From Brevibacterium sp. (GTDB lineage: Bacteria > Actinomycetota > Actinomycetes > Actinomycetales > Brevibacteriaceae), in NCBI GenBank assembly GCA_030457025.1, contig JAKDSA010000006.1:1-64000 (forward strand): a stretch of DNA of 64,000 bases. The letters run 5' to 3'. The position numbers and the translations under genes were made by a program. Positions 1 through 64,000 of this stretch are shown one piece after another. The notes under the pieces are model-generated. The model was not told the origin of the DNA and ran no database searches. It was given only the letters and a program-made list of their open reading frames with translations. How positions within the stretch are numbered: the stretch's first letter is position 1; each line of letters begins with the position of its first letter.

Positions 1-36
1 TTCGGATCGATCGGCTTCACTTCGGGTCGATCGGTC

Positions 37-1356
37 TCACTTCGGATAGAAGACTGTGGGGATCGCCGGCTCGCCGTCCTGCATGCGCCTGGCCGAACGC
101 GGCAGCTCGGCCAACGACTCGTCGTGCCGAGCGCAGGCCTTCGTGACGCCGTCCGCACCGATGTGCGATTCATCGATCTCACCATCGACCACCAAGTCAA
201 CGGTCAGCGAGCGACCATCGCCGAGATCCCCCGGCAGAGTCGGGATGCCGACGGCCTCTTCGACCGCGATCGCACCGTCGATGAGGCGCAATGCGTCCTT
301 GGGCCCACCACGTGAGGGTTTGCCTGTCGAGTTCTTCGCCACCGAAGTCCAAGCCCCCGACTCATCGGCACGGGCCACGAGCTTGTACACGAGCCCGGCG
401 GCCGGAGCACCCGAGCCGGTGACAACGCGCGTTCCGACACCATAGGAATCAACGGGAGAAGCGGCGAGAGCAGCGATCGCATATTCGTCGAGGTCACTGG
501 TGACCGTGATCGTCGTGTCATGAGCGCCGAGGCGGTCGAGGCCGGCCCGGACTTCGCTGGCCTGTTCGACGAGGTCGCCCGAGTCGATGCGCACCCCACC
601 CAGATTCTCACCAGCCAGTCGGACAGCCGTCTGCAGGGCTTCCTCGACGTCGTAGGTGTCCAGCAGGAGAGTCGTGTCGGCGCCCAAGGACCTGAGTTGG
701 GCGGCGAAGGCCTCCTGTTCCGAATCGTGGAGCAGAGTGAACGAGTGGGCCGAGGTGCCGATCGTGCGCAGACCGTACCGCAGTCCAGCGGCGAGATTCG
801 ACGTCGATGCGAAGCCTCCGATGACGGCGGCGCGAGCAGCGGCGACTGCGGCATGTTCGTTGGTGCGCCGACCTCCCATCTCCGCGCAGGGCCGGTCGCC
901 GGCAGCCTGAGCCATGCGGGACGCCGCCGAGGCGACCGCGCAGTCGTAGTTCATCGCCGAGAGGATGAGCGTTTCGAGGATGACCCCTTCTGCGAAGGTG
1001 GATTCGATCGTCATCAGCGGGGAACCGGGGAAGTAGATCTCTCCCTCCGCATATCCCCGGATGCTGCCGGAGAACGAGTAGTCGGCCAACCAGTCGATGG
1101 TTCTCGAATCGACGATCTGCTCACGGCTGAGGAACGAGAGCTCCTCATCGCCGAAGCGGAAATCCCTGAGCATCTCGAGGATGCGGCCGGTGCCGGCAAC
1201 CACCCCGTAGCGGCGACCAGCAGGAAGGCTGCGACCGAAGACTTCGAACAGGCTCCTGCGGTGAGCGGCGCCCGATTCCAGGGCCGCCTGGACCATCGTC
1301 AATTCGTACTGATCGGTGTAGAAAGCGGTCGAACCGGCCCGTGTGAGATCACTCAT
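37..1356 (-). CDS. pncB: Nicotinate phosphoribosyltransferase
   Basis: Joins nicotinate and PRPP, with ATP hydrolysis, to give nicotinate mononucleotide in the Preiss-Handler NAD salvage route; cytosolic. The 439-residue length fits the family. The N-terminal FYTDQYELTM stretch, the central GGRRTNEHA segment, the VRIDSGDL motif and the GVGTRVVTG phosphate-binding region are all visible and typical of bacterial PncB. The ATG at 1356 is the only sensible start, 52 bases from the divergent clpS. Divergent pncB/clpS is a common actinobacterial arrangement, so the short gap probably carries both promoters. Confidence 0.96.
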   Translation of the reverse strand: MSDLTRAGSTAFYTDQYELTMVQAALESGAAHRRSLFEVFGRSLPAGRRYGVVAGTGRILEMLRDFRFGDEELSFLSREQIVDSRTIDWLADYSFSGSIRGYAEGEIYFPGSPLMTIESTFAEGVILETLILSAMNYDCAVASAASRMAQAAGDRPCAEMGGRRTNEHAAVAAARAAVIGGFASTSNLAAGLRYGLRTIGTSAHSFTLLHDSEQEAFAAQLRSLGADTTLLLDTYDVEEALQTAVRLAGENLGGVRIDSGDLVEQASEVRAGLDRLGAHDTTITVTSDLDEYAIAALAASPVDSYGVGTRVVTGSGAPAAGLVYKLVARADESGAWTSVAKNSTGKPSRGGPKDALRLIDGAIAVEEAVGIPTLPGDLGDGRSLTVDLVVDGEIDESHIGADGVTKACARHDESLAELPRSARRMQDGEPAIPTVFYPK

Positions 1357-1408
1357 AGGCGCGATACTACGTCACGACAGCGTCAGCGTTCTGCCGTAAG
1401 GTGGAAAC

Positions 1409-1714
1409 GTGAGCAATCCAACGACTCCAGTTCTGGAGCCGGAGGTCGACATTCGACCGGCGACAGAACAAGCAAAGCCATGGAAGACCGTCGTCTTCAA
1501 CGACCCCGTCAACCTCATGAGCTACGTCAGCTACGTCTTTCAGAGCTACTTCGGATATTCGACCGAGAAGGCGCATTCGCTGATGCTCGAAGTTCATGAG
1601 AGCGGCCGCTCCGTCGTTGCCACGGGCGGGCGCGAAGCCATGGAGAGGGACACCCAAGCCATGCACGAATACGGTCTGTGGGCCGCGTGCCAACCTGGAA
1701 CAGGATCCGACTGA
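1409..1714 (+). CDS. clpS: ATP-dependent Clp protease adaptor ClpS
   Basis: A 101-residue adaptor that delivers N-degron substrates to the ClpAP/ClpCP protease. After a disordered N-terminus the ClpS core is clear: KTVVFNDPVNLMSYV (the substrate-pocket N-D-x-x-N/T region), then the helix SLMLEVHESGRSVVATGGREAME, which contains the conserved histidine contacting the Clp N-domain. The start is GTG, chosen because AAGGTGG lies just upstream and nothing earlier is in frame. It is followed after 3 bases by the DUF2017 gene, so they form an operon. Confidence 0.95.
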   Translation: MSNPTTPVLEPEVDIRPATEQAKPWKTVVFNDPVNLMSYVSYVFQSYFGYSTEKAHSLMLEVHESGRSVVATGGREAMERDTQAMHEYGLWAACQPGTGSD

Positions 1715-1717
1715 CAC

Positions 1718-2293
1718 ATGGCGGCAATCGACGCGCGTGGGGACGACGTCGTCCTCAAACTCGAGGACAACGAACGGTCCCTCATGCTCACTGTCTTCAC
1801 CGACTTGGCAGCGCTGCTGGCAGAAGACGACAACGAAGACGGACGTCCCGATTCTGAGAACTGGGAAGCACGCCTCGGGCTGGTCGAACGGCCACGACCT
1901 CAGGATCCGGCGCTGCTGCGCCTGTTCCCCGACGTCGACCCACTCGATGCGGAGCGTTCGCAGGAGTTCCGGCGCCTCACCGAGTTCGACCTGCAGCAGG
2001 CCAAAGCTCACAACGTGCGCATCGTCCTCAACGGACTCGCCAAGGGCCCGTCGATCGCTTTGACCCACGATGAGGTCCTGGCATGGATGAAAGGGCTCAA
2101 CGACCTGCGCCTGGTCCTCGCCGTGCGTCTGGGCATCGACACCGAGGAATCCCAAGAGGCGAAGTACGCTCACCGGGACGAACTCGACGAGTCCGACGAT
2201 CTCACACTGACCCTGTATGACTTCCTGACTTGGATTCAGGACAGACTCACCACAACCTTGCTCAGCGATCTGCCGGGGGACGACGACTCATGA
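1718..2293 (+). CDS. DUF2017 family protein
   Basis: A 191-residue acidic soluble protein of the actinobacterial DUF2017 family, which almost always lies directly behind clpS; function unknown. No membrane segment or catalytic motif is seen. The C-terminal half is helical and rich in Asp/Glu (for example DELDESDDLTLTLYDFL). The start ATG is 3 bases after the clpS stop, and the stop overlaps the next gene's start (ATGA), so clpS, this gene and the metallo-beta-lactamase gene are probably translated as one unit. Confidence 0.88.
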   Translation: MAAIDARGDDVVLKLEDNERSLMLTVFTDLAALLAEDDNEDGRPDSENWEARLGLVERPRPQDPALLRLFPDVDPLDAERSQEFRRLTEFDLQQAKAHNVRIVLNGLAKGPSIALTHDEVLAWMKGLNDLRLVLAVRLGIDTEESQEAKYAHRDELDESDDLTLTLYDFLTWIQDRLTTTLLSDLPGDDDS

Positions 2294-3111
2294 AACTCAC
2301 TGCCATCGGCACCGCCGGCTCCTTCCCCGGGCCCAACTCCGCAGCCAGCTGCTACCTCATCGAAACCGACGAAGAATCACCGACACGAATCGTCCTCGAC
2401 CTCGGGTCCGGAGCGCTGACTCCGCTGCAGCGCGCCGTTGACACGGATTCTCTGACCGCGGTCGTGCTCAGCCACCTCCACCCTGACCACTGCATGGACA
2501 TGACCGGTCTGTACGTCAAGCATTGCTACGATCCGAAGTTCTTCAACGGAAACATCACCGACACCGGGTCGATCCGCACCAGGACGAGCGTCCTCGCCCC
2601 GGCCGGCACACAGGAACGACTGACCCGGGCCTACTACACGGACCCCGGTAAGTCTCCAGTTGCCGCGAGCGGACATGACACCGACCTCAGCCATGCATTC
2701 GACTTCGCCGACCTGGACCACGGTACCGGACACCAGGTCGGAAGCCTGCGAATCGAATCCTTCCTCGTCGACCACCCGGTTGAGGCCTACGCCCTGCGGA
2801 TCACCGATGCCGAGGGTGCGGTGATCACCTACTCCGGTGACAGCGACGAATGCGACAACCTCGTCGAGGCAGCACGTGGAGCAGACCTGTTCCTCTGCGA
2901 AGCAGCCTTCCAGGAAGACCGCGACAGCGCTCGCGGCATCCACCTCACAGGCAAACGCGCCGGACGCGTTGCCCAGGCGGCAGACGCCCAGTCCCTCGTC
3001 CTCACCCACATCCCCTCCTGGACGGACTGCTCCATCGTCCGCGGCGAAGCCGCCCGCGAATACCGTGGCCCCATCGAACTGGCCAAACCAGGCAACAGCT
3101 GGAGCGTGTGA
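2290..3111 (+). CDS. MBL-fold metallohydrolase (RNase Z-like family)
   Basis: A 273-residue metallo-beta-lactamase-fold hydrolase. The metal-binding signature SHLHPDHCMD (HxHxDH) is near residue 60. Further fold elements are the HP in FLVDHPVEAYAL, the Asp in TYSGDSDECD, and a late LTHIPSW histidine. This pattern resembles RNase Z and cAMP phosphodiesterase relatives; the substrate cannot be deduced. I chose the ATG at 2290, overlapping the DUF2017 stop by four bases, rather than an upstream in-frame GTG, because the fold begins MKLTAIGTAGS. Actinobacteria usually carry this gene just ahead of rph. Confidence 0.88.
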   Translation: MKLTAIGTAGSFPGPNSAASCYLIETDEESPTRIVLDLGSGALTPLQRAVDTDSLTAVVLSHLHPDHCMDMTGLYVKHCYDPKFFNGNITDTGSIRTRTSVLAPAGTQERLTRAYYTDPGKSPVAASGHDTDLSHAFDFADLDHGTGHQVGSLRIESFLVDHPVEAYALRITDAEGAVITYSGDSDECDNLVEAARGADLFLCEAAFQEDRDSARGIHLTGKRAGRVAQAADAQSLVLTHIPSWTDCSIVRGEAAREYRGPIELAKPGNSWSV

Positions 3112-3239
3112 CGCCGGCAGCATCCCGCCGCCGGCCGCACCGCTGAGGGCTCAGCTCGAAGACTTCTCGCCCCGAATACATGCAGACCTGAACGTGCAGG
3201 ACCGAACAGAACAGAACCGACAACCGAAAGAGGCACACA

Positions 3240-3962
3240 GTGCGCGCAGACGGACGACTCGTCGATGAACTCCGCGAAGTCACAATCACCCGCAATTGGA
3301 TCAACACCGCCGAAGGATCCGCCCTGGTGGAATTCGGCAACACCCGCGTGCTGGTCGCGGCGTCCTTGACCGCCGGCGTGCCGCGCTGGCTCAAGGGCCA
3401 GGGGCGCGGCTGGGTCACTGCCGAATACGCGATGCTGCCGCGCGCCACGGACTCTCGCAACACCCGCGAATCGGTCAAGGGCAAACTCGGTGGTCGCACA
3501 CATGAGATCTCCCGCCTCATCGGCCGCAGCCTGCGCGCCGTCATCGACCTCGAGAAGCTCGGTGAGAACACCCTCGTCCTCGACTGCGACGTCCTCCAGG
3601 CGGACGGCGGCACTCGAACAGCATCGATCACGGGTGCCTACGTGGCACTGGCCGACGCAATCGACAAGGGCCGCTCGACCGGCATCATCCCCGCTGCGAA
3701 CAACCCCATCAAGGACTCGATCGCGGCCATCAGCGTCGGCATCGTCGACGGCGAACCCGTCCTCGACCTGCCCTACGTCGAAGACTCGCGGGCAGACACC
3801 GACATGAACGTCGTCATGACCGGCAGCGGGCAGTTCGTCGAGGTCCAGGGCACAGCCGAAGCCGCACCCTTCGACCGTGCGGAGCTGGGCCACCTGCTCG
3901 ACCTCGCGGCCAAGGGCTGCACCGACCTCACCCGCATCCAGACCGAGGTCCTGGGCAGATGA
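3240..3962 (+). CDS. rph: Ribonuclease PH
   Basis: Phosphorolytic 3' exoribonuclease that trims tRNA precursors; forms hexameric rings. The 240-residue length is normal. Recognisable segments are [33 protein letters not shown], the arginine-rich [18 protein letters not shown], and the phosphate-site region [12 protein letters not shown]. The GTG start (VRADGR) follows a GAAAGAG ribosome site. Its final ATGA overlaps the rdgB start, giving a coupled rph-rdgB pair. Confidence 0.96.
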
Positions 3963-4564
3963 CCACCTTCGTCCTGGCCACCCACAACGAGGGGAAGAGA
4001 CGCGAACTCGCAGCGATCCTCCTCCCCGCGTTGGGGGAAGGCATCCACGTCATGACCGCCGCCGAGGCGGGCCTGGGTGACATCCCGGAAACCGGGGTCA
4101 CGTTCGCCGAGAACGCGCTGATCAAGGCTCGCGCCGCAGCGCAGGCCACCGGTCACACCTCCATCGCCGATGATTCGGGGATCACCGTGGACGTCCTCGG
4201 CGGAGCGCCGGGAATCTTCTCCGCCAGGTGGGCGGGCCGACACGGAGACGATCGGGCGAACCTCGAGCTGCTGCTCGCCCAACTGTCGGACATTTCCAGT
4301 GAACATCGCGGGGCGCAGTTCCGCTGCGCCGCCGCCGCAGTCACCCCGGACGGCCGCGAATTCTCCGCCGAAGGAGTCATGGCAGGACGCCTGGCTGCGA
4401 GCCCCTCTGGAGAGCACGGGTTCGGCTACGACCCGATCTTCATCCCCGACGGCGGCGACATCAGTGCCGCGCAGATGACACCGGAGGAGAAGAACTCCCG
4501 GTCGCACAGGAAGGTCGCCTTCGACAAGCTAGCCGCGGTTCTCGCCGCGCAGGCGGGACTCTGA
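3959..4564 (+). CDS. rdgB: XTP/dITP diphosphatase (non-canonical purine NTP pyrophosphatase)
   Basis: House-cleaning enzyme that hydrolyses XTP and dITP to monophosphates and pyrophosphate so that deaminated purines are not incorporated. The 201-residue product has the HAM1/RdgB hallmarks: [16 protein letters not shown] at the N-terminus (SerThr-x-Asn-x-x-K phosphate contact), [11 protein letters not shown], the [22 protein letters not shown] catalytic region and GFGYDPIF near the end. It overlaps rph by four bases. Confidence 0.95.
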
Positions 4565-4731
4565 TAGCTGCCTGTGCTGTCTCGTTTCCTCTCCATCTTC
4601 TCCACGATATGAACACAGACGCTTCAACTGGTGAGAACTTCCGCTAAACTGGCGAGGCCGGACAGAGCCTGTGCGGTGCCCGGTCAGAGAAGACGAGGGA
4701 GCCGATGTCGGTTCGTGGAAATGGGAGAGCA

Positions 4732-6234
4732 ATGAAGACTCTGCGCGTCAGTTCGTGGATGGCAGCTGCGGTTGCCGCGAGCCTGGTCCTGGCAGGCTGC
4801 TCAGCGGGAGCTTCGGACTCGGACGAACAGGTGAAGAAGGATTCGATGACGATCGCGTTCACCGCTGAACCGGTCAACCTCGACTTCACCTCCACTTCGG
4901 GGATCGCGATCCCCGAAGCACTGATGGAGAACGTCTACGAATCCCTCGTCCGCGTCGACGGCGAGGGCGAGATCCAACCGAGCCTGGCTGAGGACTGGGA
5001 CGTGTCGAAGGACCGCAAGACCTACACCTTCCATCTGCAGAAGGGCGTGACGTTCTCCGATGGTGCCGACCTGACGAGCGAAGACGTGAAGTTCTCCTAT
5101 GAACGGGTGCAGAACGATTGGAAGAACGCACTGAAGTCCAAGATGGACATCGTCGACTCGATCGAGACCCCGGATGACCTCACCGTGGAGATCACTCTCA
5201 AGAAGCCCTCGAACACGTGGCTGTTCAATATGACCAGCCTCGTCGGAGCGGTCTTCGACACCGAAGGCACCGACGATCTGGCCAACGAAGCCATCGGCAC
5301 AGGGCCCTTCTCCATCGAGAAATTCACTCGCGGACAGTCGATCGACTTCGTGGCCCGCGATGACTACTGGGGTGAAACACCAGCGGTCAAGAACGTCCAA
5401 TTCAAGTACTTCCAAGACGCGGTGTCGGCCTCGAATGCTCTGAAGTCGGGAGAGATCGACGTCGTCTCCAACCTGCAGGCCCCTGAGCTGGCCGGAGAAT
5501 TCCAGAGCGACGACTACCAGATCATCTCCGGGACCACGAACGGAGAGGTCGTGCTGTCGATGAACAACGCGAAGGGCATCTTCAAAGACAAGAAGGCCCG
5601 CGCAGCAGTCATGCATGCCGTCGACCGGAAGGCAGTCCTCGACACCGCCTGGGCCGGTTACGGCGAACTCATCGGCTCGATGGTCCCGCCGACAGACCCG
5701 TACTACGAAGATCTGACGGGAGTCTGGGACTACGACCCGCAGAAGGCCAAGGACCTGATCAAGGAGGCCGGCATCGAGGGGGAGGAGTTCGCCTTCACCG
5801 TGCCGAATCTGCCTTATGCCAAGGCGATCTCCGAAATCGTGTCCGCCCAACTCAAAGAGGTCGGACTCAAGGCGAACATCGAGACGCAGGAATTCCCTGC
5901 AGTCTGGTTGGACAAGACCTTCACCGAGCACGACTTCGACATGTCGGTGATCAACCATGCCGAACCTCGTGACATCCTCACCGTGTTCTCGAACGACTAC
6001 TACATCGGCTATGACGACTCGAAGACCAAGAAGATCGCGGAGAAGGCCGACACCGGCACAGAAGAGGAATACATCTCCGGTATGAAGGAGATCGCGAGGA
6101 CGATCACCGAAGATGCCGCCGCAGACTTCCTGTTCCTGTTCCCGAACCTCGTCATCGCGAAATCCGATGTCGGCGGAATCCCTGCCAACCGGGTCTCCGA
6201 CGCGTTCCGGATCGCGGACCTGAGCTGGAACTGA
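4732..6234 (+). CDS. ABC transporter substrate-binding lipoprotein (oligopeptide type, SBP family 5)
   Basis: Extracellular solute-binding lipoprotein of an oligopeptide/dipeptide (Opp/Dpp) type importer. A 500-residue product starting at 4732 has a short positively charged N-terminus, a hydrophobic stretch and the lipobox LVLAGC, so it should be lipid-anchored at that cysteine. SBP_bac_5 features follow: ENVYESLVRVDGEGEIQPSLAEDW, FHLQKGVTFSDGADLTSEDVKFSYERV, and later DYYIGYDD. An ATG nine codons upstream is possible, but GGGAGAG lies only before 4732. The permease and ATPase genes follow on the same strand. The ligand is not readable from sequence. Confidence 0.92.
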   Translation: MKTLRVSSWMAAAVAASLVLAGCSAGASDSDEQVKKDSMTIAFTAEPVNLDFTSTSGIAIPEALMENVYESLVRVDGEGEIQPSLAEDWDVSKDRKTYTFHLQKGVTFSDGADLTSEDVKFSYERVQNDWKNALKSKMDIVDSIETPDDLTVEITLKKPSNTWLFNMTSLVGAVFDTEGTDDLANEAIGTGPFSIEKFTRGQSIDFVARDDYWGETPAVKNVQFKYFQDAVSASNALKSGEIDVVSNLQAPELAGEFQSDDYQIISGTTNGEVVLSMNNAKGIFKDKKARAAVMHAVDRKAVLDTAWAGYGELIGSMVPPTDPYYEDLTGVWDYDPQKAKDLIKEAGIEGEEFAFTVPNLPYAKAISEIVSAQLKEVGLKANIETQEFPAVWLDKTFTEHDFDMSVINHAEPRDILTVFSNDYYIGYDDSKTKKIAEKADTGTEEEYISGMKEIARTITEDAAADFLFLFPNLVIAKSDVGGIPANRVSDAFRIADLSWN

Positions 6235-6247
6235 AGTACCCCACTCC

Positions 6248-7195
6248 ATGATCAGCTATGTGGCCAACCGGGCGATCCAGTTCGTCTTGGCACTGATCGT
6301 CGCCTCGGTGGTGGTATTCGCGCTCATGAGCATCCTGCCCGGCAACGCCGCGCAGGTTGCGCTGGGAACGAACGCCACACCTGAAGCGGTGGCGGCGCTG
6401 GAAGCCCAGTACGGACTCGATCAGCCGCCGCTCATCCGATACTTCGATTGGGTCGGCGGGATGCTGGCGGGAGACTTCGGGACCTCGTATGTGACCGGAG
6501 CGCCGATCACCCCGGTCATCCTCGCCAGCGTCCAGGTCACCGGCATCCTCGTCATCGCCGCGATCATCCTGGCGATCGTCATCGCTGTCCCGTTGGGCAC
6601 CTTCGCCGCTCTCGAACAGCGCAACTGGATCGGAGTCACGATCTCCGCGCTGAGCCAGATCGGCATCGCCGTACCGAACTTCCTCGCCGCCATCATCCTC
6701 GTCATCGTCTTCTCCCTGACCCTCGGCTGGTTCCCCTCCCAAGGATGGATGGCCCCGGTCGAAGGACTGGGCGGGTTCCTCATCCGCCTGGTGCTGCCCG
6801 TCGTGTCCCTGGCACTCGTCCAGGCCGCGATCCTCACCCGGTACATGAGATCGGCCGTGCTCGACGTGATGCGCGAGGACTACATCCGCACGGCCCGAGC
6901 CAAGGGTCTGACCAGGACCAAGGCGCTGTTCGTCCACGGTCTGCGCAACGCTGCGATCCCTGTCATCACCGTGGCCGGCGTCCAGCTGGCCACGCTCCTC
7001 GTCGGCGCCGTCATCATCGAACAGATCTTCGTCATCCCCGGCATCGGGTCCGAGCTCGTGCGGTCCGTGGCCAACCGTGACCTCGTCACGGTCCAGGGCA
7101 TCGTCATGGTCCTCGTCCTTCTCGTGCTCGTCATCAACTTCATCGTCGACGTGCTCTACCCCATCGTCGACCCACGGATCAGGAACGCGTCATGA
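6248..7195 (+). CDS. ABC transporter permease, DppB/OppB type
   Basis: First integral-membrane subunit of the peptide-type importer, 315 residues with about six hydrophobic spans. The N-terminal span after MISYVANRAIQF and the sequence LGLDQP-like AQYGLDQPPLIRYFDWV are diagnostic of DppB proteins. The ATPase-contact loop (EAA-like) is DYIRTARAKGLTRTKALFVHGLRNA. It starts 13 bases after the lipoprotein gene and overlaps the next permease by four bases (ATGA). Confidence 0.93.
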   Translation: MISYVANRAIQFVLALIVASVVVFALMSILPGNAAQVALGTNATPEAVAALEAQYGLDQPPLIRYFDWVGGMLAGDFGTSYVTGAPITPVILASVQVTGILVIAAIILAIVIAVPLGTFAALEQRNWIGVTISALSQIGIAVPNFLAAIILVIVFSLTLGWFPSQGWMAPVEGLGGFLIRLVLPVVSLALVQAAILTRYMRSAVLDVMREDYIRTARAKGLTRTKALFVHGLRNAAIPVITVAGVQLATLLVGAVIIEQIFVIPGIGSELVRSVANRDLVTVQGIVMVLVLLVLVINFIVDVLYPIVDPRIRNAS

Positions 7196-8094
7196 GCGAG
7201 AACCCGAGCACCACCTCGGCGGGGGAGGCCTCCGTGGATCGGCGCAGGCGCACGAAACTGCGACTCAATTCCTCGATGATCATCGGCGGTGTGCTCATCC
7301 TCCTCATCGTCGCTCTCGCGCTCGTGTCCTTCATCTGGACCCCCTACGGTCCCAGCGCTGTCGACCCGGTCGCACGGCTGCGGCCCTCGAGCCCCGAGCA
7401 CCTGTTCGGCACGGACAGATTCGGACGCGACACCCTGACCTGGATCATGTACGGGGCACGGATCACCCTCATGGTCGGCATCGTGGCCGTCGGCATCGCG
7501 GTGCTCATCGGCACCCCCATCGGCATCGTCGCCGCGGTCTTCGCTCAGTATCCATGGGGCACATGGTTGGGCGCGGTGATCATGCGCGCCAACGATATTC
7601 TGCTCGCCTTCCCCGCGCTGCTGCTGGCGATCGTCTTCGCCGCCGTCTACCAGCCGGGGACCGGACCGGCCATGGTGGCCGTGGGAATCGCCGCGATCCC
7701 CGGGTTCGCCCGCGTCGCCCGCTCGGGAACAATGCAGGTGCTGGGCTCCGAGTATGTGCGTGCGGCCAGGGCCTCGAACCGGAGCGTCCCGGCGATCGCC
7801 ATCGTCCACGTGCTGCCGAACATCGCCAGCATGGTCATCGTGCAGGCCTCCGTGGCGTTTGCGATCTCCGTCCTCGCCGAGGCGGGCCTGTCGTTCCTGG
7901 GACTGGGCACGCAGGCCCCGGTGCCCTCCTGGGGGCGGATGCTGCAGGAGTCCCAGCAGTTCCTGTCCACCCAGCCCGAACTCGCGCTGTGGCCAGGACT
8001 GTTCATCGCCCTCGCCGTGCTCGGATTCAACCTCCTGGGCGACGGCCTCCGCGACCGATTCGACCCGAAGATGGAGGCCCGCGGCAATGGATGA
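7192..8094 (+). CDS. ABC transporter permease, DppC/OppC type
   Basis: Second membrane subunit of the importer, 300 residues. After a 30-residue cytosolic tail (containing a TSAGEA stretch discussed in the findings) and a first span come the DppC hallmarks: HLFGTDRFGRDTLTWIMYGAR, and the EAA loop EYVRAARASNRSVPAIAIVHVLPN. The end GDGLRDRFDPKM is a classic DppC C-terminus. It overlaps the upstream permease by 4 bases and the downstream ATPase gene by 8, indicating translational coupling. Confidence 0.94.
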   Translation: MSENPSTTSAGEASVDRRRRTKLRLNSSMIIGGVLILLIVALALVSFIWTPYGPSAVDPVARLRPSSPEHLFGTDRFGRDTLTWIMYGARITLMVGIVAVGIAVLIGTPIGIVAAVFAQYPWGTWLGAVIMRANDILLAFPALLLAIVFAAVYQPGTGPAMVAVGIAAIPGFARVARSGTMQVLGSEYVRAARASNRSVPAIAIVHVLPNIASMVIVQASVAFAISVLAEAGLSFLGLGTQAPVPSWGRMLQESQQFLSTQPELALWPGLFIALAVLGFNLLGDGLRDRFDPKMEARGNG

Positions 8095-9823
8095 GAACCT
8101 GCTCGAGGTCAATGACCTCACCATCACCCCGGCCGGTACAGAGACTCCGGTGCTCCAGGACGTGTCCCTGAGCCTGGCACCTGGGGAGAGGGTCGGACTC
8201 ATCGGCGAATCGGGTTCGGGGAAGTCACTGACCGCGCAATCCGTGATGGGACTGCTGCCCGAAGAACTGCGAGCCGAAGGCACTGTGTCGGTGCAGGGCT
8301 TTGACGGCAATGTCCTGACTGCGAAGGAGAAGACGCTGGCCCGGATGCGCTCGGACCTCGTGTCGATGGTCTTCCAGGAACCGATGAGCGCCCTGAACCC
8401 ACTGATGCGCATCGGCGCCCAGATCGCCGAGGTGCTGCGCATCCACGGCGAGGTGGCCCGCGGGGACATTCCCGGGCGGGTCCTGGGCCTGCTGACCAGC
8501 GTGCACATGCCCGATCCGAACGGTGCCCGCTACGCGTACCCGCACCAGTTGTCAGGAGGCCAACGGCAGCGTGTGATGCTGGCGATCGCCCTGGCGAACT
8601 CACCGCGGCTGCTCATCTGCGACGAGCCGACCACCGCACTCGATGTGACGGTGCAGAGGCACATGCTCGACCTCATCGCCGAACGCGTGGCTGCCGTGCA
8701 GGCGGGACTGCTGTTCATCACCCACGACCTAGCTGTCGTCGCCGGAGTCTGTGACCGAGTCATCGTCATGTACGCGGGCCGCATCGTCGAGACCGGCAGC
8801 GTGGCGCAGATCTTCACCGACCCACAGCACGAATACACTCGCGGGCTGCTGGCCTCCTCGGACCTCGAAGCCACCGATGCGCGCGGGAAGCTCTACACCC
8901 TCAAGACCGCACTGTCATACGCGGGACCAGCCGGCGCGACGGCGCCAGCCGCAGAGGAACCCGCCGACGTACGAGAGCCAGCACCCGCCTCGGCGGGGGA
9001 GTCTGACACTGCAGCAGAAACCGCGTCGCTCATCGACGTCACCGGAGTCTCGAAGCACTTCCGCGCCCGCGGGCCCCTGCTGCGTCGCAGGTCCCCGGTT
9101 CGCGCACTCGATGACATCAGCTTCAGCGTTGCGGCCGGGCAGCGCCTCGGCATCGTGGGAGAGTCGGGCTCAGGCAAATCCACTCTGCTCACCATCCTCT
9201 CCGGACTCGACCGACCAACCTCGGGCCAGGTGAGGGTCGGCGACGTCCGGGTGGAGTCAGCGAGCTCGGCGGCACTGCGATCCCTGCGCGAGGATCTCCA
9301 GATCGTCTTCCAGGATCCCTTCGCCTCCCTCGACCCCCGCATGCGGGTCGAAGACATCGTCTCCGAGCCCCTCGTCGCCCGCGGTATGGTTCGCGCGGAA
9401 CGACTGGCCAGGGTTGAGGAGATGCTGCTGGCGGTCGATCTCGACTCGAAGGCCATGCGACGCTACCCGCACCAGTTCTCCGGCGGACAGCGACAGAGAA
9501 TCTCCATCGCCAGAGCGCTGGTGACCCGGCCGCAGATCCTCGTCGCCGATGAGCCAGTCTCCGCCCTCGACGTCTCGGTGCGCGCCCAGGTCCTCAACCT
9601 GCTCACCGACTTAGTCGATGACTACGCACTGACATTGCTCTTCGTCTCCCACGACCTCGGCGTCGTCAAACACCTGTGCTCCGATGTGATCGTGATGAAA
9701 GACGGCCACATCGTCGAATCCGGGTCGACAGATGACATCTACGCCAATCCACGCGAGGACTACACCCGCAGCCTGATCGCGGCCACCCCCAGCCTGGCCG
9801 GAGCGCTCGCCTCAGCAACCTGA
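8087..9823 (+). CDS. Peptide ABC transporter, double ATPase (DppD-DppF fusion)
   Basis: A 578-residue protein with two complete nucleotide-binding domains, so it can power the importer alone. Domain 1 shows Walker A GESGSGKS, signature LSGGQRQR and Walker B LLICDEPTTALD. A linker of about 50 residues rich in Ala, Pro and Glu follows. Domain 2 shows GESGSGKST, FSGGQRQR and ILVADEPVSALD. Each domain ends with the oligopeptide-type C-terminal extension (HEYTRGLL and REDYTRSLIAA). The ATG at 8087 overlaps the DppC-type stop. Fused DppDF ATPases are common in Actinobacteria. Confidence 0.94.
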   Translation: MDENLLEVNDLTITPAGTETPVLQDVSLSLAPGERVGLIGESGSGKSLTAQSVMGLLPEELRAEGTVSVQGFDGNVLTAKEKTLARMRSDLVSMVFQEPMSALNPLMRIGAQIAEVLRIHGEVARGDIPGRVLGLLTSVHMPDPNGARYAYPHQLSGGQRQRVMLAIALANSPRLLICDEPTTALDVTVQRHMLDLIAERVAAVQAGLLFITHDLAVVAGVCDRVIVMYAGRIVETGSVAQIFTDPQHEYTRGLLASSDLEATDARGKLYTLKTALSYAGPAGATAPAAEEPADVREPAPASAGESDTAAETASLIDVTGVSKHFRARGPLLRRRSPVRALDDISFSVAAGQRLGIVGESGSGKSTLLTILSGLDRPTSGQVRVGDVRVESASSAALRSLREDLQIVFQDPFASLDPRMRVEDIVSEPLVARGMVRAERLARVEEMLLAVDLDSKAMRRYPHQFSGGQRQRISIARALVTRPQILVADEPVSALDVSVRAQVLNLLTDLVDDYALTLLFVSHDLGVVKHLCSDVIVMKDGHIVESGSTDDIYANPREDYTRSLIAATPSLAGALASAT

Positions 9824-9875
9824 GCCCGACGCTGCGCCACGACCTCGCCAGATGCAAGAGAAGAAAGGACGGCAG

Positions 9876-11279
9876 ATGAGCCACAACACGCTTGCCGACC
9901 ACAGCGCAGACGCCCTGACCAGCGGCTACGCTTCAGGGGACGTTGACCCACTCGAGGTCCTCACCGCAGTCGCGGACAGGATGGACGAATGCGAGCCCAT
10001 CATCAACGCGCTCCACCACCGTGACGATGAGCGCTCACGGACCGCGGCCGAGGCCAGCGCTCGCCGCTGGCGCGAAGGCAGATCCAGGGGCCCCCTCGAC
10101 GGAGTCCCGGTCACGATCAAGGAGAACATCGCACGCAGGGGAGTGCCGATGCCCAGCGGCCATGCCTGGGTTGAGGTGCCGGTGTCGACGCACGATGCCC
10201 CGATCACCGAACGTCTCGAGGAAGCCGGCGCGGTCATCGTCGGATCCACGACGATGCCCGACTGGGGCATGCTTTCCTCCGGTGTGTCCTCCCTGCACGG
10301 CATCACCCGTTCGCCACTGGACCCGTCCCTGACCACCGGAGGATCGAGTGCGGGCGCCGGTGCCGCGGCCGCTGCCGGTTACGGTCCCATCCACATCGGC
10401 TCCGACATCGGCGGATCGATCCGTCTGCCCTGCACCTGGTTGGGACTGGCCGGGCTCAAACCCAGCTTCGGCCGGGTCCCGCTCGACGTACCGTATTTGG
10501 GTCGCTGCGCCGGGCCGCTGGCGAGGACCATGGGTGACGTCAAGACTGCGATGGACATCATCTCTGCCCCCGACGACCGTGACTACTCCCGCCTTCCTCG
10601 GACTGCTGCAGAAGGGCCTGCCAGCCTTCCCGACTTCGACCCGAAGGGGCTGAAGGTCGGTCTCCAGCTCGATGCCGGATGCGGAGAACCCGTCACCCCG
10701 GAAATTGCTTCGGCCATCGCCGAGGCTGCCGATCGTTTCGCACGAGCCGGTGCCCTGGTCGACACGCTCGACCCCTTCATCGACGATGGGCTGCTGAGAG
10801 ATATGGACCTGTTCTGGCGTGTGCGTTCGTGGAGTGACCTGCGCGCCCTGCCCGTGGCAGAACAGGGCCTCATTCTGCCCTACATCCAGCAATGGGCTCA
10901 GGGCGGCGCCGACGTCACGGGGGTGCGGCTCATGGAGTGCTACCACAGCGTGCAGGAGATCCGGCGTCGTAGCGTCGCGGCCACAGCAGACTACGACCTG
11001 GTCATCTCGCCGGTCTCACCCGACGCGGCATTTCCGGCGGAACAGCCCATGCCCTACCCGAAGGTCGACGAACCGATGGGACACATCGGCTTCACCATGC
11101 CCTACAACATGTCAGAGCAGCCGGCAGGCACCGTCCTGGCCGGCTACACGAAGGACGGTCGGACCATCGGGGCACAGCTCACGGGACGACGGTTCGCCGA
11201 CGAACTCGTGATGGCAGCCGGATCCTGGTTCGAACAGGTTGCCGAACTGCCAGCACCGGCACGGGCTCCGAAGAGCTGA
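9876..11279 (+). CDS. Amidase signature family amidase
   Basis: A 467-residue hydrolase of the amidase-signature family (Ser-cisSer-Lys triad). The catalytic lysine lies in GVPVTIKEN, the cis-serine and nucleophile lie in TTGGSSAGAGAAAAAGYGP and GSDIGGSIRLP, followed by GLKPSFGRVP. The start at 9876 is preceded by AAAGGACGG. Its placement 50 bases behind a peptide-type importer suggests it acts on an imported amide, but it could equally be independent. GatA is unlikely because gatC/gatB are absent here. Confidence 0.9.
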   Translation: MSHNTLADHSADALTSGYASGDVDPLEVLTAVADRMDECEPIINALHHRDDERSRTAAEASARRWREGRSRGPLDGVPVTIKENIARRGVPMPSGHAWVEVPVSTHDAPITERLEEAGAVIVGSTTMPDWGMLSSGVSSLHGITRSPLDPSLTTGGSSAGAGAAAAAGYGPIHIGSDIGGSIRLPCTWLGLAGLKPSFGRVPLDVPYLGRCAGPLARTMGDVKTAMDIISAPDDRDYSRLPRTAAEGPASLPDFDPKGLKVGLQLDAGCGEPVTPEIASAIAEAADRFARAGALVDTLDPFIDDGLLRDMDLFWRVRSWSDLRALPVAEQGLILPYIQQWAQGGADVTGVRLMECYHSVQEIRRRSVAATADYDLVISPVSPDAAFPAEQPMPYPKVDEPMGHIGFTMPYNMSEQPAGTVLAGYTKDGRTIGAQLTGRRFADELVMAAGSWFEQVAELPAPARAPKS

Positions 11280-11297
11280 CGCCGTCGGCGACTCGAC

Positions 11298-12965
11298 TCA
11301 GAAGTCGAAGAACTCGACCGACAGCTTGTCTCCATCGATCTTCACGCTGCCGGAGACTGACAGTGTGTTTCCGTTGGAGAAGTAGGACGAACCGGACTTC
11401 TTACCCTGCACGGTGAAATCGAACTTGCCCGGTTCCTTGGTGAAGAACGAGCCGGTGTTCGTGTCACCGGCACCGAAATCCGCCTTCACCTTGGGCATGT
11501 CCTTCATATCCCACTTGGCGGTGTTCTTCTTGGCCAGATCGGCCAGTTTCTTATCCGAGCCACCGACAGGGATCTCCGTCGGGTCGAACTTGATGAACTT
11601 GCACTTGGGCTTGATGTCCTTGTTGTCAAAGCACTTCTTGAGCTCCTTCTCGACCTGCTTCTGAACTTCCTTCTGGAAGGCGCTCGTGGGTGCGAGGTCA
11701 AGATTGAGCGTCAGCGGGGAAGCCTTGTCGTTGCTGGGCTTATCCCCGGGGGCGAAAGCCTGAGGGAAATTCACCGCTGCCGTGTCCTTGGCCTCACTGA
11801 CCCATTTGCTCTTGGGGATCGTGAATTCGTAGTTGCCTGGGTACACAGCGAACGAGGTGGTGCCGGCCTTGGCCTTGTAGTCCTTGCCGTTGACGCTGAG
11901 TGCATCCGTGGCCGGGATATCAAGCGAGATCACGTTGAGCGCAGGGCCTGTGAGCGTCCACTTGTCGAAGAACAGGTCCTGTTTGCCGTCCTTCTTCGCC
12001 TTCAGCTCGACGTTGTACTTCGTCCCGTCGAGATCATAGGAGACGACGACTGTGCCCTTGTCGTCGTCGACCTTTGAGGACTCGACCTTAGCGTTCTCGA
12101 CCTTCGCCGAGGAGGGTTCGGTGAATTCCTTCGACAGGAGGTCCAGGTTCGTTCCCTCCGGTCGAGGTGAGGGCGCGATCTTCTCAGCGGCCGCGAAGTC
12201 GCCCTTGCTCAACGCCGACACGTAATCTTCGGCTACTTTGTCGGGCCCGTAGTTGTTCTTATTGAACGTGTTGACGACGAGGAACCCGACGAGGACGAGA
12301 ACGATGACGAGCGCCACAGCGCCCAGAGCGATGAAGAGGGGAGTCCTGCTCTTCTTCTTCTCGGGGCGGGCATCGGCCCGAGTCGCGGTCGTTGCAGGAC
12401 CGGCGAACCCGGGTGCCGGTGCCGGCTGTGGGATGGCCTGAGACTGCCCCGGGCCCGAACCTGTCCGGTGGGCATTGGGGCCGGAGCCGGTCTGGTACGG
12501 CCCGGACTGGGCGGACTGATAGGGCGAGTTCTGCGCGGGACCCGACTGGTACGGGCCGCCCGGGTAGGGCCCACCGCCCTGGTACTGGCCAGGCTGCTGC
12601 GGCCCGCTGGACGGCGGGCCGCACTGGTGCTGTCCGCCGTTGTGGGGCGGGGCCTGGTTCGAGCTGGCCTGCGACACCTCGGGACGCGGCGGCTGGTACT
12701 GCTCAGGCTGGTTGCCCTGCCTCGGCTGAGGGGGCTGATTGCTGCTGGCCTGATCGTTGGGCGAAAACGGAGGGGCCTGATCGTTCTGATCGGACGGAGC
12801 TTGTTCGGATCCGCTGGCAGGCGTCTGCGGGCCGGCGCTGCTTGTGTCCACCGAATCATCTGTCGTGTTGTCCGCCGACGTCTTCGCACCGGATCCCGTT
12901 CTGTTGTTCTCGGGAGGGTGTTTGGGAGGTGGCGGGAAATTCGGTTCGTCGTTCCCGTTGCTCAT
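11298..12965 (-). CDS. Proline-rich single-pass membrane protein with extracytoplasmic domain
   Basis: About 555 residues in three parts. A low-complexity N-terminal third is rich in Pro, Gln, Gly and Ser. A single hydrophobic helix (LFIALGAVALVIVLVLVGFLV) follows a basic stretch. The large C-terminal domain begins with a NTF2/DUF4878-like segment (DKVAEDYVSALSKGDFAAAEKI) and contains repeated Lys/Asp-rich beta-strand segments with a cysteine pair. The topology suggests a cytosolic tail and an exported domain. The start is the ATG at 12965, since GAAGGA is well spaced for it but abuts the ATG at 12977. No specific function is recognised. Confidence 0.75.
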   Translation of the reverse strand: MSNGNDEPNFPPPPKHPPENNRTGSGAKTSADNTTDDSVDTSSAGPQTPASGSEQAPSDQNDQAPPFSPNDQASSNQPPQPRQGNQPEQYQPPRPEVSQASSNQAPPHNGGQHQCGPPSSGPQQPGQYQGGGPYPGGPYQSGPAQNSPYQSAQSGPYQTGSGPNAHRTGSGPGQSQAIPQPAPAPGFAGPATTATRADARPEKKKSRTPLFIALGAVALVIVLVLVGFLVVNTFNKNNYGPDKVAEDYVSALSKGDFAAAEKIAPSPRPEGTNLDLLSKEFTEPSSAKVENAKVESSKVDDDKGTVVVSYDLDGTKYNVELKAKKDGKQDLFFDKWTLTGPALNVISLDIPATDALSVNGKDYKAKAGTTSFAVYPGNYEFTIPKSKWVSEAKDTAAVNFPQAFAPGDKPSNDKASPLTLNLDLAPTSAFQKEVQKQVEKELKKCFDNKDIKPKCKFIKFDPTEIPVGGSDKKLADLAKKNTAKWDMKDMPKVKADFGAGDTNTGSFFTKEPGKFDFTVQGKKSGSSYFSNGNTLSVSGSVKIDGDKLSVEFFDF

Positions 12966-13072
12966 CGCTGGATGCATCCTTCGTGTCTACAAGCGTGTCC
13001 TGGCGCAATTGTACTTCCCACCGCAGAGAATCGCGTGGTCAATACCAGGAAGCGGGTGCGACGTCAGCGAAA

Positions 13073-14350
13073 ATGAGAGAGATGCATACTTCTCCTCAGC
13101 CCCGAACTCATCGCCACCCGGTCCTGCTGGGACTGGTGGAGGCGTTGCGAATCGATCTCATCACCGTCCCCGCGACCTTCGTCATCGCCACCGTCTTCTG
13201 GCTCATCGGACTCGGCTCACAGCTGCCGTATTCGATCATCCCCGAGTGGGCGTTCGCCCTGTGGGGCGTCGTCCACGGGCTGAGCGTTTCGACGATGGGC
13301 TTCGATTTCTCGCTGGCACCGAGTCTGATCACACTGGGCGTGTGGTTCTTCTTCGCCGCAGGCGCCAAGCGGCTGGTCGCTGGTATCACGGAAGCGGAAT
13401 TCGACGACATCGGCGACGCGTCCTGGTGGAAGAAGATCATCGTCGCGTTGGCGACGTACGTCATCGCCTACGCCGGCCCTCTGGTCACGCTGACACTCCT
13501 GCTGGGGGAGGGGGCGCTGACGCCATTGGGCTTCCTCCGACTGGCTCTGATGCTGCTGTCCGCCTCGGCGGCCGGGTTTCTCTGGGTTCGCGGCCTCGAC
13601 GACATCCCGCGTCTGCCGGATCTTGACCACGACGCATGGGAAGTCGGCGCCCGCCTGGTCAAGAGGCTCCTGTGGGGATCGGCGTTCCTCTCCGTCCTCG
13701 TCATCGCCGCAGGCATTGTGCTGAGGTGGGACGAGCTTGCCGAATCGTTGCAGGCCTACAGTTCACCGTTGTCTGCCGGTGTCGGCCTGCTCATCATTCA
13801 GATTCTCTTCGCGCCGGGGATCCTGTTCGCGGCACTGTCGTGGGTTGGAGGCACCGGTGTGAACGTGGGGGCCGGGGATCTGAGCTCGGTGTTCCATCCT
13901 GTGCCCGGACCGGTCCCACATGTGCCGGTGCTCCAGCTGCTCGTCGGCGACTACCCGGCGTGGACGCAAGCGGCACCGGTGCTGCTCGTTCTGCTCGGAG
14001 TCCTCAGCGTCATCGTCGGTCGCGATCATGCCCGTCAGGTGATGGCAGCGTCATGGGCCGGACTCGGGATCGCTGCGGTCAAGCTCTTCGTTGTGCTCCA
14101 GATTCTGGCGATCTTCGCACGCGGAGCCATGGGGCCTTTGGGTCTTTCGGTATTCGGCCCCTCGCCGCTGACATCGGCAGTGGTCATGACCGCCTGGCTG
14201 GTGCTGGGAATGACCGGGGGGCTGGTGCTGACCAGGCTCTCCGATATGCAGGGCGGGTCGAGCACCTCCGGTGACCAGGACGGATTCGACGACGAGCCCT
14301 TCGGGGGCATTGCGGATGAGCGAGACGTCGACTATTACGACGAGGACTGA
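13073..14350 (+). CDS. DUF6350 family integral membrane protein
   Basis: A polytopic membrane protein of about 425 residues with roughly nine to ten hydrophobic spans and an acidic C-terminal tail (DERDVDYYDED). The family is actinobacterial and commonly sits just ahead of purN, as here; its function is unknown. The start is uncertain between ATGs at 13073 and 13082, neither with a strong ribosome site. Confidence 0.8.
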   Translation: MREMHTSPQPRTHRHPVLLGLVEALRIDLITVPATFVIATVFWLIGLGSQLPYSIIPEWAFALWGVVHGLSVSTMGFDFSLAPSLITLGVWFFFAAGAKRLVAGITEAEFDDIGDASWWKKIIVALATYVIAYAGPLVTLTLLLGEGALTPLGFLRLALMLLSASAAGFLWVRGLDDIPRLPDLDHDAWEVGARLVKRLLWGSAFLSVLVIAAGIVLRWDELAESLQAYSSPLSAGVGLLIIQILFAPGILFAALSWVGGTGVNVGAGDLSSVFHPVPGPVPHVPVLQLLVGDYPAWTQAAPVLLVLLGVLSVIVGRDHARQVMAASWAGLGIAAVKLFVVLQILAIFARGAMGPLGLSVFGPSPLTSAVVMTAWLVLGMTGGLVLTRLSDMQGGSSTSGDQDGFDDEPFGGIADERDVDYYDED

Positions 14351-14434
14351 GCCGAGCCGCGACGGCTGAGCCGACTTACGAGACAGGACTCGCCATGTGC
14401 GAGGCGGAGTGCTCTTCTACGCAGGCAGGGTGCC

Positions 14435-14881
14435 TCAGTTTGTGCCGGGCAGATCTTGGCCGGTCAGCTGCTTGAACCAATCGCCAAGACCAGTCTGATA
14501 TTCCGTCGTGCAGGAGAGCTGTGCCTGCTGGGTGATTGCATCGCGCACGCACTCTTCATACTTCGACTGAACGGGCCAGAGGACGACCGATGACATCGTC
14601 GAGAAGATGAGGTAGATGGCGAGCAGTCCGCCCAGAATGCCCAGAGACATGTTGCGCTTCTGCTTCGTCCTGACCACGGCGATGATGTAGCGGATCGACC
14701 ACACGACGGCGGCGATGGCGAACGCGATCGCCGCGACCTTGAACGGCAGCGGATACGTGAACGTCAGGACCGAGGCGAGGATCAGCAGGATCAGGACCAG
14801 GCCATGTCGAGCGGGCGCGGCCTGCTTCTCCTCTTCTGGAGTGGGCGCGCTTTTCTCTTCAGTATTGTTTGGAGACGTCAC
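14435..14881 (-). CDS. Small membrane protein of unknown function
   Basis: A 148-residue protein with a charged, Glu-rich N-terminus (EEKSAPTPEEEKQAAP) and about three hydrophobic segments (LVLILLILASVLTF, VAAIAFAIAAVVW, LGILGGLLAIYLIF). An exported C-terminal tail carries two cysteines (YEECVRDAI and LSCTTEYQ). It lies opposite and between DUF6350 and purN. I do not recognise the family. Confidence 0.7.
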   Translation of the reverse strand: MTSPNNTEEKSAPTPEEEKQAAPARHGLVLILLILASVLTFTYPLPFKVAAIAFAIAAVVWSIRYIIAVVRTKQKRNMSLGILGGLLAIYLIFSTMSSVVLWPVQSKYEECVRDAITQQAQLSCTTEYQTGLGDWFKQLTGQDLPGTN

Positions 14882-14988
14882 ACCGATAGTTTCTCACAGT
14901 CCACTGACAAAAGCCTTGACGGAAGCCAGAGTCTGCGTTGTTTCGGCCCCACACCGACAGCAGATGATTCAAACGTTAGAATGGGAAT

Positions 14989-15609
14989 GTGCGCATCGTT
15001 CTTCTGGCATCCGGCTCGGGTACCCTCACGCAGGCAGTCATCAACGCATTCGCTGAATCGGATCGTGGGGTCGAGATCGTCGGGGTCGGATCCGACTCGC
15101 AGACTGCGGGTGTTCTGGACCGCGCGAAAGCGCACTCAATCCCCACCTTCGTCGTGCGACCCAAAGACTGCGGCAGCCGAGAAGAATGGAACCTCCAGCT
15201 GCGCGACGCCGTCGCAGGCTTCTCACCCGACTGGGTGATCTCGGCCGGATTCATGCGGATCCTCGGTCCCGCGTTCATCGCAGCCTTTCACAACCGCATC
15301 ATCAACACGCACCCAGCTCTGCTGCCGGCATTCCCCGGCGCACACGGTGTCAGAGACGCCCTCGCCCACGGTGTGCGCATCACCGGCGGCACCATCCACC
15401 TCGTCGACTCCGGGGTCGACACCGGACCGATCATCACCCAGTTCGCGGTTCCCGTCGCCGACGAGGACACGGAGGACACGGTGCACGAACGCATCAAGAC
15501 CCAGGAGAGGACGGAACTCGTCCGTCTCCTCGCTCACCTCGCCCACCACGACCTCATCATCGAGGGGCGGCATGTCAGCGGATATGCCACCTCGGCGGCC
15601 CCGGTCTGA
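14989..15609 (+). CDS. purN: Phosphoribosylglycinamide formyltransferase
   Basis: Third step of purine synthesis: transfers a formyl group from 10-formyl-THF to GAR. The 206-residue product has the GART start [15 protein letters not shown], catalytic Asn and His in [24 protein letters not shown], and the downstream catalytic Asp in [13 protein letters not shown]. The start is GTG. It lies directly ahead of purH, and both act in the same pathway. Confidence 0.96.
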
Positions 15610-15658
15610 CCCACACACCAACCGCACGAATCGGCAATCGAGCCTTCAAGGAGGACTT

Positions 15659-17242
15659 GTGACAGGAACCCGCGCGATCAAGAGAGCGCTCGTCAGCGTC
15701 TACGACAAATCGGGATTGGAGGATCTGGCTCGCGGACTGCAAGCCGCCGGTGTCCAGATCGTGTCGACCGGTTCGACCGCCGCGAAGATCGCCGAGGCGG
15801 GCGCTGCGGTCACGAAAGTCGAAGAGCTGACAGGGTTCCCGGAATGCCTCGAAGGCCGGGTGAAGACCCTGCACCCACGCGTACATGCCGGCATTCTGGC
15901 CGATTCACGCAAACCGGATCACATGAGCCAGCTCGAAGAACTCGAGATCGAGCCCTTCGACCTCGTCATCGTCAACCTCTACCCATTCTCCGAGACCGTG
16001 GCCAGCGGCGCGAACTTCGACGACTGTGTGGAGCAGATCGACATCGGTGGGCCGTCCATGGTGCGGGCCGCAGCGAAGAACCACCCGAGTGTCTCCGTCA
16101 TCACCGACCCCAGCGACTACCCGGCCGTCATCGAAGCGGCACAGGGACAGGGCTTCGACCTCGACGCCAGGCGCAGCTTCGCCGCCCGCGCCTTCGCCCA
16201 CACTGCTGCCTATGACACGGCCGTGGCCTCATGGTTCGCCGCAGAGCTTGCATCCGGCTCAGCGGATTCCGGGACCAATGAGGCAACGGCGATCGCCGGC
16301 AAGCCAGCCTTCGCCGGAGTGACCGGGGAGAAGCTGAGCGATCTGCGCTACGGCGAGAACCCTCACCAGGCAGCGGCAGTGTATTCCGATGGCACCCGTG
16401 GAATCGCCGGTGCGAAGCTGCTGGGCGGCAAGGCGATGTCGTACAACAACTACACGGACACCGATGCCGCGATCCGCGCGGCCTTCGACTTCGACCGTCC
16501 TGCTGTGGCGATCGTCAAACACGCCAACCCCTGTGGCATCGCTGTGGCCGACACCACCGCCGCCGCGCACAAGGCAGCCCACGAATGCGACCCCCTGTCC
16601 GCCTACGGTGGTGTCATCGCGACCAACCGCGAGGTCGACGCCGAACTGGCCGCCTCGATCAAGCCGATCTTCACCGAGTGCCTGGCCGCGCCGTCGTTCT
16701 CTGCCGAAGCGCTGGAGCTGCTGTCGTCGAAGAAGAACCTGCGCCTGCTCGAACTCGGCGAGGTCGATTTCGCGCCCTCGGAAATCAAACCGATCACCGG
16801 CGGATTCCTCGTTCAGGACCGTGACGGGTTCCAGGCCGACGGGGATGCCTCCGAGAACTGGACGCTGGCCGCAGGGGCAGCCGCGTCCGAGGCGGTTCTG
16901 GCCGACTTGGACTTCGCATGGAAGGCCTGCCGTGCGGTGAAGTCCAATGCCATACTCGTGGCCAAGGACGGGGCCTCCGTCGGAGTGGGAATGGGCCAGG
17001 TCAACCGAGTCGACTCCGCGAAGCTGGCTGTCGAACGCGCCGGTGAGCAGAGGGCGACCGGTGCCGTTGCCGCCTCCGACGCCTTCTTCCCCTTCGCAGA
17101 CGGACTCCAGATCCTTCTTGACGCGGGTATCAGTGCAATTGTGCAGCCCGGTGGCTCGATCCGAGATGATGAGGTTGTCGACGCGGCCGAGAAAGCCGGG
17201 ATCACGCTGTATCTGACCGGGAGCCGCCATTTCTTCCACTGA
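15659..17242 (+). CDS. purH: Bifunctional AICAR transformylase/IMP cyclohydrolase
   Basis: Last two steps of IMP synthesis. The 527-residue protein has the N-terminal MGS-like cyclohydrolase domain ([40 protein letters not shown]) and the C-terminal transformylase domain ([21 protein letters not shown], and the [11 protein letters not shown] region). The end RHFFH matches the family. The GTG start at 15659 has an AAGGAGG ribosome site six bases upstream, 49 bases after purN. Confidence 0.97.
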
Positions 17243-17366
17243 GAGGGCGAAGGCCCACCCGCGCCATGCCAGACGTGGGCGGGGCCCGATCGCCAAGCGC
17301 TGGATCTATTGGAAACGGCGCTACTCGAACCCCGTCCCACGCGACTGGGTCCTCCTGGCCTGCCTG

Positions 17367-17585
17367 GTGGGGATCTTCATTGCGGGAGCATGCACTGTCG
17401 TCGACTTCCGTCTGGGTGCCATCGTCTTGGCGGTTGTGCCGGCCGGGCTGGCGATGATGCGTGCGATGCCTGAGCCCTGGGATGAAGTCTGGACCAACCG
17501 CTCGAAGAGCGTCGACATTGCGACGGGACTGATCTTTGCCTTGGTTCTCGTGGCATTGGCCTTCGTCGTTCCCGAGACGCGCTGA
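17367..17585 (+). CDS. DUF3017 family membrane protein (start uncertain)
   Basis: Small membrane protein that habitually follows purH in Actinobacteria; function unknown. The given GTG start yields 72 residues with two hydrophobic spans. However, the same frame is open upstream and encodes convincing protein (RWIYWKRRYSNPVPRDW leading into the first span), so the true start is probably near 17229, overlapping the purH end. No ATG, GTG or TTG was found there in frame, only an ATT. Confidence 0.75.
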   Translation: MGIFIAGACTVVDFRLGAIVLAVVPAGLAMMRAMPEPWDEVWTNRSKSVDIATGLIFALVLVALAFVVPETR

Positions 17586-17724
17586 AGTTACCCGCAGCGC
17601 ATCTCCAGTCAGTTTGTGCATTCCCTGAGAAATGGGAGGGTTCGGTTTCACCAGGCCAGGATCAGTGGCAGGGTGGATGGTGTCGGAAGGTTCGCAAGAA
17701 CCTTTTCCATTGAAGGGAGACAGT

Positions 17725-17907
17725 ATGGGACTCGACGATCTTACAAACAAAGCCAAGGACGCCATGAATAGCGAAAAGGGTGAAGAGATCAGCGATCAGG
17801 GTCTGGATAAGGCTACTGACTTCGCCAATGACAAGACCGGCGGCAAGTTCGAAGACCAGATCAACAAGGGTCGCGACGGAGCCGACGACAAGCTTGGCAA
17901 CGAATGA
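17725..17907 (+). CDS. MT0933/Rv0909-type small protein (annotated as antitoxin family)
   Basis: A 60-residue, highly charged hydrophilic protein: GLDDLTNKAKDAMNSEKGEE, then repeats of Asp/Lys around DKATDFANDKTGGKFEDQI. This matches the MT0933_antitox family; despite that name no toxin gene is adjacent, and it looks like a CsbD-like stress protein. The ATG at 17725 has GAAGGGAG upstream. It is monocistronic with a strong hairpin terminator at 17941. Confidence 0.8.
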   Translation: MGLDDLTNKAKDAMNSEKGEEISDQGLDKATDFANDKTGGKFEDQINKGRDGADDKLGNE

Positions 17908-17940
17908 TCTTTAACCCATAGCCGCGTCCGGCATGGGAAG

Positions 17941-17972
17941 GCGCCGAGGTGAATGTGATTTCACCTCGGCGC
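17941..17972. terminator. Bidirectional rho-independent terminator
   Basis: A 13-bp perfect stem (GCGCCGAGGTGAA at 17941-17953 pairing with 17960-17972) followed by TTCTTTGT on the + strand. It lies between two convergent genes, the 60-residue protein and pcrA, so it can serve both. Confidence 0.85.
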
Positions 17973-18014
17973 TTCTTTGTGTTCGCAGGACTGTGAGAGA
18001 GGAAGCGGTGGATC

Positions 18015-20537
18015 TCAGCTGAGCTTCTCGATGGGGGCGTAGCGCAGCAGGAGGCGCTTCGTGCCCAGAGAGCCGAAGTCCACGACGGCCACTGTCTTAT
18101 CGCCGACACCGTTGACCTCTGTCACGGTCCCGAGGCCGAAGGACTCGTGCGAGACCTTCTCGCCCACCGACACGGTGATGACTTCTCGATTGGGCCGGAT
18201 CCGGTTCGGGAAACCGGCCACAGGGGCCGAGGAATTCGCGGAACCTGAGCGTGAGCGCGATCCCCGTGTGGAATCGAATCCGCCGCCGCGGGAGCCACCG
18301 TAGCCGCCATATCCTCCGCCACCGTAACCGGCCGAGGAGAGTCCACCGCCCATGCTCGATGAGAAGCTGCCGGTGTTCTCCCATTCGATGAGATTCTCGG
18401 GAATCTCGGACAGGAACCTACTCGGCGGGTTGTACTGCGGTTGTCCCCACATGCTGCGGGTCTCGGCCCGAGTGACGATCAGTCGTTGCCGGGCCCGAGT
18501 CAGGCCGACATAGGCAAGACGACGCTCCTCAGAGAGCTCGTTGGGGTTCTCGAAGGAACGGGCATGCGGGAAGCCGCCGTCCTCGAGGCCGGTGAGGAAG
18601 ACGACCGGGAACTCCAGGCCCTTCGCCGTGTGCAATGTCATGAGCGTGACCTGGCCGAGCTCGGCATCAGGAATCTGATCCGTGTCGGAGGCCAAGGCCA
18701 CCTGCTCGAGGAAGGCCTCGATCGACGAATTGCCGGAGGCTGGAGACTCGAGACTCTGCGCGTCGGCACCGGACGCGTCAGCGGTATCAGCATCGGAGGC
18801 GGTCGGCTCCACCTCGTCGGCTGCGCCTGCGCTGGAGTCGGCCTCGGCGCCAGAGTCAGCCTCAACGTCGTCGTCATCGCCGGTTCCGGCCAGGGCCTGG
18901 GTGGCAACGAAGTCTTCGGCCACGGCCACCAGCTCCGCGAGGTTGTCGACACGTGACTCGTCCTGCGGGTCCGTGCTCTTCTGCAGTGACTCGAGGTAGC
19001 CGCTCTGCTCGAGGATCGCCTCGATGACCCGCGAGAGCGGAGCCGCCTCGGCAGTGGCAGCAAGGTCGCGCATGAGATCGTAGAACTTCGACACGGAAGC
19101 CTTCGCACGGGCAGACAGATGGACGATCTCGTCAAGACGGCCCAGTGCCGTGTAGAAGCTGATGCCCTCACGATCGGCGAAGTCTGCGACGATGCCCTCG
19201 GTGCGATCACCGATGGAGCGCTTGGGGACGTTGAGGATGCGACGCAGATTCACATCATCATCCGGATTAGCCACCACGCGCAGATACGCGAGGGCGTCCT
19301 TGATCTCCTTGCGTTCGTAGAACCGTGTGCCGCCGACGACCTTGTAGGGGATGCCCGATCGGACCAGAGCATCCTCGATGGCACGCGACTGTGCGTTGGT
19401 GCGGTAGAAGACGGCGAAGTCACCATATGTGTACTTCTCGTCGTCGATGAGTTCGTCAACCCGGTCGACGATGAAGCGGGCCTCTGACTGTTCGTTCTCC
19501 GCTACCCAACCGACGATGGTGTCGCCGGTGCCTTCCGACGTCCACAGCTTCTTGTCCTTGCGATCCTGATTGTTCGCGATCACAGCGTTCGCGGCGTCGA
19601 GGATGTTCTGTGTCGAGCGATAGTTCTGCTCCAGCAGAATCGTCTCAGCACTGGGGAAGTCCTTCTCGAACTCCATGATGTTGCGCACGGTTGCCCCGCG
19701 GAAGGCATAGATCGACTGATCTGAATCGCCGACGACTGTCAGCTCAGCACCGGTTGCACCACCAGCGCCATCGCCGGCCAGAGACTTGATGAGGGCGTAT
19801 TGGGCCGGGTTCGTGTCCTGATACTCATCGACGAGGATGTGCCGGAAGCGCCTGCGGTAGGAGTCGGCCACCTCGGGGAAGGCCCCGAAGAGGTGAACGG
19901 TCTCAGCGATGAGGTCATCGAAATCGAAGGCGTTGGCCAGACGCAGCCGAGTGGTGTAGCGCCTGAACACATCGGCGAGGACCTCATCAGCGGGATTGTT
20001 CGGCCGGGGGACGAAGTCATCGGGAGTCTGCAGGTCGTTCTTGAGATTGGAGATTCGGTGCAGCATCGACCGCGGGGTGTACTTCTTCGTGTCGATGCCC
20101 AGTTCCTTGAGGATCTGGGACACGAGCCTCTGAGCATCTTGGGCATCGTAGATCGTGAAGTTGGTCTTCATGCCCAGCACCTTCGCCTCACGGCGCAGGA
20201 TCCTCACACACGAGGAGTGGAAGGTCGAGACCCACATCGCTCGCGAGGCCGGGCCGACGATGGAGCGCACGCGTTCGGCCATCTCCTTGGCCGCCTTGTT
20301 CGTGAACGTGATCGCCAGGACCTCGCCGGGATGGGCCCGACCGGTCGCCAGGGCATAGGCGATGCGCCTGGTCAGAACGGTCGTCTTACCCGAACCGGCG
20401 CCCGCCACGATGAGGAGCGGTGAACCCGTGTGGGCAACGGCCTCGCGCTGTCGCGGGTTGAGTCCGGTGAGGAGTTCGGCCGCGCGTGAGTCGGCTCCCG
20501 GAGTGGCTTCTTCGATGTTTTCAGCTTCAGCAGTCAT
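18015..20537 (-). CDS. pcrA: ATP-dependent DNA helicase PcrA/UvrD
   Basis: SF1A 3'-5' DNA helicase for repair and removal of recombination or transcription intermediates. About 840 residues with Q motif LNPRQREAV, Walker A VAGAGSGKTTVLTRRI, motif II VDEYQDTNPAQ, motif III GDSDQSIYAFRGA, and the motif V/VI region TLHTAKGLEFPVVF and GLTRARQRL. A 2B-domain insert rich in Ala/Asp is followed by a glycine-rich linker (GYGGGGYGGYGG). The C-terminal Tudor-like RNA-polymerase-binding domain (VSHESFGLGTVTEV) ends the protein. I chose the ATG at 20537; an earlier in-frame start at 20627 would add 30 unconserved residues. Confidence 0.95.
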   Translation of the reverse strand: MTAEAENIEEATPGADSRAAELLTGLNPRQREAVAHTGSPLLIVAGAGSGKTTVLTRRIAYALATGRAHPGEVLAITFTNKAAKEMAERVRSIVGPASRAMWVSTFHSSCVRILRREAKVLGMKTNFTIYDAQDAQRLVSQILKELGIDTKKYTPRSMLHRISNLKNDLQTPDDFVPRPNNPADEVLADVFRRYTTRLRLANAFDFDDLIAETVHLFGAFPEVADSYRRRFRHILVDEYQDTNPAQYALIKSLAGDGAGGATGAELTVVGDSDQSIYAFRGATVRNIMEFEKDFPSAETILLEQNYRSTQNILDAANAVIANNQDRKDKKLWTSEGTGDTIVGWVAENEQSEARFIVDRVDELIDDEKYTYGDFAVFYRTNAQSRAIEDALVRSGIPYKVVGGTRFYERKEIKDALAYLRVVANPDDDVNLRRILNVPKRSIGDRTEGIVADFADREGISFYTALGRLDEIVHLSARAKASVSKFYDLMRDLAATAEAAPLSRVIEAILEQSGYLESLQKSTDPQDESRVDNLAELVAVAEDFVATQALAGTGDDDDVEADSGAEADSSAGAADEVEPTASDADTADASGADAQSLESPASGNSSIEAFLEQVALASDTDQIPDAELGQVTLMTLHTAKGLEFPVVFLTGLEDGGFPHARSFENPNELSEERRLAYVGLTRARQRLIVTRAETRSMWGQPQYNPPSRFLSEIPENLIEWENTGSFSSSMGGGLSSAGYGGGGYGGYGGSRGGGFDSTRGSRSRSGSANSSAPVAGFPNRIRPNREVITVSVGEKVSHESFGLGTVTEVNGVGDKTVAVVDFGSLGTKRLLLRYAPIEKLS

Positions 20538-20671
20538 GTCCGGATCAACGATACCGTCAGCCGCTGACGCAGAGAAAAGGGCAGTGAGATAGGCAGAGAA
20601 AAAGCTCCGCCGGCGGCCCTGACTCACTGCACGGGTCGCCGGCGGAGCCGGATTCGTCTGGGACGAGAACC

Positions 20672-21100
20672 TCAGTGGACGAAGACGGCCACCAGAACGT
20701 TGATGATCGCGCCGGCGAAGACCAGGTGAGCCATCGTCGCCGAGGGATTCTTCACCGTTGTCGCCACGGCTGTGTCGGCGTCGCCTCCAGCCGGGGCGGC
20801 CCCCGCAGCCGGGGCGGAGGCGAAGGCCTTCTGCTTCTTATTGCCGATGAATGCGAAGACGGTGACGAGAATCGCAATGAGGAGTTTGATGCCGATCTTC
20901 ATGTGGTTGACGTCGCCGTCACCCATCTCGGCGATGGCCAGCAGGAGAAGCCCGGTGATCAGCTGAAGGTAGGCACCGTGCAGCATGCCGGGAGCAACCT
21001 TGGGAGAGCGGATGAGAGCAAAATATCCGCCCACGATGATGGCCATTCCGATGAGGTGGAGGGCAAGTAGAATCTCGCGAAGAATTTCCATACGGTTCAT
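20672..21100 (-). CDS. Small integral membrane protein
   Basis: A 142-residue protein with four hydrophobic segments (LALHLIGMAIIVGGYFAL, YLQLITGLLLLAIA, IGIKLLIAILVTVFAF and a C-terminal LVFAGAIINVLVAVFV) and an Ala/Gly-rich loop between spans three and four. It resembles actinobacterial hypothetical membrane proteins; no catalytic motif is seen. Start ATG at 21100, with a second ATG three codons later. Confidence 0.75.
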   Translation of the reverse strand: MNRMEILREILLALHLIGMAIIVGGYFALIRSPKVAPGMLHGAYLQLITGLLLLAIAEMGDGDVNHMKIGIKLLIAILVTVFAFIGNKKQKAFASAPAAGAAPAGGDADTAVATTVKNPSATMAHLVFAGAIINVLVAVFVH

Positions 21101-21154
21101 CGTAGTGGCATGATGGTGTCTCGTGAGCGCGGGCCCTCAACTGGTGCACGCTGT

Positions 21155-21226
21155 TCCGCCCTGGTGTAATGGCAGCACGCCGGCCTTTGGAGCCGTGTGG
21201 TATAGGTTCGAATCCTATGGGCGGAG
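21155..21226 (+). tRNA. tRNA-Gln (anticodon UUG)
   Basis: A 72-base cloverleaf: acceptor TCCGCCC pairs with GGGCGGA, anticodon loop CTTTGGA gives anticodon TTG, T-arm ATAGG-TTCGAAT-CCTAT, discriminator G, no encoded CCA. One weak pair tops the anticodon stem. tRNA-Gln just upstream of glmU is conserved in Actinobacteria. Confidence 0.95.
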
Positions 21227-21259
21227 CTGGCCCAATCCGACTTGCGAAGGATTCAACAC

Positions 21260-22709
<1,450 letters not shown>

Positions 22710-22717
<8 letters not shown>

Positions 22718-23681
22718 AATTACGACGGCGAGCGAAAAGAAGCTCGTCCTGGTCAGCGGGCGCGCGAACAATGAGCTCGCTGAGCAAGTCGCTGAGAACC
22801 TGGGGACGGAACTTCTCCCCACCGACATTTACAACTTTGCCAATGGAGAGATCTACGTCCGGTTCTCCGAATCGGTCCGCGGCACTGACGTCTTCGTCCT
22901 CCAGTCGCACTGTGCGCCCATCAACGAATGGCTGATGGAACAGCTCATCATGGTCGACGCGCTCAAGCGTGCATCGGCCAAGCGGATCACGGTCATCGCA
23001 CCGTTCTTCCCCTACGCCAGACAGGACAAGAAGCACCGTGGCCGGGAGCCCATCTCGGCTCGCCTCGTGGCTGATCTGTACAAGACAGCCGGTGCCGACC
23101 GCATCATCGCCGTGGACCTGCACACCTCGCAGATTCAGGGCTACTTCGACGGACCGGTCGACCACCTCCTGGCGATGCCGATCCTCGCCGGCTACGTCAA
23201 GGACAAGTACCCGACCGACCTGGCCGTCGTCTCACCAGACGCGGGCCGCATCAAGGTCGCCGAGAACTGGTCGAACTCTCTGGGCGGAGTGCCGCTGGCC
23301 TTCATCCACAAGACCCGCGACATCACGCGCCCCAACGAGACCAAAGCCAACCGCGTCGTCGGTGAGGTCGAGGGCCGAACCTGTGTCCTGGTCGATGACA
23401 TGATCGACACGGGCGGAACCATCGTCCAGGCCGCCGACGCCTGCATGGCCGCCGGAGCCACCGGAGTCATCGTCGTCTCGACGCACGCAGTCTTCTCCGG
23501 ACCGGCCGTCGAACGCCTGTCGAACTCCGTGGCGCAGGAAGTCATCGTGACGAACACGCTGCCGCTGACAGAGGACAAGATGTTCGACAAGCTCACCGTG
23601 CTCTCGATCGCTCCGCTGATCGCCCGCGCCGTGCACGAAGTCTTCGAGGACGGATCGGTCACGAGCCTCTTCGAGGTCTGA
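22710..23681 (+). CDS. prs: Ribose-phosphate pyrophosphokinase
   Basis: Makes PRPP from ribose 5-phosphate and ATP, feeding purine, pyrimidine, His, Trp and NAD synthesis (pncB, purN and purH in this window use or depend on it). 323 residues; VDLHTSQIQGYFDGPVDHL is the class I signature, YARQDKKHRGREPISARLVADL the ATP-binding flexible loop, and VLVDDMIDTGGTI the PRPP-binding loop. The GTG start overlaps the glmU end. A terminator follows. Confidence 0.97.
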
Positions 23682-23710
23682 GGCACCTCCCCGAGCATTT
23701 GATCCGAATC

Positions 23711-23742
23711 GAACCCCGAGCCGATCTTTCGGCTCGGGGTTC
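23711..23742 (+). terminator. Rho-independent terminator after prs
   Basis: A 14-bp perfect stem GAACCCCGAGCCGA with loop TCTT pairs with TCGGCTCGGGGTTC, followed by GTTCT. It ends the glmU-prs unit. Confidence 0.85.
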
Positions 23743-23801
23743 GTTCTGCGCAGAGGGATTCCCTCTACACTGGAGACAACCGAGTGAAGGGAACCGTGAC
23801 G

Positions 23802-24821
23802 ATGTCGTCCCACGACTACAATCGGTACCGGGTGAGCGTCTCCGGCGGCGAGCTGTCCGTCGGGGTCTGGGAACCCGTGGCCTACGGGCCCGGCCGCGTC
23901 CCCACCGTGTGCGTCATCCACGGCATCACTTCGAACCATCTGTTCTTCGCCGGACTCGCTTCCGCCTTGCCCGGTGTGCGCATCATCGGACCCGACCTGC
24001 GCGGACGCGCTGACTCTCGCCTACTGGGCCCACCGTTTGGGATGAGTGCCCATGCCGCGGACGTCCTCACTGCAATCGACGCCTTCTCCGAGCCCGGGCC
24101 AGTCACGCTGGTCGGACATGCCATGGGCGGATTCGTCGCCATGACTCTGGCGGGCATGGGGGCAGGGGCCGATCCCGACGCCGAGGTGGCCGACCGTTTC
24201 CGTGGACCTGTCCTCATCGACGGAGGGCTTCCGCTGCCGGTTCCTCAGACTGGGGCAGACGAGGGCACCGAGGCGCCTGACGATCTCAACGATCGTGATC
24301 TCGACACCGACGATCTCATCGCCGCGGTGCTCGGCCCGGCCGCCGACCGGCTGTCGATGTCGTTCGGATCGGTCGAGGAGTACCTCGCGTTCTTCGCCGC
24401 GCACCCGGCCTTCGTCGACGGCCTCGACACAGTCGCCACGGAGAGCTTCGTCTACGACCTCGCGGCCAAGGACGACCACAGTTTCCAACCGTCGACGTCC
24501 ATCGAAGCGATGCAGGCCGACGCCGCGGACATGTACACCGGCGCTGTCTACCAGAATGCCCTGGCTCGGGTGATGAGCAGCCGGCGGCGCCAGGCCGAAG
24601 TGACGTTCCTCGTCGCAGAACGTGACCTCGTCGCGTCCGAGCCGGGACTCTACCCACCCGAACTCGTGGCCACCTACCAGCAACGGTGGGAGGAGATGGC
24701 CGTGGTCGAAGTGCCCGGCACGAACCACTTCGACATTCTGCTCGCGGAGCCGGGCATCGATGCCTGTGCCGATGCTGTGACCGCCCGACTTGGTGCCACC
24801 GACGAGGGTGGCTTAGAATAA
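23802..24821 (+). CDS. Alpha/beta-hydrolase-fold protein with substituted nucleophile
   Basis: A 339-residue protein with a clear alpha/beta-hydrolase fold: oxyanion-hole HGITSNH, the IGPDLRGRADS strand-helix, the nucleophile elbow, and a late VPGTNHFDIL with the catalytic-type histidine. The elbow reads VGHAMGG where active hydrolases have GxSxG, so alanine (codon 24120-24122) replaces the serine. It may use a different chemistry, or be a non-catalytic binding protein. I took the ATG at 23802; GTG codons at 23784 and 23796 are alternatives. It is monocistronic between terminated prs and rplY. Confidence 0.85.
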   Translation: MSSHDYNRYRVSVSGGELSVGVWEPVAYGPGRVPTVCVIHGITSNHLFFAGLASALPGVRIIGPDLRGRADSRLLGPPFGMSAHAADVLTAIDAFSEPGPVTLVGHAMGGFVAMTLAGMGAGADPDAEVADRFRGPVLIDGGLPLPVPQTGADEGTEAPDDLNDRDLDTDDLIAAVLGPAADRLSMSFGSVEEYLAFFAAHPAFVDGLDTVATESFVYDLAAKDDHSFQPSTSIEAMQADAADMYTGAVYQNALARVMSSRRRQAEVTFLVAERDLVASEPGLYPPELVATYQQRWEEMAVVEVPGTNHFDILLAEPGIDACADAVTARLGATDEGGLE

Positions 24822-24982
24822 TGGGGTTGCCTCGGCGAGGGAAACATTCGTTTCCGTTATCGACGCGGTCCTGACCCACAGCGCTGACCGGCCCTTCGGA
24901 GCCGAACTGAGACAGCGACAGTGTGGTTGAAGGCTGTTTCGCCGTGGTGCTTGAAGGATAAGTACACCACGAAGGAGAGAAA

Positions 24983-25615
24983 ATGGCTGACTTCAAACTC
25001 ATCGCCGAACCCCGCAATGAATTCGGCAAGGGCGCTGCCCGCCGGACCCGCCGCGCAGGACGCATTCCCGCAGTCGTCTACGGGCACGGTGGAGATCCGG
25101 TGCACATCTCGGTCGACGGCCACGCCACCATGATGGCCCTCAAGCACGCGAACGCCCTGTTCGAGATCGAAAGCACCGACGGTGCCAAGAACGTTCTCGC
25201 AATTGCTCGCGACGTGCAGACCGATCCAGTCACCCGCGAAATCGAGCACCTTGACCTCATCATCGTCAAGCGAGGCGAGAAGGTCGAGGTTGACGTTCCC
25301 GTTCACATCATCGGTGGAGCCACTCCGGGCACCATGGTGCAGCAGGAAGAGTCGACCATCCTCATCAAGGCCGACGCCACCAAGCTGCCCGAGTACATCG
25401 AAGTCACCGTCGAAGGGCGCGCCGCCGGCGAGCACGTTCTGGCCGGAGAGGTCGAACTGGCTTCGGGTGTCGAGCTCGCTGCCGATCCCGAACTGCTCAT
25501 CGTCAACGTTTCGGAAGAAGCCGAGATGGACACCGAGTCGGATGCAGAAGAGTCTGAGGAGTCGACCGAGGAGTCGACAGAGGCCGCAGCAGAGGAGAAG
25601 TCCGAGGACGAGTGA
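24983..25615 (+). CDS. rplY: 50S ribosomal protein L25/general stress protein Ctc
   Basis: Binds 5S rRNA in the large subunit; the long CTC/TL5 form. 210 residues: the L25 N-terminal domain begins ADFKLIAEPRNEFGKGAARR with RIPAVVYGHG, the TL5 C-terminal beta domain follows (HLDLIIVKRGEKVEVDVPV), and a very acidic Glu/Ser tail closes the protein. The ATG has GAAGGAGAG upstream. Position between prs and pth is the usual actinobacterial order. Confidence 0.96.
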   Translation: MADFKLIAEPRNEFGKGAARRTRRAGRIPAVVYGHGGDPVHISVDGHATMMALKHANALFEIESTDGAKNVLAIARDVQTDPVTREIEHLDLIIVKRGEKVEVDVPVHIIGGATPGTMVQQEESTILIKADATKLPEYIEVTVEGRAAGEHVLAGEVELASGVELAADPELLIVNVSEEAEMDTESDAEESEESTEESTEAAAEEKSEDE

Positions 25616-25664
25616 CCTCGACTTCTTCCGTCTGCGCCCGACTTCTGGGCACAGCCTGAGGCGC

Positions 25665-25703
25665 GAATTCGGTGGGTCGTTTGAGAAACGGCCCACCGAA
25701 TTC
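25665..25703 (+). terminator. Rho-independent terminator after rplY
   Basis: GAATTCGGTGGG...CGTTT pairs with AAACG...CCCACCGAATTC around a GAG loop, with one mismatch, followed by TCTTTGT. It separates rplY from pth. Confidence 0.8.
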
Positions 25704-25807
25704 TCTTTGTGACGAGGAACTCTCGTTGTGACGCGCGAACGCGCGAGGTCTTCTGTCTGGTCAGGGGGCTGCGATGGGCACCGAAAGAATATGAGCGAAG
25801 GACGACG

Positions 25808-26407
25808 ATGACGAATGAAGCGTGGCTGGTCTTCGGTTTGGGCAATCCTGGCCCCAAATACGAATCGACCCGACATAACATCGGACAGATGGTCATAGCC
25901 GAACTCGCGCACCGCATCGGCGTCAAGCTGACGCGAACGAAGCTGCGCACCAATGTCGGCACGGCCCGACTCCCGTCAGGCTCGGTCCCCGGGGTTCCCG
26001 GACCGCGGGTGGTGCTCGCAACCTCGACCGGATATATGAACGAATCCGGGGGGCCGGTCAGGCAGCTTGCCGACTTCTACTCGATCGACACCGACCGGAT
26101 CATCGCCGTCCACGACGATGTCGACATTGCCTTCGACACGATCAAGGCAAAGGTCGGCGGGGGAGAAGGCGGACACAACGGGCTGCGTTCGATGACCTCG
26201 GCGCTGGGCACAAAGAACTATCCCCGCATCCGGGCGGGTGTCGGACGGCCCGTGGGACGTCAGGACACTGCCGACTACGTTCTCAGACCCTTCTCCAAGG
26301 ACGAACGTGCAACGCTGCCGATCTTCATCTCGGATATCGCCGACGCCGTCGAGATGTACATGGTCGACGGGCTGGAGAAAGTACAGCTCGAATACCACTC
26401 GAAATGA
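25808..26407 (+). CDS. pth: Peptidyl-tRNA hydrolase
   Basis: Recycles peptidyl-tRNAs dropped from ribosomes. The 199-residue product has the signature FGLGNPGPKYESTRHNIGQM (catalytic His), the MNESGGPV segment, DDVDIAFDTIKAKVGGGEGG and HNGLRSM. The ATG at 25808 has GAAGGA seven bases upstream, and earlier in-frame codons are not family-like. Confidence 0.96.
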   Translation: MTNEAWLVFGLGNPGPKYESTRHNIGQMVIAELAHRIGVKLTRTKLRTNVGTARLPSGSVPGVPGPRVVLATSTGYMNESGGPVRQLADFYSIDTDRIIAVHDDVDIAFDTIKAKVGGGEGGHNGLRSMTSALGTKNYPRIRAGVGRPVGRQDTADYVLRPFSKDERATLPIFISDIADAVEMYMVDGLEKVQLEYHSK

Positions 26408-26434
26408 GAGCGTCGATCGGTTCTCAGACGCGGG

Positions 26435-27187
26435 TCATCTCTCGGACGCGGAGCGCTTCTCAGACGTGAGGCCCGGACGCTTGCGGTGGATGAGCCAGGC
26501 GGCGAGGATGCCGCCGACGAAACCGAACAGATGCCCCTGCCAGGAGATCCCGTTGTCCTGCGGCAGCATTCCGAAGACCATTGAGGCACCGTAGGTGATG
26601 AGGACGAAGAAGCCGACGGCGAAGTAGACGATCTTGCGCAGCACGTCATCGGTGAACCAGGTGCGCACCGCCAGATAGCCGAAGAAGCCGAAGACGATGC
26701 CAGAGGCACCGACGATGTGCTGCCCGACCGGCAGCGTCGTCAGCCAGGCACCGAGCCCGGAGACCACTGCTGTGATGACGGAGACGAGCCAGAAGCGGCG
26801 GGCCCCCTCGATGGCGATGCACAGGCCGAGGATGAGGAACGGGAACGTGTTGGCCGTGAGGTGTCCGAATCCCGAGTGCAGCAGGGGAGACGTCACCACT
26901 CCATAGAGGGACAGCGGGACCCACGACTGCAGACTGAACATGTCGAGATCAGCGGGCAGGATGGTGTCGATGATCTCGATGGCCCACATGATCGCCAACA
27001 GGACGATGACAGGGACGAAGCGCGAGAGTCGGTGATCGTGACTGACAGTGGTGCGCAGGTTGGCAACTTTGGGTTGTCCAGCGGGTGGGCGACCGCCTGA
27101 CCTGGGCGAATCGGGGACAGCCGAATCGTTGCCGAAGATGAATCGGGATTCTTCGGAGGTGAAGCGTGGGGACTGGTCGGAACTCAT
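26435..27187 (-). CDS. Rhomboid-family intramembrane serine protease
   Basis: A 250-residue polytopic protein with a hydrophilic N-terminal tail of about 55 residues and six hydrophobic spans. The rhomboid features are HSGFGHLTANTFPFL (HxxxN oxyanion region), GASGIVFG with the catalytic serine, and WQGHLFGFVGG with the catalytic histidine. Substrates are unknown. It is convergent with pth. Confidence 0.92.
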   Translation of the reverse strand: MSSDQSPRFTSEESRFIFGNDSAVPDSPRSGGRPPAGQPKVANLRTTVSHDHRLSRFVPVIVLLAIMWAIEIIDTILPADLDMFSLQSWVPLSLYGVVTSPLLHSGFGHLTANTFPFLILGLCIAIEGARRFWLVSVITAVVSGLGAWLTTLPVGQHIVGASGIVFGFFGYLAVRTWFTDDVLRKIVYFAVGFFVLITYGASMVFGMLPQDNGISWQGHLFGFVGGILAAWLIHRKRPGLTSEKRSASER

Positions 27188-27292
27188 GTCTCAATTGTCG
27201 GTGATGAAGCTTGGAGAACGCCGAAGAACCGGGGGCTGCGGGCAATCGTGTCCGATCCGTTAGTCCGTTGCAGTCTTGAGATCTCCAGTGCC

Positions 27293-28753
27293 TCAGCCCA
27301 CCGTGGTGCTGCCGATTCGCTGGTTGTTCTCATCCAATGCTTCGACCACGATGTGGGATCCGGCTGGGGTGATGTCGGCCGCGGTCTCGAAACCCGTGCG
27401 TTCGACGATCGCGGTCTCTTTCAGCTGCTCCTCACCGGCTCCGCTGAGGATGCGCCAGGCCGCGACTTCGGTCGCTCCGTTCCAGCTCATATGCACCCGG
27501 GTGATGCCCTCACCAGGTTCGGACTTCGTCGCCGTCGGCGGCGCAGACGGAGTCGCCTGCCAATCGAAGCGGTAGGCGCGGTAGTTCGACCCGCCAGTGA
27601 ACGTTGCGTCGTAGAGCAGCTTGCCCTCGTTGGTGAATTCCGAGTAGTACGGTTCGGAGCCCCAGCCGATGAACACATTGCCGTTGTCCAGTTCCTGCAG
27701 ATTGCCCTGGCTTCCAGATGAGCGATCATCGGGGGCCGGGTACTCGGTGTCGACGGTGGCCTTCATCGAATCTTCGTCGACGTCGAGGCGCAGTCCTCTC
27801 GTATCGCCGAGGCGGGGGGCAGCATGATTGTCGAAGAGCGTGATCATGCCGTCGTCGCGGCGGATGGCGTCGTGCTGCCAGGCAAAGGTCGCACCCTCAC
27901 CCATCTCGAAGTCACTGGCCGATCCGCCCAGCACCCAGTTCAGGTCGGCGCTCTTGCGATCGAGCTGATAGACGGCGTGGGTGTTGCGGGCCGAGACGAG
28001 CAGTGAATCACCGTCATCGTCTTCGGACACGGAGTTCAGGTGGATGTAGTCGAAGGGGTCATCCTCTGTGCCCTCACCGTCCTTGATCGTCGACTCCGAC
28101 TGGGTGACGGGAACGTCGTCGAGCGATCGCCACTCGACGACCGGATGACCGGAGGCGATGTCGACCTCCTGGACCACTCCCTCCCAGACCCAGCCGTCCT
28201 TCGAACCCCCGATCGAGCTGAGATCCGTCTGGGTCTTGATATAGGAGAGGAGGAACATCGTGTCGTCGTCGGTGATCGTCGTCTCGTGCAGATCGGAGGT
28301 CTTGTGCGCCAGATCGCCGCCCATTCCGACTCGTGCGATCTCGTTGTAGCTGTCATCGAGCATCACGACCTCACCGGCGGTGTGGGGCGTCTCCGCCAGC
28401 CCCTCCCACCAAGTGAGGACGGGTTCGTCCTTGTACTCTTGGACGCGCAGATCCCACACCTGGCCCAAACCCTGCCGGACCCAGACCGGCTCTGCAGTCG
28501 AATCGAGGATGAGTCCGCCGACCCAGGATTCGTCGTCATCGGAGGTCTGTCCCTTCGGGCCGAGGAATGTCTTGAGATCCTTCTCATCCTCGGGAGGCTG
28601 CGCGCTGACGTCGATGTCGATCTTCGGCGGATCCAATTCGGGACGAGTGTGGAAGTCCCAGCGTTCGGGTTGGGGGACCTCTTCGCCAGCGGTGCATCCG
28701 GACAGGAGCAGCGCTGCGGCTGCCACAGATGCGAACAGAATGCGATAAGACAT
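27293..28753 (-). CDS. Arylsulfotransferase (ASST)-like lipoprotein
   Basis: A 486-residue exported lipoprotein: signal peptide with lipobox LLLSGC, then a beta-propeller typical of the arylsulfotransferase family. Repeated blades are seen (QEYKDEPVLTWWEG, YIHLNSVSEDDDGDSLLVSARN, WVLGGSASDFEMGEG, WQHDAIRRDDGMITLFDNHA). Histidines corresponding to the HLN and QHD positions are visible. True sulfotransferase activity is not shown; many Gram-positive homologues are of unknown function. It is divergent from mfd. Confidence 0.87.
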   Translation of the reverse strand: MSYRILFASVAAAALLLSGCTAGEEVPQPERWDFHTRPELDPPKIDIDVSAQPPEDEKDLKTFLGPKGQTSDDDESWVGGLILDSTAEPVWVRQGLGQVWDLRVQEYKDEPVLTWWEGLAETPHTAGEVVMLDDSYNEIARVGMGGDLAHKTSDLHETTITDDDTMFLLSYIKTQTDLSSIGGSKDGWVWEGVVQEVDIASGHPVVEWRSLDDVPVTQSESTIKDGEGTEDDPFDYIHLNSVSEDDDGDSLLVSARNTHAVYQLDRKSADLNWVLGGSASDFEMGEGATFAWQHDAIRRDDGMITLFDNHAAPRLGDTRGLRLDVDEDSMKATVDTEYPAPDDRSSGSQGNLQELDNGNVFIGWGSEPYYSEFTNEGKLLYDATFTGGSNYRAYRFDWQATPSAPPTATKSEPGEGITRVHMSWNGATEVAAWRILSGAGEEQLKETAIVERTGFETAADITPAGSHIVVEALDENNQRIGSTTVG

Positions 28754-28838
28754 GTGCTCATCTTCACACGTTTTCGCGCGCAGCGGTCGGAGTGCGGTCG
28801 CCGCCGTTTCTCGTGTCAGAGCTGTGGCCTAGAATTGC

Positions 28839-31800
28839 ATGGTGCTCAACGGACTCGATCTCACACGTCAGAACTCCACCATCACTGATCTCGTCGCAGC
28901 GTTCAACGACCCGGAGACAGCGGGTGGAACGATCGATGCGATCAGGGGGCTGTGGCCATCGATCCTGCGCCGAACGCTCGTGTCGGCCGAACACGAACCG
29001 TCCACCTCGGCGCCGCAGCTCATCGTCACTGCCACCACGCGAGAGGCCGAAGATCTGGCCCGGTCGCTGGCGGACTGGGTTCCTGAGGACTCGATCGCGA
29101 TCTTCCCCAGCTGGGAGACCCTCCCACACGAAAAGCTCTCACCCCGATCCGACACCGTCGGTCAACGTCTGCAGATTCTGCACCGCCTGGCCCACCCGAG
29201 CCCAGACCGGCATCTGGCCTTCATCATCGCCCCCGTTCGCGCATTCCTGCAGCCGCTGGTCAAAGGGCTCGGCGACATCGAACCGGTGGAGCTGGCCGTC
29301 GGTGACGAATACGAGATCGACGAACTTGCCAAACGACTGACCGAACTTGCGTACTCTCGCGTGGACATGGTCTCCCGCCGAGGTGAGTTCGCGGTTCGCG
29401 GCGGCATCGTCGACATCTTCCCACCGACCGAGGATCATGCCCTGCGCATCGAATTCTTCGGCGACGAGATCGACGAGATCCGCGAGTTCTCCGTCAGCGA
29501 CCAGAGATCCATACCCGCCGAGGCGGACTCACCACCCCTGCGGCTGTCTGCTCCGCCCTGCCGGGAGCTCCTGCTCACCGACTCCATCCGGGAGCGCGCG
29601 GCCGCACTGTCGCCGACGCTGCCGGAAGCATCCGACATGCTCGACAAGATCGCCGGGGGCATCGCCGTCGAGGGCATGGAATCACTGTCCGCGGTGCTGG
29701 CCGATGGTATGGAGCCGATCATCGCTCTGCTGCCGGATTCCACGAAGATCATCATCACCGAACCCGAACGGGTTCAGGCCCGAGCCGCCGATCTCGTCGT
29801 GACGACCAACGAATTCCTCGAAGCCGCCTGGACCGGGGCGGCCGGCGGCGGCGAAGCGCCGATCGACCTGTCCGCCGCGACGTTCCGGACAATGGACGAA
29901 ATGGAGGAAGGCGCGCGCCTCATCGGCCTGGCCTGGTGGGAACTGGGCGGCTTCGCCACCGATGAAGAACTCGTCTCACCGACGGAGAATCTGTTTCCGA
30001 TCCCGGCTCGTGCGCCCAAGGGGTATGCAGGGGATGTCGAGGCGATCCTCGCCGACGTCAAGGCTCTCATCCACGACAGATGGCGCATCCTCGTGCTCAC
30101 CGAAGGGCAGGGCCCGGGCCAGCGGATGGTCGAGGTGTTCTCGGAGGCGGGTGTGCCCGCGACCTTCGTCGACGACCCGACGGATCTCGGTGAGGCCCTG
30201 GTGACTGTGACCACTGCCGCGCCCTTCGGCGGATTCGTCTTCGACGACCTCAGATTGGCCGTGCTCACCGAAGCCGATGTGCTCGGTCGCGCCGCGGTCA
30301 CCTCGACGAGGGACATGCGTCGCCTGCCCACCCGCCGCAAACGCAACCAGGTGGATCCGCTCAACCTGGCCCCGGGCGACTTCGTCGTCCACGATCAGCA
30401 CGGTGTCGGCAAGTTCGTGGAGATGACGCAGCGCACGACCGGCAAGGGCGCGAACAAGCACACACGTGAATACCTCATCGTCGAGTACGCCCCGGCCAAA
30501 CGTGGTCAACCCGGTGACCGTCTGTACGTGCCCAGCGACGCCCTTGATCAGGTCAGCCGCTACGTCGGTGGGGAGAGCCCGAGCCTGAACAAGATGGGCG
30601 GCTCCGATTGGTCGTCGACGAAGGCCAAGGCCAGGAAGGCGGTCAAGGAGATTGCGGGCGAACTCGTCCGGCTCTATTCCGCGCGCCAGGCCACCGTCGG
30701 TCACACCTACGGACCCGATACGCCCTGGCAGCATGAACTCGAGGATGCCTTCCACTACGTGGAGACCGCCGACCAGCTCACGACCATCGACGAAGTCAAG
30801 AGCGACATGGAGAAGTCCGTGCCGATGGATCGTCTCATCTGCGGCGACGTCGGTTACGGAAAGACCGAGATCGCTGTCAGAGCAGCGTTCAAGGCGATCC
30901 AGGACGGCAAACAGGTTGCCGTGCTCGTGCCGACGACGCTGCTCGTCCAGCAGCACTTCGAGACCTTCGCCGAGCGCTACTCGGGATTCCCCGTCACCGT
31001 CGGTGCCCTGTCGCGCTTCCAGACGAAGAAGGAGTCGGAGAAGGTCGTCGACGATCTGGCGGCGGGCAAACTCGACCTCGTCATCGGCACACACCGGCTG
31101 CTCAGCGGTGAGGTGCGGTTCAAAAGCTTGGGGCTCGTCATCATCGACGAGGAGCAGCGCTTCGGCGTCGAGCACAAGGAGACGCTCAAGGCGATGCGCA
31201 CGAACGTCGATGTGCTGGCGATGTCGGCAACCCCGATCCCGCGGACCTTGGAGATGGCCGTGACCGGCATCAGGGAGATGTCGACCCTGGCCACCCCGCC
31301 CGAGGAGCGCCACCCGGTGCTGACCTATGTGGGCAAGAAGGAAGACAAACAGATCAAGGCCGCGATCGGCCGTGAGCTCATGCGCGAAGGGCAGGTCTTC
31401 TTCATCCACAACCGGGTCAAGGACATCGAGTCCGTGGCCGGCCACATCGCCGAACTCGTTCCCGAAGCGCGGATCGCGATTGCCCATGGAAAGATGAACG
31501 AACAGCGTCTCGAACAGGTCATCGTCGACTTCTGGGAGAAGAAGTTCGATGTGCTCGTGTGCACGACCATCGTCGAGACCGGCATCGACATCTCCAACGC
31601 CAACACGCTCATCATCGATCATGCCGATCGGTTCGGACTCTCGCAGCTGCACCAGCTGAGGGGGCGTGTCGGTCGTGGCCGTGAACGCGCCTACGCCTAC
31701 TTCCTCTACCCGGCCGACACCCAGCTGACGGAGACTGCGCACGATCGGCTGACGACGCTGGCCGCACACACGGAGCTCGGGGCCGGCATGCAGGTGGCCA

Positions 31801-32432
31801 TGAAGGACCTCGAGATCCGCGGCGCCGGCAACCTCCTCGGCGGGCAGCAATCCGGACAGATCGAAGGGGTCGGGTTCGACCTCTACGTGCGACTCGTGGG
31901 AGAGGCCGTCGCGAACTTCCGCGGCGAGGACACCGAGCCCGAAGCAGATATGCGCATCGAGCTTCCCGTCGACGCGCACCTTCCGGCCGAATACGTCGAC
32001 CACGAACGACTGCGACTCGAGGCCTACCGGAAGCTCGCGGCAGCGGCCGACGAAGACGAACTGCAGGAAGTCCTGGACGAACTCGTCGACCGCTACGGCC
32101 CCTATCCGGGTGCCGTGGGCGTGCTCGCCGATGTCGCCAGGCTGCGGATCAGGGCCAAAGCCTCGGGCGTCAACGACATCGTCGTACAAGGCAACTTCGT
32201 TCGCTTCGGCCCGCTTGAGCTCGAGGATTCGCAGGTCGTGCGCCTCAAACGTCTGTACCCGAAGTCTCTGCTCAAACCCGCGATCCGCTCGGTCCTCGTG
32301 CCCAAGCCGATGGCCGGCAGCGGTTTCGACGCGAAGGAGATGACGGATTCCGACATTCTGCGTTGGGCCCACCAGTTCCTCGACGCGATTGTCCCGGTCG
32401 TTGCCTCCGAAGTCGTCGCGGCAGAAGTCTGA
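28839..32432 (+). CDS. mfd: Transcription-repair coupling factor
   Basis: Removes RNA polymerase stalled at DNA lesions and recruits UvrAB. The 1197-residue protein has an N-terminal UvrB-like module (WETLPHEKLSPR), the RNA-polymerase-interacting domain (LAPGDFVVHDQHGVGKFV), and the RecG-like motor with GDVGYGKTEIA (Walker A), IDEEQRFGV (motif II) and ATPIPRTLEMA (motif III). The TRCF C-terminal domain completes it. The ATG at 28839 is 85 bases from the divergent lipoprotein gene. Confidence 0.97.
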   Translation: MVLNGLDLTRQNSTITDLVAAFNDPETAGGTIDAIRGLWPSILRRTLVSAEHEPSTSAPQLIVTATTREAEDLARSLADWVPEDSIAIFPSWETLPHEKLSPRSDTVGQRLQILHRLAHPSPDRHLAFIIAPVRAFLQPLVKGLGDIEPVELAVGDEYEIDELAKRLTELAYSRVDMVSRRGEFAVRGGIVDIFPPTEDHALRIEFFGDEIDEIREFSVSDQRSIPAEADSPPLRLSAPPCRELLLTDSIRERAAALSPTLPEASDMLDKIAGGIAVEGMESLSAVLADGMEPIIALLPDSTKIIITEPERVQARAADLVVTTNEFLEAAWTGAAGGGEAPIDLSAATFRTMDEMEEGARLIGLAWWELGGFATDEELVSPTENLFPIPARAPKGYAGDVEAILADVKALIHDRWRILVLTEGQGPGQRMVEVFSEAGVPATFVDDPTDLGEALVTVTTAAPFGGFVFDDLRLAVLTEADVLGRAAVTSTRDMRRLPTRRKRNQVDPLNLAPGDFVVHDQHGVGKFVEMTQRTTGKGANKHTREYLIVEYAPAKRGQPGDRLYVPSDALDQVSRYVGGESPSLNKMGGSDWSSTKAKARKAVKEIAGELVRLYSARQATVGHTYGPDTPWQHELEDAFHYVETADQLTTIDEVKSDMEKSVPMDRLICGDVGYGKTEIAVRAAFKAIQDGKQVAVLVPTTLLVQQHFETFAERYSGFPVTVGALSRFQTKKESEKVVDDLAAGKLDLVIGTHRLLSGEVRFKSLGLVIIDEEQRFGVEHKETLKAMRTNVDVLAMSATPIPRTLEMAVTGIREMSTLATPPEERHPVLTYVGKKEDKQIKAAIGRELMREGQVFFIHNRVKDIESVAGHIAELVPEARIAIAHGKMNEQRLEQVIVDFWEKKFDVLVCTTIVETGIDISNANTLIIDHADRFGLSQLHQLRGRVGRGRERAYAYFLYPADTQLTETAHDRLTTLAAHTELGAGMQVAMKDLEIRGAGNLLGGQQSGQIEGVGFDLYVRLVGEAVANFRGEDTEPEADMRIELPVDAHLPAEYVDHERLRLEAYRKLAAAADEDELQEVLDELVDRYGPYPGAVGVLADVARLRIRAKASGVNDIVVQGNFVRFGPLELEDSQVVRLKRLYPKSLLKPAIRSVLVPKPMAGSGFDAKEMTDSDILRWAHQFLDAIVPVVASEVVAAEV

Positions 32433-32578
32433 GGCCGGAAGGAGATCGCCGCCTCCGGATGACGATGCTCGACTCAGGCAGCATCTGCACGTATCCTGTA
32501 AGTTCGCATTCGGGTGCTCTTCGTAGCGTAGAGTGCGAATACCGGTACAGACGTACTGTGAGACAAAGGAGAGCAATC

Positions 32579-32773
32579 ATGGGTTTTGACGACAAGTTCG
32601 ACAACAAGACTGACGAATTCTCCGGTAAGGCCAAGGAGACCATCGGCGACGTGACCGGTGACGACGAGCTCAAAGCCGAGGGCTCCGCAGACGAGGTCAA
32701 GGGCAAGACCAAGCAGGTCGGCGAGCAGATCAAGGACCTCGGCAAAGACGTCAAGGACAAGTTCAGCAAGTAA
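32579..32773 (+). CDS. CsbD family stress protein
   Basis: A 64-residue hydrophilic protein typical of CsbD (general stress) proteins: DDKFDNKTDEFSGKAKETIG, VTGDDELKAEGSADEVKGK and DLGKDVKDKF. The ATG follows AAAGGAGAG. A terminator at 32784 makes it monocistronic. It resembles the 60-residue protein at 17725 in composition and gene layout. Confidence 0.9.
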   Translation: MGFDDKFDNKTDEFSGKAKETIGDVTGDDELKAEGSADEVKGKTKQVGEQIKDLGKDVKDKFSK

Positions 32774-32783
32774 TGAGGAATTC

Positions 32784-32811
32784 GACCCCCATCGCGCTCG
32801 CGGTGGGGGTC
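32784..32811 (+). terminator. Rho-independent terminator after csbD
   Basis: GACCCCCATCG pairs with CGGTGGGGGTC (one G-T pair), followed by ATTCTTATTGTT. Confidence 0.85.
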
Positions 32812-32899
32812 ATTCTTATTGTTCGACCGTCACAGGCACGATGGACCTGCGTGCGGATTTGGGAGGCGGGGTCCAGTGGAAGACCAGAAGGCGCAAGTC

Positions 32900-33334
32900 A
32901 TGAGTGAGACGGGGACAGTCGGAGTGATCGAGGCCATGGCGACTCTGCGTCGCCGGTGCCCCTGGTCGAGTCGGCAGGACCACGCAAGCCTCGAGAAGTA
33001 CGCGCGCGAAGAGACCGAAGAGCTCATCGAAGCACTTGAGATCTTCCGAGGTGATCCGAGCCCGGCTCATCGCTCGGCCGTTGTCGACGAGCTCGGAGAC
33101 GTCTTCTACCAGGTTCTGTTCCACTCAGCACTGCTGGACGAGAGCGACACCGCTCCATACGGGCACACATTGGGGATGATCATCGCCGGGCTGGAGGCCA
33201 AACTCATCCGCCGCCACCCCCTGGCCTTCGGTGAGGGCAGCAGTGATGGGCAGATGTCCTCCCTCGAAGACGTCGAGCGAGAGTACCGGCGAATCAAAGC
33301 AGAAGAGAAACAGCAGAAAGACACGAATCAGTGA
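32900..33334 (+). CDS. mazG: MazG-family nucleotide pyrophosphohydrolase
   Basis: A 144-residue single-domain MazG-type NTP pyrophosphohydrolase. The core reads CPWSSRQDHASLEKYAREETEEL and VDELGDVFYQVLFH, giving the EExxE and ExxD metal ligands, and ends with the RRHPLAFG motif. A GTG start at 32876, with GGGAGGC upstream, is an equally possible beginning and would add eight residues. The next gene overlaps by four bases. Position between mfd and eno is standard. Confidence 0.92.
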   Translation: MSETGTVGVIEAMATLRRRCPWSSRQDHASLEKYAREETEELIEALEIFRGDPSPAHRSAVVDELGDVFYQVLFHSALLDESDTAPYGHTLGMIIAGLEAKLIRRHPLAFGEGSSDGQMSSLEDVEREYRRIKAEEKQQKDTNQ

Positions 33335-34131
33335 GCTTGGACCGCATCGACATCGAAGGCACATTCAACTTCGGTGACATCGGAGGTTCCTCCACCTCGG
33401 CGGGGGAGTCCAGAGTGGAAACGGGCAAGGTCTACCGCGCGGACGGCCTCGCCCAGCTCACCGACAGCTCACGCGCCGACATCAAGGCTCTGGGCATCGG
33501 AACCGTTGTCGACCTGCGTGACATCGGGGAGCGGTCGAAGCTGCCGGACGCGCTTGCAGGACTCGACGTGGACTACATCGAGCTGCCCATCTTCGATGAC
33601 CATTTCTTCCCCGCGAAACAACTCACCGTCGACGAGATGAAGAAGGCCGCCGAGGAGACCGGCATGGATCTCTCCGATCGGTCGCTGAGCAAGATCTACG
33701 AACTGATGATCGACCATTTCGGCTCCCGTCTGGCCGAGGCCGTCGACATCGTCGCCGACAGCTGTGAGGGCGGAGTGGTCTTCCACTGCTCGGCAGGGAA
33801 GGATCGGACCGGCGTGGTCTCCGCCTTCATCCTCTCCCTCCTCGGCGTGGGACGTCACGAGATCCTCGACGAATACTCGATCACCTCGCAGCACCTGTCA
33901 GGTGGGTTCCTCGAGAACATCACCAGGAGCTTCGCCGATGCCGGAATCTCCGGAAACCTCGTCGAGACTGCGACCTCGGCACCGCCGGAGCTCATGGCGA
34001 CAATCCTCGATTCGATCGATGCCGAGTACGGCGAGAACGGCGTCGAGGCCTATCTGCTCGAGCATGGCATGGCGCCGGGGAGCCCGGATAAGCTGCGCGG
34101 GCAGCTGTTGTCGTCCGCGGTTCGGGAATGA
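33331..34131 (+). CDS. Tyrosine-protein phosphatase (PtpA/Siw14-like, DUF family Y_phosphatase3)
   Basis: A 266-residue protein-tyrosine/lipid phosphatase. The P-loop HCSAGKDRTG (C-x5-R) is plain, preceded by GIGTVVDLRDIGERSK and followed by the helical lid region. The N-terminal NFGDIGG motif is typical of the Y_phosphatase3 family. The GTG start overlaps mazG (GTGA). The N-terminus carries a TSAGES stretch discussed in the findings. The substrate is unknown. Confidence 0.9.
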   Translation: MSLDRIDIEGTFNFGDIGGSSTSAGESRVETGKVYRADGLAQLTDSSRADIKALGIGTVVDLRDIGERSKLPDALAGLDVDYIELPIFDDHFFPAKQLTVDEMKKAAEETGMDLSDRSLSKIYELMIDHFGSRLAEAVDIVADSCEGGVVFHCSAGKDRTGVVSAFILSLLGVGRHEILDEYSITSQHLSGGFLENITRSFADAGISGNLVETATSAPPELMATILDSIDAEYGENGVEAYLLEHGMAPGSPDKLRGQLLSSAVRE

Positions 34132-34169
34132 GCCCGGCCGGGAACGAGGCCCACGCTCCGGTGCATTAA

Positions 34170-35504
<1,335 letters not shown>

Positions 35505-35808
35505 GCGGCTGCAGCGTTGAGGCTCTGAGACGCTGGGGCGTTGAGTAGCTTCGCCCCCGAGGCGGGGGTCGGGTGATCATCAATGGTCACCGGGCTCCCG
35601 CCTCGGCGATATTCATCGACAAAACCTCCCTGGGTTCAAGGGGTCGTTGCAAAACTTCTCTGCGATCACAAAACCTCCTGTCCCTCGTAGAACGCCCTGG
35701 GAGCTCACCAATTCCGCTCGCCCCGTGCAATTCATACATCTGCGGAGGTTGTTCATGCAGCTGCGGGTGTGGCGTCCTACCGCGGCGGCCGAGAGCATCC
35801 TTGAGTCT
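35505..35808. other. Intergenic region with CAAAACcTC motif copies
   Basis: About 300 bases between convergent eno and the AbiEi-like gene with no credible gene. It holds a GC-rich hairpin (CCCCCGAGGCGGGGG near 35552) that may end eno transcription. It also holds three copies of CAAAAC(C/T)TC at 35620, 35650 and 35669. Confidence 0.6.
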
Positions 35809-36846
35809 TCAGCTCGTGCCCATGAGGACCCGCCTGACCTCTTCGAACTTCGCCTCTGTGAACAGCTCTTTCCAACTGACTCTGATGACTCGCCAGCCCT
35901 GATCGCGCAGCCATTGTTCTCTGCGCCGTTCGCGTTCGAGCTCGTCACGTGGCACTCCCGAACCGAGATACAGCTTCCCGAGGCCATCGATCTCAACGAT
36001 CAGGCGGGCTGCCTTGTGACAGAAGTCGACACGAATCTTTGATCGCAATGAGGTCGCGTCGAACTCGGTTTGGGGGACGAACCCGACGAATCCGTGCTGG
36101 AAGAATCTCACCGCGGCGATCGATTCGGCGGGGGACTCGCGGCGGGCATCGGCCAAGTCGAGAACGAGATGAACCTTCTTGGTGTTCCTTTTCTCCAAGC
36201 ACTGTGCCAGCGTCGCGAGGATCTTCTCTCGCGTCGTCAGGCCGCGGTGCAGAGCGTTGTCGAGCATGGAAACCGAGATATCGGGGTTGTATGTGCGAGC
36301 CACATCAATGAGCGTGCGTTCGAGCGTCGTCACCTCGGTCCCGCGAACTCCCTGGCGGTGATGCTTCGGGATTGTCACGCCCCTGACATGAATGCTTTTG
36401 AACCTGCGATTGACTCCTGGGCGCACGACCTCCACCTGGTGGGTGACGGGGTAAGCAATGGGCAATCCGTGGATGAGAGCTGCGGAGATGTGTGAGAACA
36501 CCTCGGCCGGGGGAGATGCCGGGGATGATTTGTCTGATGCGGCAGCCCCGGTAACCGCGTCAGATTCCGTGGCACGGTCGAGTTGCCCCTGTTTCTGGAA
36601 TCTGACCTCGCATCGTGCCATGACTGCTGCGTCGAGCTCTGCTATCTCGTCACGGATGTCTCCGTGCATTGTGAACTCCGCATGTGTTCCTTCAGCGATG
36701 CTCGCCCACAGTCGCCGGTGGCCTTCCACCGTGCAGACGTGTCTGACCGAATAGACGCCGCGAGACAGACGGCGGACGCAGCAGCTTCGCGCACGTCGAA
36801 TGTCGTTGTGCGTGAACCCGAGCCGGATGATCTGTTGGGTCGTCAT
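35809..36846 (-). CDS. AbiEi antitoxin-like/DUF559 domain protein
   Basis: About 345 residues in two parts. The N-terminal winged-helix AbiEi_4-type domain (TTQQIIRLGFTHNDIRRA, RRLSRGVYSV) leads to a middle with VTTLERTLIDVAR. The C-terminal DUF559 domain has a vsr/PD-(D/E)xK-like layout (IRVDFCHKAARLIVEIDG, then EQWLRDQGWRVIRVSWKEL). Such single genes are frequent in Actinobacteria; no AbiEii toxin lies beside it, so a toxin-antitoxin role is not supported here. It interrupts the usual eno-ftsB adjacency. I chose the ATG at 36846; earlier ATGs exist at 36876 and 36858. Confidence 0.82.
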   Translation of the reverse strand: MTTQQIIRLGFTHNDIRRARSCCVRRLSRGVYSVRHVCTVEGHRRLWASIAEGTHAEFTMHGDIRDEIAELDAAVMARCEVRFQKQGQLDRATESDAVTGAAASDKSSPASPPAEVFSHISAALIHGLPIAYPVTHQVEVVRPGVNRRFKSIHVRGVTIPKHHRQGVRGTEVTTLERTLIDVARTYNPDISVSMLDNALHRGLTTREKILATLAQCLEKRNTKKVHLVLDLADARRESPAESIAAVRFFQHGFVGFVPQTEFDATSLRSKIRVDFCHKAARLIVEIDGLGKLYLGSGVPRDELERERRREQWLRDQGWRVIRVSWKELFTEAKFEEVRRVLMGTS

Positions 36847-36909
36847 TATTTTGTACATGATATTAAAGTGCATCAAATACCGTTAAAGCGCAATGATGGG
36901 TACTGATTC

Positions 36910-36930
36910 TGTGTATAAACCTGTGCATAA
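36910..36930 (-). promoter_or_regulatory. Two putative DnaA boxes
   Basis: On the minus strand, TTATGCACA (36922-36930) and TTATACACA (36910-36918) both match the DnaA consensus TTATNCACA. They lie in the same orientation 12 bases apart, upstream of the AbiEi-like gene in an AT-rich stretch. No origin genes are near. Confidence 0.45.
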
Positions 36931-37328
36931 GTCTGCAAGTGAGCGTAGTCGGCGGTGGGCCAGCGGAGATGCCAGCAGACGGCGAGGCCAGCCGCGAGCC
37001 GCAGAGATTGCACCCCGCACTGTGAGCATCAAAACGTCCCTCAGCAACGAGAGGTTTTGGCGCTAGCGGTGCCGAGTGTCGCGCTAGCTGTATGACGTGG
37101 ACGCAACGGTAGGACGTGAGCCTCGGAGGGCGAGGTGCGGGCGGGTAGGGAGTGAGCTTGTGGCAACAGTCTGGTGTCACGAGGCGACCGAAGCGGCAGA
37201 GGTCTATGGAGGTTCTCGAAAAATAGAACACGCCACGACACCCAAATCCTCGCAGTCCGGATGATGACACGGCAGACTTAGATGTGTTGCGACAGCCTTC
37301 CCCATCCCCGGTCGCAGAGGAAAGAGAC
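36931..37328. other. Intergenic region upstream of ftsB
   Basis: Nearly 400 bases with no credible gene. It contains an imperfect inverted repeat at 37030-37059 (CAAAACGTCCCTC facing GAGAGGTTTTG) whose arms match the CAAAACCTC motifs at 35620-35677 on the other side of the AbiEi-like gene. It also has two GCGCTAGC-type octamers near 37060-37090. A promoter for the ftsB operon is expected but not clear by eye. Confidence 0.5.
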
Positions 37329-37820
37329 ATGGTTCCGAGTAAGCCCAGAAACAGCGCACCGAAATCGGCTCCGGGCAGAGCCGCTCCCCGTCGACGTCCC
37401 ACACCCGTCGTCGAGACGCAGCCCACCGAAGACACCCGCAAGCGGAAACTGTCCTGGCAGACCGGCGTCTTCCTCCTCGTCATCGCCATCGTCCTCGTCA
37501 CGTTCCTGCCCTCGATCAACTCCGCACTCAAGCAGGCACAGCAGATCGCGGCGCTCAACAGCGAGATCGAATCGACGAAGTCCGAAGTCCAGGGGCTGGA
37601 AGAGAAGAACGAGAACCTCAAAGACCCCGCGTATATCAAACGCAAGGCCCGCAAGGACCAGTACTACGTGGAAGAGGGCAAGAACGCGGTCATCGTCACC
37701 AACCAGGAGGCGATCAACGGTGACGATTCGGATACGGACCGCCCGCAGCGCAAACAAGCCTGGTACCTTGAGTTGCTGGAGTCGATTCAAGAGGTCGGCA
37801 ATACCGTGGAGAAGGGCTGA
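37329..37820 (+). CDS. ftsB: FtsB/DivIC septum formation initiator
   Basis: Small bitopic divisome protein. 163 residues: a basic, Pro/Ala-rich cytosolic tail, one membrane helix (VFLLVIAIVLVTFLPSI), then a coiled coil (IAALNSEIESTKSEVQGLEEKNENL) and DPAYIKRKARKDQYYVEEG, the DivIC signature. The ATG at 37329 follows AGAGGAAAG; an upstream TTG at 37284 would add 15 unlikely residues. It overlaps DUF501 by one base. Confidence 0.92.
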   Translation: MVPSKPRNSAPKSAPGRAAPRRRPTPVVETQPTEDTRKRKLSWQTGVFLLVIAIVLVTFLPSINSALKQAQQIAALNSEIESTKSEVQGLEEKNENLKDPAYIKRKARKDQYYVEEGKNAVIVTNQEAINGDDSDTDRPQRKQAWYLELLESIQEVGNTVEKG

Positions 37821-38350
37821 TGATCACAGAGTGCACCGAGGCGGACTTCGTCATCCTGAAGGACCAGCTCGGGCGGGTCCCGCGCGGCGTCGTCGGGATT
37901 GCGGCCCGCAGCACATCGGGTGAGCCTCTGGTCGTCGCCACTGCTCCGAGGCTCGAGGACGGCACACCGTTCCCCACTGCCTTCTACCTCACCCATCCCG
38001 CCTTCGTCACCGAATGCTCACGCCTCGAAGCCTCGGGGATCATGGCCGAATGGTCCGCTGAGATCGCCGAGGACGATGAGCTCGCAGCCGACTACGCCAA
38101 GGCCCACACCGCCTACCTCACGACACGCTCCGAGATCGGCAAGAGCGCCGGCCTCGCCGAGGTGACAGAGATCAAGGACTACTCCGCCGGCGGCATGCCC
38201 ACCCGAGTGAAGTGCCTGCACGCCCTGGTCGGCCACTCGCTGGCCGCCGGAGCCGGCGTCAACCCGATCGGCGACCGCGCCATCTCCTTCATGACCGACG
38301 TTCCCACCCCGGCGGGCGCAGAAGGTGCCTCGGCCGAGGCAAGCGAATAG
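37820..38350 (+). CDS. DUF501 family protein
   Basis: A 176-residue soluble protein of the DUF501 family, nearly always between ftsB and ppx in Actinobacteria; function unknown. Conserved-looking segments are DQLGRVPRGVVGIAARS, FPTAFYLTHP and GGMPTRVKCLHALVGHSLAAG with a Cys/His pair that could bind a metal (inference). The ATG overlaps the ftsB stop. Confidence 0.9.
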   Translation: MITECTEADFVILKDQLGRVPRGVVGIAARSTSGEPLVVATAPRLEDGTPFPTAFYLTHPAFVTECSRLEASGIMAEWSAEIAEDDELAADYAKAHTAYLTTRSEIGKSAGLAEVTEIKDYSAGGMPTRVKCLHALVGHSLAAGAGVNPIGDRAISFMTDVPTPAGAEGASAEASE

Positions 38351-38359
38351 GAGAGACTC

Positions 38360-39307
38360 ATGCGAGTTGCCGCTTTCGACTGTGGGACGAATTCCCTGCG
38401 CCTGCTCATCGCCGACGTCGACGAGCAGGGAGAGATGACCGAGCGTCGTCGCGAGACCCGGATCGTGCGCCTTGGCCAGGGCGTGGACGCGACGGGTGAG
38501 TTCGCCCCCGAAGCCCTCGAACGCACATTCGCCGCAGCCCGGGAATTCGCCGAGGTGGCCGCCGAGCACTCCCCGGAGAAGCTGAGGTTCGTCGCCACCT
38601 CCGCCAGTCGCGACGTGAAGAATCGAGACGAATTCTTCGCTGGAATCTTCGGCATCCTGGGCGTCGTGCCCGACGTCATCACCGGTGACGAAGAGGCTTA
38701 TCTGTCATTCCTCGGCGCTACCGTCGGGCACAGCGCCGACAGCGGACCGTTCCTCGTCATGGACCTCGGCGGGGGCTCGACCGAACTGGTCCTCGGCACC
38801 GAGGGCGTCACCTCGGCGGTCAGCATGGACATCGGGTCCGTGCGCCTGACCGAACGCCACATGTCCGTCGATGTTCCCGACCAGACGCAGATCCAGGCGG
38901 CCATCGACGACATCGATGCCAACCTCGACAAGGCCGCAGAGATCGTCGATCTCAGTGCACCGCGGACGATGATCGGAGTCGCGGGCACCGTGACCACACT
39001 CACTGCGGGCATTCTCGATCTCGACAGCTACCAACGCGAGCGCATCCATGGCACGCACCTGCGTGTGGCCGACATCGATGGTGAAGCCAGCAAACTGCTG
39101 AGTATGGGTCGTGAGGCGCGTGCGTCACTGCCGTACATGCATCCCGGCCGCGTCGACGTCATCGCGGCCGGGGGACTGCTGTTCGCCCGCATCGCCGCCC
39201 GCATCGACACTGCTGTCAACGGCGCGGGGGCTGAACTCGACATCATGGTCTCGGAGACGGACATCCTCGACGGCACCGCGCTCGATCTCGCGCGCCGACA
39301 GTCGTGA
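38360..39307 (+). CDS. ppx: Ppx/GppA family exopolyphosphatase
   Basis: ASKHA-fold phosphatase acting on polyphosphate or pppGpp. The 315-residue, two-domain short form has AAFDCGTNSLRLLIAD (phosphate 1), TSASRDVKNRDEF, ITGDEEAYLSFLGA, MDLGGGSTELVLG (phosphate 2) and GVAGTVTTLTAG. The ATG has AGGAGAG upstream. It overlaps the next gene's GTG by four bases. Confidence 0.93.
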   Translation: MRVAAFDCGTNSLRLLIADVDEQGEMTERRRETRIVRLGQGVDATGEFAPEALERTFAAAREFAEVAAEHSPEKLRFVATSASRDVKNRDEFFAGIFGILGVVPDVITGDEEAYLSFLGATVGHSADSGPFLVMDLGGGSTELVLGTEGVTSAVSMDIGSVRLTERHMSVDVPDQTQIQAAIDDIDANLDKAAEIVDLSAPRTMIGVAGTVTTLTAGILDLDSYQRERIHGTHLRVADIDGEASKLLSMGREARASLPYMHPGRVDVIAAGGLLFARIAARIDTAVNGAGAELDIMVSETDILDGTALDLARRQS

Positions 39308-40599
39308 GGCCCATCGCCGCACGGACACCGACAGCATCCAAGCGTCCACGCGTCGGAAGGCACACTGCGAAACTCGTCCTCGTCGGCTCCCTCGTGCTGG
39401 GTCTGGTCATGGGGACGACACAGCCGGCCATGGCCGCTCCGGAGGTCGGGCCGGGGCAGTGGTTCATCGATGACTACGGCATCGACGACCTGTGGAAGAA
39501 GTCCACGGGCAAAGGGGTGAAGGTCGCCGTCATCGACTCAGGAGTCAACGCCGACCATGAGGATCTCAAGGGCGTTGTGAGCAAGTCCAAGGACTTCAGC
39601 GGTCTCGACAAGGATGGCAAGACCCCGATCGGCGGCAAGACCACTATCCACCACGGGACCGCCGTCGCCGGTGTCATCGCCGGGCAGGGCAAGGGCGCCG
39701 GCCCCACCGGTGTCGCTCCCGACGTCGACATCCTGTCCGCGTCGATGTGGCTTGGGCCTGACCGGCCGAAGGAATCAGGCTCCACCCGTGAGCAGGCCGA
39801 CAAGGCGATCCGATGGGCTGTCGATTCCGGAGCTAAGGTCATCAACATGTCGCTGGGCTGGGACGATCCGGCTTGGCCCGTCAGCTGGGACGAATCCTTT
39901 GCCTACGCCTATGAGAAGGACGTCGTCATCGTCGCTTGTGTCGGCAACGCTTCTCAAGGGGCCACTCAGGCATGGTCTCCGTCGACGGTCCCCGGAGTCA
40001 TCGGCGTCGGTGGGTTGGGCAAAAACAACCGTGTTCTGTCCGAGTCGACGGCTCCGGGAACCGCGGTGGACCTCATGGGACCGGCGGCAGACATTCCGAT
40101 CCCGTACTACTCCGGCGGCTATGCAGAAGGACAGGGATGTTCCTTCGCCTCACCCATCGTCTCCGGAGTGGCAGCGCTGATCCGGGCCGACGACCCCGAC
40201 CTCAGCGCCGACGAGGTCTCCGCCAAACTGATGTCGACTGCCGAACCTGTTCCTGGACACAAGGGGCAGAGCAAAAAGGACAAGCCGGATCCGATTGTCG
40301 GCTGGGGTCGCCTCGATCCCAAAGCCGCGATGAAGTCCGACGTCCCGAAGACGGTGCCCAGCGCGGCCGACGCTCTCGCCGGCTGGGTGAAGATGCACAG
40401 GCGTGGGCAATCGGGCCCGGCTGAGACTGACAACGCAGTCCCAGCTGAGGACAACAACCCGAAAGCGGTCGCGCCCAAGGATGTTGTCTCATCGCAGTCA
40501 ACGCCCATGCTGGGCTACTCGGTTCTGGGCGGCGGAGGTCTGATCGCTGTGATCCTCTTCGCGCTCTCAGCAGTGGTTTTCATCCGCCGCAGACGGTGA
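39304..40599 (+). CDS. S8 family serine protease, membrane-anchored (mycosin-like)
   Basis: A 431-residue secreted subtilase. It has a signal peptide ending near AMAAPE and catalytic Asp in VAVIDSGVNADHEDL. Catalytic His is in IHHGTAVAGVIAG, the oxyanion Asn region in VACVGNAS and Ser in GCSFASPIVSGVAAL. A Pro/Ala linker and a C-terminal membrane helix ending in RRRR follow. This layout resembles mycosins, but no type VII secretion genes lie nearby. It overlaps ppx and may be co-translated. It is outside the lanthipeptide island, so a role in leader cleavage is only a possibility. Confidence 0.9.
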   Translation: MRPIAARTPTASKRPRVGRHTAKLVLVGSLVLGLVMGTTQPAMAAPEVGPGQWFIDDYGIDDLWKKSTGKGVKVAVIDSGVNADHEDLKGVVSKSKDFSGLDKDGKTPIGGKTTIHHGTAVAGVIAGQGKGAGPTGVAPDVDILSASMWLGPDRPKESGSTREQADKAIRWAVDSGAKVINMSLGWDDPAWPVSWDESFAYAYEKDVVIVACVGNASQGATQAWSPSTVPGVIGVGGLGKNNRVLSESTAPGTAVDLMGPAADIPIPYYSGGYAEGQGCSFASPIVSGVAALIRADDPDLSADEVSAKLMSTAEPVPGHKGQSKKDKPDPIVGWGRLDPKAAMKSDVPKTVPSAADALAGWVKMHRRGQSGPAETDNAVPAEDNNPKAVAPKDVVSSQSTPMLGYSVLGGGGLIAVILFALSAVVFIRRRR

Positions 40600-40679
40600 A
40601 GGAACGCGGTGCTGAACCTCTGATCTGGGGCGTCGAGAGTCAATTAGTGAAAGTTTTCACAAAGGCCTAGGATGGATAT

Positions 40680-42053
40680 ATGGCACTCATCAGAAACTCA
40701 AAACTGCGTCCTCGAATCCTCGTCGTTGGTGGCGGCTACCTTGGTCTCGTTACCGCTCAGAATCTGTTGAAGAACCTCGGTCGTGGCGAAGCCACAGTGA
40801 CCGTGGTCGATCCCAACCCCTACATGACCTACCTGCCGTTCCTGCCAGAGGTGGCAGCCGGGTCCATCGAGCCGCGTCACGCTGTCGTGCCGCTGCGTCG
40901 CAACCTCTCCGGTGCTGAGGTCATCACCGCGAAGGTCACCTCGATCAACCACGGCGACAAGTTCGTCACCGTCGAGCCGGAGAACGATGAAGCGTTCGAA
41001 CTCGACTACGACCACATCATCATGGCCGCCGGTTCGGTGGCGCGTGCTTTGCCGATCCCCGGCCTCAAAGAGAACGCCATCGCGCTCAAGCGCATCGAGG
41101 AAGCCGTCGCACTGCGCGATCACCTCCTCAGCCGCCTGTCCGATGCCTCGCTGATGGAAGATGACGACGAACGTCGCAAGGCGCTGACCTTCGTCTTCGT
41201 CGGCGGCGGATTCGCCGGCATCGAGCTCCTGGCCGAACTCGAAGACGTCGTCCGCTCTGCAGTGGCTCAGTACGAGACGCTGACCGAAGCCGACGTCCGC
41301 TTCGTCCTCGTCGAAGCACTCGACCGTGTTATGCCCGAGGTCGGCGAAGCTCAGGCTCGCTGGGTCGTGGAGCACATGCGCGAACGCGGAATCGATGTGT
41401 ACCTCGAAACCTTCCTGCAGGACTGCACCGACAAGCACGTCAAGCTCTCCAGCGGCGAAGAATTCGACGCTGACACCATCGTGTGGTCGGCTGGCGTCAA
41501 GGCCAACCCGATCCTCGTCGACTCGGACCTGCCTCTCGATGAGCGCGGTCGTGTCACCGTGCGCGCCGATCTGCGCATTGAGGGCGACACCGGTGTGGTC
41601 GACGGCGCATGGGCCGCCGGCGACAATGCCGCAGTACCTGATCTCTCCGGTGGCGGCGTGGGCGGCTACTGCGTGCCCAACGCTCAGCACGCCGTGCGCC
41701 AGGCACCGGTGCTGGCAGCCAACGTGCTCGCCGCGCTGCGCGGGGAGACCGAGTTTAAGCAGTACTTCCACAAGACCATCGGCACCGTGGCGGGCCTGGG
41801 CCTGTACAAGGGCGTTTCGCAGATGGGCGACTTCGAAGCCCGCGGCGTCCTCGCTTGGCTGATGCACCGCGCCTACCACGGCTACGCGATCCCGACTCTG
41901 GATCGCAAGGTCAAGGTCTTCGGCAACTGGATCCTCAACGCCATCGTCGGCCGCGACGCGATGCCGCTGGCCGATCTCGATGTTCCTCGTAAGAACTTCG
42001 TCGAGGCAGCCAACTCAAAGCCGGCTCCCAAAAAGGAAGCCGCCAAGGCCTGA
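40680..42053 (+). CDS. ndh: Type II NADH dehydrogenase (FAD-dependent pyridine nucleotide-disulphide oxidoreductase family)
   Basis: Non-proton-pumping NADH:menaquinone oxidoreductase. 457 residues; N-terminal FAD motif ILVVGGGYLGLVTAQNL, VDPNPYMTYLPFLPEVAAG, the second dinucleotide motif FVFVGGGFAGIELLAEL for NADH, the FAD-site AAGDNAAVPD and the membrane-associating C-terminal amphipathic region. Monocistronic; the perfect terminator at 42114 follows. Confidence 0.93.
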   Translation: MALIRNSKLRPRILVVGGGYLGLVTAQNLLKNLGRGEATVTVVDPNPYMTYLPFLPEVAAGSIEPRHAVVPLRRNLSGAEVITAKVTSINHGDKFVTVEPENDEAFELDYDHIIMAAGSVARALPIPGLKENAIALKRIEEAVALRDHLLSRLSDASLMEDDDERRKALTFVFVGGGFAGIELLAELEDVVRSAVAQYETLTEADVRFVLVEALDRVMPEVGEAQARWVVEHMRERGIDVYLETFLQDCTDKHVKLSSGEEFDADTIVWSAGVKANPILVDSDLPLDERGRVTVRADLRIEGDTGVVDGAWAAGDNAAVPDLSGGGVGGYCVPNAQHAVRQAPVLAANVLAALRGETEFKQYFHKTIGTVAGLGLYKGVSQMGDFEARGVLAWLMHRAYHGYAIPTLDRKVKVFGNWILNAIVGRDAMPLADLDVPRKNFVEAANSKPAPKKEAAKA

Positions 42054-42113
42054 TACCTGAGTGTGCAGGGTTCACCTCTAGCAGTCGCGCGATGAACCCT
42101 GATGATGTCTGAA

Positions 42114-42150
42114 GAACGCCGGGAATGCAGTTTCTGCATTCCCGGCGTTC
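42114..42150 (+). terminator. Rho-independent terminator after ndh
   Basis: A 17-bp perfect stem (GAACGCCGGGAATGCAG at 42114-42130 with 42134-42150) and a TTT loop, followed by TTGTC. Confidence 0.9.
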
Positions 42151-42231
42151 TTGTCATTCACTGCGTCTCGGTGTTCGTCGGGAGGCGTGGAACAGTCGAC
42201 CTGTGATCGATATTAGCCACGCTGGCAGAAG

Positions 42232-42693
42232 TCAGTCATTGCTGATCTCCGCGAGCACCTCGGCGAGTTCCCGAAGCTCACCCGCCACACGGTACCTGCG
42301 AGGCGAACCGGAGTACGTCCAATTGCTCGTGATCATAGACGCGCTGGCGCCGTTGGTGGTGACGGTGTACTCCTCATGGCTGAGCTGCGCCGTCCGGTGA
42401 GCGATCAGCCGCTGACGCAGTTCGGGGGAGAGGGCCTGCCAGTGGTCGGCTGCCTCATAGCCGAGCTGATGCCAATCGGCACCTGCTTCACGATAGGCGA
42501 GCGGGCGGTTGGACAGGATGGTCACGGTGCTCTTTGCCTGGGACGTCTGAGGTGCTGAGCCTTGGCCGACGTCGCCCGAGGCCACTGGAGTCGCGAAGAC
42601 AACGGCAGGCCCCGGTGCGGTGTCGACGTTGGGATCTTCCATATCGCCGACGGACAGAGGGGGACCCTGCAGGGTGAGCAGCACATTCGTCAT
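42232..42693 (-). CDS. Hypothetical protein at the island edge
   Basis: About 153 residues from the ATG at 42693 (an in-frame start at 42762 would reach the IS remnants). The N-terminus is Pro/Asp-rich and apparently disordered. The middle and C-terminal parts are hydrophilic (EAADHWQALSPELRQRLIAH, YTVTTNGASASMITSNWTYSG). No family is recognised. Base composition is like the core genome, so it probably belongs to the left flank rather than the island. Confidence 0.6.
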   Translation of the reverse strand: MTNVLLTLQGPPLSVGDMEDPNVDTAPGPAVVFATPVASGDVGQGSAPQTSQAKSTVTILSNRPLAYREAGADWHQLGYEAADHWQALSPELRQRLIAHRTAQLSHEEYTVTTNGASASMITSNWTYSGSPRRYRVAGELRELAEVLAEISND

Positions 42694-42763
42694 GTCACCA
42701 TCTTGCCCGGGCGAGCGGCCGGATGCGAACCTCCACGCGTGCGCACGACGCTTGCGTGTCAAC

Positions 42764-42852
42764 GGCCATTAGGAATTGCCCATAGGCGGCCACGAGAATT
42801 GCCCACCAGTGGCCAGCAGAACTGCCCACGAGCGGCCACGATTTCTGCCCAT
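42764..42852. repeat. Four tandem imperfect repeats, IS21-type end remnant
   Basis: Copies of GGCCAnnnGAATTGCCCA begin at 42764, 42788, 42811 and 42834, a spacing of 24, 23 and 23 bases; the third and fourth have base changes (GAACTGCCCA and TTTCTGCCCA). Multiple subterminal repeats of this sort are typical of IS21-family ends. No istA/istB genes remain. Confidence 0.6.
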
Positions 42853-42935
42853 CCACTCGTTGTGTCGGGACTGATGCAGGGTTAGGTGACATCTAGTCTG
42901 GCTTGTATCAAGACAAGTCTGGAAGGATGGACACC

Positions 42936-43241
42936 ATGCCACAGCCCTACCCGAAAGAGTTCCGCGACGACGTCATCCGCGTCGCTTTGGATCGGGATTC
43001 CAAAACCACGATCGGACAGATCGCCACGGACTTCGGAGTCCACGAAGTCACTATCGCGAAATGGCTCCGCCAAGCCGAGGTCGATGCCGGCAACAAACCC
43101 GGCAACACCACCGACGAGTCGGCTGAACTGCGAGAGATGCGTCGGCGCAATCGTCTGCTGGAGCAGGAAAACGAGGTACTGCGCCGCGCAGCCGCGTACT
43201 TGTCGCAGGCGAATTTGGCGTCAAAAGGCTCTATCCGCTAG
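42936..43241 (+). CDS. IS3-family transposase OrfA
   Basis: A 101-residue DNA-binding subunit: helix-turn-helix region (EFRDDVIRVALDRDSKTTI, IATDFGVHEVTIAKWL) followed by a leucine-zipper-like helix (ELREMRRRNRLLEQENEVLRR). The ATG at 42936 has GGAAGG nine bases upstream; a TTG at 42903 and an ATG at 42927 are alternatives. Its stop overlaps the orfB GTG by one base, where IS3 elements normally make an OrfAB fusion by frameshift. Confidence 0.85.
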   Translation: MPQPYPKEFRDDVIRVALDRDSKTTIGQIATDFGVHEVTIAKWLRQAEVDAGNKPGNTTDESAELREMRRRNRLLEQENEVLRRAAAYLSQANLASKGSIR

Positions 43242-44156
43242 TGAGAGAGCTCGCCGTCGACGGGATCCCCGTGGCGGTGTCGTGCCGGGTTTTGAAGCTC
43301 TCACGCCAGCCCTACTACCGGTGGCTGGCCGCACCTGTCCCTGAAGCCGAGGTTCGTGAGGCGTATCGGGCCAACGCGCTGTTAGATGCCCACCGGGATG
43401 ATCCCGAGTTCGGGTACCGGTACCTCGCCGATGAAGCCGAAGCCAGCGGGCAGCCTATGGCGCAACGCACCGCGTGGCGGCTGTGTTCAGACAATGCGTG
43501 GTTCTCGGCCTTCGGCAAGGGCCGGGCCAAGAATGGAAAACGGCCAGGCCCGGCCGTTCATGACGATCTGTGCGTCGTCATCGACGCTGATGGGAGGTCG
43601 CGGCATGAGCACCCACGACCGAATCAACACCGTCGAGCGGGTCTGTACCGATCTGGTCCGTCACGGCCACCCAGTCACGTTCACCGCCGTTGCCAAAGCT
43701 ACTGGGCTCAGTCGCTCCACGCTTTACCGCGACACGGACCTGCGCGCAATCGTCGAGCACCATACACAGGCCAAGACCGCGGAGACCCCGATGACTGTGA
43801 TCACCGACGAGATTACGACGCTACGGGCGGCGGTAAGTACCCTGTCCGAACAAGTCCGCAGCCATGACGAACAGCTGCGCCGCCTGCGCGACTGACTTCA
43901 TTAACCGGCCAAAACACCAAACTGACGTTGATTAGCCGGATAAGCTGGCGACAACGCGGCTATGGAATCGTTCTTTTCCCTGGTGCAGAAGAACGTTCTT
44001 GACCGTCGTCGATGGGCTACGAGAGACCAGTTGCGGATCGCGATTGTGACTTGGATCGAGCGGACGTATCACCGACGCCGGAGGCAAGTTCGGTTGGGTC
44101 GAATGACACCGGTCGAGTACGAAGCAATCATAGAGCCAGCTGCACTCGCAGCTTGA
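43241..44156 (+). pseudogene. IS3-family transposase OrfB, split and missing its DDE core
   Basis: The N-terminal part (43241 to about 43574) gives a normal OrfB start (HTH_21 region, LLDAHRDDPEFGYRYLADEA) up to VHDDLC. The C-terminal part resumes near 43940 with GDNAAMESFFSLVQKNVL and runs to 44156. The integrase core between them, with the first two catalytic aspartates, is absent, so the element cannot transpose on its own. Confidence 0.85.
43605..43895 (+). CDS. TnpC/DUF6262-like protein inserted in IS3 orfB
   Basis: A 96-residue protein with a helix-turn-helix (VTFTAVAKATGLSRSTLYRD) and a C-terminal coiled coil (ITTLRAAVSTLSEQVRSHDEQL). This is the layout of the small third protein of Tn554-like elements that encode two tyrosine recombinases plus TnpC. 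The ATG at 43605 has a GGGAGG ribosome site. It sits in the gap of the broken IS3 orfB; its recombinase partners are not here except for the fragment at 44339. Confidence 0.7.
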   Translation: MSTHDRINTVERVCTDLVRHGHPVTFTAVAKATGLSRSTLYRDTDLRAIVEHHTQAKTAETPMTVITDEITTLRAAVSTLSEQVRSHDEQLRRLRD

Positions 44157-44338
44157 TACTCACACTGTCACCGATCCTTGTATCAGTCCCTTGCAATATG
44201 CGCGAACAGGCGATGTTGAATCAATAGCACGATCGTCGGTGGGGGTCAGTGGCCCCCCCCGCCGCCAGTCCTGGTCCCCGACGGCAATATCGCTGGTACC
44301 GAAAGGCAAGGTCGGCTGGCCCCCAAGCCTTCAAATAC

Positions 44339-44542
44339 TCAATGTGATCGGTTCATCCACTCGCCGAGTCGTAGTGCTGCGCGAACAATGTTGTGGGTCG
44401 TCGTGAGTGCGTAGCCCTGGGCGGAAAGCCAGTCGACGAATTCGGCCAGCAGTGGTTCAAAGGCGCCCCCATTGCGCCGGGGGTGTATTCCCAGTCCTGT
44501 CCACCAAACGTTGGTGACGACTGTGTCCTTTTGTGCGTTCAT
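44339..44542 (-). pseudogene. Tyrosine recombinase, N-terminal fragment
   Basis: 67 residues matching the core-binding (SAM-like) domain of phage-type integrases: GGAFEPLLAEFVDWLSAQGY and TTHNIVRAALRLGEWMNR. The start has a good ribosome site (AGGAGAAGGG), so the 5' end is intact, but the gene stops before the catalytic domain. Confidence 0.65.
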
Positions 44543-44663
44543 GGCTGTGGCCCTTCTCCTGTTGTCGGGAGAAAAGCATCTCAGCTATCAGCGATGCATC
44601 ACCCATAGATTAAGCCGACTTTTCGGCTGACGGTCGTGCCGTAACCAGGGAGAACGCCCAGAA

Positions 44664-44690
44664 ATCGGCATAATCCAAACATCGGCATAA
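44664..44690. repeat. Direct repeats of ATCGGCATAA upstream of the integrase fragment
   Basis: Two perfect copies (44664-44673 and 44681-44690), reading TTATGCCGAT toward the integrase fragment, with a related AGCCGA/TCGGCT hairpin at 44613-44628. Such arrays are expected at recombinase-bound element ends. Confidence 0.5.
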
Positions 44691-44705
44691 GCCCTGAACT
44701 CGGTC

Positions 44706-44888
44706 TATAAAGCCGAATTGGTTGACCGGAAAGTGTGGTCAGGGTTGATCGAGGTCATGGCCGAGACATCGAAATGGATCGGTTGGTACAACGGGCGACG
44801 ATTGCATTCGGCGATTGGATACCGGCCGCCGTTCGAGGTTCACCGAGAGTGGATCGAAGGCAGTGGCAACGAAGCCGTGGCTGCCTAA
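44706..44888 (+). pseudogene. IS3-family OrfB, C-terminal fragment
   Basis: The last 60 codons of a different IS3-family transposase (KAELVDRKVWSGLIEV, WIGWYNGRRLHSAIGYRPP), lacking everything upstream. The element's right end probably follows near 44940. Confidence 0.75.
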
Positions 44889-44927
44889 GAAACCAAGAAA
44901 AACACCCTCTATGAAACCCGGTGCTTG

Positions 44928-44955
44928 ACACTGTTTTGGTGCAGCCTATAGACGA
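44928..44955 (+). promoter_or_regulatory. Possible outward promoter at IS end
   Basis: TTGACA (44928-44933), a 16-base spacer and TATAGA (44950-44955), just after the IS3 fragment. It points into the 3' end of the lanthipeptide operon and would give antisense RNA. Confidence 0.3.
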
Positions 44956-45041
44956 ATATTTGATTACGACTCGAGTGCTATACGACCTGTTGCAACGAAT
45001 GCAGCAAAGACTTGCTGGACCATGCACGACAGGACCTGCGA

Positions 45042-46976
45042 CTATTGCCGAGTCGCACTCTCCCTGAACCCCGTTCCAGGGGATACACGTCCAGGCGAGG
45101 GCACTCCGAATGCGGCGGCTACGGAGCAGACAATCATACACACGAGGATTGAGATGGCAATTTCCCCATAGGGAACAATAACTTCAGCTCTCGAACCTGA
45201 CTCGTGTAGCCCGAGGCCCATTCGGTGATAGATTATCCAGATTGCTCCCGCAGAGATGGTTACCGCTGACATCAAAATGCTGAGGACTTCGGCTATAAAT
45301 GCCCGAGCAGTAGCTCCTGCTCCAATGCCCATGTTATTGAGAGTCGTAATCGTTAGCCTCCGCCCGCGGACCGTGTTGAAGACATACTGCGAGATGCCGG
45401 CAATCAGGAGAAATCCTGCGCCGCTTAAGAGCGCGACGATTGCAACTCTCTGCGTTGAGATTGATGACTCCACATTGCGTTGCGCCCAGGTATTAAACGA
45501 TTCAACAGTCGCCTCTGGAAACGCTGTCTCGAGAGTTTCCGCGGGCAGACGAGTTCCTGAGCGTGCGCTACTGGGGACGAATATGGTGTCTTCTTCAGAC
45601 TCCCCGTTAAGTGTGCCGAAGGTCCGACTGTCTACCACAAGACTGCCATTGAGGAAACTGGAGCTGGCCAAAACTGCGACTACATGTACTTCCTTGGTCG
45701 AACCGGAATCTGATCGGATGCGCAATGTGTCACCGATATTCGCAACGCCCTGAAAGGCAGCCACCTGGGAGCCGTGTACATCCGCGAAACTACCTTCTTC
45801 GGCATGAACAGGAATGTGATAGTCAAGAGAGTCTGGATCGACTCCGACGATGTCGAGGGGTTGATCCATAGGTACGGAATTTTGATCCCATGACCATTCT
45901 GCTGACTTGCGAACTACTGAGGCATCTGACTTATCAAGCTGCTCGGCCTTCGCGTTCGAATCGACCAGCGATGGTCCAGAAACTACCGTGTCCACGTTCG
46001 ATACTTCGAAATATCCGGCGGAACTCTCGGCCCGACCGGTTTGCGCCATCATGCCGAAACACGCGCTTAGCGTAACGAACAGGACGGTTGGTGCAGCCAG
46101 CGAAATTGATCGGTGTAAGTCGTGAGCAATGTGTCCACGAGCGACCATTCGTGCACCAGCCGACCCTAGGGAGAAGACGTAAGCAAAAAGTCTGGCAAGG
46201 GCTGGGACTAGCAGGGGAAGGCTCGCGATAGCCAGTAGGGTGGCACCGCCGCATGCCAGAATAGTTCCCACTTGAAAATTTATGTTTGCAGAAATCGGAC
46301 CAAAACTGACGAAAAGCAAGCCTGCGCCAACGGCCCCAAAAATCATCCGTGCAATCGAAAGTCCTGATCGACCCGACACGTCTTTTCTCGTCGAATCAAC
46401 CACGCCTATCTGACCTTGACGGAACATTGCTGCCACAGCAGCCAGCAGAGCAAGGCATAACACCCCAAACACTGTCACGATCAGTGCAACAGGATCAGTG
46501 TTGGCTTCGTAGCCTTTTGGCCAATTACTGGATCGTTCCATAAGGGCTACGTACGGCTGAATTAGTAAAGGTGATAGGGCCGCTCCCAGAATTGAACACA
46601 TGCCTACAAGGAGACAAGTCTCAATAATGACTGTGCGATTAATCTGGGCCGTTGTTGCGCCGAGAAGCCTTGTTAACGCAAACTCGCGTCGTCGCCCATC
46701 CAGTACGAATCGAATGTTCTGTGTGGTGAGCAGAAATGTAGTGCCTGCGGCGATGACGACGAGTAGACCGGTGAACGTTTGGGCGGACACGACCCTGCTA
46801 AGCAACTCGGCGATCTCGTTCCTGCTCAAATATGAGGAACTGTAGGTGATTAAGCCAGCGCTCCGATAGAGCGAAAACGATGAACCCAGCAGGGCCGAGG
46901 CAAGGATAAGGATGACAGCCAGACCGGTATAGCTAGACCGGTGGCGAATCAACATCTTCAAGCTAATCCTGAGCAT
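45042..46976 (-). CDS. FtsX-like ABC permease of the lanthipeptide operon (LanE-like)
   Basis: A 644-residue membrane protein with the MacB/FtsX layout: a first span after LISLKML-type basic start (RHRSSYTGLAVILILAS), a cluster of spans around residues 60-150 and 200-300, a large extracytoplasmic domain (about residues 305-500), and three further spans near the C-terminus. Its ATG overlaps the upstream ATPase stop (TGATG). With that ATPase it probably forms a two-gene exporter giving self-protection or product removal. It is the last gene of the operon. Low G+C marks it as acquired. Confidence 0.83.
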   Translation of the reverse strand: MLRISLKMLIRHRSSYTGLAVILILASALLGSSFSLYRSAGLITYSSSYLSRNEIAELLSRVVSAQTFTGLLVVIAAGTTFLLTTQNIRFVLDGRRREFALTRLLGATTAQINRTVIIETCLLVGMCSILGAALSPLLIQPYVALMERSSNWPKGYEANTDPVALIVTVFGVLCLALLAAVAAMFRQGQIGVVDSTRKDVSGRSGLSIARMIFGAVGAGLLFVSFGPISANINFQVGTILACGGATLLAIASLPLLVPALARLFAYVFSLGSAGARMVARGHIAHDLHRSISLAAPTVLFVTLSACFGMMAQTGRAESSAGYFEVSNVDTVVSGPSLVDSNAKAEQLDKSDASVVRKSAEWSWDQNSVPMDQPLDIVGVDPDSLDYHIPVHAEEGSFADVHGSQVAAFQGVANIGDTLRIRSDSGSTKEVHVVAVLASSSFLNGSLVVDSRTFGTLNGESEEDTIFVPSSARSGTRLPAETLETAFPEATVESFNTWAQRNVESSISTQRVAIVALLSGAGFLLIAGISQYVFNTVRGRRLTITTLNNMGIGAGATARAFIAEVLSILMSAVTISAGAIWIIYHRMGLGLHESGSRAEVIVPYGEIAISILVCMIVCSVAAAFGVPSPGRVSPGTGFRESATRQ

Positions 46977-47728
46977 CAGCCGACTTGCCCTTCCAGTAGC
47001 GACAGCTGAGCGGAAAGTTCCTGTGGGCTGAGACCTTCGAATGATTGTTTGATGATGCCGTCTGCGAGCCAGATGACCCTGGCTGCATGTGAAGCGACAA
47101 ACGCATCGTGCGTGACCATCAGCACCGTGGACCCTAAATCGTTGACCTTGTTCAGCAAGTTCATGACCACCTGCCCCGAGCGGCTGTCCAGGGCACCCGT
47201 AGGTTCGTCAGCGAACAATACCGCCGGTCTAGTCAGCAACGCCCTAGCAATCGCAACGCGCTGTTGTTCTCCTCCAGACAGATTGTCCGGCAATTCGTGA
47301 TCTCGGCCTTCAAGTCCGACACTTTCGAGGACATCCCGAACTTCACCTTCTGTTGGAACATCATTGCCATAGATCCGCGGCAAACAGACGTTATCGCGAA
47401 CGGTCAACGCGGACAGAAGGTTGTAGTCCTGAAAAACAAAACCGATTTCCTGCCTACGCATACTAGTCAACCGTCTCTCGCCAATCCGCTTCGTGTCACG
47501 GTCGTTCAACAATACTGAACCGTGTGAGGGGCGAAGAAGTCCCGCAGCGCACATGAGTAAGGTGGATTTACCCGAGCCTGACGGCCCCATGACGGCGATC
47601 CACTCACCACCTCGGACAGCGAGATCAATGTTGTTGAGGACTGTCTGGTCGGAAGAACCACCGTCAAATCCGAAATAGACCGATCGAAACTCAATCGAAC
47701 AGCCCGTGGAGTTCTCCGTATGCATCAA
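46976..47728 (-). CDS. ABC transporter ATPase, LolD/MacB type (LanF-like)
   Basis: A 250-residue nucleotide-binding subunit: Walker A GPSGSGKST, Q-loop FVFQDYNLL, signature LSGGEQQR, Walker B VLFADEPTGALD and the H-loop VTHDAFVA. The sequence is of the LolD/MacB/BceA group that partners FtsX-fold permeases, and the permease gene follows with translational coupling. In lanthipeptide loci such pairs usually serve immunity or efflux; that role here is inferred from context. Confidence 0.87.
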   Translation of the reverse strand: MMHTENSTGCSIEFRSVYFGFDGGSSDQTVLNNIDLAVRGGEWIAVMGPSGSGKSTLLMCAAGLLRPSHGSVLLNDRDTKRIGERRLTSMRRQEIGFVFQDYNLLSALTVRDNVCLPRIYGNDVPTEGEVRDVLESVGLEGRDHELPDNLSGGEQQRVAIARALLTRPAVLFADEPTGALDSRSGQVVMNLLNKVNDLGSTVLMVTHDAFVASHAARVIWLADGIIKQSFEGLSPQELSAQLSLLEGQVG

Positions 47729-47776
47729 CTCTACTTCCCGCTCGAACGCTCATTGAAACAACGTCGAAGCTTGGCA

Positions 47777-49552
47777 TCAATTTGCTACTGGACTAAAATT
47801 ATCTCTGGATAGATGCTGGTCGACCAAATCGCGATAGTACCCATTCAAACTGTAAAGTGCTTCGGGTGAGCCCTGTTCTAGGCATTCACCGAAGCTCAAT
47901 ACACAAATGAAATCGGCCTTTGCAATCGTGCTGAATCGATGCGCAGTGACCACGACAGTGTGGTCCGTTGCTAGATCCTTCAGCAGAGAAACGATGAGAT
48001 CTTCGGTGTGTCCATCCAAATTCGAAGTAGGTTCATCGAACAGGAGGATCTTTGGAGAGGACAAGAGTGCCCTGGCAATAGCCAAACGCTGCTTCTGTCC
48101 GCCGGACATGGAGACACCTGATACTCCGATTTCTGTCTCCAAACCATCCCTATTGTCCAACCATTCGCTCAAGCCGACACGGCGTAGGATCTGGTACATG
48201 AACTCGTCAGGTGGGCACTCGGTTAACGAGAAGCACAAGTTTTCACGTATGCTGCCGCCTATTACAAGAGATTCCTGATCTACGTATGCAATATTCTCCC
48301 GAATCGCATTGACAGTTTCCGGAGTCACCGCGACACCGTCCACATAAACACGACCGGAGTCGGGGAAGAAGAACCCTTCGATCAATCCCAAACACGTGGA
48401 CTTACCGCTGCCTGAAGAGCCAATAATTGCCGTTAAGCCGGTAGTGGGTACTGCTAAGTTAAGGTCCTGCAACACTACCTCGCCGGAGGCAGGGTAGGAA
48501 TAATTCACTGACTCAAACACAAACGAAGAGTTGGTAGCGTCGTCGATTGTAGAACTGGGTGTCTGAAAGCCCTGTGGAATGTCATTGGAGCTTGAGTTCA
48601 TACGACTGATTTCTGAGAAGTGTCCTAATGCGGCCTTACACTCAGAAATCGCAGCTGGGAACCCCGCGACCTCTTGAAGCGCTGTCTGGAATATATTAAA
48701 CAGCATTAGAAAAGTAATAAGTTCGGGGAACCCGAGATGGCCGGAGGCAACTCTCCACCCACCCACTACGAAAACACCAGCGTATGCGATTTGCATCAGG
48801 GTGACCGATATAGGTCCCAGCATGCTATAGATTTTATTTAGACGTACGCCACTATTGCGCGAGCTCTGAACTGATGTCTCGATCTCTCCGCGGACTAGAT
48901 CGTCCGCATTCGAGGAAATGATCAATGGCGATGCCGACACGGCCGTCATTATTTTGTCGGACATCGTCGAGTTCTGACCCTGTATGAGCGACCGCAGTCG
49001 CCCTGCAGGTTTTGACACGCCAATCGCTACGAGGAGCGACATGATCGATAGGACGATTGGAAAAAGAATGGTTGGAGCATCAATGGTGAACATCACCGTG
49101 ATCGCGATCAACAGCAAAATTGAGTTTTGAACGAACTGAACGACCGAACCACCGATGAAGCGTCCAACCATGGGAGGATCCGTGACGAGACGGGAACTGA
49201 ACCAGCCGCCGCCTCGAGACTGGCGACTGAGTAATGGTAGAGCGAAAAAGCTTCGAAGGAATCTGTAGCGCCAGTTTGCCGTTGAGTCTTCAGTCAAACT
49301 CCCGAGAATGAACTGTTGAAGTCCTGAACTGAACGCAACCAATAGCGAGAGTCCGATGACGAAGGCTAGACTTTTGATTACGGGCCGCGAGTCTTGAACT
49401 CGTGCGATCAGTTCTCCTGCCCAAAAGGGTTGGACTATTGAGCAGACGGTTGTCACCACCGCTAAGGCGAGGCCAAGTAGAAGCGGCTTGTAGTGGGTTC
49501 TTAAGTGATGTGAAAGCCTTATCTCGCTGGGCCTTTTGCGTTGCATTTCCAC
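47777..49552 (-). CDS. ABC exporter (fused membrane and ATPase domains) of the lanthipeptide operon, LanT-like
   Basis: A 591-residue half-transporter that should work as a dimer to export the peptide. Six membrane spans occupy about residues 20-330. The ATPase domain has Walker A GSSGSGKST, signature VSMSGGQKQR and Walker B ILLFDEPTSNLD. There is no N-terminal C39 peptidase domain, so, as is usual in class III systems, leader removal must be done by another enzyme. It starts 97 bases after the second precursor gene, with a long hairpin in between, and precedes the ATPase-permease pair by 48 bases. Confidence 0.88.
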   Translation of the reverse strand: MEMQRKRPSEIRLSHHLRTHYKPLLLGLALAVVTTVCSIVQPFWAGELIARVQDSRPVIKSLAFVIGLSLLVAFSSGLQQFILGSLTEDSTANWRYRFLRSFFALPLLSRQSRGGGWFSSRLVTDPPMVGRFIGGSVVQFVQNSILLLIAITVMFTIDAPTILFPIVLSIMSLLVAIGVSKPAGRLRSLIQGQNSTMSDKIMTAVSASPLIISSNADDLVRGEIETSVQSSRNSGVRLNKIYSMLGPISVTLMQIAYAGVFVVGGWRVASGHLGFPELITFLMLFNIFQTALQEVAGFPAAISECKAALGHFSEISRMNSSSNDIPQGFQTPSSTIDDATNSSFVFESVNYSYPASGEVVLQDLNLAVPTTGLTAIIGSSGSGKSTCLGLIEGFFFPDSGRVYVDGVAVTPETVNAIRENIAYVDQESLVIGGSIRENLCFSLTECPPDEFMYQILRRVGLSEWLDNRDGLETEIGVSGVSMSGGQKQRLAIARALLSSPKILLFDEPTSNLDGHTEDLIVSLLKDLATDHTVVVTAHRFSTIAKADFICVLSFGECLEQGSPEALYSLNGYYRDLVDQHLSRDNFSPVAN

Positions 49553-49592
49553 TCTGTTCTTTTACCCGGTGGTCAATTTGAAGGTTTGTGTA

Positions 49593-49632
49593 CGGCAGGG
49601 AACCAGCGACGTTCGTCGCCAATTCCCTGCCG
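49593..49632 (-). terminator. Intercistronic hairpin between the second precursor gene and the exporter
   Basis: A perfect 10-bp outer stem (CGGCAGGGAA at 49593-49602 with 49623-49632) encloses an inner GCGAC-GTTC-GTCGC stem-loop (49606-49619). There is no U-tract. Probably an attenuator or RNA-stability element that keeps precursor expression above that of the exporter. Confidence 0.6.
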
Positions 49633-49648
49633 CTTGTGTGGCTACTGA

Positions 49649-49777
49649 TCAGCAATGATTGCTTGTCAGGCTCCAGGAAGCGCCGTTACATGACTTGCTT
49701 GTCAGCGAAAAGGCCTGCCCATAAGTCTGAGCTCCCTCTCCCTGATCCGAAGTCTGAAGACCTAGAATGGATCCCAT
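49649..49777 (-). CDS. Class III lanthipeptide precursor peptide 2
   Basis: A 42-residue peptide that fits a LanA of class III. The leader begins MGSILGLQTSDQGEG and contains the hydrophobic ILGLQ recognition motif (ILELQ-like) that LanKC enzymes bind. The C-terminal core holds two similar units, AFSLTSKSC (22-30) and SWSLTSNHC (34-42), each with Ser-x2-Ser-x2-Cys, and ends in Cys. The ribosome site AAGGAGAG is six bases before the ATG. It differs from precursor 1 at eight of 42 positions. It is easily missed because it is short. Confidence 0.88.
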   Translation of the reverse strand: MGSILGLQTSDQGEGAQTYGQAFSLTSKSCNGASWSLTSNHC

Positions 49778-49899
49778 TTTGACTCTCCTTTTTAATCAGT
49801 TCGAATGGTTCAATAGTCGGTAGGGCTTGCGAGAGGCAGCGTTGTCTTGGCCGAGCCATTCGAACCCTAGTCTGCGCAGCCCGCGCGCGATCTATCGAA

Positions 49900-50028
49900 T
49901 CAGCAGTGCCTGCTTGTCAGACTCCAGGACGAACCGTTGCAGTAGTTGCTGGTAAGTGACCACGCCTGTCCCTGAGTCTGTGCGCCCTCGCTCTGAATCG
50001 AGGTCTGAAGACCTAGAATGGATCCCAT
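49900..50028 (-). CDS. Class III lanthipeptide precursor peptide 1
   Basis: A 42-residue LanA of class III: leader MGSILGLQTSIQSEG with ILGLQ, and core units AWSLTSNYC (22-30) and SWSLTSRHC (34-42). Ser24/27 with Cys30 and Ser36/39 with Cys42 are the expected ring-forming residues, with Thr26 and Thr38 also open to dehydration. The ATG at 50028 follows a strong AAAGGGGGTG site. An in-frame ATG 26 codons upstream lacks such a site, and precursor 2 shows where the conserved peptide begins. It lies 93 bases behind lanKC. Confidence 0.9.
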   Translation of the reverse strand: MGSILGLQTSIQSEGAQTQGQAWSLTSNYCNGSSWSLTSRHC

Positions 50029-50121
50029 CGTTCTACACCCCCTTTCGTAATGTTGAGCATTTCTATGTCGAGGAAGGATCTCCTCTGATTCACCTGATTG
50101 GCGCAATATTGAAATGCGTCA

Positions 50122-52752
50122 TTAGGCAAAACTGGTGGTTCGAAGACCGGCGCTCATATTCTTTAACGCAAACAGAACTCCGCTGGCCCCGTCTTCGAAG
50201 TTGACAGATAGATGCTGATTTCCGGAGCCGGCGACATAGACTGCGTTATCTTCGTCTGGTGTGCGAAAGAACATCGGCGATAAGAGTCGCAACTCACGGT
50301 CGAGAACATCGTCGATTTTGAGGCCGTCTAAGGAATGAATGTCTAACCTAGTTAAGGCAAATAGCAGTCCGGAACGCCCCTGGAGAAGTCCAGCGCCGAC
50401 GGCCGCTCTGCCAACACAAGCACGCGCGATCATCTTCAGAACTTCCGTATCCCCTGGTCTACGACTAGATCGCGGGATTGAACTGAGAGCAACGCCTAGA
50501 CCAGCGCTACCTCCATCAAGGTACGGCAGCATTCGGATTCCGTCATCTGCCTGCAACGAGTTGTCTGGAGCGACAGTCATATTTTCATAATCAAAGTCAA
50601 TGGCGACTCGCGCGGCTTGATATAGTTCCCGATCTCGATAGTGTTGGCCTGCCTTGGCTAAGGCAAGAGCTACACCTGACCAGCCATCGAAGAGTCCGAG
50701 CGGAACTTGTGTAGACGAACCTGGGCTGTGAAGCGACATATTCGCGGATCGGGTTGCAGCTACAAGCTGGGTTATCGATTCTTCAAGATCTTGTTGGACC
50801 TCGGTGTCCGAGCAGTGTCTTAGAAGTTCAAGTTGACCAATGGCTAAACCGGATTTGCCGGTTCGTAATGAGAGGTTATCGGTACTGATCTGCTTATGGT
50901 CCAGGTGGGGGTAGAGGGCCAAGGCGCTACGGGTCCGGCCACATTTTGCCAGCGTTAGGACGCCACCGAGAGCTCCGGTCATCAGAGACGGATCGGAACT
51001 GGTCGATTGCTCGAGATGCTGTTCCAGGAGGTCAAGATCATCGCTAAGGTGTTTGTTCTGACCGTCCAGGCCGATGAGAACACCAGATAGTCCCGTTGCG
51101 ATGGAAGCGGCGTCGCCAGCGCTGGTCACAGCTCTCCCAGCCCCGTATAGCCCGGTTATAGTCGGAGAGGCCCGCACTCGAGTAATGCCATTCGCGATCT
51201 TCGAAATGGTTCGATCTAACGACGATAGTGACATCTCCGATATGTCGATATTTACTACGGTATCGGAGCTATCTTCAAACTCTTCCAACCGACGCCGAAG
51301 GCGTATAAGCTGCTGACGGATATCGGATGTGAAGTGGTGTTCGATCAATTCCTGAAGGGTTGTCGTAACAGAATGTGAAATAGATGCGACAGAAGTCACT
51401 GGGCAGAACAGGTAGAGAGCTAGTTGTAGGAGCGCGTAGTAGTCCCTGTGCAATGGTGATTGGGACCTGTTTGGAATATAGCCAGGAGTTCCGATGTAAG
51501 AATCTGGACTATCATCATGGATTCCGCAGGATGATTCTAGGTCGATGATGCGGACGTGATCATCGGGTTCAATGATCACGTTAAAGGGCTGCAAATCCAT
51601 GATCGCTATTCTCTTGGCGTGTATCGAATCAATTTTCGAGACGAGCTCAGTCAGGATAGATAGTGCCCGGGTTTCATAGTCGTTGGTTGTGTACGAATAG
51701 CTGAACGGAAAGTTTCTAGATATCCAACTGTGCAAATTCTGACCCTGAATATACTCTTCAAAGAGGAAGGCGTGGTTCCCGATTATCTTGATATCACGAG
51801 GTGCAGGGGTGCAGCTTGTAGTGCTTAGAGCTTTGAGCGTTGCGTGTTCGCTAATAACTCGCGTATAAGCGTCGATTCGACGGTGATCGATTCCTGCCAG
51901 CGCGCGTCCCTCTTTCAGGACTGTCTGTTTTCCTTCGGAATCTTGCAGAAGGTAGACGCCTCCGCCATTGCTGAAGTGCAGGGCACGTTCGACGGTGTAT
52001 CCATCAAGAAGTCGGGCGGCTCCATCATCCGTGGGATTGAGGCGCTCATCGACTGTCTTCTTCAAAAATTCCGGAGCTGTGACGAAATCGGGCAAGGTAA
52101 AGGCAGGGGAGCGGTCATCCTCGACGAGGTTCCCAGCAGCATCTCGAATGCACAGTACGGCAGCTCCAGAGTGGGCAGTTTTTGACAATTCTCGGAACGC
52201 TCCATACCGAAGATACACAGGAGCTTCGCCGTACTTCACGTCCGAAAGAATGTACGGACCGGGGAAACCGTTGAGGCCTTCTTCGAGGAATTCGAGTGCT
52301 CGTCGTAATTGCTCTTCAGTGGCCGGGTAGAGCGTTATGAATTTTCCAGCGCTTCCACGGTCGAAATATTTGGAGTTCGCTTTTCGAAATTCACCGACGT
52401 TGGTGAGATGTTTGAAGGGGATGGTGGAAGAGAATGCATAGTCGCTGACTATCGACAACGACTGCGGCGCAGTGTTTTCGGTTGCACTTATATGTATCTT
52501 CCATCCTTGCTCGGGAAGTGTATAAGTTCCCGGTGAAATGTGCGACCAAGGTGCCTCGGTGTACCTGGTCCAACCGATAGGAATTGAGACTTGATATTTG
52601 TGGTCGTTGCTCATAAAGCCGAAGCGAGAAGAATCAAATAATCGCTCGAGCGCTTCTGAGGCCTCGTGGCTCGGATGGAAAGTTGTGTCGCCATCGGAAG
52701 AACTATTGTTTGGAGCAGTATTTGCCTGCGGCGAAGGACTTTGATCCAGCAT
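50122..52752 (-). CDS. lanKC: Class III lanthipeptide synthetase LanKC
   Basis: An 876-residue three-domain enzyme that phosphorylates Ser/Thr of the precursor, eliminates phosphate and closes (methyl)lanthionine or labionin rings. The N-terminal lyase domain (about 1-230) has the family mark QGWKIHISAT (82-91). The kinase domain (about 250-520) has VLKE (Lys280), MDLQPFN (Asp386, Asn391) and IIDLES (Asp404). The C-terminal cyclase-like domain shows repeated G-x-x-G (GALGGVL, DGWSGVALAL, LLQGRSGLL) but none of the Cys-Cys-His zinc ligands, which places it in class III rather than class IV. First gene of the operon, low G+C. Confidence 0.93.
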   Translation of the reverse strand: MLDQSPSPQANTAPNNSSSDGDTTFHPSHEASEALERLFDSSRFGFMSNDHKYQVSIPIGWTRYTEAPWSHISPGTYTLPEQGWKIHISATENTAPQSLSIVSDYAFSSTIPFKHLTNVGEFRKANSKYFDRGSAGKFITLYPATEEQLRRALEFLEEGLNGFPGPYILSDVKYGEAPVYLRYGAFRELSKTAHSGAAVLCIRDAAGNLVEDDRSPAFTLPDFVTAPEFLKKTVDERLNPTDDGAARLLDGYTVERALHFSNGGGVYLLQDSEGKQTVLKEGRALAGIDHRRIDAYTRVISEHATLKALSTTSCTPAPRDIKIIGNHAFLFEEYIQGQNLHSWISRNFPFSYSYTTNDYETRALSILTELVSKIDSIHAKRIAIMDLQPFNVIIEPDDHVRIIDLESSCGIHDDSPDSYIGTPGYIPNRSQSPLHRDYYALLQLALYLFCPVTSVASISHSVTTTLQELIEHHFTSDIRQQLIRLRRRLEEFEDSSDTVVNIDISEMSLSSLDRTISKIANGITRVRASPTITGLYGAGRAVTSAGDAASIATGLSGVLIGLDGQNKHLSDDLDLLEQHLEQSTSSDPSLMTGALGGVLTLAKCGRTRSALALYPHLDHKQISTDNLSLRTGKSGLAIGQLELLRHCSDTEVQQDLEESITQLVAATRSANMSLHSPGSSTQVPLGLFDGWSGVALALAKAGQHYRDRELYQAARVAIDFDYENMTVAPDNSLQADDGIRMLPYLDGGSAGLGVALSSIPRSSRRPGDTEVLKMIARACVGRAAVGAGLLQGRSGLLFALTRLDIHSLDGLKIDDVLDRELRLLSPMFFRTPDEDNAVYVAGSGNQHLSVNFEDGASGVLFALKNMSAGLRTTSFA

Positions 52753-53057
52753 TATAAGAGTGGCTCAATTCGTGAGTGTATTAGTTAGTGCATCATCGTG
52801 ACTAACGCGGTAGACACGATGCATGTTTGGCGAAACAGTAACCGACGTTGTCACTGAAGATGTTATGTAGTGCTCTAGGCGCTGTCAAGTTAACATGTTG
52901 AATAGTAGGGGAACTCTCTTCAGGGAGGCCTTGGGCGAGGGTGATCTATTGCGAAGGATGGACAAGTGCCCTGGCATGTTGAGGCGTCACTAGTTGTATG
53001 TTGGTTCTCGGCGTTTTAGCGCCGAGGCGGTGAGCAAGAGTTTGCGGCTGCAGCGTC
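52753..53057. other. Intergenic region upstream of lanKC
   Basis: About 300 bases without a credible gene. It holds the lanKC promoter (52860-52888), about 100 bases of leader before lanKC, and a CTCGGCG...CGCCGAG hairpin at 53007-53026 next to the integrase fragment. Confidence 0.6.
52860..52888 (-). promoter_or_regulatory. Sigma-70-type promoter of the lanthipeptide operon
   Basis: On the minus strand TTGACA (52883-52888), a 17-base spacer and TAACAT (52860-52865): a perfect -35 and a good -10 with ideal spacing, about 100 bases before the lanKC ATG. No regulator gene or obvious operator is nearby, so expression may be constitutive unless a host factor acts here. Confidence 0.7.
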
Positions 53058-53390
53058 ATGACGGCGTTGCGTCAGTCCCAGGAGACACGCCCTAGCGCGG
53101 TTTCTCTAGCCGGCAAAGGCACATGGAAATGGTCGAACAACTACCGGCGAACGCTGAGGGCGGCGCTCAAGGATATTGAGAGTGACTGTCAGATGTCGCC
53201 GCATGTATTCCGGAAATCCGTAGCCACACTCATCAACGCCGAAGCGACTCTCGAAGCGGCTGCCGCTGTGCTTGGGCACTCAATTACGGCAGTCACTGCG
53301 AAGCACTATGTGAAGAAAGCGACCGCGGCTCCCGATATGTCGGAGATCCTCGATCGATTCGGCAAGAACCGGAACGAAAAAGATGGGTAA
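53058..53390 (+). pseudogene. Tyrosine recombinase/integrase, C-terminal catalytic fragment
   Basis: About 110 residues of a phage-type integrase. The catalytic HxxR (SPHVFRKSVATLIN), the second His (LGHS) and the nucleophile Tyr (HYVKK) are present. The N-terminal and core-binding domains and the first catalytic Arg are missing; the frame is closed upstream by a stop at 53031. It lies 80 bases from the tRNA 3' end, as expected for a tRNA-targeting island. Confidence 0.8.
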
Positions 53391-53470
53391 ACGTGGGGTT
53401 CTCGACTCCATATCGGAATCAACTCAACCGCACGGAAAGCATCATTGCAGGTCAAGCACAATTTGTGCGG

Positions 53471-53544
53471 TCCCCCCAGTGGGACTCGAACCCACACTTG
53501 ATCGATTTTAAGTCGACTGCCTCTGCCGATTGGGCTATAGGGGG
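53471..53544 (-). tRNA. tRNA with anticodon UAA (Leu by anticodon), short variable arm
   Basis: A 74-base cloverleaf: acceptor CCCCCTA pairs with TGGGGGG, anticodon stem GTCGA/TCGAT around loop CTTAAAA (anticodon TAA), variable loop CAAGT, T-arm GTGGG-TTCGAGT-CCCAC, discriminator A, no encoded CCA. The anticodon says leucine, but a normal tRNA-Leu has a long variable arm, which is missing. Its 3' end faces the island. Confidence 0.85.
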
Positions 53545-53687
53545 ATATGCAGGCACTGCTGTCGCGATGCCAGCACTCACTTTATAGCGTAACGGGGCCC
53601 GCCGCGATCCGAGACACGGCAGTGCAGCATCCGCCGCGATCTGAGACACGACGACGCGCGGTAGGTGAGACGGCTAGTCTCAAACTC

Positions 53688-54944
53688 ATGATAGAGAATG
53701 CGCCCAGCAGACAGGCCTGGGTGATCCTCGTCGTCGGAGTGCTGTCCCAGATGGCGGCCACCATCGCAATCACCGGGCCGGCCTTCCTCATTCCGTACAT
53801 GCACACGGATCTCGGCTATACGCTGACCCAGGCCGGCACCGTGGCCGCAGCACCGAGCTTCGGCCTCATCCTCACCCTCATCGCTTGGGGCGCCTTCGCC
53901 GATCGATTCGGCGAACGATTGGCCATGACACTGGGCATTGCCCTGACGGCTCTGGCTTCGGGCCTGGCCGTGGCTGTGGTCGGCTCACCAGTGTGGATGG
54001 TCATCATCATCGCGGCATCCGGTGCCGCCGCTGCGTCCGTGAACTCGGCCAGCGGACGCGTGGTCATGGGATGGTTTCCACGCCACCGCCGCGGTCTGGC
54101 CATGGGCATCAGGCAGATGTCGCAGCCGCTGGGCACGAGTGTGGCGGCACTGTGCGTCCCACCCATCGCCGCCTCCAGCGGGTTCACCGGCTACCTGTGG
54201 TTCGTCGTCATCGTCACCGGTGTGATGGCCGTCATCTGTCTCGGCGTCGTTCGGGACCCTCCCCGCGCCGAGGTGGCTCCCAGTCCTGTACGAACGTCCA
54301 CCGATGGCGGACGGCCAGATCCTGCCTCGGCGAGGGGAGAGGCGACAACGTCGCCCGCAACGACCAATCCCTACCGGATGGATTCGTTCCTGTGGCGAAT
54401 CCACGCAGTCTCCGCACTGCTGGTGATCCCACAGTTCGCCTTCTCCACCTACGGCCTGATCTGGCTCATTGCGAACCAGCACATCAGCGCGGGCGTCGCG
54501 GGCGGCATCGTCGCGGCCTCCCAGATCGTGGGAGCGATCGGGCGCATGATTGTCGGCGGCCTCTCCGACCGTCTCGGCTCGCGGGTCGGGCTGATGCGGG
54601 TCGTGGCGATCGCTGCCGCCGTCTTCGTCGCAGCGATCGCTCTGATCTCCCTGACCCCGATGCCGACCGTCGCGGCGGTGGTGTTCATCCTGGCCTCAAC
54701 GGTCTCGGTGGCCGACAACGGACTCGCCTTCGCCTCAGTGGCCGAGGCCGCGGGATCGCAGTGGTCAGGCAAGGCCCTGGGCGCTCAGAACACGGGACAG
54801 TTCGCCATGTCCGCGATCCTCGGGCCGGGATTCGGTGCCCTGGTGACCGTGTTCGGCTATCCTCTGTCCTTTGCGTTCGTCGCGATCGCGCCCCTGCTGA
54901 GTCTGGGAATCATTCCGAAACAGGACGTCGATCGGATAACCTGA
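53688..54944 (+). CDS. MFS transporter
   Basis: A 418-residue major-facilitator protein with about twelve spans. The loop 2-3 motif appears as GAFADRFGERLAM and is repeated in the second half as GGLSDRLGSRVGLMR. A central hydrophilic loop carries DPASARGEA. The substrate is not recognisable. The ATG at 53688 directly precedes the first span; an upstream frame extension overlaps the tRNA flank and is not family-like. Confidence 0.88.
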   Translation: MIENAPSRQAWVILVVGVLSQMAATIAITGPAFLIPYMHTDLGYTLTQAGTVAAAPSFGLILTLIAWGAFADRFGERLAMTLGIALTALASGLAVAVVGSPVWMVIIIAASGAAAASVNSASGRVVMGWFPRHRRGLAMGIRQMSQPLGTSVAALCVPPIAASSGFTGYLWFVVIVTGVMAVICLGVVRDPPRAEVAPSPVRTSTDGGRPDPASARGEATTSPATTNPYRMDSFLWRIHAVSALLVIPQFAFSTYGLIWLIANQHISAGVAGGIVAASQIVGAIGRMIVGGLSDRLGSRVGLMRVVAIAAAVFVAAIALISLTPMPTVAAVVFILASTVSVADNGLAFASVAEAAGSQWSGKALGAQNTGQFAMSAILGPGFGALVTVFGYPLSFAFVAIAPLLSLGIIPKQDVDRIT

Positions 54945-55046
54945 TGTTCATCTGTGCTCAGTACTGTGCCTGAGGGGTGGTAACGGCCGGGCAATGATGA
55001 GGCCGGGCCGCAGGGAAGATCGATGCTGCAATGTGAAGGAGCGCTC

Positions 55047-55949
55047 ATGAATCACCTGCTCAATGAGAACCTGCGTGAATACATCGATAAACTTCGCCTC
55101 GAAGGCTACGCCGTTGAAGATTCCCACACCACGGACCCGCACCTCATCGACCCGATGGGGCGTGCGGTCGAGACCTGGCGTGAGGGGTACCCGTACCCGG
55201 AGCTCATGGATCGGGAAGAGTACGAGCTCGAGAAGTACCGGCTGCAGGTGGAGCTGCTGAAGTTCCAGTACTGGGGTCAGGACACCGACAGCAAGCACGT
55301 CATCGTCTTCGAAGGCCGTGACGCCGCGGGCAAAGGCGGAACGATCAAACGCTTCACTGAGCATCTCAACCCGCGAGCGGCCCGTGTCGTGGCTCTGAAC
55401 AAGCCCTCGGACAAGGAAGCGGGGCAGTGGTACTTCCAGCGCTACGTCAGTCATCTGCCGACGGCCGGGGAGATCGTCATGTTCGACCGGTCCTGGTACA
55501 ACCGGGCCAACGTCGAACGTGTCATGGACTTCTGCACCGACGAGGAGTACGAGACGTTCATGGAGCAGGCCCCCGTGTTCGAGAAGATGCTCATCGACTC
55601 CGGCATCCACGTCACCAAGTTCTGGTTCTCCGTGACCCAGCATGAGCAGCGGACCCGTTTCGCTATCCGCCAGATCGACCCGGTGCGGCAGTGGAAGCTC
55701 TCTCCCATGGACCTCGAATCGCTGGGACGCTGGGGCGACTTCACCGCGGCGAAGGAAGAGATGTTCCGCCGTACGGACACCGATCACGCTCCCTGGATCA
55801 CGATCAAGAGCAATGACAAGAAGCGCGCACGACTCAACGCTATGCGCTACTTCCTCAACCAGTTCGACTACGCGGACAAGGACACCTCGGTCGTCTTTGA
55901 GCCCGATCCGATCATTGTCCGTCGCGGACGCGACGCCGTCGACGACTGA
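55047..55949 (+). CDS. ppk2: Polyphosphate kinase 2
   Basis: Single-domain PPK2 (class I type by length) that transfers phosphate between polyphosphate and nucleotides. 300 residues: Walker A FEGRDAAGKGGTIKRF, lid region LNKPSDKEAGQWYFQRYV, Walker B MFDRSWYNRANVERVM, and the conserved tail RARLNAMRYFLNQFDY. The ATG at 55047 has AAGGAG seven bases upstream. Confidence 0.95.
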   Translation: MNHLLNENLREYIDKLRLEGYAVEDSHTTDPHLIDPMGRAVETWREGYPYPELMDREEYELEKYRLQVELLKFQYWGQDTDSKHVIVFEGRDAAGKGGTIKRFTEHLNPRAARVVALNKPSDKEAGQWYFQRYVSHLPTAGEIVMFDRSWYNRANVERVMDFCTDEEYETFMEQAPVFEKMLIDSGIHVTKFWFSVTQHEQRTRFAIRQIDPVRQWKLSPMDLESLGRWGDFTAAKEEMFRRTDTDHAPWITIKSNDKKRARLNAMRYFLNQFDYADKDTSVVFEPDPIIVRRGRDAVDD

Positions 55950-56040
55950 ACAACAGCACCAGGGCGGCGTACGCTGGACTCAGCCGGCCTGCGCCGGCGA
56001 ACCTGCGCTTGCCCACCTCCCTAGTCTGCATGGAGGCTGC

Positions 56041-56322
56041 TCAGTCCGGCGGTTCGACGTCCTCATTCGTGTCTGTGCCGCGGATGTCGTGTTCTTCTTC
56101 GTGTGAGGAGGCTTCGGCCTCAGCCTGGACGTCCTTCGGATCCTTCTCGATCGGCACATCGTGCTCGGTGGCGATGCGCTCGAGCTTGTCCTCGGGAGTC
56201 TCCGCGCTGCCCTCAGCCTCCGTCTCTGCACTGACTCCGACGCCGGAGATCTCGACTCCCTGCTCAGCGTCGTGCTCCGATCCTGCTGCGCTGTCCGGAA
56301 GATTCTTCTGTTCGTCGTTCAT
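56041..56322 (-). CDS. Small acidic protein of unknown function
   Basis: 93 residues, extremely rich in Glu and Asp with no hydrophobic segment; likely disordered. A TPEDKLERIATEHDVPIEKD stretch might be a short helix. The ATG at 56322 has AGGAG upstream. No family recognised. Confidence 0.65.
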   Translation of the reverse strand: MNDEQKNLPDSAAGSEHDAEQGVEISGVGVSAETEAEGSAETPEDKLERIATEHDVPIEKDPKDVQAEAEASSHEEEHDIRGTDTNEDVEPPD

Positions 56323-56663
56323 AGTCTTGTGCTCCTCTCTGCGTTCGAGGCAATCAAGGCGCTCGAAGGTCGGCCGGATGCCCGCGAGTGGGACATCACG
56401 ATCCGCACTCCTGACGCTAGTCACACCGTTGCCTGGGATCAAGGTGCTGACCTGCGATTGGTGGGAATTGGCATCTGGTGCGAAGCCGATATCCAGATCC
56501 CTTCCCAGGCGGATGATCGGTGGCGACCGTGCAGGAAGCAGGCATCGCCCGGGCATGAGCCGGAATATACTTGCGGCCGGGTGGAAGGGGAAAGACCACC
56601 CGGCCGAAATCGTTGAGCGAGCTTGAGCCCGCTGCGGTTGAGCGGGCGCGAAACCCGCAGTGC
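56323..56663. other. Intergenic region
   Basis: About 340 bases between the small acidic protein gene and the DUF1461 gene, both on the minus strand. No supported gene, repeat or RNA; only weak GC-rich inverted segments near 56580-56660 that could end the upstream transcript. Confidence 0.5.
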
Positions 56664-57743
56664 TCAGGCTTCTCGCCGTGCCTTCTTCAGCGCGCGGCGC
56701 TTCTTGTGACCGGCGAAGCTGAGCCAGAAGAGGACGATGGCGAGGAGGACGAAGAGACCGCCTCCGGCAATGCCCGCGTCAACCCAGAACTGGGGTGGGA
56801 ACAGTCGGATGAGGGAATCGTCGGCGTAGAACTCCCATGTCCCGTCGGAGAAGAAGATCTTGTGGAATCCGCGGAAGAAGGTGTCCCAGCCGAGGAACGC
56901 CAGAACTGCGGCGGCGGCCATGACGATGATGCTGAGGATGGCGCCCAAGCGCAGCCCGACGTGGATACCCATTCCGTGTCGGCGCGACATGTAGAGCCCG
57001 AAGAGGACCGCACCGATGAGCCCGATGAGCGCAATCAGGTACAGCAGCGAGATGAGGCCCTTGACGTCGGCCATGTGGTTGAGCTCTTCGGAGATGAAGA
57101 TGGGCTCGCCGTTGGGCATGATGACATCGGCGAGGTAGCGTCGGGAATCGAGATTCGACAGGTAGTCGATGACGTACGTGCCATAGTGCTCGCGGTCGGC
57201 GCTGCCGAAGCCGAACTGGTCGGCCGGGAACCCGGGCCGGAAGTACTCGAACTTGAGGAACAGCCCCGAGGCCACGAACCGCACGGCCAGGGCCAGCAGG
57301 ATGAACGGAGTCGCCAGGGTGATCCAGATGGTGCCGATGGCATCGAGGACGCTGCGCCGCCGCTCGGGCACCTCGGGGTCGTGGGTTTCGGTTGACGTTG
57401 CCGCCTGTGTCACCGCGGCCCAGTCCGCTTCGCTCATCACCGCGGTGCGGGAGTTGGCAGGAACCTCACGGGTCCTGGCGGTCTCAGCAGGGCTCGAGGA
57501 GTGGGCGGGGGCAACGTGCACGGGCCCGGTTGAGGGTTTGGGGTCGTCCTTGGCGATCGGCTCCCTGATCGGGTCGAACGCCTCGGTGTCGGTTGAGGAA
57601 TCGTTCGCGGCCTCCAGCGGAGGCTCCGTCTGCTTTTCGGCAGCGCTACTGGACCCTGAACTCATCCGCCTGCTCAGGAGGTCTTCGGTCTCGTTCTTCT
57701 CGTCTCCAGCCACGTTCCCATTGTCATTGACCCGGGTGGGCAA
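56664..57743 (-). CDS. TIGR01906/DUF1461 family integral membrane protein (Lit-related)
   Basis: 359 residues: a long Ser/Glu-rich cytosolic tail of about 130 residues, then a membrane span, an outside loop and three further spans with the DUF1461 hallmarks LNHMADVKGL, GWDTFFRGFHKIFFSDGTW and DDSLIRLFPPQFW. This family includes Lit, which moves an acyl chain within the lipoprotein diacylglycerol anchor in some Firmicutes. The two histidines matching its important positions are present, but activity here is unproven. The start is a TTG with GGAG upstream; an ATG at 57665 is an alternative. Confidence 0.8.
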   Translation of the reverse strand: MPTRVNDNGNVAGDEKNETEDLLSRRMSSGSSSAAEKQTEPPLEAANDSSTDTEAFDPIREPIAKDDPKPSTGPVHVAPAHSSSPAETARTREVPANSRTAVMSEADWAAVTQAATSTETHDPEVPERRRSVLDAIGTIWITLATPFILLALAVRFVASGLFLKFEYFRPGFPADQFGFGSADREHYGTYVIDYLSNLDSRRYLADVIMPNGEPIFISEELNHMADVKGLISLLYLIALIGLIGAVLFGLYMSRRHGMGIHVGLRLGAILSIIVMAAAAVLAFLGWDTFFRGFHKIFFSDGTWEFYADDSLIRLFPPQFWVDAGIAGGGLFVLLAIVLFWLSFAGHKKRRALKKARREA

Positions 57744-57849
57744 GCGGGCTCCGACACGCCACAGACCCTCAGATCACCGAGGTGGCTCGCCGTTTCGAAG
57801 TCCGCCCGAGTCACACATCGCGTCCAACCCAGCAGGTCAGCCCAGCAGG

Positions 57850-58776
57850 TCAGCCCAGCAGGGCTGCGACGATGACGAGAGTCGGCACCGCCAGCACGGT
57901 CGTGATGAAGACTGCATCACGCATGAGTGCCTCGGACTGTCGGTACTGCATCGAATAGATGTAGACGTTCTGCGCCGTCGGCAGCGCCGAGGTGACGACG
58001 ATGGCGAAGAGCGCAATGCCGGAATACCCCAACAGGGGACCGCCGATGGCCCAGGCCAGCACCGGCTGGATGACGAGCTTGGCGATCGTGATGTATGTCA
58101 GCTGTTTCCTGGTGCCTGCCACCGGCAGCGCCCATCCGTCCTTGAGTGAGATGCCGAAGGCCAGCAGCGCTCCAGGGACCGCGGTGGCGCCGATCATGTC
58201 GATGGGTTCGAAGATGAAGCGCGGGAGTTCGAATCCCGTCGCCGAGGCGGCCACACCCGCAGCGGCGCCCAGGACGATGGGATTCCTGATGATCTGGAAC
58301 AGTCCCGAATACCAGTGCTGATCAGGTTTCTTCTTGCCTGCAGCATCGAGGACAGCCATGCCGATGGGTGCGAGGATGAGCAGTTGGAACAGCAGCACGG
58401 GTGCAACGTATCCGATGTCGTGGAGCACATAGGCCGCGATCGGAATGCCGAGATTGCCGATGTTGACGTAGCTGACGGCCCACGCCGAGAACATCGCCTC
58501 ACCGGTGCTGCGTTTGCGGATGCAGCGGGTGAGGACGAACAGCAGCACGCCCACGATGAGCGCGGACCCTCCCGTGGCCAGGAGAGCTGTGTTGAAGATC
58601 AGCCCCAGATCGGTGTCGGCAACAGTGACGTAGAGCAGGGCAGGGGTGCCGGCATAGAAGACGAGCTTCGCGATGACCTGCTGACCGTGGGGTCCGAGGA
58701 CCCCTGATCGGCCCAGCAGGAATCCGACCAGGATGACTCCTGCGATGACGGCGAAGCCTTCGAAAACAGCCAGCAT
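57850..58776 (-). CDS. AEC (auxin efflux carrier) family transporter
   Basis: A 308-residue membrane protein with about ten spans in two halves. Family marks include LGRSGVLGPHGQQVIAKLVFYAGTPALLY at the N-terminus and YVNIGNLGIPIAAYVL with the cross-over Asn/Pro residues. The substrate is probably an organic anion (malate-type in known relatives), not readable here. Confidence 0.88.
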   Translation of the reverse strand: MLAVFEGFAVIAGVILVGFLLGRSGVLGPHGQQVIAKLVFYAGTPALLYVTVADTDLGLIFNTALLATGGSALIVGVLLFVLTRCIRKRSTGEAMFSAWAVSYVNIGNLGIPIAAYVLHDIGYVAPVLLFQLLILAPIGMAVLDAAGKKKPDQHWYSGLFQIIRNPIVLGAAAGVAASATGFELPRFIFEPIDMIGATAVPGALLAFGISLKDGWALPVAGTRKQLTYITIAKLVIQPVLAWAIGGPLLGYSGIALFAIVVTSALPTAQNVYIYSMQYRQSEALMRDAVFITTVLAVPTLVIVAALLG

Positions 58777-58864
58777 GGGCTACCGGTGGTCCTCGCTTTC
58801 CGGATCGTCAGTCGGCTTCGGCCGAGGCAGGCGGTTGTGGTCGGGGCAGGCAGTTGTGGTCGGG

Positions 58865-59182
58865 TCAGGCTGTTTCTGCGGAGTCCACGGCCACGTAGGC
58901 GGCTGCCGCAGTCACGGCGGCGACGCTGAGGACCGCGGGCCATGCGCCGATCTTTTTCGCCAGAGGGTGAGAGGCACCGAACCCGCCGAGGTAGCCCAGG
59001 GTCAGTGCCGTGCCGATGGGCCAGCCCTGCTTCGTGAACCATGTGCGGGCGGCATAGGCGCCCGCAGCCGCGAGCACGACTCCGCCGAGGGGACGGATCC
59101 CGGTCTCGCGGGCGGTCAGGAAACCGCCGACGAGGCCAACGGCGACAAGCGGGGCGGTCGAAACTTCACGTGCATCCTTCAT
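58865..59182 (-). CDS. Small membrane protein of unknown function
   Basis: 105 residues with about four hydrophobic stretches rich in Ala and Gly (APLVAVGLVGGFL, PLGGVVLAAAGAYAA, AVLSVAAVTAAAAYVAV). It resembles actinobacterial hypothetical membrane proteins. The ATG at 59182 is without a strong ribosome site. Confidence 0.65.
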   Translation of the reverse strand: MKDAREVSTAPLVAVGLVGGFLTARETGIRPLGGVVLAAAGAYAARTWFTKQGWPIGTALTLGYLGGFGASHPLAKKIGAWPAVLSVAAVTAAAAYVAVDSAETA

Positions 59183-59241
59183 GATGCCCAGTTTAGGCAA
59201 CGCCGGTCGGAACCTGGACAGCGGTCTCACAACGAGGAACG

Positions 59242-59592
59242 TCAATCGAGCGTGATCTTGATGACCGAGGCGATTCCGAGGACTGCGATGAGGCAGACCG
59301 AACTCGTGAGGAAGAGGACCGCCCAGGGGGTCGGGCGACCCCGTTCGGCGCGAATGGACACTGCACCGAGGCGGTAGCGCCTGACCTGCAGGGCGATCGC
59401 GGCGATCGCGAGTCCGATGCAGACGACGAAGACCACGACGGACAGTCCTCCGAACACATTGATCCAGCGGATGAACAGCAGGCTGACGACAGTCATCGTC
59501 AGACTGGTGCGCAGCCATGACTGGGTCGTCCTCTCAGGCTGCAGCCCTGGATCGGTGTGTGGCTGGGGCCTCCGGGGACGCGGCCTGGTCAC
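59242..59592 (-). CDS. DUF202 family membrane protein (second of pair)
   Basis: 116 residues, three spans, with the DUF202 opening LQPERTTQSWLRTSLT. The GTG start overlaps the stop of the other DUF202 gene (GTGA), so the two are translationally coupled and may form a heteromeric membrane unit. Function unknown. Confidence 0.8.
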   Translation of the reverse strand: MTRPRPRRPQPHTDPGLQPERTTQSWLRTSLTMTVVSLLFIRWINVFGGLSVVVFVVCIGLAIAAIALQVRRYRLGAVSIRAERGRPTPWAVLFLTSSVCLIAVLGIASVIKITLD

Positions 59593-60002
59593 AGGACCCC
59601 GGCGAAGACCAGGACGAGGAGACCGGCACCCAGCGCGGAGGCCAGGCTGACGATGGGGATGATGAGGGGCAGCGGCAGCGACGTCTTGCGGCGCATGGCC
59701 GATTCGATGCGATGCCATCGGAAGGCGGCACCGGCGGCGAGGATGAAGCCGATGGTCATGAGCACGATCGACAGCGTCGCCCGCAGTCCAGAGGTGAAGA
59801 TCGCCGAGGTGAAGGCTTCGACCGCGATGCCACCGCCGATGAATGCCAGGGCTGTGCGAATCCATGACAGGAAAGTGCGTTCGTTGGCGAGGGTGAAACG
59901 CGGGTCAGGATCCTCGCCGTCGGGGAACATCCGTCGGGCGATCCTGCTGCGTGAGTCGTCGGGGGTCACGTATCGAGGATAACCGCTGTGGTCGAATACC
60001 AT
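59589..60002 (-). CDS. DUF202/YidH family membrane protein (first of pair)
   Basis: 137 residues: a soluble N-terminus with PDPRFTLANERTFLSWIRTALAF, the classic YidH/DUF202 motif, and three spans. The ATG at 60002 is taken; earlier in-frame codons reach 60065. First gene of the coupled pair. Confidence 0.85.
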   Translation of the reverse strand: MVFDHSGYPRYVTPDDSRSRIARRMFPDGEDPDPRFTLANERTFLSWIRTALAFIGGGIAVEAFTSAIFTSGLRATLSIVLMTIGFILAAGAAFRWHRIESAMRRKTSLPLPLIIPIVSLASALGAGLLVLVFAGVL

Positions 60003-60136
60003 GTCACGGTCAGGCAATTCCTGCCGCAGTTCGCCCGTGGCCGCGAGGACGCCGGCGGCGCACATCGGTTGCGACAGGTGAGTGTGACGTTGGTGATGTG
60101 AACAGGTACGGCCAATGACGAAGGTGAAGAATCGAC

Positions 60137-61465
60137 ATGACTGACCATGAGAGCGGCCCGCAGGGTTCCGGGCCCGGCGGCGACGGAGTCGACGCCGGTG
60201 CAGTCACGGGCGTGCCCGAAGCCGAGGGTCCGGCGAAATGGAAGGTGGTCGGACCCGGTCTCGTCGTTGCTGCGACCGGTGTCGGCGCCGCCGACATGGT
60301 GGCGACGCTGGTGGCCGGCAGTCAGTTCGGATACGGGTTGCTGTGGGCGGTGATCGTCGGTGTGATCCTCAAGATCGTTCTCGTCGAAGGTGCGGGCCGA
60401 TTCACCCTGGCCACAGGGAAGACGATCTTCGAAGGGTGGACCTCTCTGGGGCGGTGGACGACCTGGTACTTCGGGCCCTACATCATCATTTGGGGATTCG
60501 TCTACGGTGCCACCGCGATGAGTTCGGCCGCACTTCCCCTGGCCGCGCTGTTCCCCGGGGTCAACCTCACGGTGTGGGCAGTGGTCATGGGGCTGGCCGG
60601 CTTCGCCATGGTGTGGTTCGGGCGGTACTCCGTGTTCGAGAAGATCACTGCGGCTCTCGTCGGAATCATGTTCGTCACCGTCGTCGGCCTGGCCATCATC
60701 GCCGTACCCAACGTGCCGAACATGCTCACCGGGCTCATCCCGCTGATCCCGGAACGCGGCGTCATCTACACCTTGGCTCTGGCCGGTGGTGTCGGCGGCA
60801 CCATCACTCTTGCCGCATACGGGTACTGGCTGCGTGAGAAAGGCTGGCACACACCTAAGTGGATGCGAGTGATGCGCATCGACAATTCCATGGCCTACGT
60901 GCTGACTGGAATCTTCGTCATCGCCATGCTCGTCGTCGGAGCCGAGGTCGTCCGCGCCGCCGGAGTCTCCATCTCTGCCGATGACAAGGGGCTGCTCGAA
61001 CTCTCGGATGTGCTCAAGGCCGAATACGGCGAGGTGGTCGGCACTGGATTCCTCGTCGGATTCTGGGCAGCGTCCTTCTCCTCGATCATCGGAGTGTGGA
61101 ACGGTGTGTCGCTCATGTTCGCCGATTTCTGGGGACACATGCGCAAAAAGCCCGCCGGGCACCCTGACACTCTGACAGGTGGAAAGTACTTCAGGTTCTA
61201 CGTACTGTGGCTGACCTTCCCACCCATGATCCTCTTCCTGTTGGGCAAGCCGATCGGTCTGATCCTGGCCTACGGCGTTCTCGGATCACTGTTCATGCCG
61301 TTCCTGGCGATCACGCTCCTCGGTCTCCTCAACGGCAAGAAGATTCCGAAGAAATGGGCGAACAGGCTGCACACCAACATAGCGCTGGTCATCACTGCGC
61401 TGCTCTTCATCGTCCTCGGCGGTCAGAAGCTCTACTCGAGCCTGGCTCCTCTCTGGGGCGGGTGA
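60137..61465 (+). CDS. Nramp-family-like transporter without the DPGN motif
   Basis: 442 residues and about eleven spans with the Nramp-type opening VVGPGLVVAATGVGAADMVATLVAGSQFGYGL. In canonical manganese/iron Nramp proteins the first helix carries DPGN and the sixth MPH; here those places read GAAD (residues 50-53) and TITLAAYGYW, so manganese-type coordination is unlikely. Such divergent members exist in Actinobacteria with unknown substrates. A terminator at 61478 follows. Confidence 0.85.
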   Translation: MTDHESGPQGSGPGGDGVDAGAVTGVPEAEGPAKWKVVGPGLVVAATGVGAADMVATLVAGSQFGYGLLWAVIVGVILKIVLVEGAGRFTLATGKTIFEGWTSLGRWTTWYFGPYIIIWGFVYGATAMSSAALPLAALFPGVNLTVWAVVMGLAGFAMVWFGRYSVFEKITAALVGIMFVTVVGLAIIAVPNVPNMLTGLIPLIPERGVIYTLALAGGVGGTITLAAYGYWLREKGWHTPKWMRVMRIDNSMAYVLTGIFVIAMLVVGAEVVRAAGVSISADDKGLLELSDVLKAEYGEVVGTGFLVGFWAASFSSIIGVWNGVSLMFADFWGHMRKKPAGHPDTLTGGKYFRFYVLWLTFPPMILFLLGKPIGLILAYGVLGSLFMPFLAITLLGLLNGKKIPKKWANRLHTNIALVITALLFIVLGGQKLYSSLAPLWGG

Positions 61466-61477
61466 GTCCTCGCGGTT

Positions 61478-61510
61478 CTGCTGCGTGATCGGTCGCGGAT
61501 CACGCAGCAG
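61478..61510 (+). terminator. Rho-independent terminator after the Nramp-like gene
   Basis: A 13-bp perfect stem, CTGCTGCGTGATC (61478-61490) with 61498-61510, around a 7-base loop. It has a G-rich rather than U-rich tail. Confidence 0.7.
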
Positions 61511-61705
61511 GGCAACTGTGTTCTTCTTCCGGTGATGGACGGCCACGGGTCTCAACCTCGTGGGCGTCGCCAAACATATGGTGAACGTTGAGATCGGGTA
61601 TTTCGGCGAGGACCGGGATGCCTACCTCGCCAGACTGCGGACGCTGGCGCACAATGCCTGAGATCGGCTGCCCCGGCACGAGGCAGACGTTAAGCTGGGA
61701 CTGAC

Positions 61706-64000
61706 ATGGCACATGAGAACTCAGCATCGTCGACCCCGGGCACGGACAACTCGACCCCGCGCACAGATACGCCGTCCCCACGCCTCAGCACACCGCACAA
61801 GGACTCTCCAGCTCCGGGCAGGGGCTCGCAGTCACCACGCAAGGGCTCGCAGCCGCCACGCAAAGGCTCGTCGTCCCAGAGCGATGACGGGCAGTCCGCG
61901 AAGCGATCACCTCGGCGAAAGAACCAGCGGCACAAGAACACCGGGGCCGGGCATCGTGAGCGTCGGGCACGGCTGACCGCTGCCCGCGGAGCTCAGCCCG
62001 TCGACGTTACCTACCCGGCGAACCTGCCGGTCTCCGCTGCGAAGGATGAGATCGCCGAAGCCATCCGCGACAACCAGGTCGTCATCGTCGCCGGTGAGAC
62101 CGGATCGGGCAAGACCACCCAGCTGCCCAAGATCTGCCTCGAACTGGGGCTGGGAGTCAATGGACTGATCGGGCACACCCAACCTCGGCGAATCGCGGCC
62201 AGAACCGTGGCCGACCGCATCGCCGACGAGCTCGGTGAGGACCTGGGCGGGACCATCGGCTACCAGGTGCGTTTCACCGCGCAGGTCGCGGACTCGACCC
62301 GGGTCAAGGTCATGACCGACGGCATCCTGCTCTCGGAGCTCTCCCGCGACAAACTGCTGCGCGACTACGAAGTCATCATCATCGACGAAGCCCACGAACG
62401 CAGTCTCAACATCGACTTCCTGCTCGGCTACCTCAAAGAAGTGATGGGGAAGCGGCCCGAGCTCAAGGTCATCATCACCTCGGCGACGATCGACCCACAG
62501 TCCTTCGCCGCCCACTTCGACGACGCACCGATCATCGAAGTCGCAGGCCGGACCTATCCCGTCGAGGTGCGCTACCGCCCGCTTGTCGACGATGAGGAAG
62601 ACGACGCCGTCGATGGGCCGGGGGAGTCGGGCAGCTACGAAACGGGGCCCGAGGAACAGACCGAAGGCATCATCGCAGCCTTCGACGAACTCAGTGCCGA
62701 AGATCCCGGCGACATACTCGTATTCCTCTCCGGGGAACGCGAGATCCGCGACACCGCCGATGCTCTCGAGGCCCACTTGCGCACACGACCCCGCCTGAGC
62801 AGCTGGGAAGTCGTCCCGCTCTTCGCTCGCCTCTCCGCCGGAGAACAGCAGAAGGTCTTCAAACCCCATTCCAGGCCCCGCCTGGTGCTGGCCACGAACG
62901 TTGCCGAAACATCGCTGACCGTCCCCGGCATCAAATACGTCATCGACGTCGGGACTGCCCGCATCTCCCGGTACTCCAACCGCACCCGCGTCCAACGTCT
63001 GCCGATCGAGCGCATCTCCCAGGCGAGTGCGAACCAGCGCAAGGGCCGCTCTGGTCGAACCAGCGACGGCATCTGCATCCGCCTCTACTCGGAAGCCGAC
63101 TTCGACTCGCGACCCGAATTCACCGACCCGGAGATCCTGCGCACCAACTTGGCCAGCGTCATCCTGCAGATGGCTGACCTCGGGTTCGCGTCGAGTGACA
63201 AAGAGATCCTCGAGTTCCCGTTCCTCACCCCGCCGGAGGCCAAAGCAGTCCGCGACGGGCGCACCATGCTCTCCGAACTGGGCGCCCTGACCAGCGACAA
63301 GGCCGGCACGATCACAGTCACCCCGACCGGTCGGCAACTGTCCCTGCTCCCGATCGACCCGCGGCTGGCGCGGATGGTCATCGCCGGCGCCGAGGCGGGA
63401 TGCGGGGGAGAGATCACCATCATCGTGGCCGCCCTGTCCATTCAGGACCCCCGCGAACGCCCCACCGAGGTGCGCGCGGCCGCCGATGAGAAACACGCCC
63501 GCTTCACCCACCCGGGCAGCGACTTCCTGTCCTACCTCAACCTGTGGAACTACCTTGATGACCAGCAGTCAGCGCTGACGAGTTCGAAGTTCCGCCGACA
63601 GTGCAAGGCCGAGTTCCTCAACTTCGTGCGCATCCGCGAATGGCAGGATCTCGTCGGTCAGCTGCGCTCCCTGCTCGGGTCCGCGGGCATCCGCGTCAAC
63701 AAGTCCGTATGGCGCCCGGTCGATGCATCCGCCGCTGGAGACGCGGCAGCGAACACATCTTCATCCTCCGGGGCTGATGGCCGAGCCGCGGGGACCGCGT
63801 CGAACGCGCCCTCGGTCAAGACCGGGCCGAAGAGCGCCACCGGCAAGGTCGGGTTCGCCGAAATCAGTGCGCAGAAGCGCAGCGCGAAGAAGAACGGCGG
63901 TCAGGAGCCTGAGAAGGGCTCCGGGCAGAGCGCCGCCAGTGCCAGGCTCGACCCGCACGCAGCGGTCATCCACCGTGCGCTGCTGACCGGGCTGCTGTCG
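61706..64000 (+). CDS. hrpA: ATP-dependent RNA helicase HrpA (3' end beyond the window)
   Basis: At least 765 residues of a DEAH-box helicase; the gene runs off the window. After a disordered Ser/Pro/Lys-rich N-terminus of about 90 residues come Walker A AGETGSGKTTQLPK, motif Ia HTQPRRIAARTVADR, motif II IIIDEAHERSLN, motif III TSATID, and the C-terminal RecA lobe (TNVAETSLTVPGIKYVID, then QASANQRKGRSGRT). The helicase-associated domain follows and a Ser/Ala-rich stretch lies near the window end. The ATG at 61706 follows the weak site GCTGGGA. Confidence 0.93.
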   Translation, partial: MAHENSASSTPGTDNSTPRTDTPSPRLSTPHKDSPAPGRGSQSPRKGSQPPRKGSSSQSDDGQSAKRSPRRKNQRHKNTGAGHRERRARLTAARGAQPVDVTYPANLPVSAAKDEIAEAIRDNQVVIVAGETGSGKTTQLPKICLELGLGVNGLIGHTQPRRIAARTVADRIADELGEDLGGTIGYQVRFTAQVADSTRVKVMTDGILLSELSRDKLLRDYEVIIIDEAHERSLNIDFLLGYLKEVMGKRPELKVIITSATIDPQSFAAHFDDAPIIEVAGRTYPVEVRYRPLVDDEEDDAVDGPGESGSYETGPEEQTEGIIAAFDELSAEDPGDILVFLSGEREIRDTADALEAHLRTRPRLSSWEVVPLFARLSAGEQQKVFKPHSRPRLVLATNVAETSLTVPGIKYVIDVGTARISRYSNRTRVQRLPIERISQASANQRKGRSGRTSDGICIRLYSEADFDSRPEFTDPEILRTNLASVILQMADLGFASSDKEILEFPFLTPPEAKAVRDGRTMLSELGALTSDKAGTITVTPTGRQLSLLPIDPRLARMVIAGAEAGCGGEITIIVAALSIQDPRERPTEVRAAADEKHARFTHPGSDFLSYLNLWNYLDDQQSALTSSKFRRQCKAEFLNFVRIREWQDLVGQLRSLLGSAGIRVNKSVWRPVDASAAGDAAANTSSSSGADGRAAGTASNAPSVKTGPKSATGKVGFAEISAQKRSAKKNGGQEPEKGSGQSAASARLDPHAAVIHRALLTGLLS

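What the first reader, a model, noticed from the sequence alone, without database searches (positions are those of the whole stretch)
45042..52888. Complete class III lanthipeptide operon with two precursors in a low-GC island
Seen: one promoter and six same-strand genes in the order lanKC, lanA1, lanA2, ABC exporter, LolD-type ATPase, FtsX-type permease. The synthetase has the QGWKIHxSAT lyase mark, kinase residues and a zinc-less cyclase domain. Known: this combination makes class III lanthipeptides such as SapB and labyrinthopeptins. Inference: the product is a two-component or duplicated lanthipeptide of a new subfamily with surfactant, morphogen or antimicrobial action.
Basis: partly seen in the sequence, partly recalled or inferred. 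Interest (0 to 1): 0.92.

Follow-up and report, generated by a model that had tools for sequence, protein, structure and literature searches.

The report
New two-precursor lanthipeptide gene cluster
An actinobacterium carries, on a small piece of inserted DNA, a set of genes for making, exporting and probably surviving two near-identical ring-bearing peptides; the kind of system is well known, but the peptides belong to a sequence family for which only one distant relative was found here.

Summary
On the minus strand, 52888 to 45042, lie lanKC, lanA1, lanA2, an ABC exporter, an ABC ATPase and an FtsX-type permease, all open. LanKC scores 662 bits against NCBI's class III equivalog (cut-off 575); lyase and kinase residues are present, cyclase zinc ligands absent. 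The two 42-residue precursors are 81% identical and under purifying selection (dN 0.15, dS 0.79): duplicates, not an unlike two-component pair. One relative with the same gene order and precursor build (W/F-SxxSxxC...SW-SxxSxxC) was found, in a Bifidobacteriaceae MAG. The last two genes look more like a BceAB-type lantibiotic self-protection transporter than Lol lipoprotein export, though that test is inconclusive; it favours an antimicrobial over a SapB-like morphogen. The genes sit in a 10.7 kb insertion, mostly 50-56% GC, between a conserved ORF and tRNA-Leu. Verdict: a real new member of a known kind (class III lanthipeptides) with a new precursor family. 'Complete' is overstated: no protease or regulator was seen in the cluster. 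No product has been shown.

The parts
52860..52888 (-). sigma-70-like promoter TTGACA-17-TAACAT
   Evidence: 10 of 12 consensus bases, not above chance by count, 107 bases before lanKC
50122..52752 (-). lanKC, class III lanthionine synthetase (lyase, kinase, zinc-less cyclase)
   Evidence: NF038151 662 bits, cut-off 575; RamC_N, Pkinase, LANC_like; residues
49900..50028 (-). lanA1 precursor, MGSILGLQ leader start and core with two SxxSxxC
49649..49777 (-). lanA2 precursor, 81% identical to LanA1
47777..49552 (-). ABC exporter (fused membrane and ATPase domains, no peptidase domain found)
   Evidence: PF00664 + PF00005; 37% identical to the exporter at the same place in G216
46976..47728 (-). 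ABC ATPase, partner of the FtsX-type permease
   Evidence: PF00005; 44% identical to G216 counterpart
45042..46976 (-). FtsX-type permease, BceB-like layout, probable self-protection (inference)
53058..53390 (+). C-terminal remnant of a tyrosine integrase next to tRNA-Leu
   Evidence: PF00589, profile 100-169 of 172; similar stretches beside tRNA-Leu in 4 of 19 relatives read
53469..53544 (-). tRNA-Leu (TAA), right border of the island
   Evidence: conserved neighbour in relatives
42903..44156 (+). IS3-family element in several frames, apparently broken, left part of the island
44718..44888 (+). tail of a second IS3-family transposase
   Evidence: PF13683, NF033516

Best explanation
A class III lanthipeptide cluster of a new precursor family. 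LanKC binds the ILGLQ leader of LanA1 and LanA2, phosphorylates core Ser (and possibly Thr), eliminates phosphate to give dehydroamino acids, and closes two small rings per peptide at the two SxxSxxC motifs as labionin or (methyl)lanthionine. The ABC exporter takes the peptide out; a host protease encoded elsewhere trims the leader. The ATPase plus FtsX-type permease work like a BceAB transporter that protects the producer from its own peptide, so the product is most likely a cell-envelope-active antimicrobial. Shown by sequence: genes, order, class, kept active-site residues, conserved precursor build, purifying selection, insertion beside tRNA-Leu. Inferred: ring chemistry, export, trimming, self-protection, antimicrobial action.
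For: Class III equivalog over cut-off, class IV model under its own. Window residues K85, H87, K114, K137, D171, R182, R214 match the ThurKC lyase set and K128, R298, E302, E406 the lyase-kinase contact and helix-C residues (set from PMC10604976, passages; matched on the alignment with an offset of 3; read); K280, D386, N391 and D404 fit the canonical kinase residues (recalled). The three zinc positions are D746, L790, Q791, not Cys-Cys-His. Precursors: 17 columns invariant across LanA1, LanA2 and the G216 precursor. Same order KC-A-exporter-ATPase-permease in G216 at 32, 37, 44 and 24% identity; LanKC of window and G216 form a clade at SH-aLRT 99 in a tree of 27 rows. Permease: 644 aa, hydrophobic segments 7 + 3 with a stretch from about 310 to 510 between; two-row profile hit to PsdB, a lantibiotic transporter permease of 646 aa, E 2.2e-5.
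Against: No expression or product data. The profile search hit LolF better than PsdB (6.7e-7) and LolC equally (2.2e-5), and these hits cover only the first FtsX domain; the single-sequence PsdB hit is E 0.04. A further hydrophobic segment (430-448) falls inside the proposed loop, and the simple hydropathy count gives 11 segments in the window protein and 9 in G216's. No BceRS-like regulator was seen beside it in the ORF list. In ThurKC the residues at two zinc sites (F770, D771) were needed for cyclisation and the window has L790, Q791; but the rows with SapB-like cores (G620, G745, G661) also lack that Asp by pattern. The tree is a quick one with long branches. As assembled, the G216 gene lacks the lyase part: the first 109 bases of its contig carry stops in the lanKC frame, so that comparison rests on the kinase and cyclase parts.
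Confidence: 0.7

Rival explanations
1. The product is a SapB-like surfactant or morphogen, and the ATPase-permease pair only exports it.
For: Class III includes SapB; the core is short with two rings as in the SapB-like precursors found in G661, G745 and G620.
Against: LanKC does not group with the LanKC rows that have SapB-like precursors; cores differ (SxxSx3C there, SxxSxxC here); the cluster already has a fused exporter; the permease has a BceB-like loop by hydropathy.
Confidence: 0.15
2. A dissimilar-partner two-component lanthipeptide in which LanA1 and LanA2 must act together.
For: Two precursors kept side by side under purifying selection.
Against: The precursors are 81% identical with the same ring motifs; in the G216 relative only one precursor was found.
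Confidence: 0.07
3. A decaying island: the genes are open by chance but silent or inactive.
For: Integrase and IS elements at both ends look broken; no attachment-site repeat of the tRNA end was found.
Against: All six lan genes are open and the precursor pair shows dN/dS about 0.19.
Confidence: 0.1

Closest known systems
Class III lanthipeptide clusters in general (SapB, labyrinthopeptin, andalusicin/ThurKC)
   Same: LanKC architecture, LQ leader motif, SxxSx(2-5)C core motifs, no linked protease in most
   Different: LanKC only about 27-34% identical over its length to the relatives found; both rings of the tight SxxSxxC type; permease with BceB-like layout
Uncharacterised cluster in Bifidobacteriaceae MAG Cd354_bin28 (JAIRNM010000220.1 = L099, identical to L089 of G216)
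   Same: gene order, precursor build (SIL.LQ leader, W-SxxSxxC, SW-SxxSxxC), same three transporter genes
   Different: one precursor found instead of two; LanKC 32%, permease 24-25% identical; lanKC incomplete on the contig
BreLI and other Brevibacterium class III clusters (PMC5719810, passages)
   Same: class III LanKC, precursors with two Ser/Ser(Thr)/Cys motifs, ABC transporters, mobile setting
   Different: LanKC of the genus-mates about 28-31% identical over their length; their 10-segment permeases beside the ATPase are 475-540 aa open frames in G027, G043, G004, with another of 614 in G043; BreLI is a 96 kb ICE at a ribonucleotide reductase gene, this is a 10.7 kb remnant at tRNA-Leu
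BceAB-type transporters (BceAB, PsdAB, NsrFP)
   Same: separate ATPase plus one FtsX-type permease with a stretch of about 200 aa between the seventh and eighth helices, by hydropathy
   Different: no linked two-component system seen; sequence match to PsdB covers the first FtsX domain only, and Lol permeases match there too

Membership tests
Class III lanthipeptide synthetase (LanKC) | match to class III model above its curated cut-off and above class IV | tested here: met
   NF038151 662.2 bits (cut-off 575); NF038150 330.5 (cut-off 650)
Class III lanthipeptide synthetase (LanKC) | lyase and kinase catalytic residues present | tested here: met
   residue set from PMC10604976 passages, canonical kinase residues recalled
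Class III lanthipeptide synthetase (LanKC) | cyclase domain without the Cys-Cys-His zinc ligands | tested here: met
   positions read D746, L790, Q791 by sequence alignment only
Class III lanthipeptide precursor | LQ leader motif and SxxSx(2-5)C core motif | tested here: met
   motif definition PMC11251773 and PMC8960859 passages
Class III lanthipeptide | lanthionine or labionin in the mature peptide | not testable with these tools
   needs mass spectrometry
BceAB-type transporter | permease with 10 helices and 150-250 aa extracellular domain between helices 7 and 8, ATPase gene adjacent (PMC12484072, passages) | tested here: inconclusive
   hydropathy only: 7 segments, 200-residue stretch, 3 segments, plus one hydrophobic segment in the loop; the structure model was too poor to use, mean pLDDT 37.7
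BceAB-type transporter | sequence relation to a solved BceB-type permease | tested here: inconclusive
   PsdB E 2.2e-5 with a two-row profile, but LolF and LolC hit the same domain as well or better
Dissimilar two-component lanthipeptide | two structurally dissimilar precursors | tested here: not met
   81% identity, same motifs

The most novel reading that the evidence does not exclude
The cluster and its Bifidobacteriaceae relative found a separate family of class III antibiotics with two tight SxxSxxC rings that bind a lipid II cycle intermediate, the producer being protected by a BceAB-type transporter; I recall no characterised class III peptide with that target.
Probability: 0.25. Interest if true: 0.6.

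Novelty: new member of a known kind. Interest (0 to 1): 0.36.

Why it matters
It adds a precursor family with no close relative in the collections searched, and the linked BceAB-like pair gives a testable hint about target and self-protection. Class III clusters are many (2377 putative ones in PMC7268733, passages), so the step is modest.

Tried and rejected
Rejected: class IV (score under cut-off); two unlike components; recent transfer from a known plasmid or phage (0 of 10 plasmid and 0 of 1 phage records matched cover 80% of the operon; the rows shown cover 1-2%). LanKC as protein in plasmids: 80 records, 10 with at least 80% cover at 28-32% identity, best partial 41% over the N-terminal half (20 rows shown). 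LanKC alone in genome contigs: 34 pattern matches, none a relative; in viral contigs: 10, none; both scans use exact short peptides and miss distant kin. P0001 in plasmids: no match. No 16S gene found in the assembly, so the genus name rests on inference. The permease structure model was not used; no fold search was run and no LanKC model was made. An attachment-site repeat of the tRNA end was sought and not found.

Rows dropped: the SapB-type row was in the wrong frame and is disregarded; loci lying on the minus strand were read as if on the plus strand, redone, where 19 of 29 loci given yielded a LanKC by my pattern. The tree has 27 rows: those 19, the window and seven added; left out were G004 (two pieces), G147, both G442 copies, the second G524 and G246 copies, and G051 and G056 (their two LanKC are identical to G027's). 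In one search five listed ORFs are chance ORFs by eye (G216 second, G117 first, G398 second, G260 second, G224 second); G117 second is a precursor (VFELQ) that my pattern flagged wrongly. The second BreLI-type precursor of G027 is not in the list, and none was found beside G043's LanKC.

Full report
What is there. Gaps between them are 93, 122, 96, 48 and -1 bases (from the coordinates). LanA1 and LanA2 have good ribosome sites (AAAGGGGG and AAGGAGA); that of lanKC is weak. The only promoter-like site that the scan gives upstream of lanKC is TTGACA-17-TAACAT at 52888-52860; by number such sites are no more common than in shuffles.

Synthetase. LanKC meets NCBI's class III equivalog at 662 bits (cut-off 575) and is well below the class IV cut-off. 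Its nearest solved chains are 9wj0 (E 9e-91, named only 'protein kinase domain-containing protein') and the class III enzyme ThurKC, 8sam/8sao/8sap (E about 7e-83). PMC10604976 (passages) lists ThurKC residues that matter; chain 8sao is offset by 3 from the paper's numbers (my count on the alignment). The counterparts are kept in the window: K85, H87, K114, K137, D171, R182, R214 of the lyase; K128, R298, E302 and E406 of the lyase-kinase contact and helix C (the DFE motif reads DLE); K280, D386, N391 fit the canonical kinase residues, which I recall. At the three zinc-ligand places stand D746, L790 and Q791, so the cyclase is zinc-less by alignment.

Precursors. LanA1 and LanA2 are 42 aa and 81% identical. 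They differ at 27 bases without a gap, 19 at third positions; dN 0.147, dS 0.79 by a Nei-Gojobori count. Both have SILGLQ in the leader and two SxxSxxC motifs in the core. That lies inside the class III motif SxxSx(2-5)C given in PMC11251773 and PMC8960859 (passages). Among the precursors read beside LanKC in 18 other clusters, a double SxxSxxC core occurs in two, G216 and G117, and a single one in G260; the other motifs have three or four residues before Cys (my count after dropping five chance ORFs).

Relatives. In the window's genus, LanKC passes the family cut-off in 4 of 57 genomes, the window's own included; two more (G043, G004) fall below it. A LanA1 match at E 0.01 occurs in 1 of 57, its own. 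Across the order, 17 of 396 genomes, own included, hold LanKC relatives at E 1e-40; in a phylum sample 10 of 396 at 1e-60, own included; a second order draw that overlaps the first, with a two-row profile, gave 14 of 397 at 1e-90, own included. Full-length matches are about 27-34% identical; matches of the N-terminal half reach 38%, and 41% in a Streptomyces plasmid. The best by architecture is G216: its contig L089 is letter for letter the named record JAIRNM010000220.1, 'Bifidobacteriaceae bacterium isolate Cd354_bin28', the one relative among 82 pattern matches. It has lanKC, one lanA, exporter, ATPase and FtsX permease in the same order. Its lanKC lacks the lyase part: the first 109 bases of the contig carry stops in that frame, so it is broken or badly assembled at the contig edge. 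The three precursors share 17 invariant columns. In a 27-row quick tree window and G216 pair at SH-aLRT 99, with long branches (1.45 and 1.31), so the split is old. Of the 18 genomes held of G216's family, many incomplete, only G216 has a match.

Transporters. The exporter shows membrane and ATPase domains and no peptidase domain. The second pair: the permease has 644 residues, seven hydrophobic segments between 18 and 309, three between 511 and 624, and about 200 residues between, in which one more segment (430-448) passes the threshold; G216's permease gives six and three. [quoted passage not shown] A two-row profile hits PsdB (9ugg, 646 aa) at 2.2e-5, though LolF (6.7e-7) and LolC (2.2e-5) hit as well or better; alone the window protein hits PsdB at 0.04. 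In five of six other clusters examined a 9-10-segment open frame of 445-540 aa stands beside the ATPase, too short for that domain; G043 has a further one of 614 aa, and G350's contig ends first. PMC8003753 (passages) reports Corynebacterium permeases of this kind without the domain. I therefore read the pair as BceAB-like self-protection; the test is inconclusive, not passed.

Setting. GC is 0.50-0.56 from 44 to 53 kb. I read the best 19 loci of the 56 genus-mates that match the right flank. In 11 of the 19 a conserved ORF (window 42232-42762) lies 40-695 bases from tRNA-Leu; in the window the gap is 10,706 bases. The lan region matched in 0 of 19, but each locus reaches only 1.5 kb past the match. 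The insertion carries an apparently broken IS3 element, a second IS3 tail and a C-terminal integrase remnant beside the tRNA; similar integrase stretches stand beside tRNA-Leu in 4 of 19. No repeat of the tRNA end marks the other border. This fits an old island at a tRNA hotspot.

Host. The genus is probably Brevibacterium: three genus-mates share an identical pair of LanKC genes 9.5 kb apart, as expected of BreLI (PMC5719810, passages), and the IS3 element is 86% identical to one on a Brevibacterium plasmid, though also 85% to a Kocuria one. This is inference.

Leader removal. No protease was seen in the cluster, usual for actinobacterial class III (PMC7268733, passages). The genome has two M1 peptidases, the kind I recall for AplP; no link is shown.

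Print. A first search listed 30 of 90 papers. Brevibacterium with class III lanthipeptide gave 2 papers, of which only PMC5719810 is on point by title. Termite or Bifidobacteriaceae with LanKC terms gave none that joins the two in the 15 listed of 94. A search on class III lanthipeptide, FtsX, BceAB and immunity (15 listed of 246) led to the BceAB papers. Precursor words gave none on point in the 10 listed of 69. I saw passages only, of seven papers. Subscription journals, nr and MIBiG were not searched.

Verdict. Ordinary in class, new in precursor family as far as searched, with a useful clue to target in the linked transporter.

Noticed in passing
window 53469-53544 and 53058-53390: tRNA-Leu (TAA) may be an integration hotspot in the genus: stretches similar to the window's integrase remnant stand beside it in 4 of 19 relatives read.
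   Followed up: partly
window 42112-42152: Perfect 19-base inverted repeat with a 3-base loop just after the NADH dehydrogenase-like gene, probably its terminator.
   Followed up: no
L116 (G816 C45), reverse strand, around 6.8-10 kb: A class III cluster with five different precursor-like ORFs just downstream of one LanKC.
   Followed up: no
window 44342-44542 (-): 67-aa ORF that looked like an integrase N-terminus by eye but matches no Pfam family at E 0.001.
   Followed up: partly
L096 (G004 C74): LanKC in a genus-mate matches in two pieces in different open frames, perhaps a decayed class III cluster.
   Followed up: no
L089/L099 1-109: The relative's lanKC has stops in frame at the contig edge and lacks the lyase part.
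   Followed up: partly
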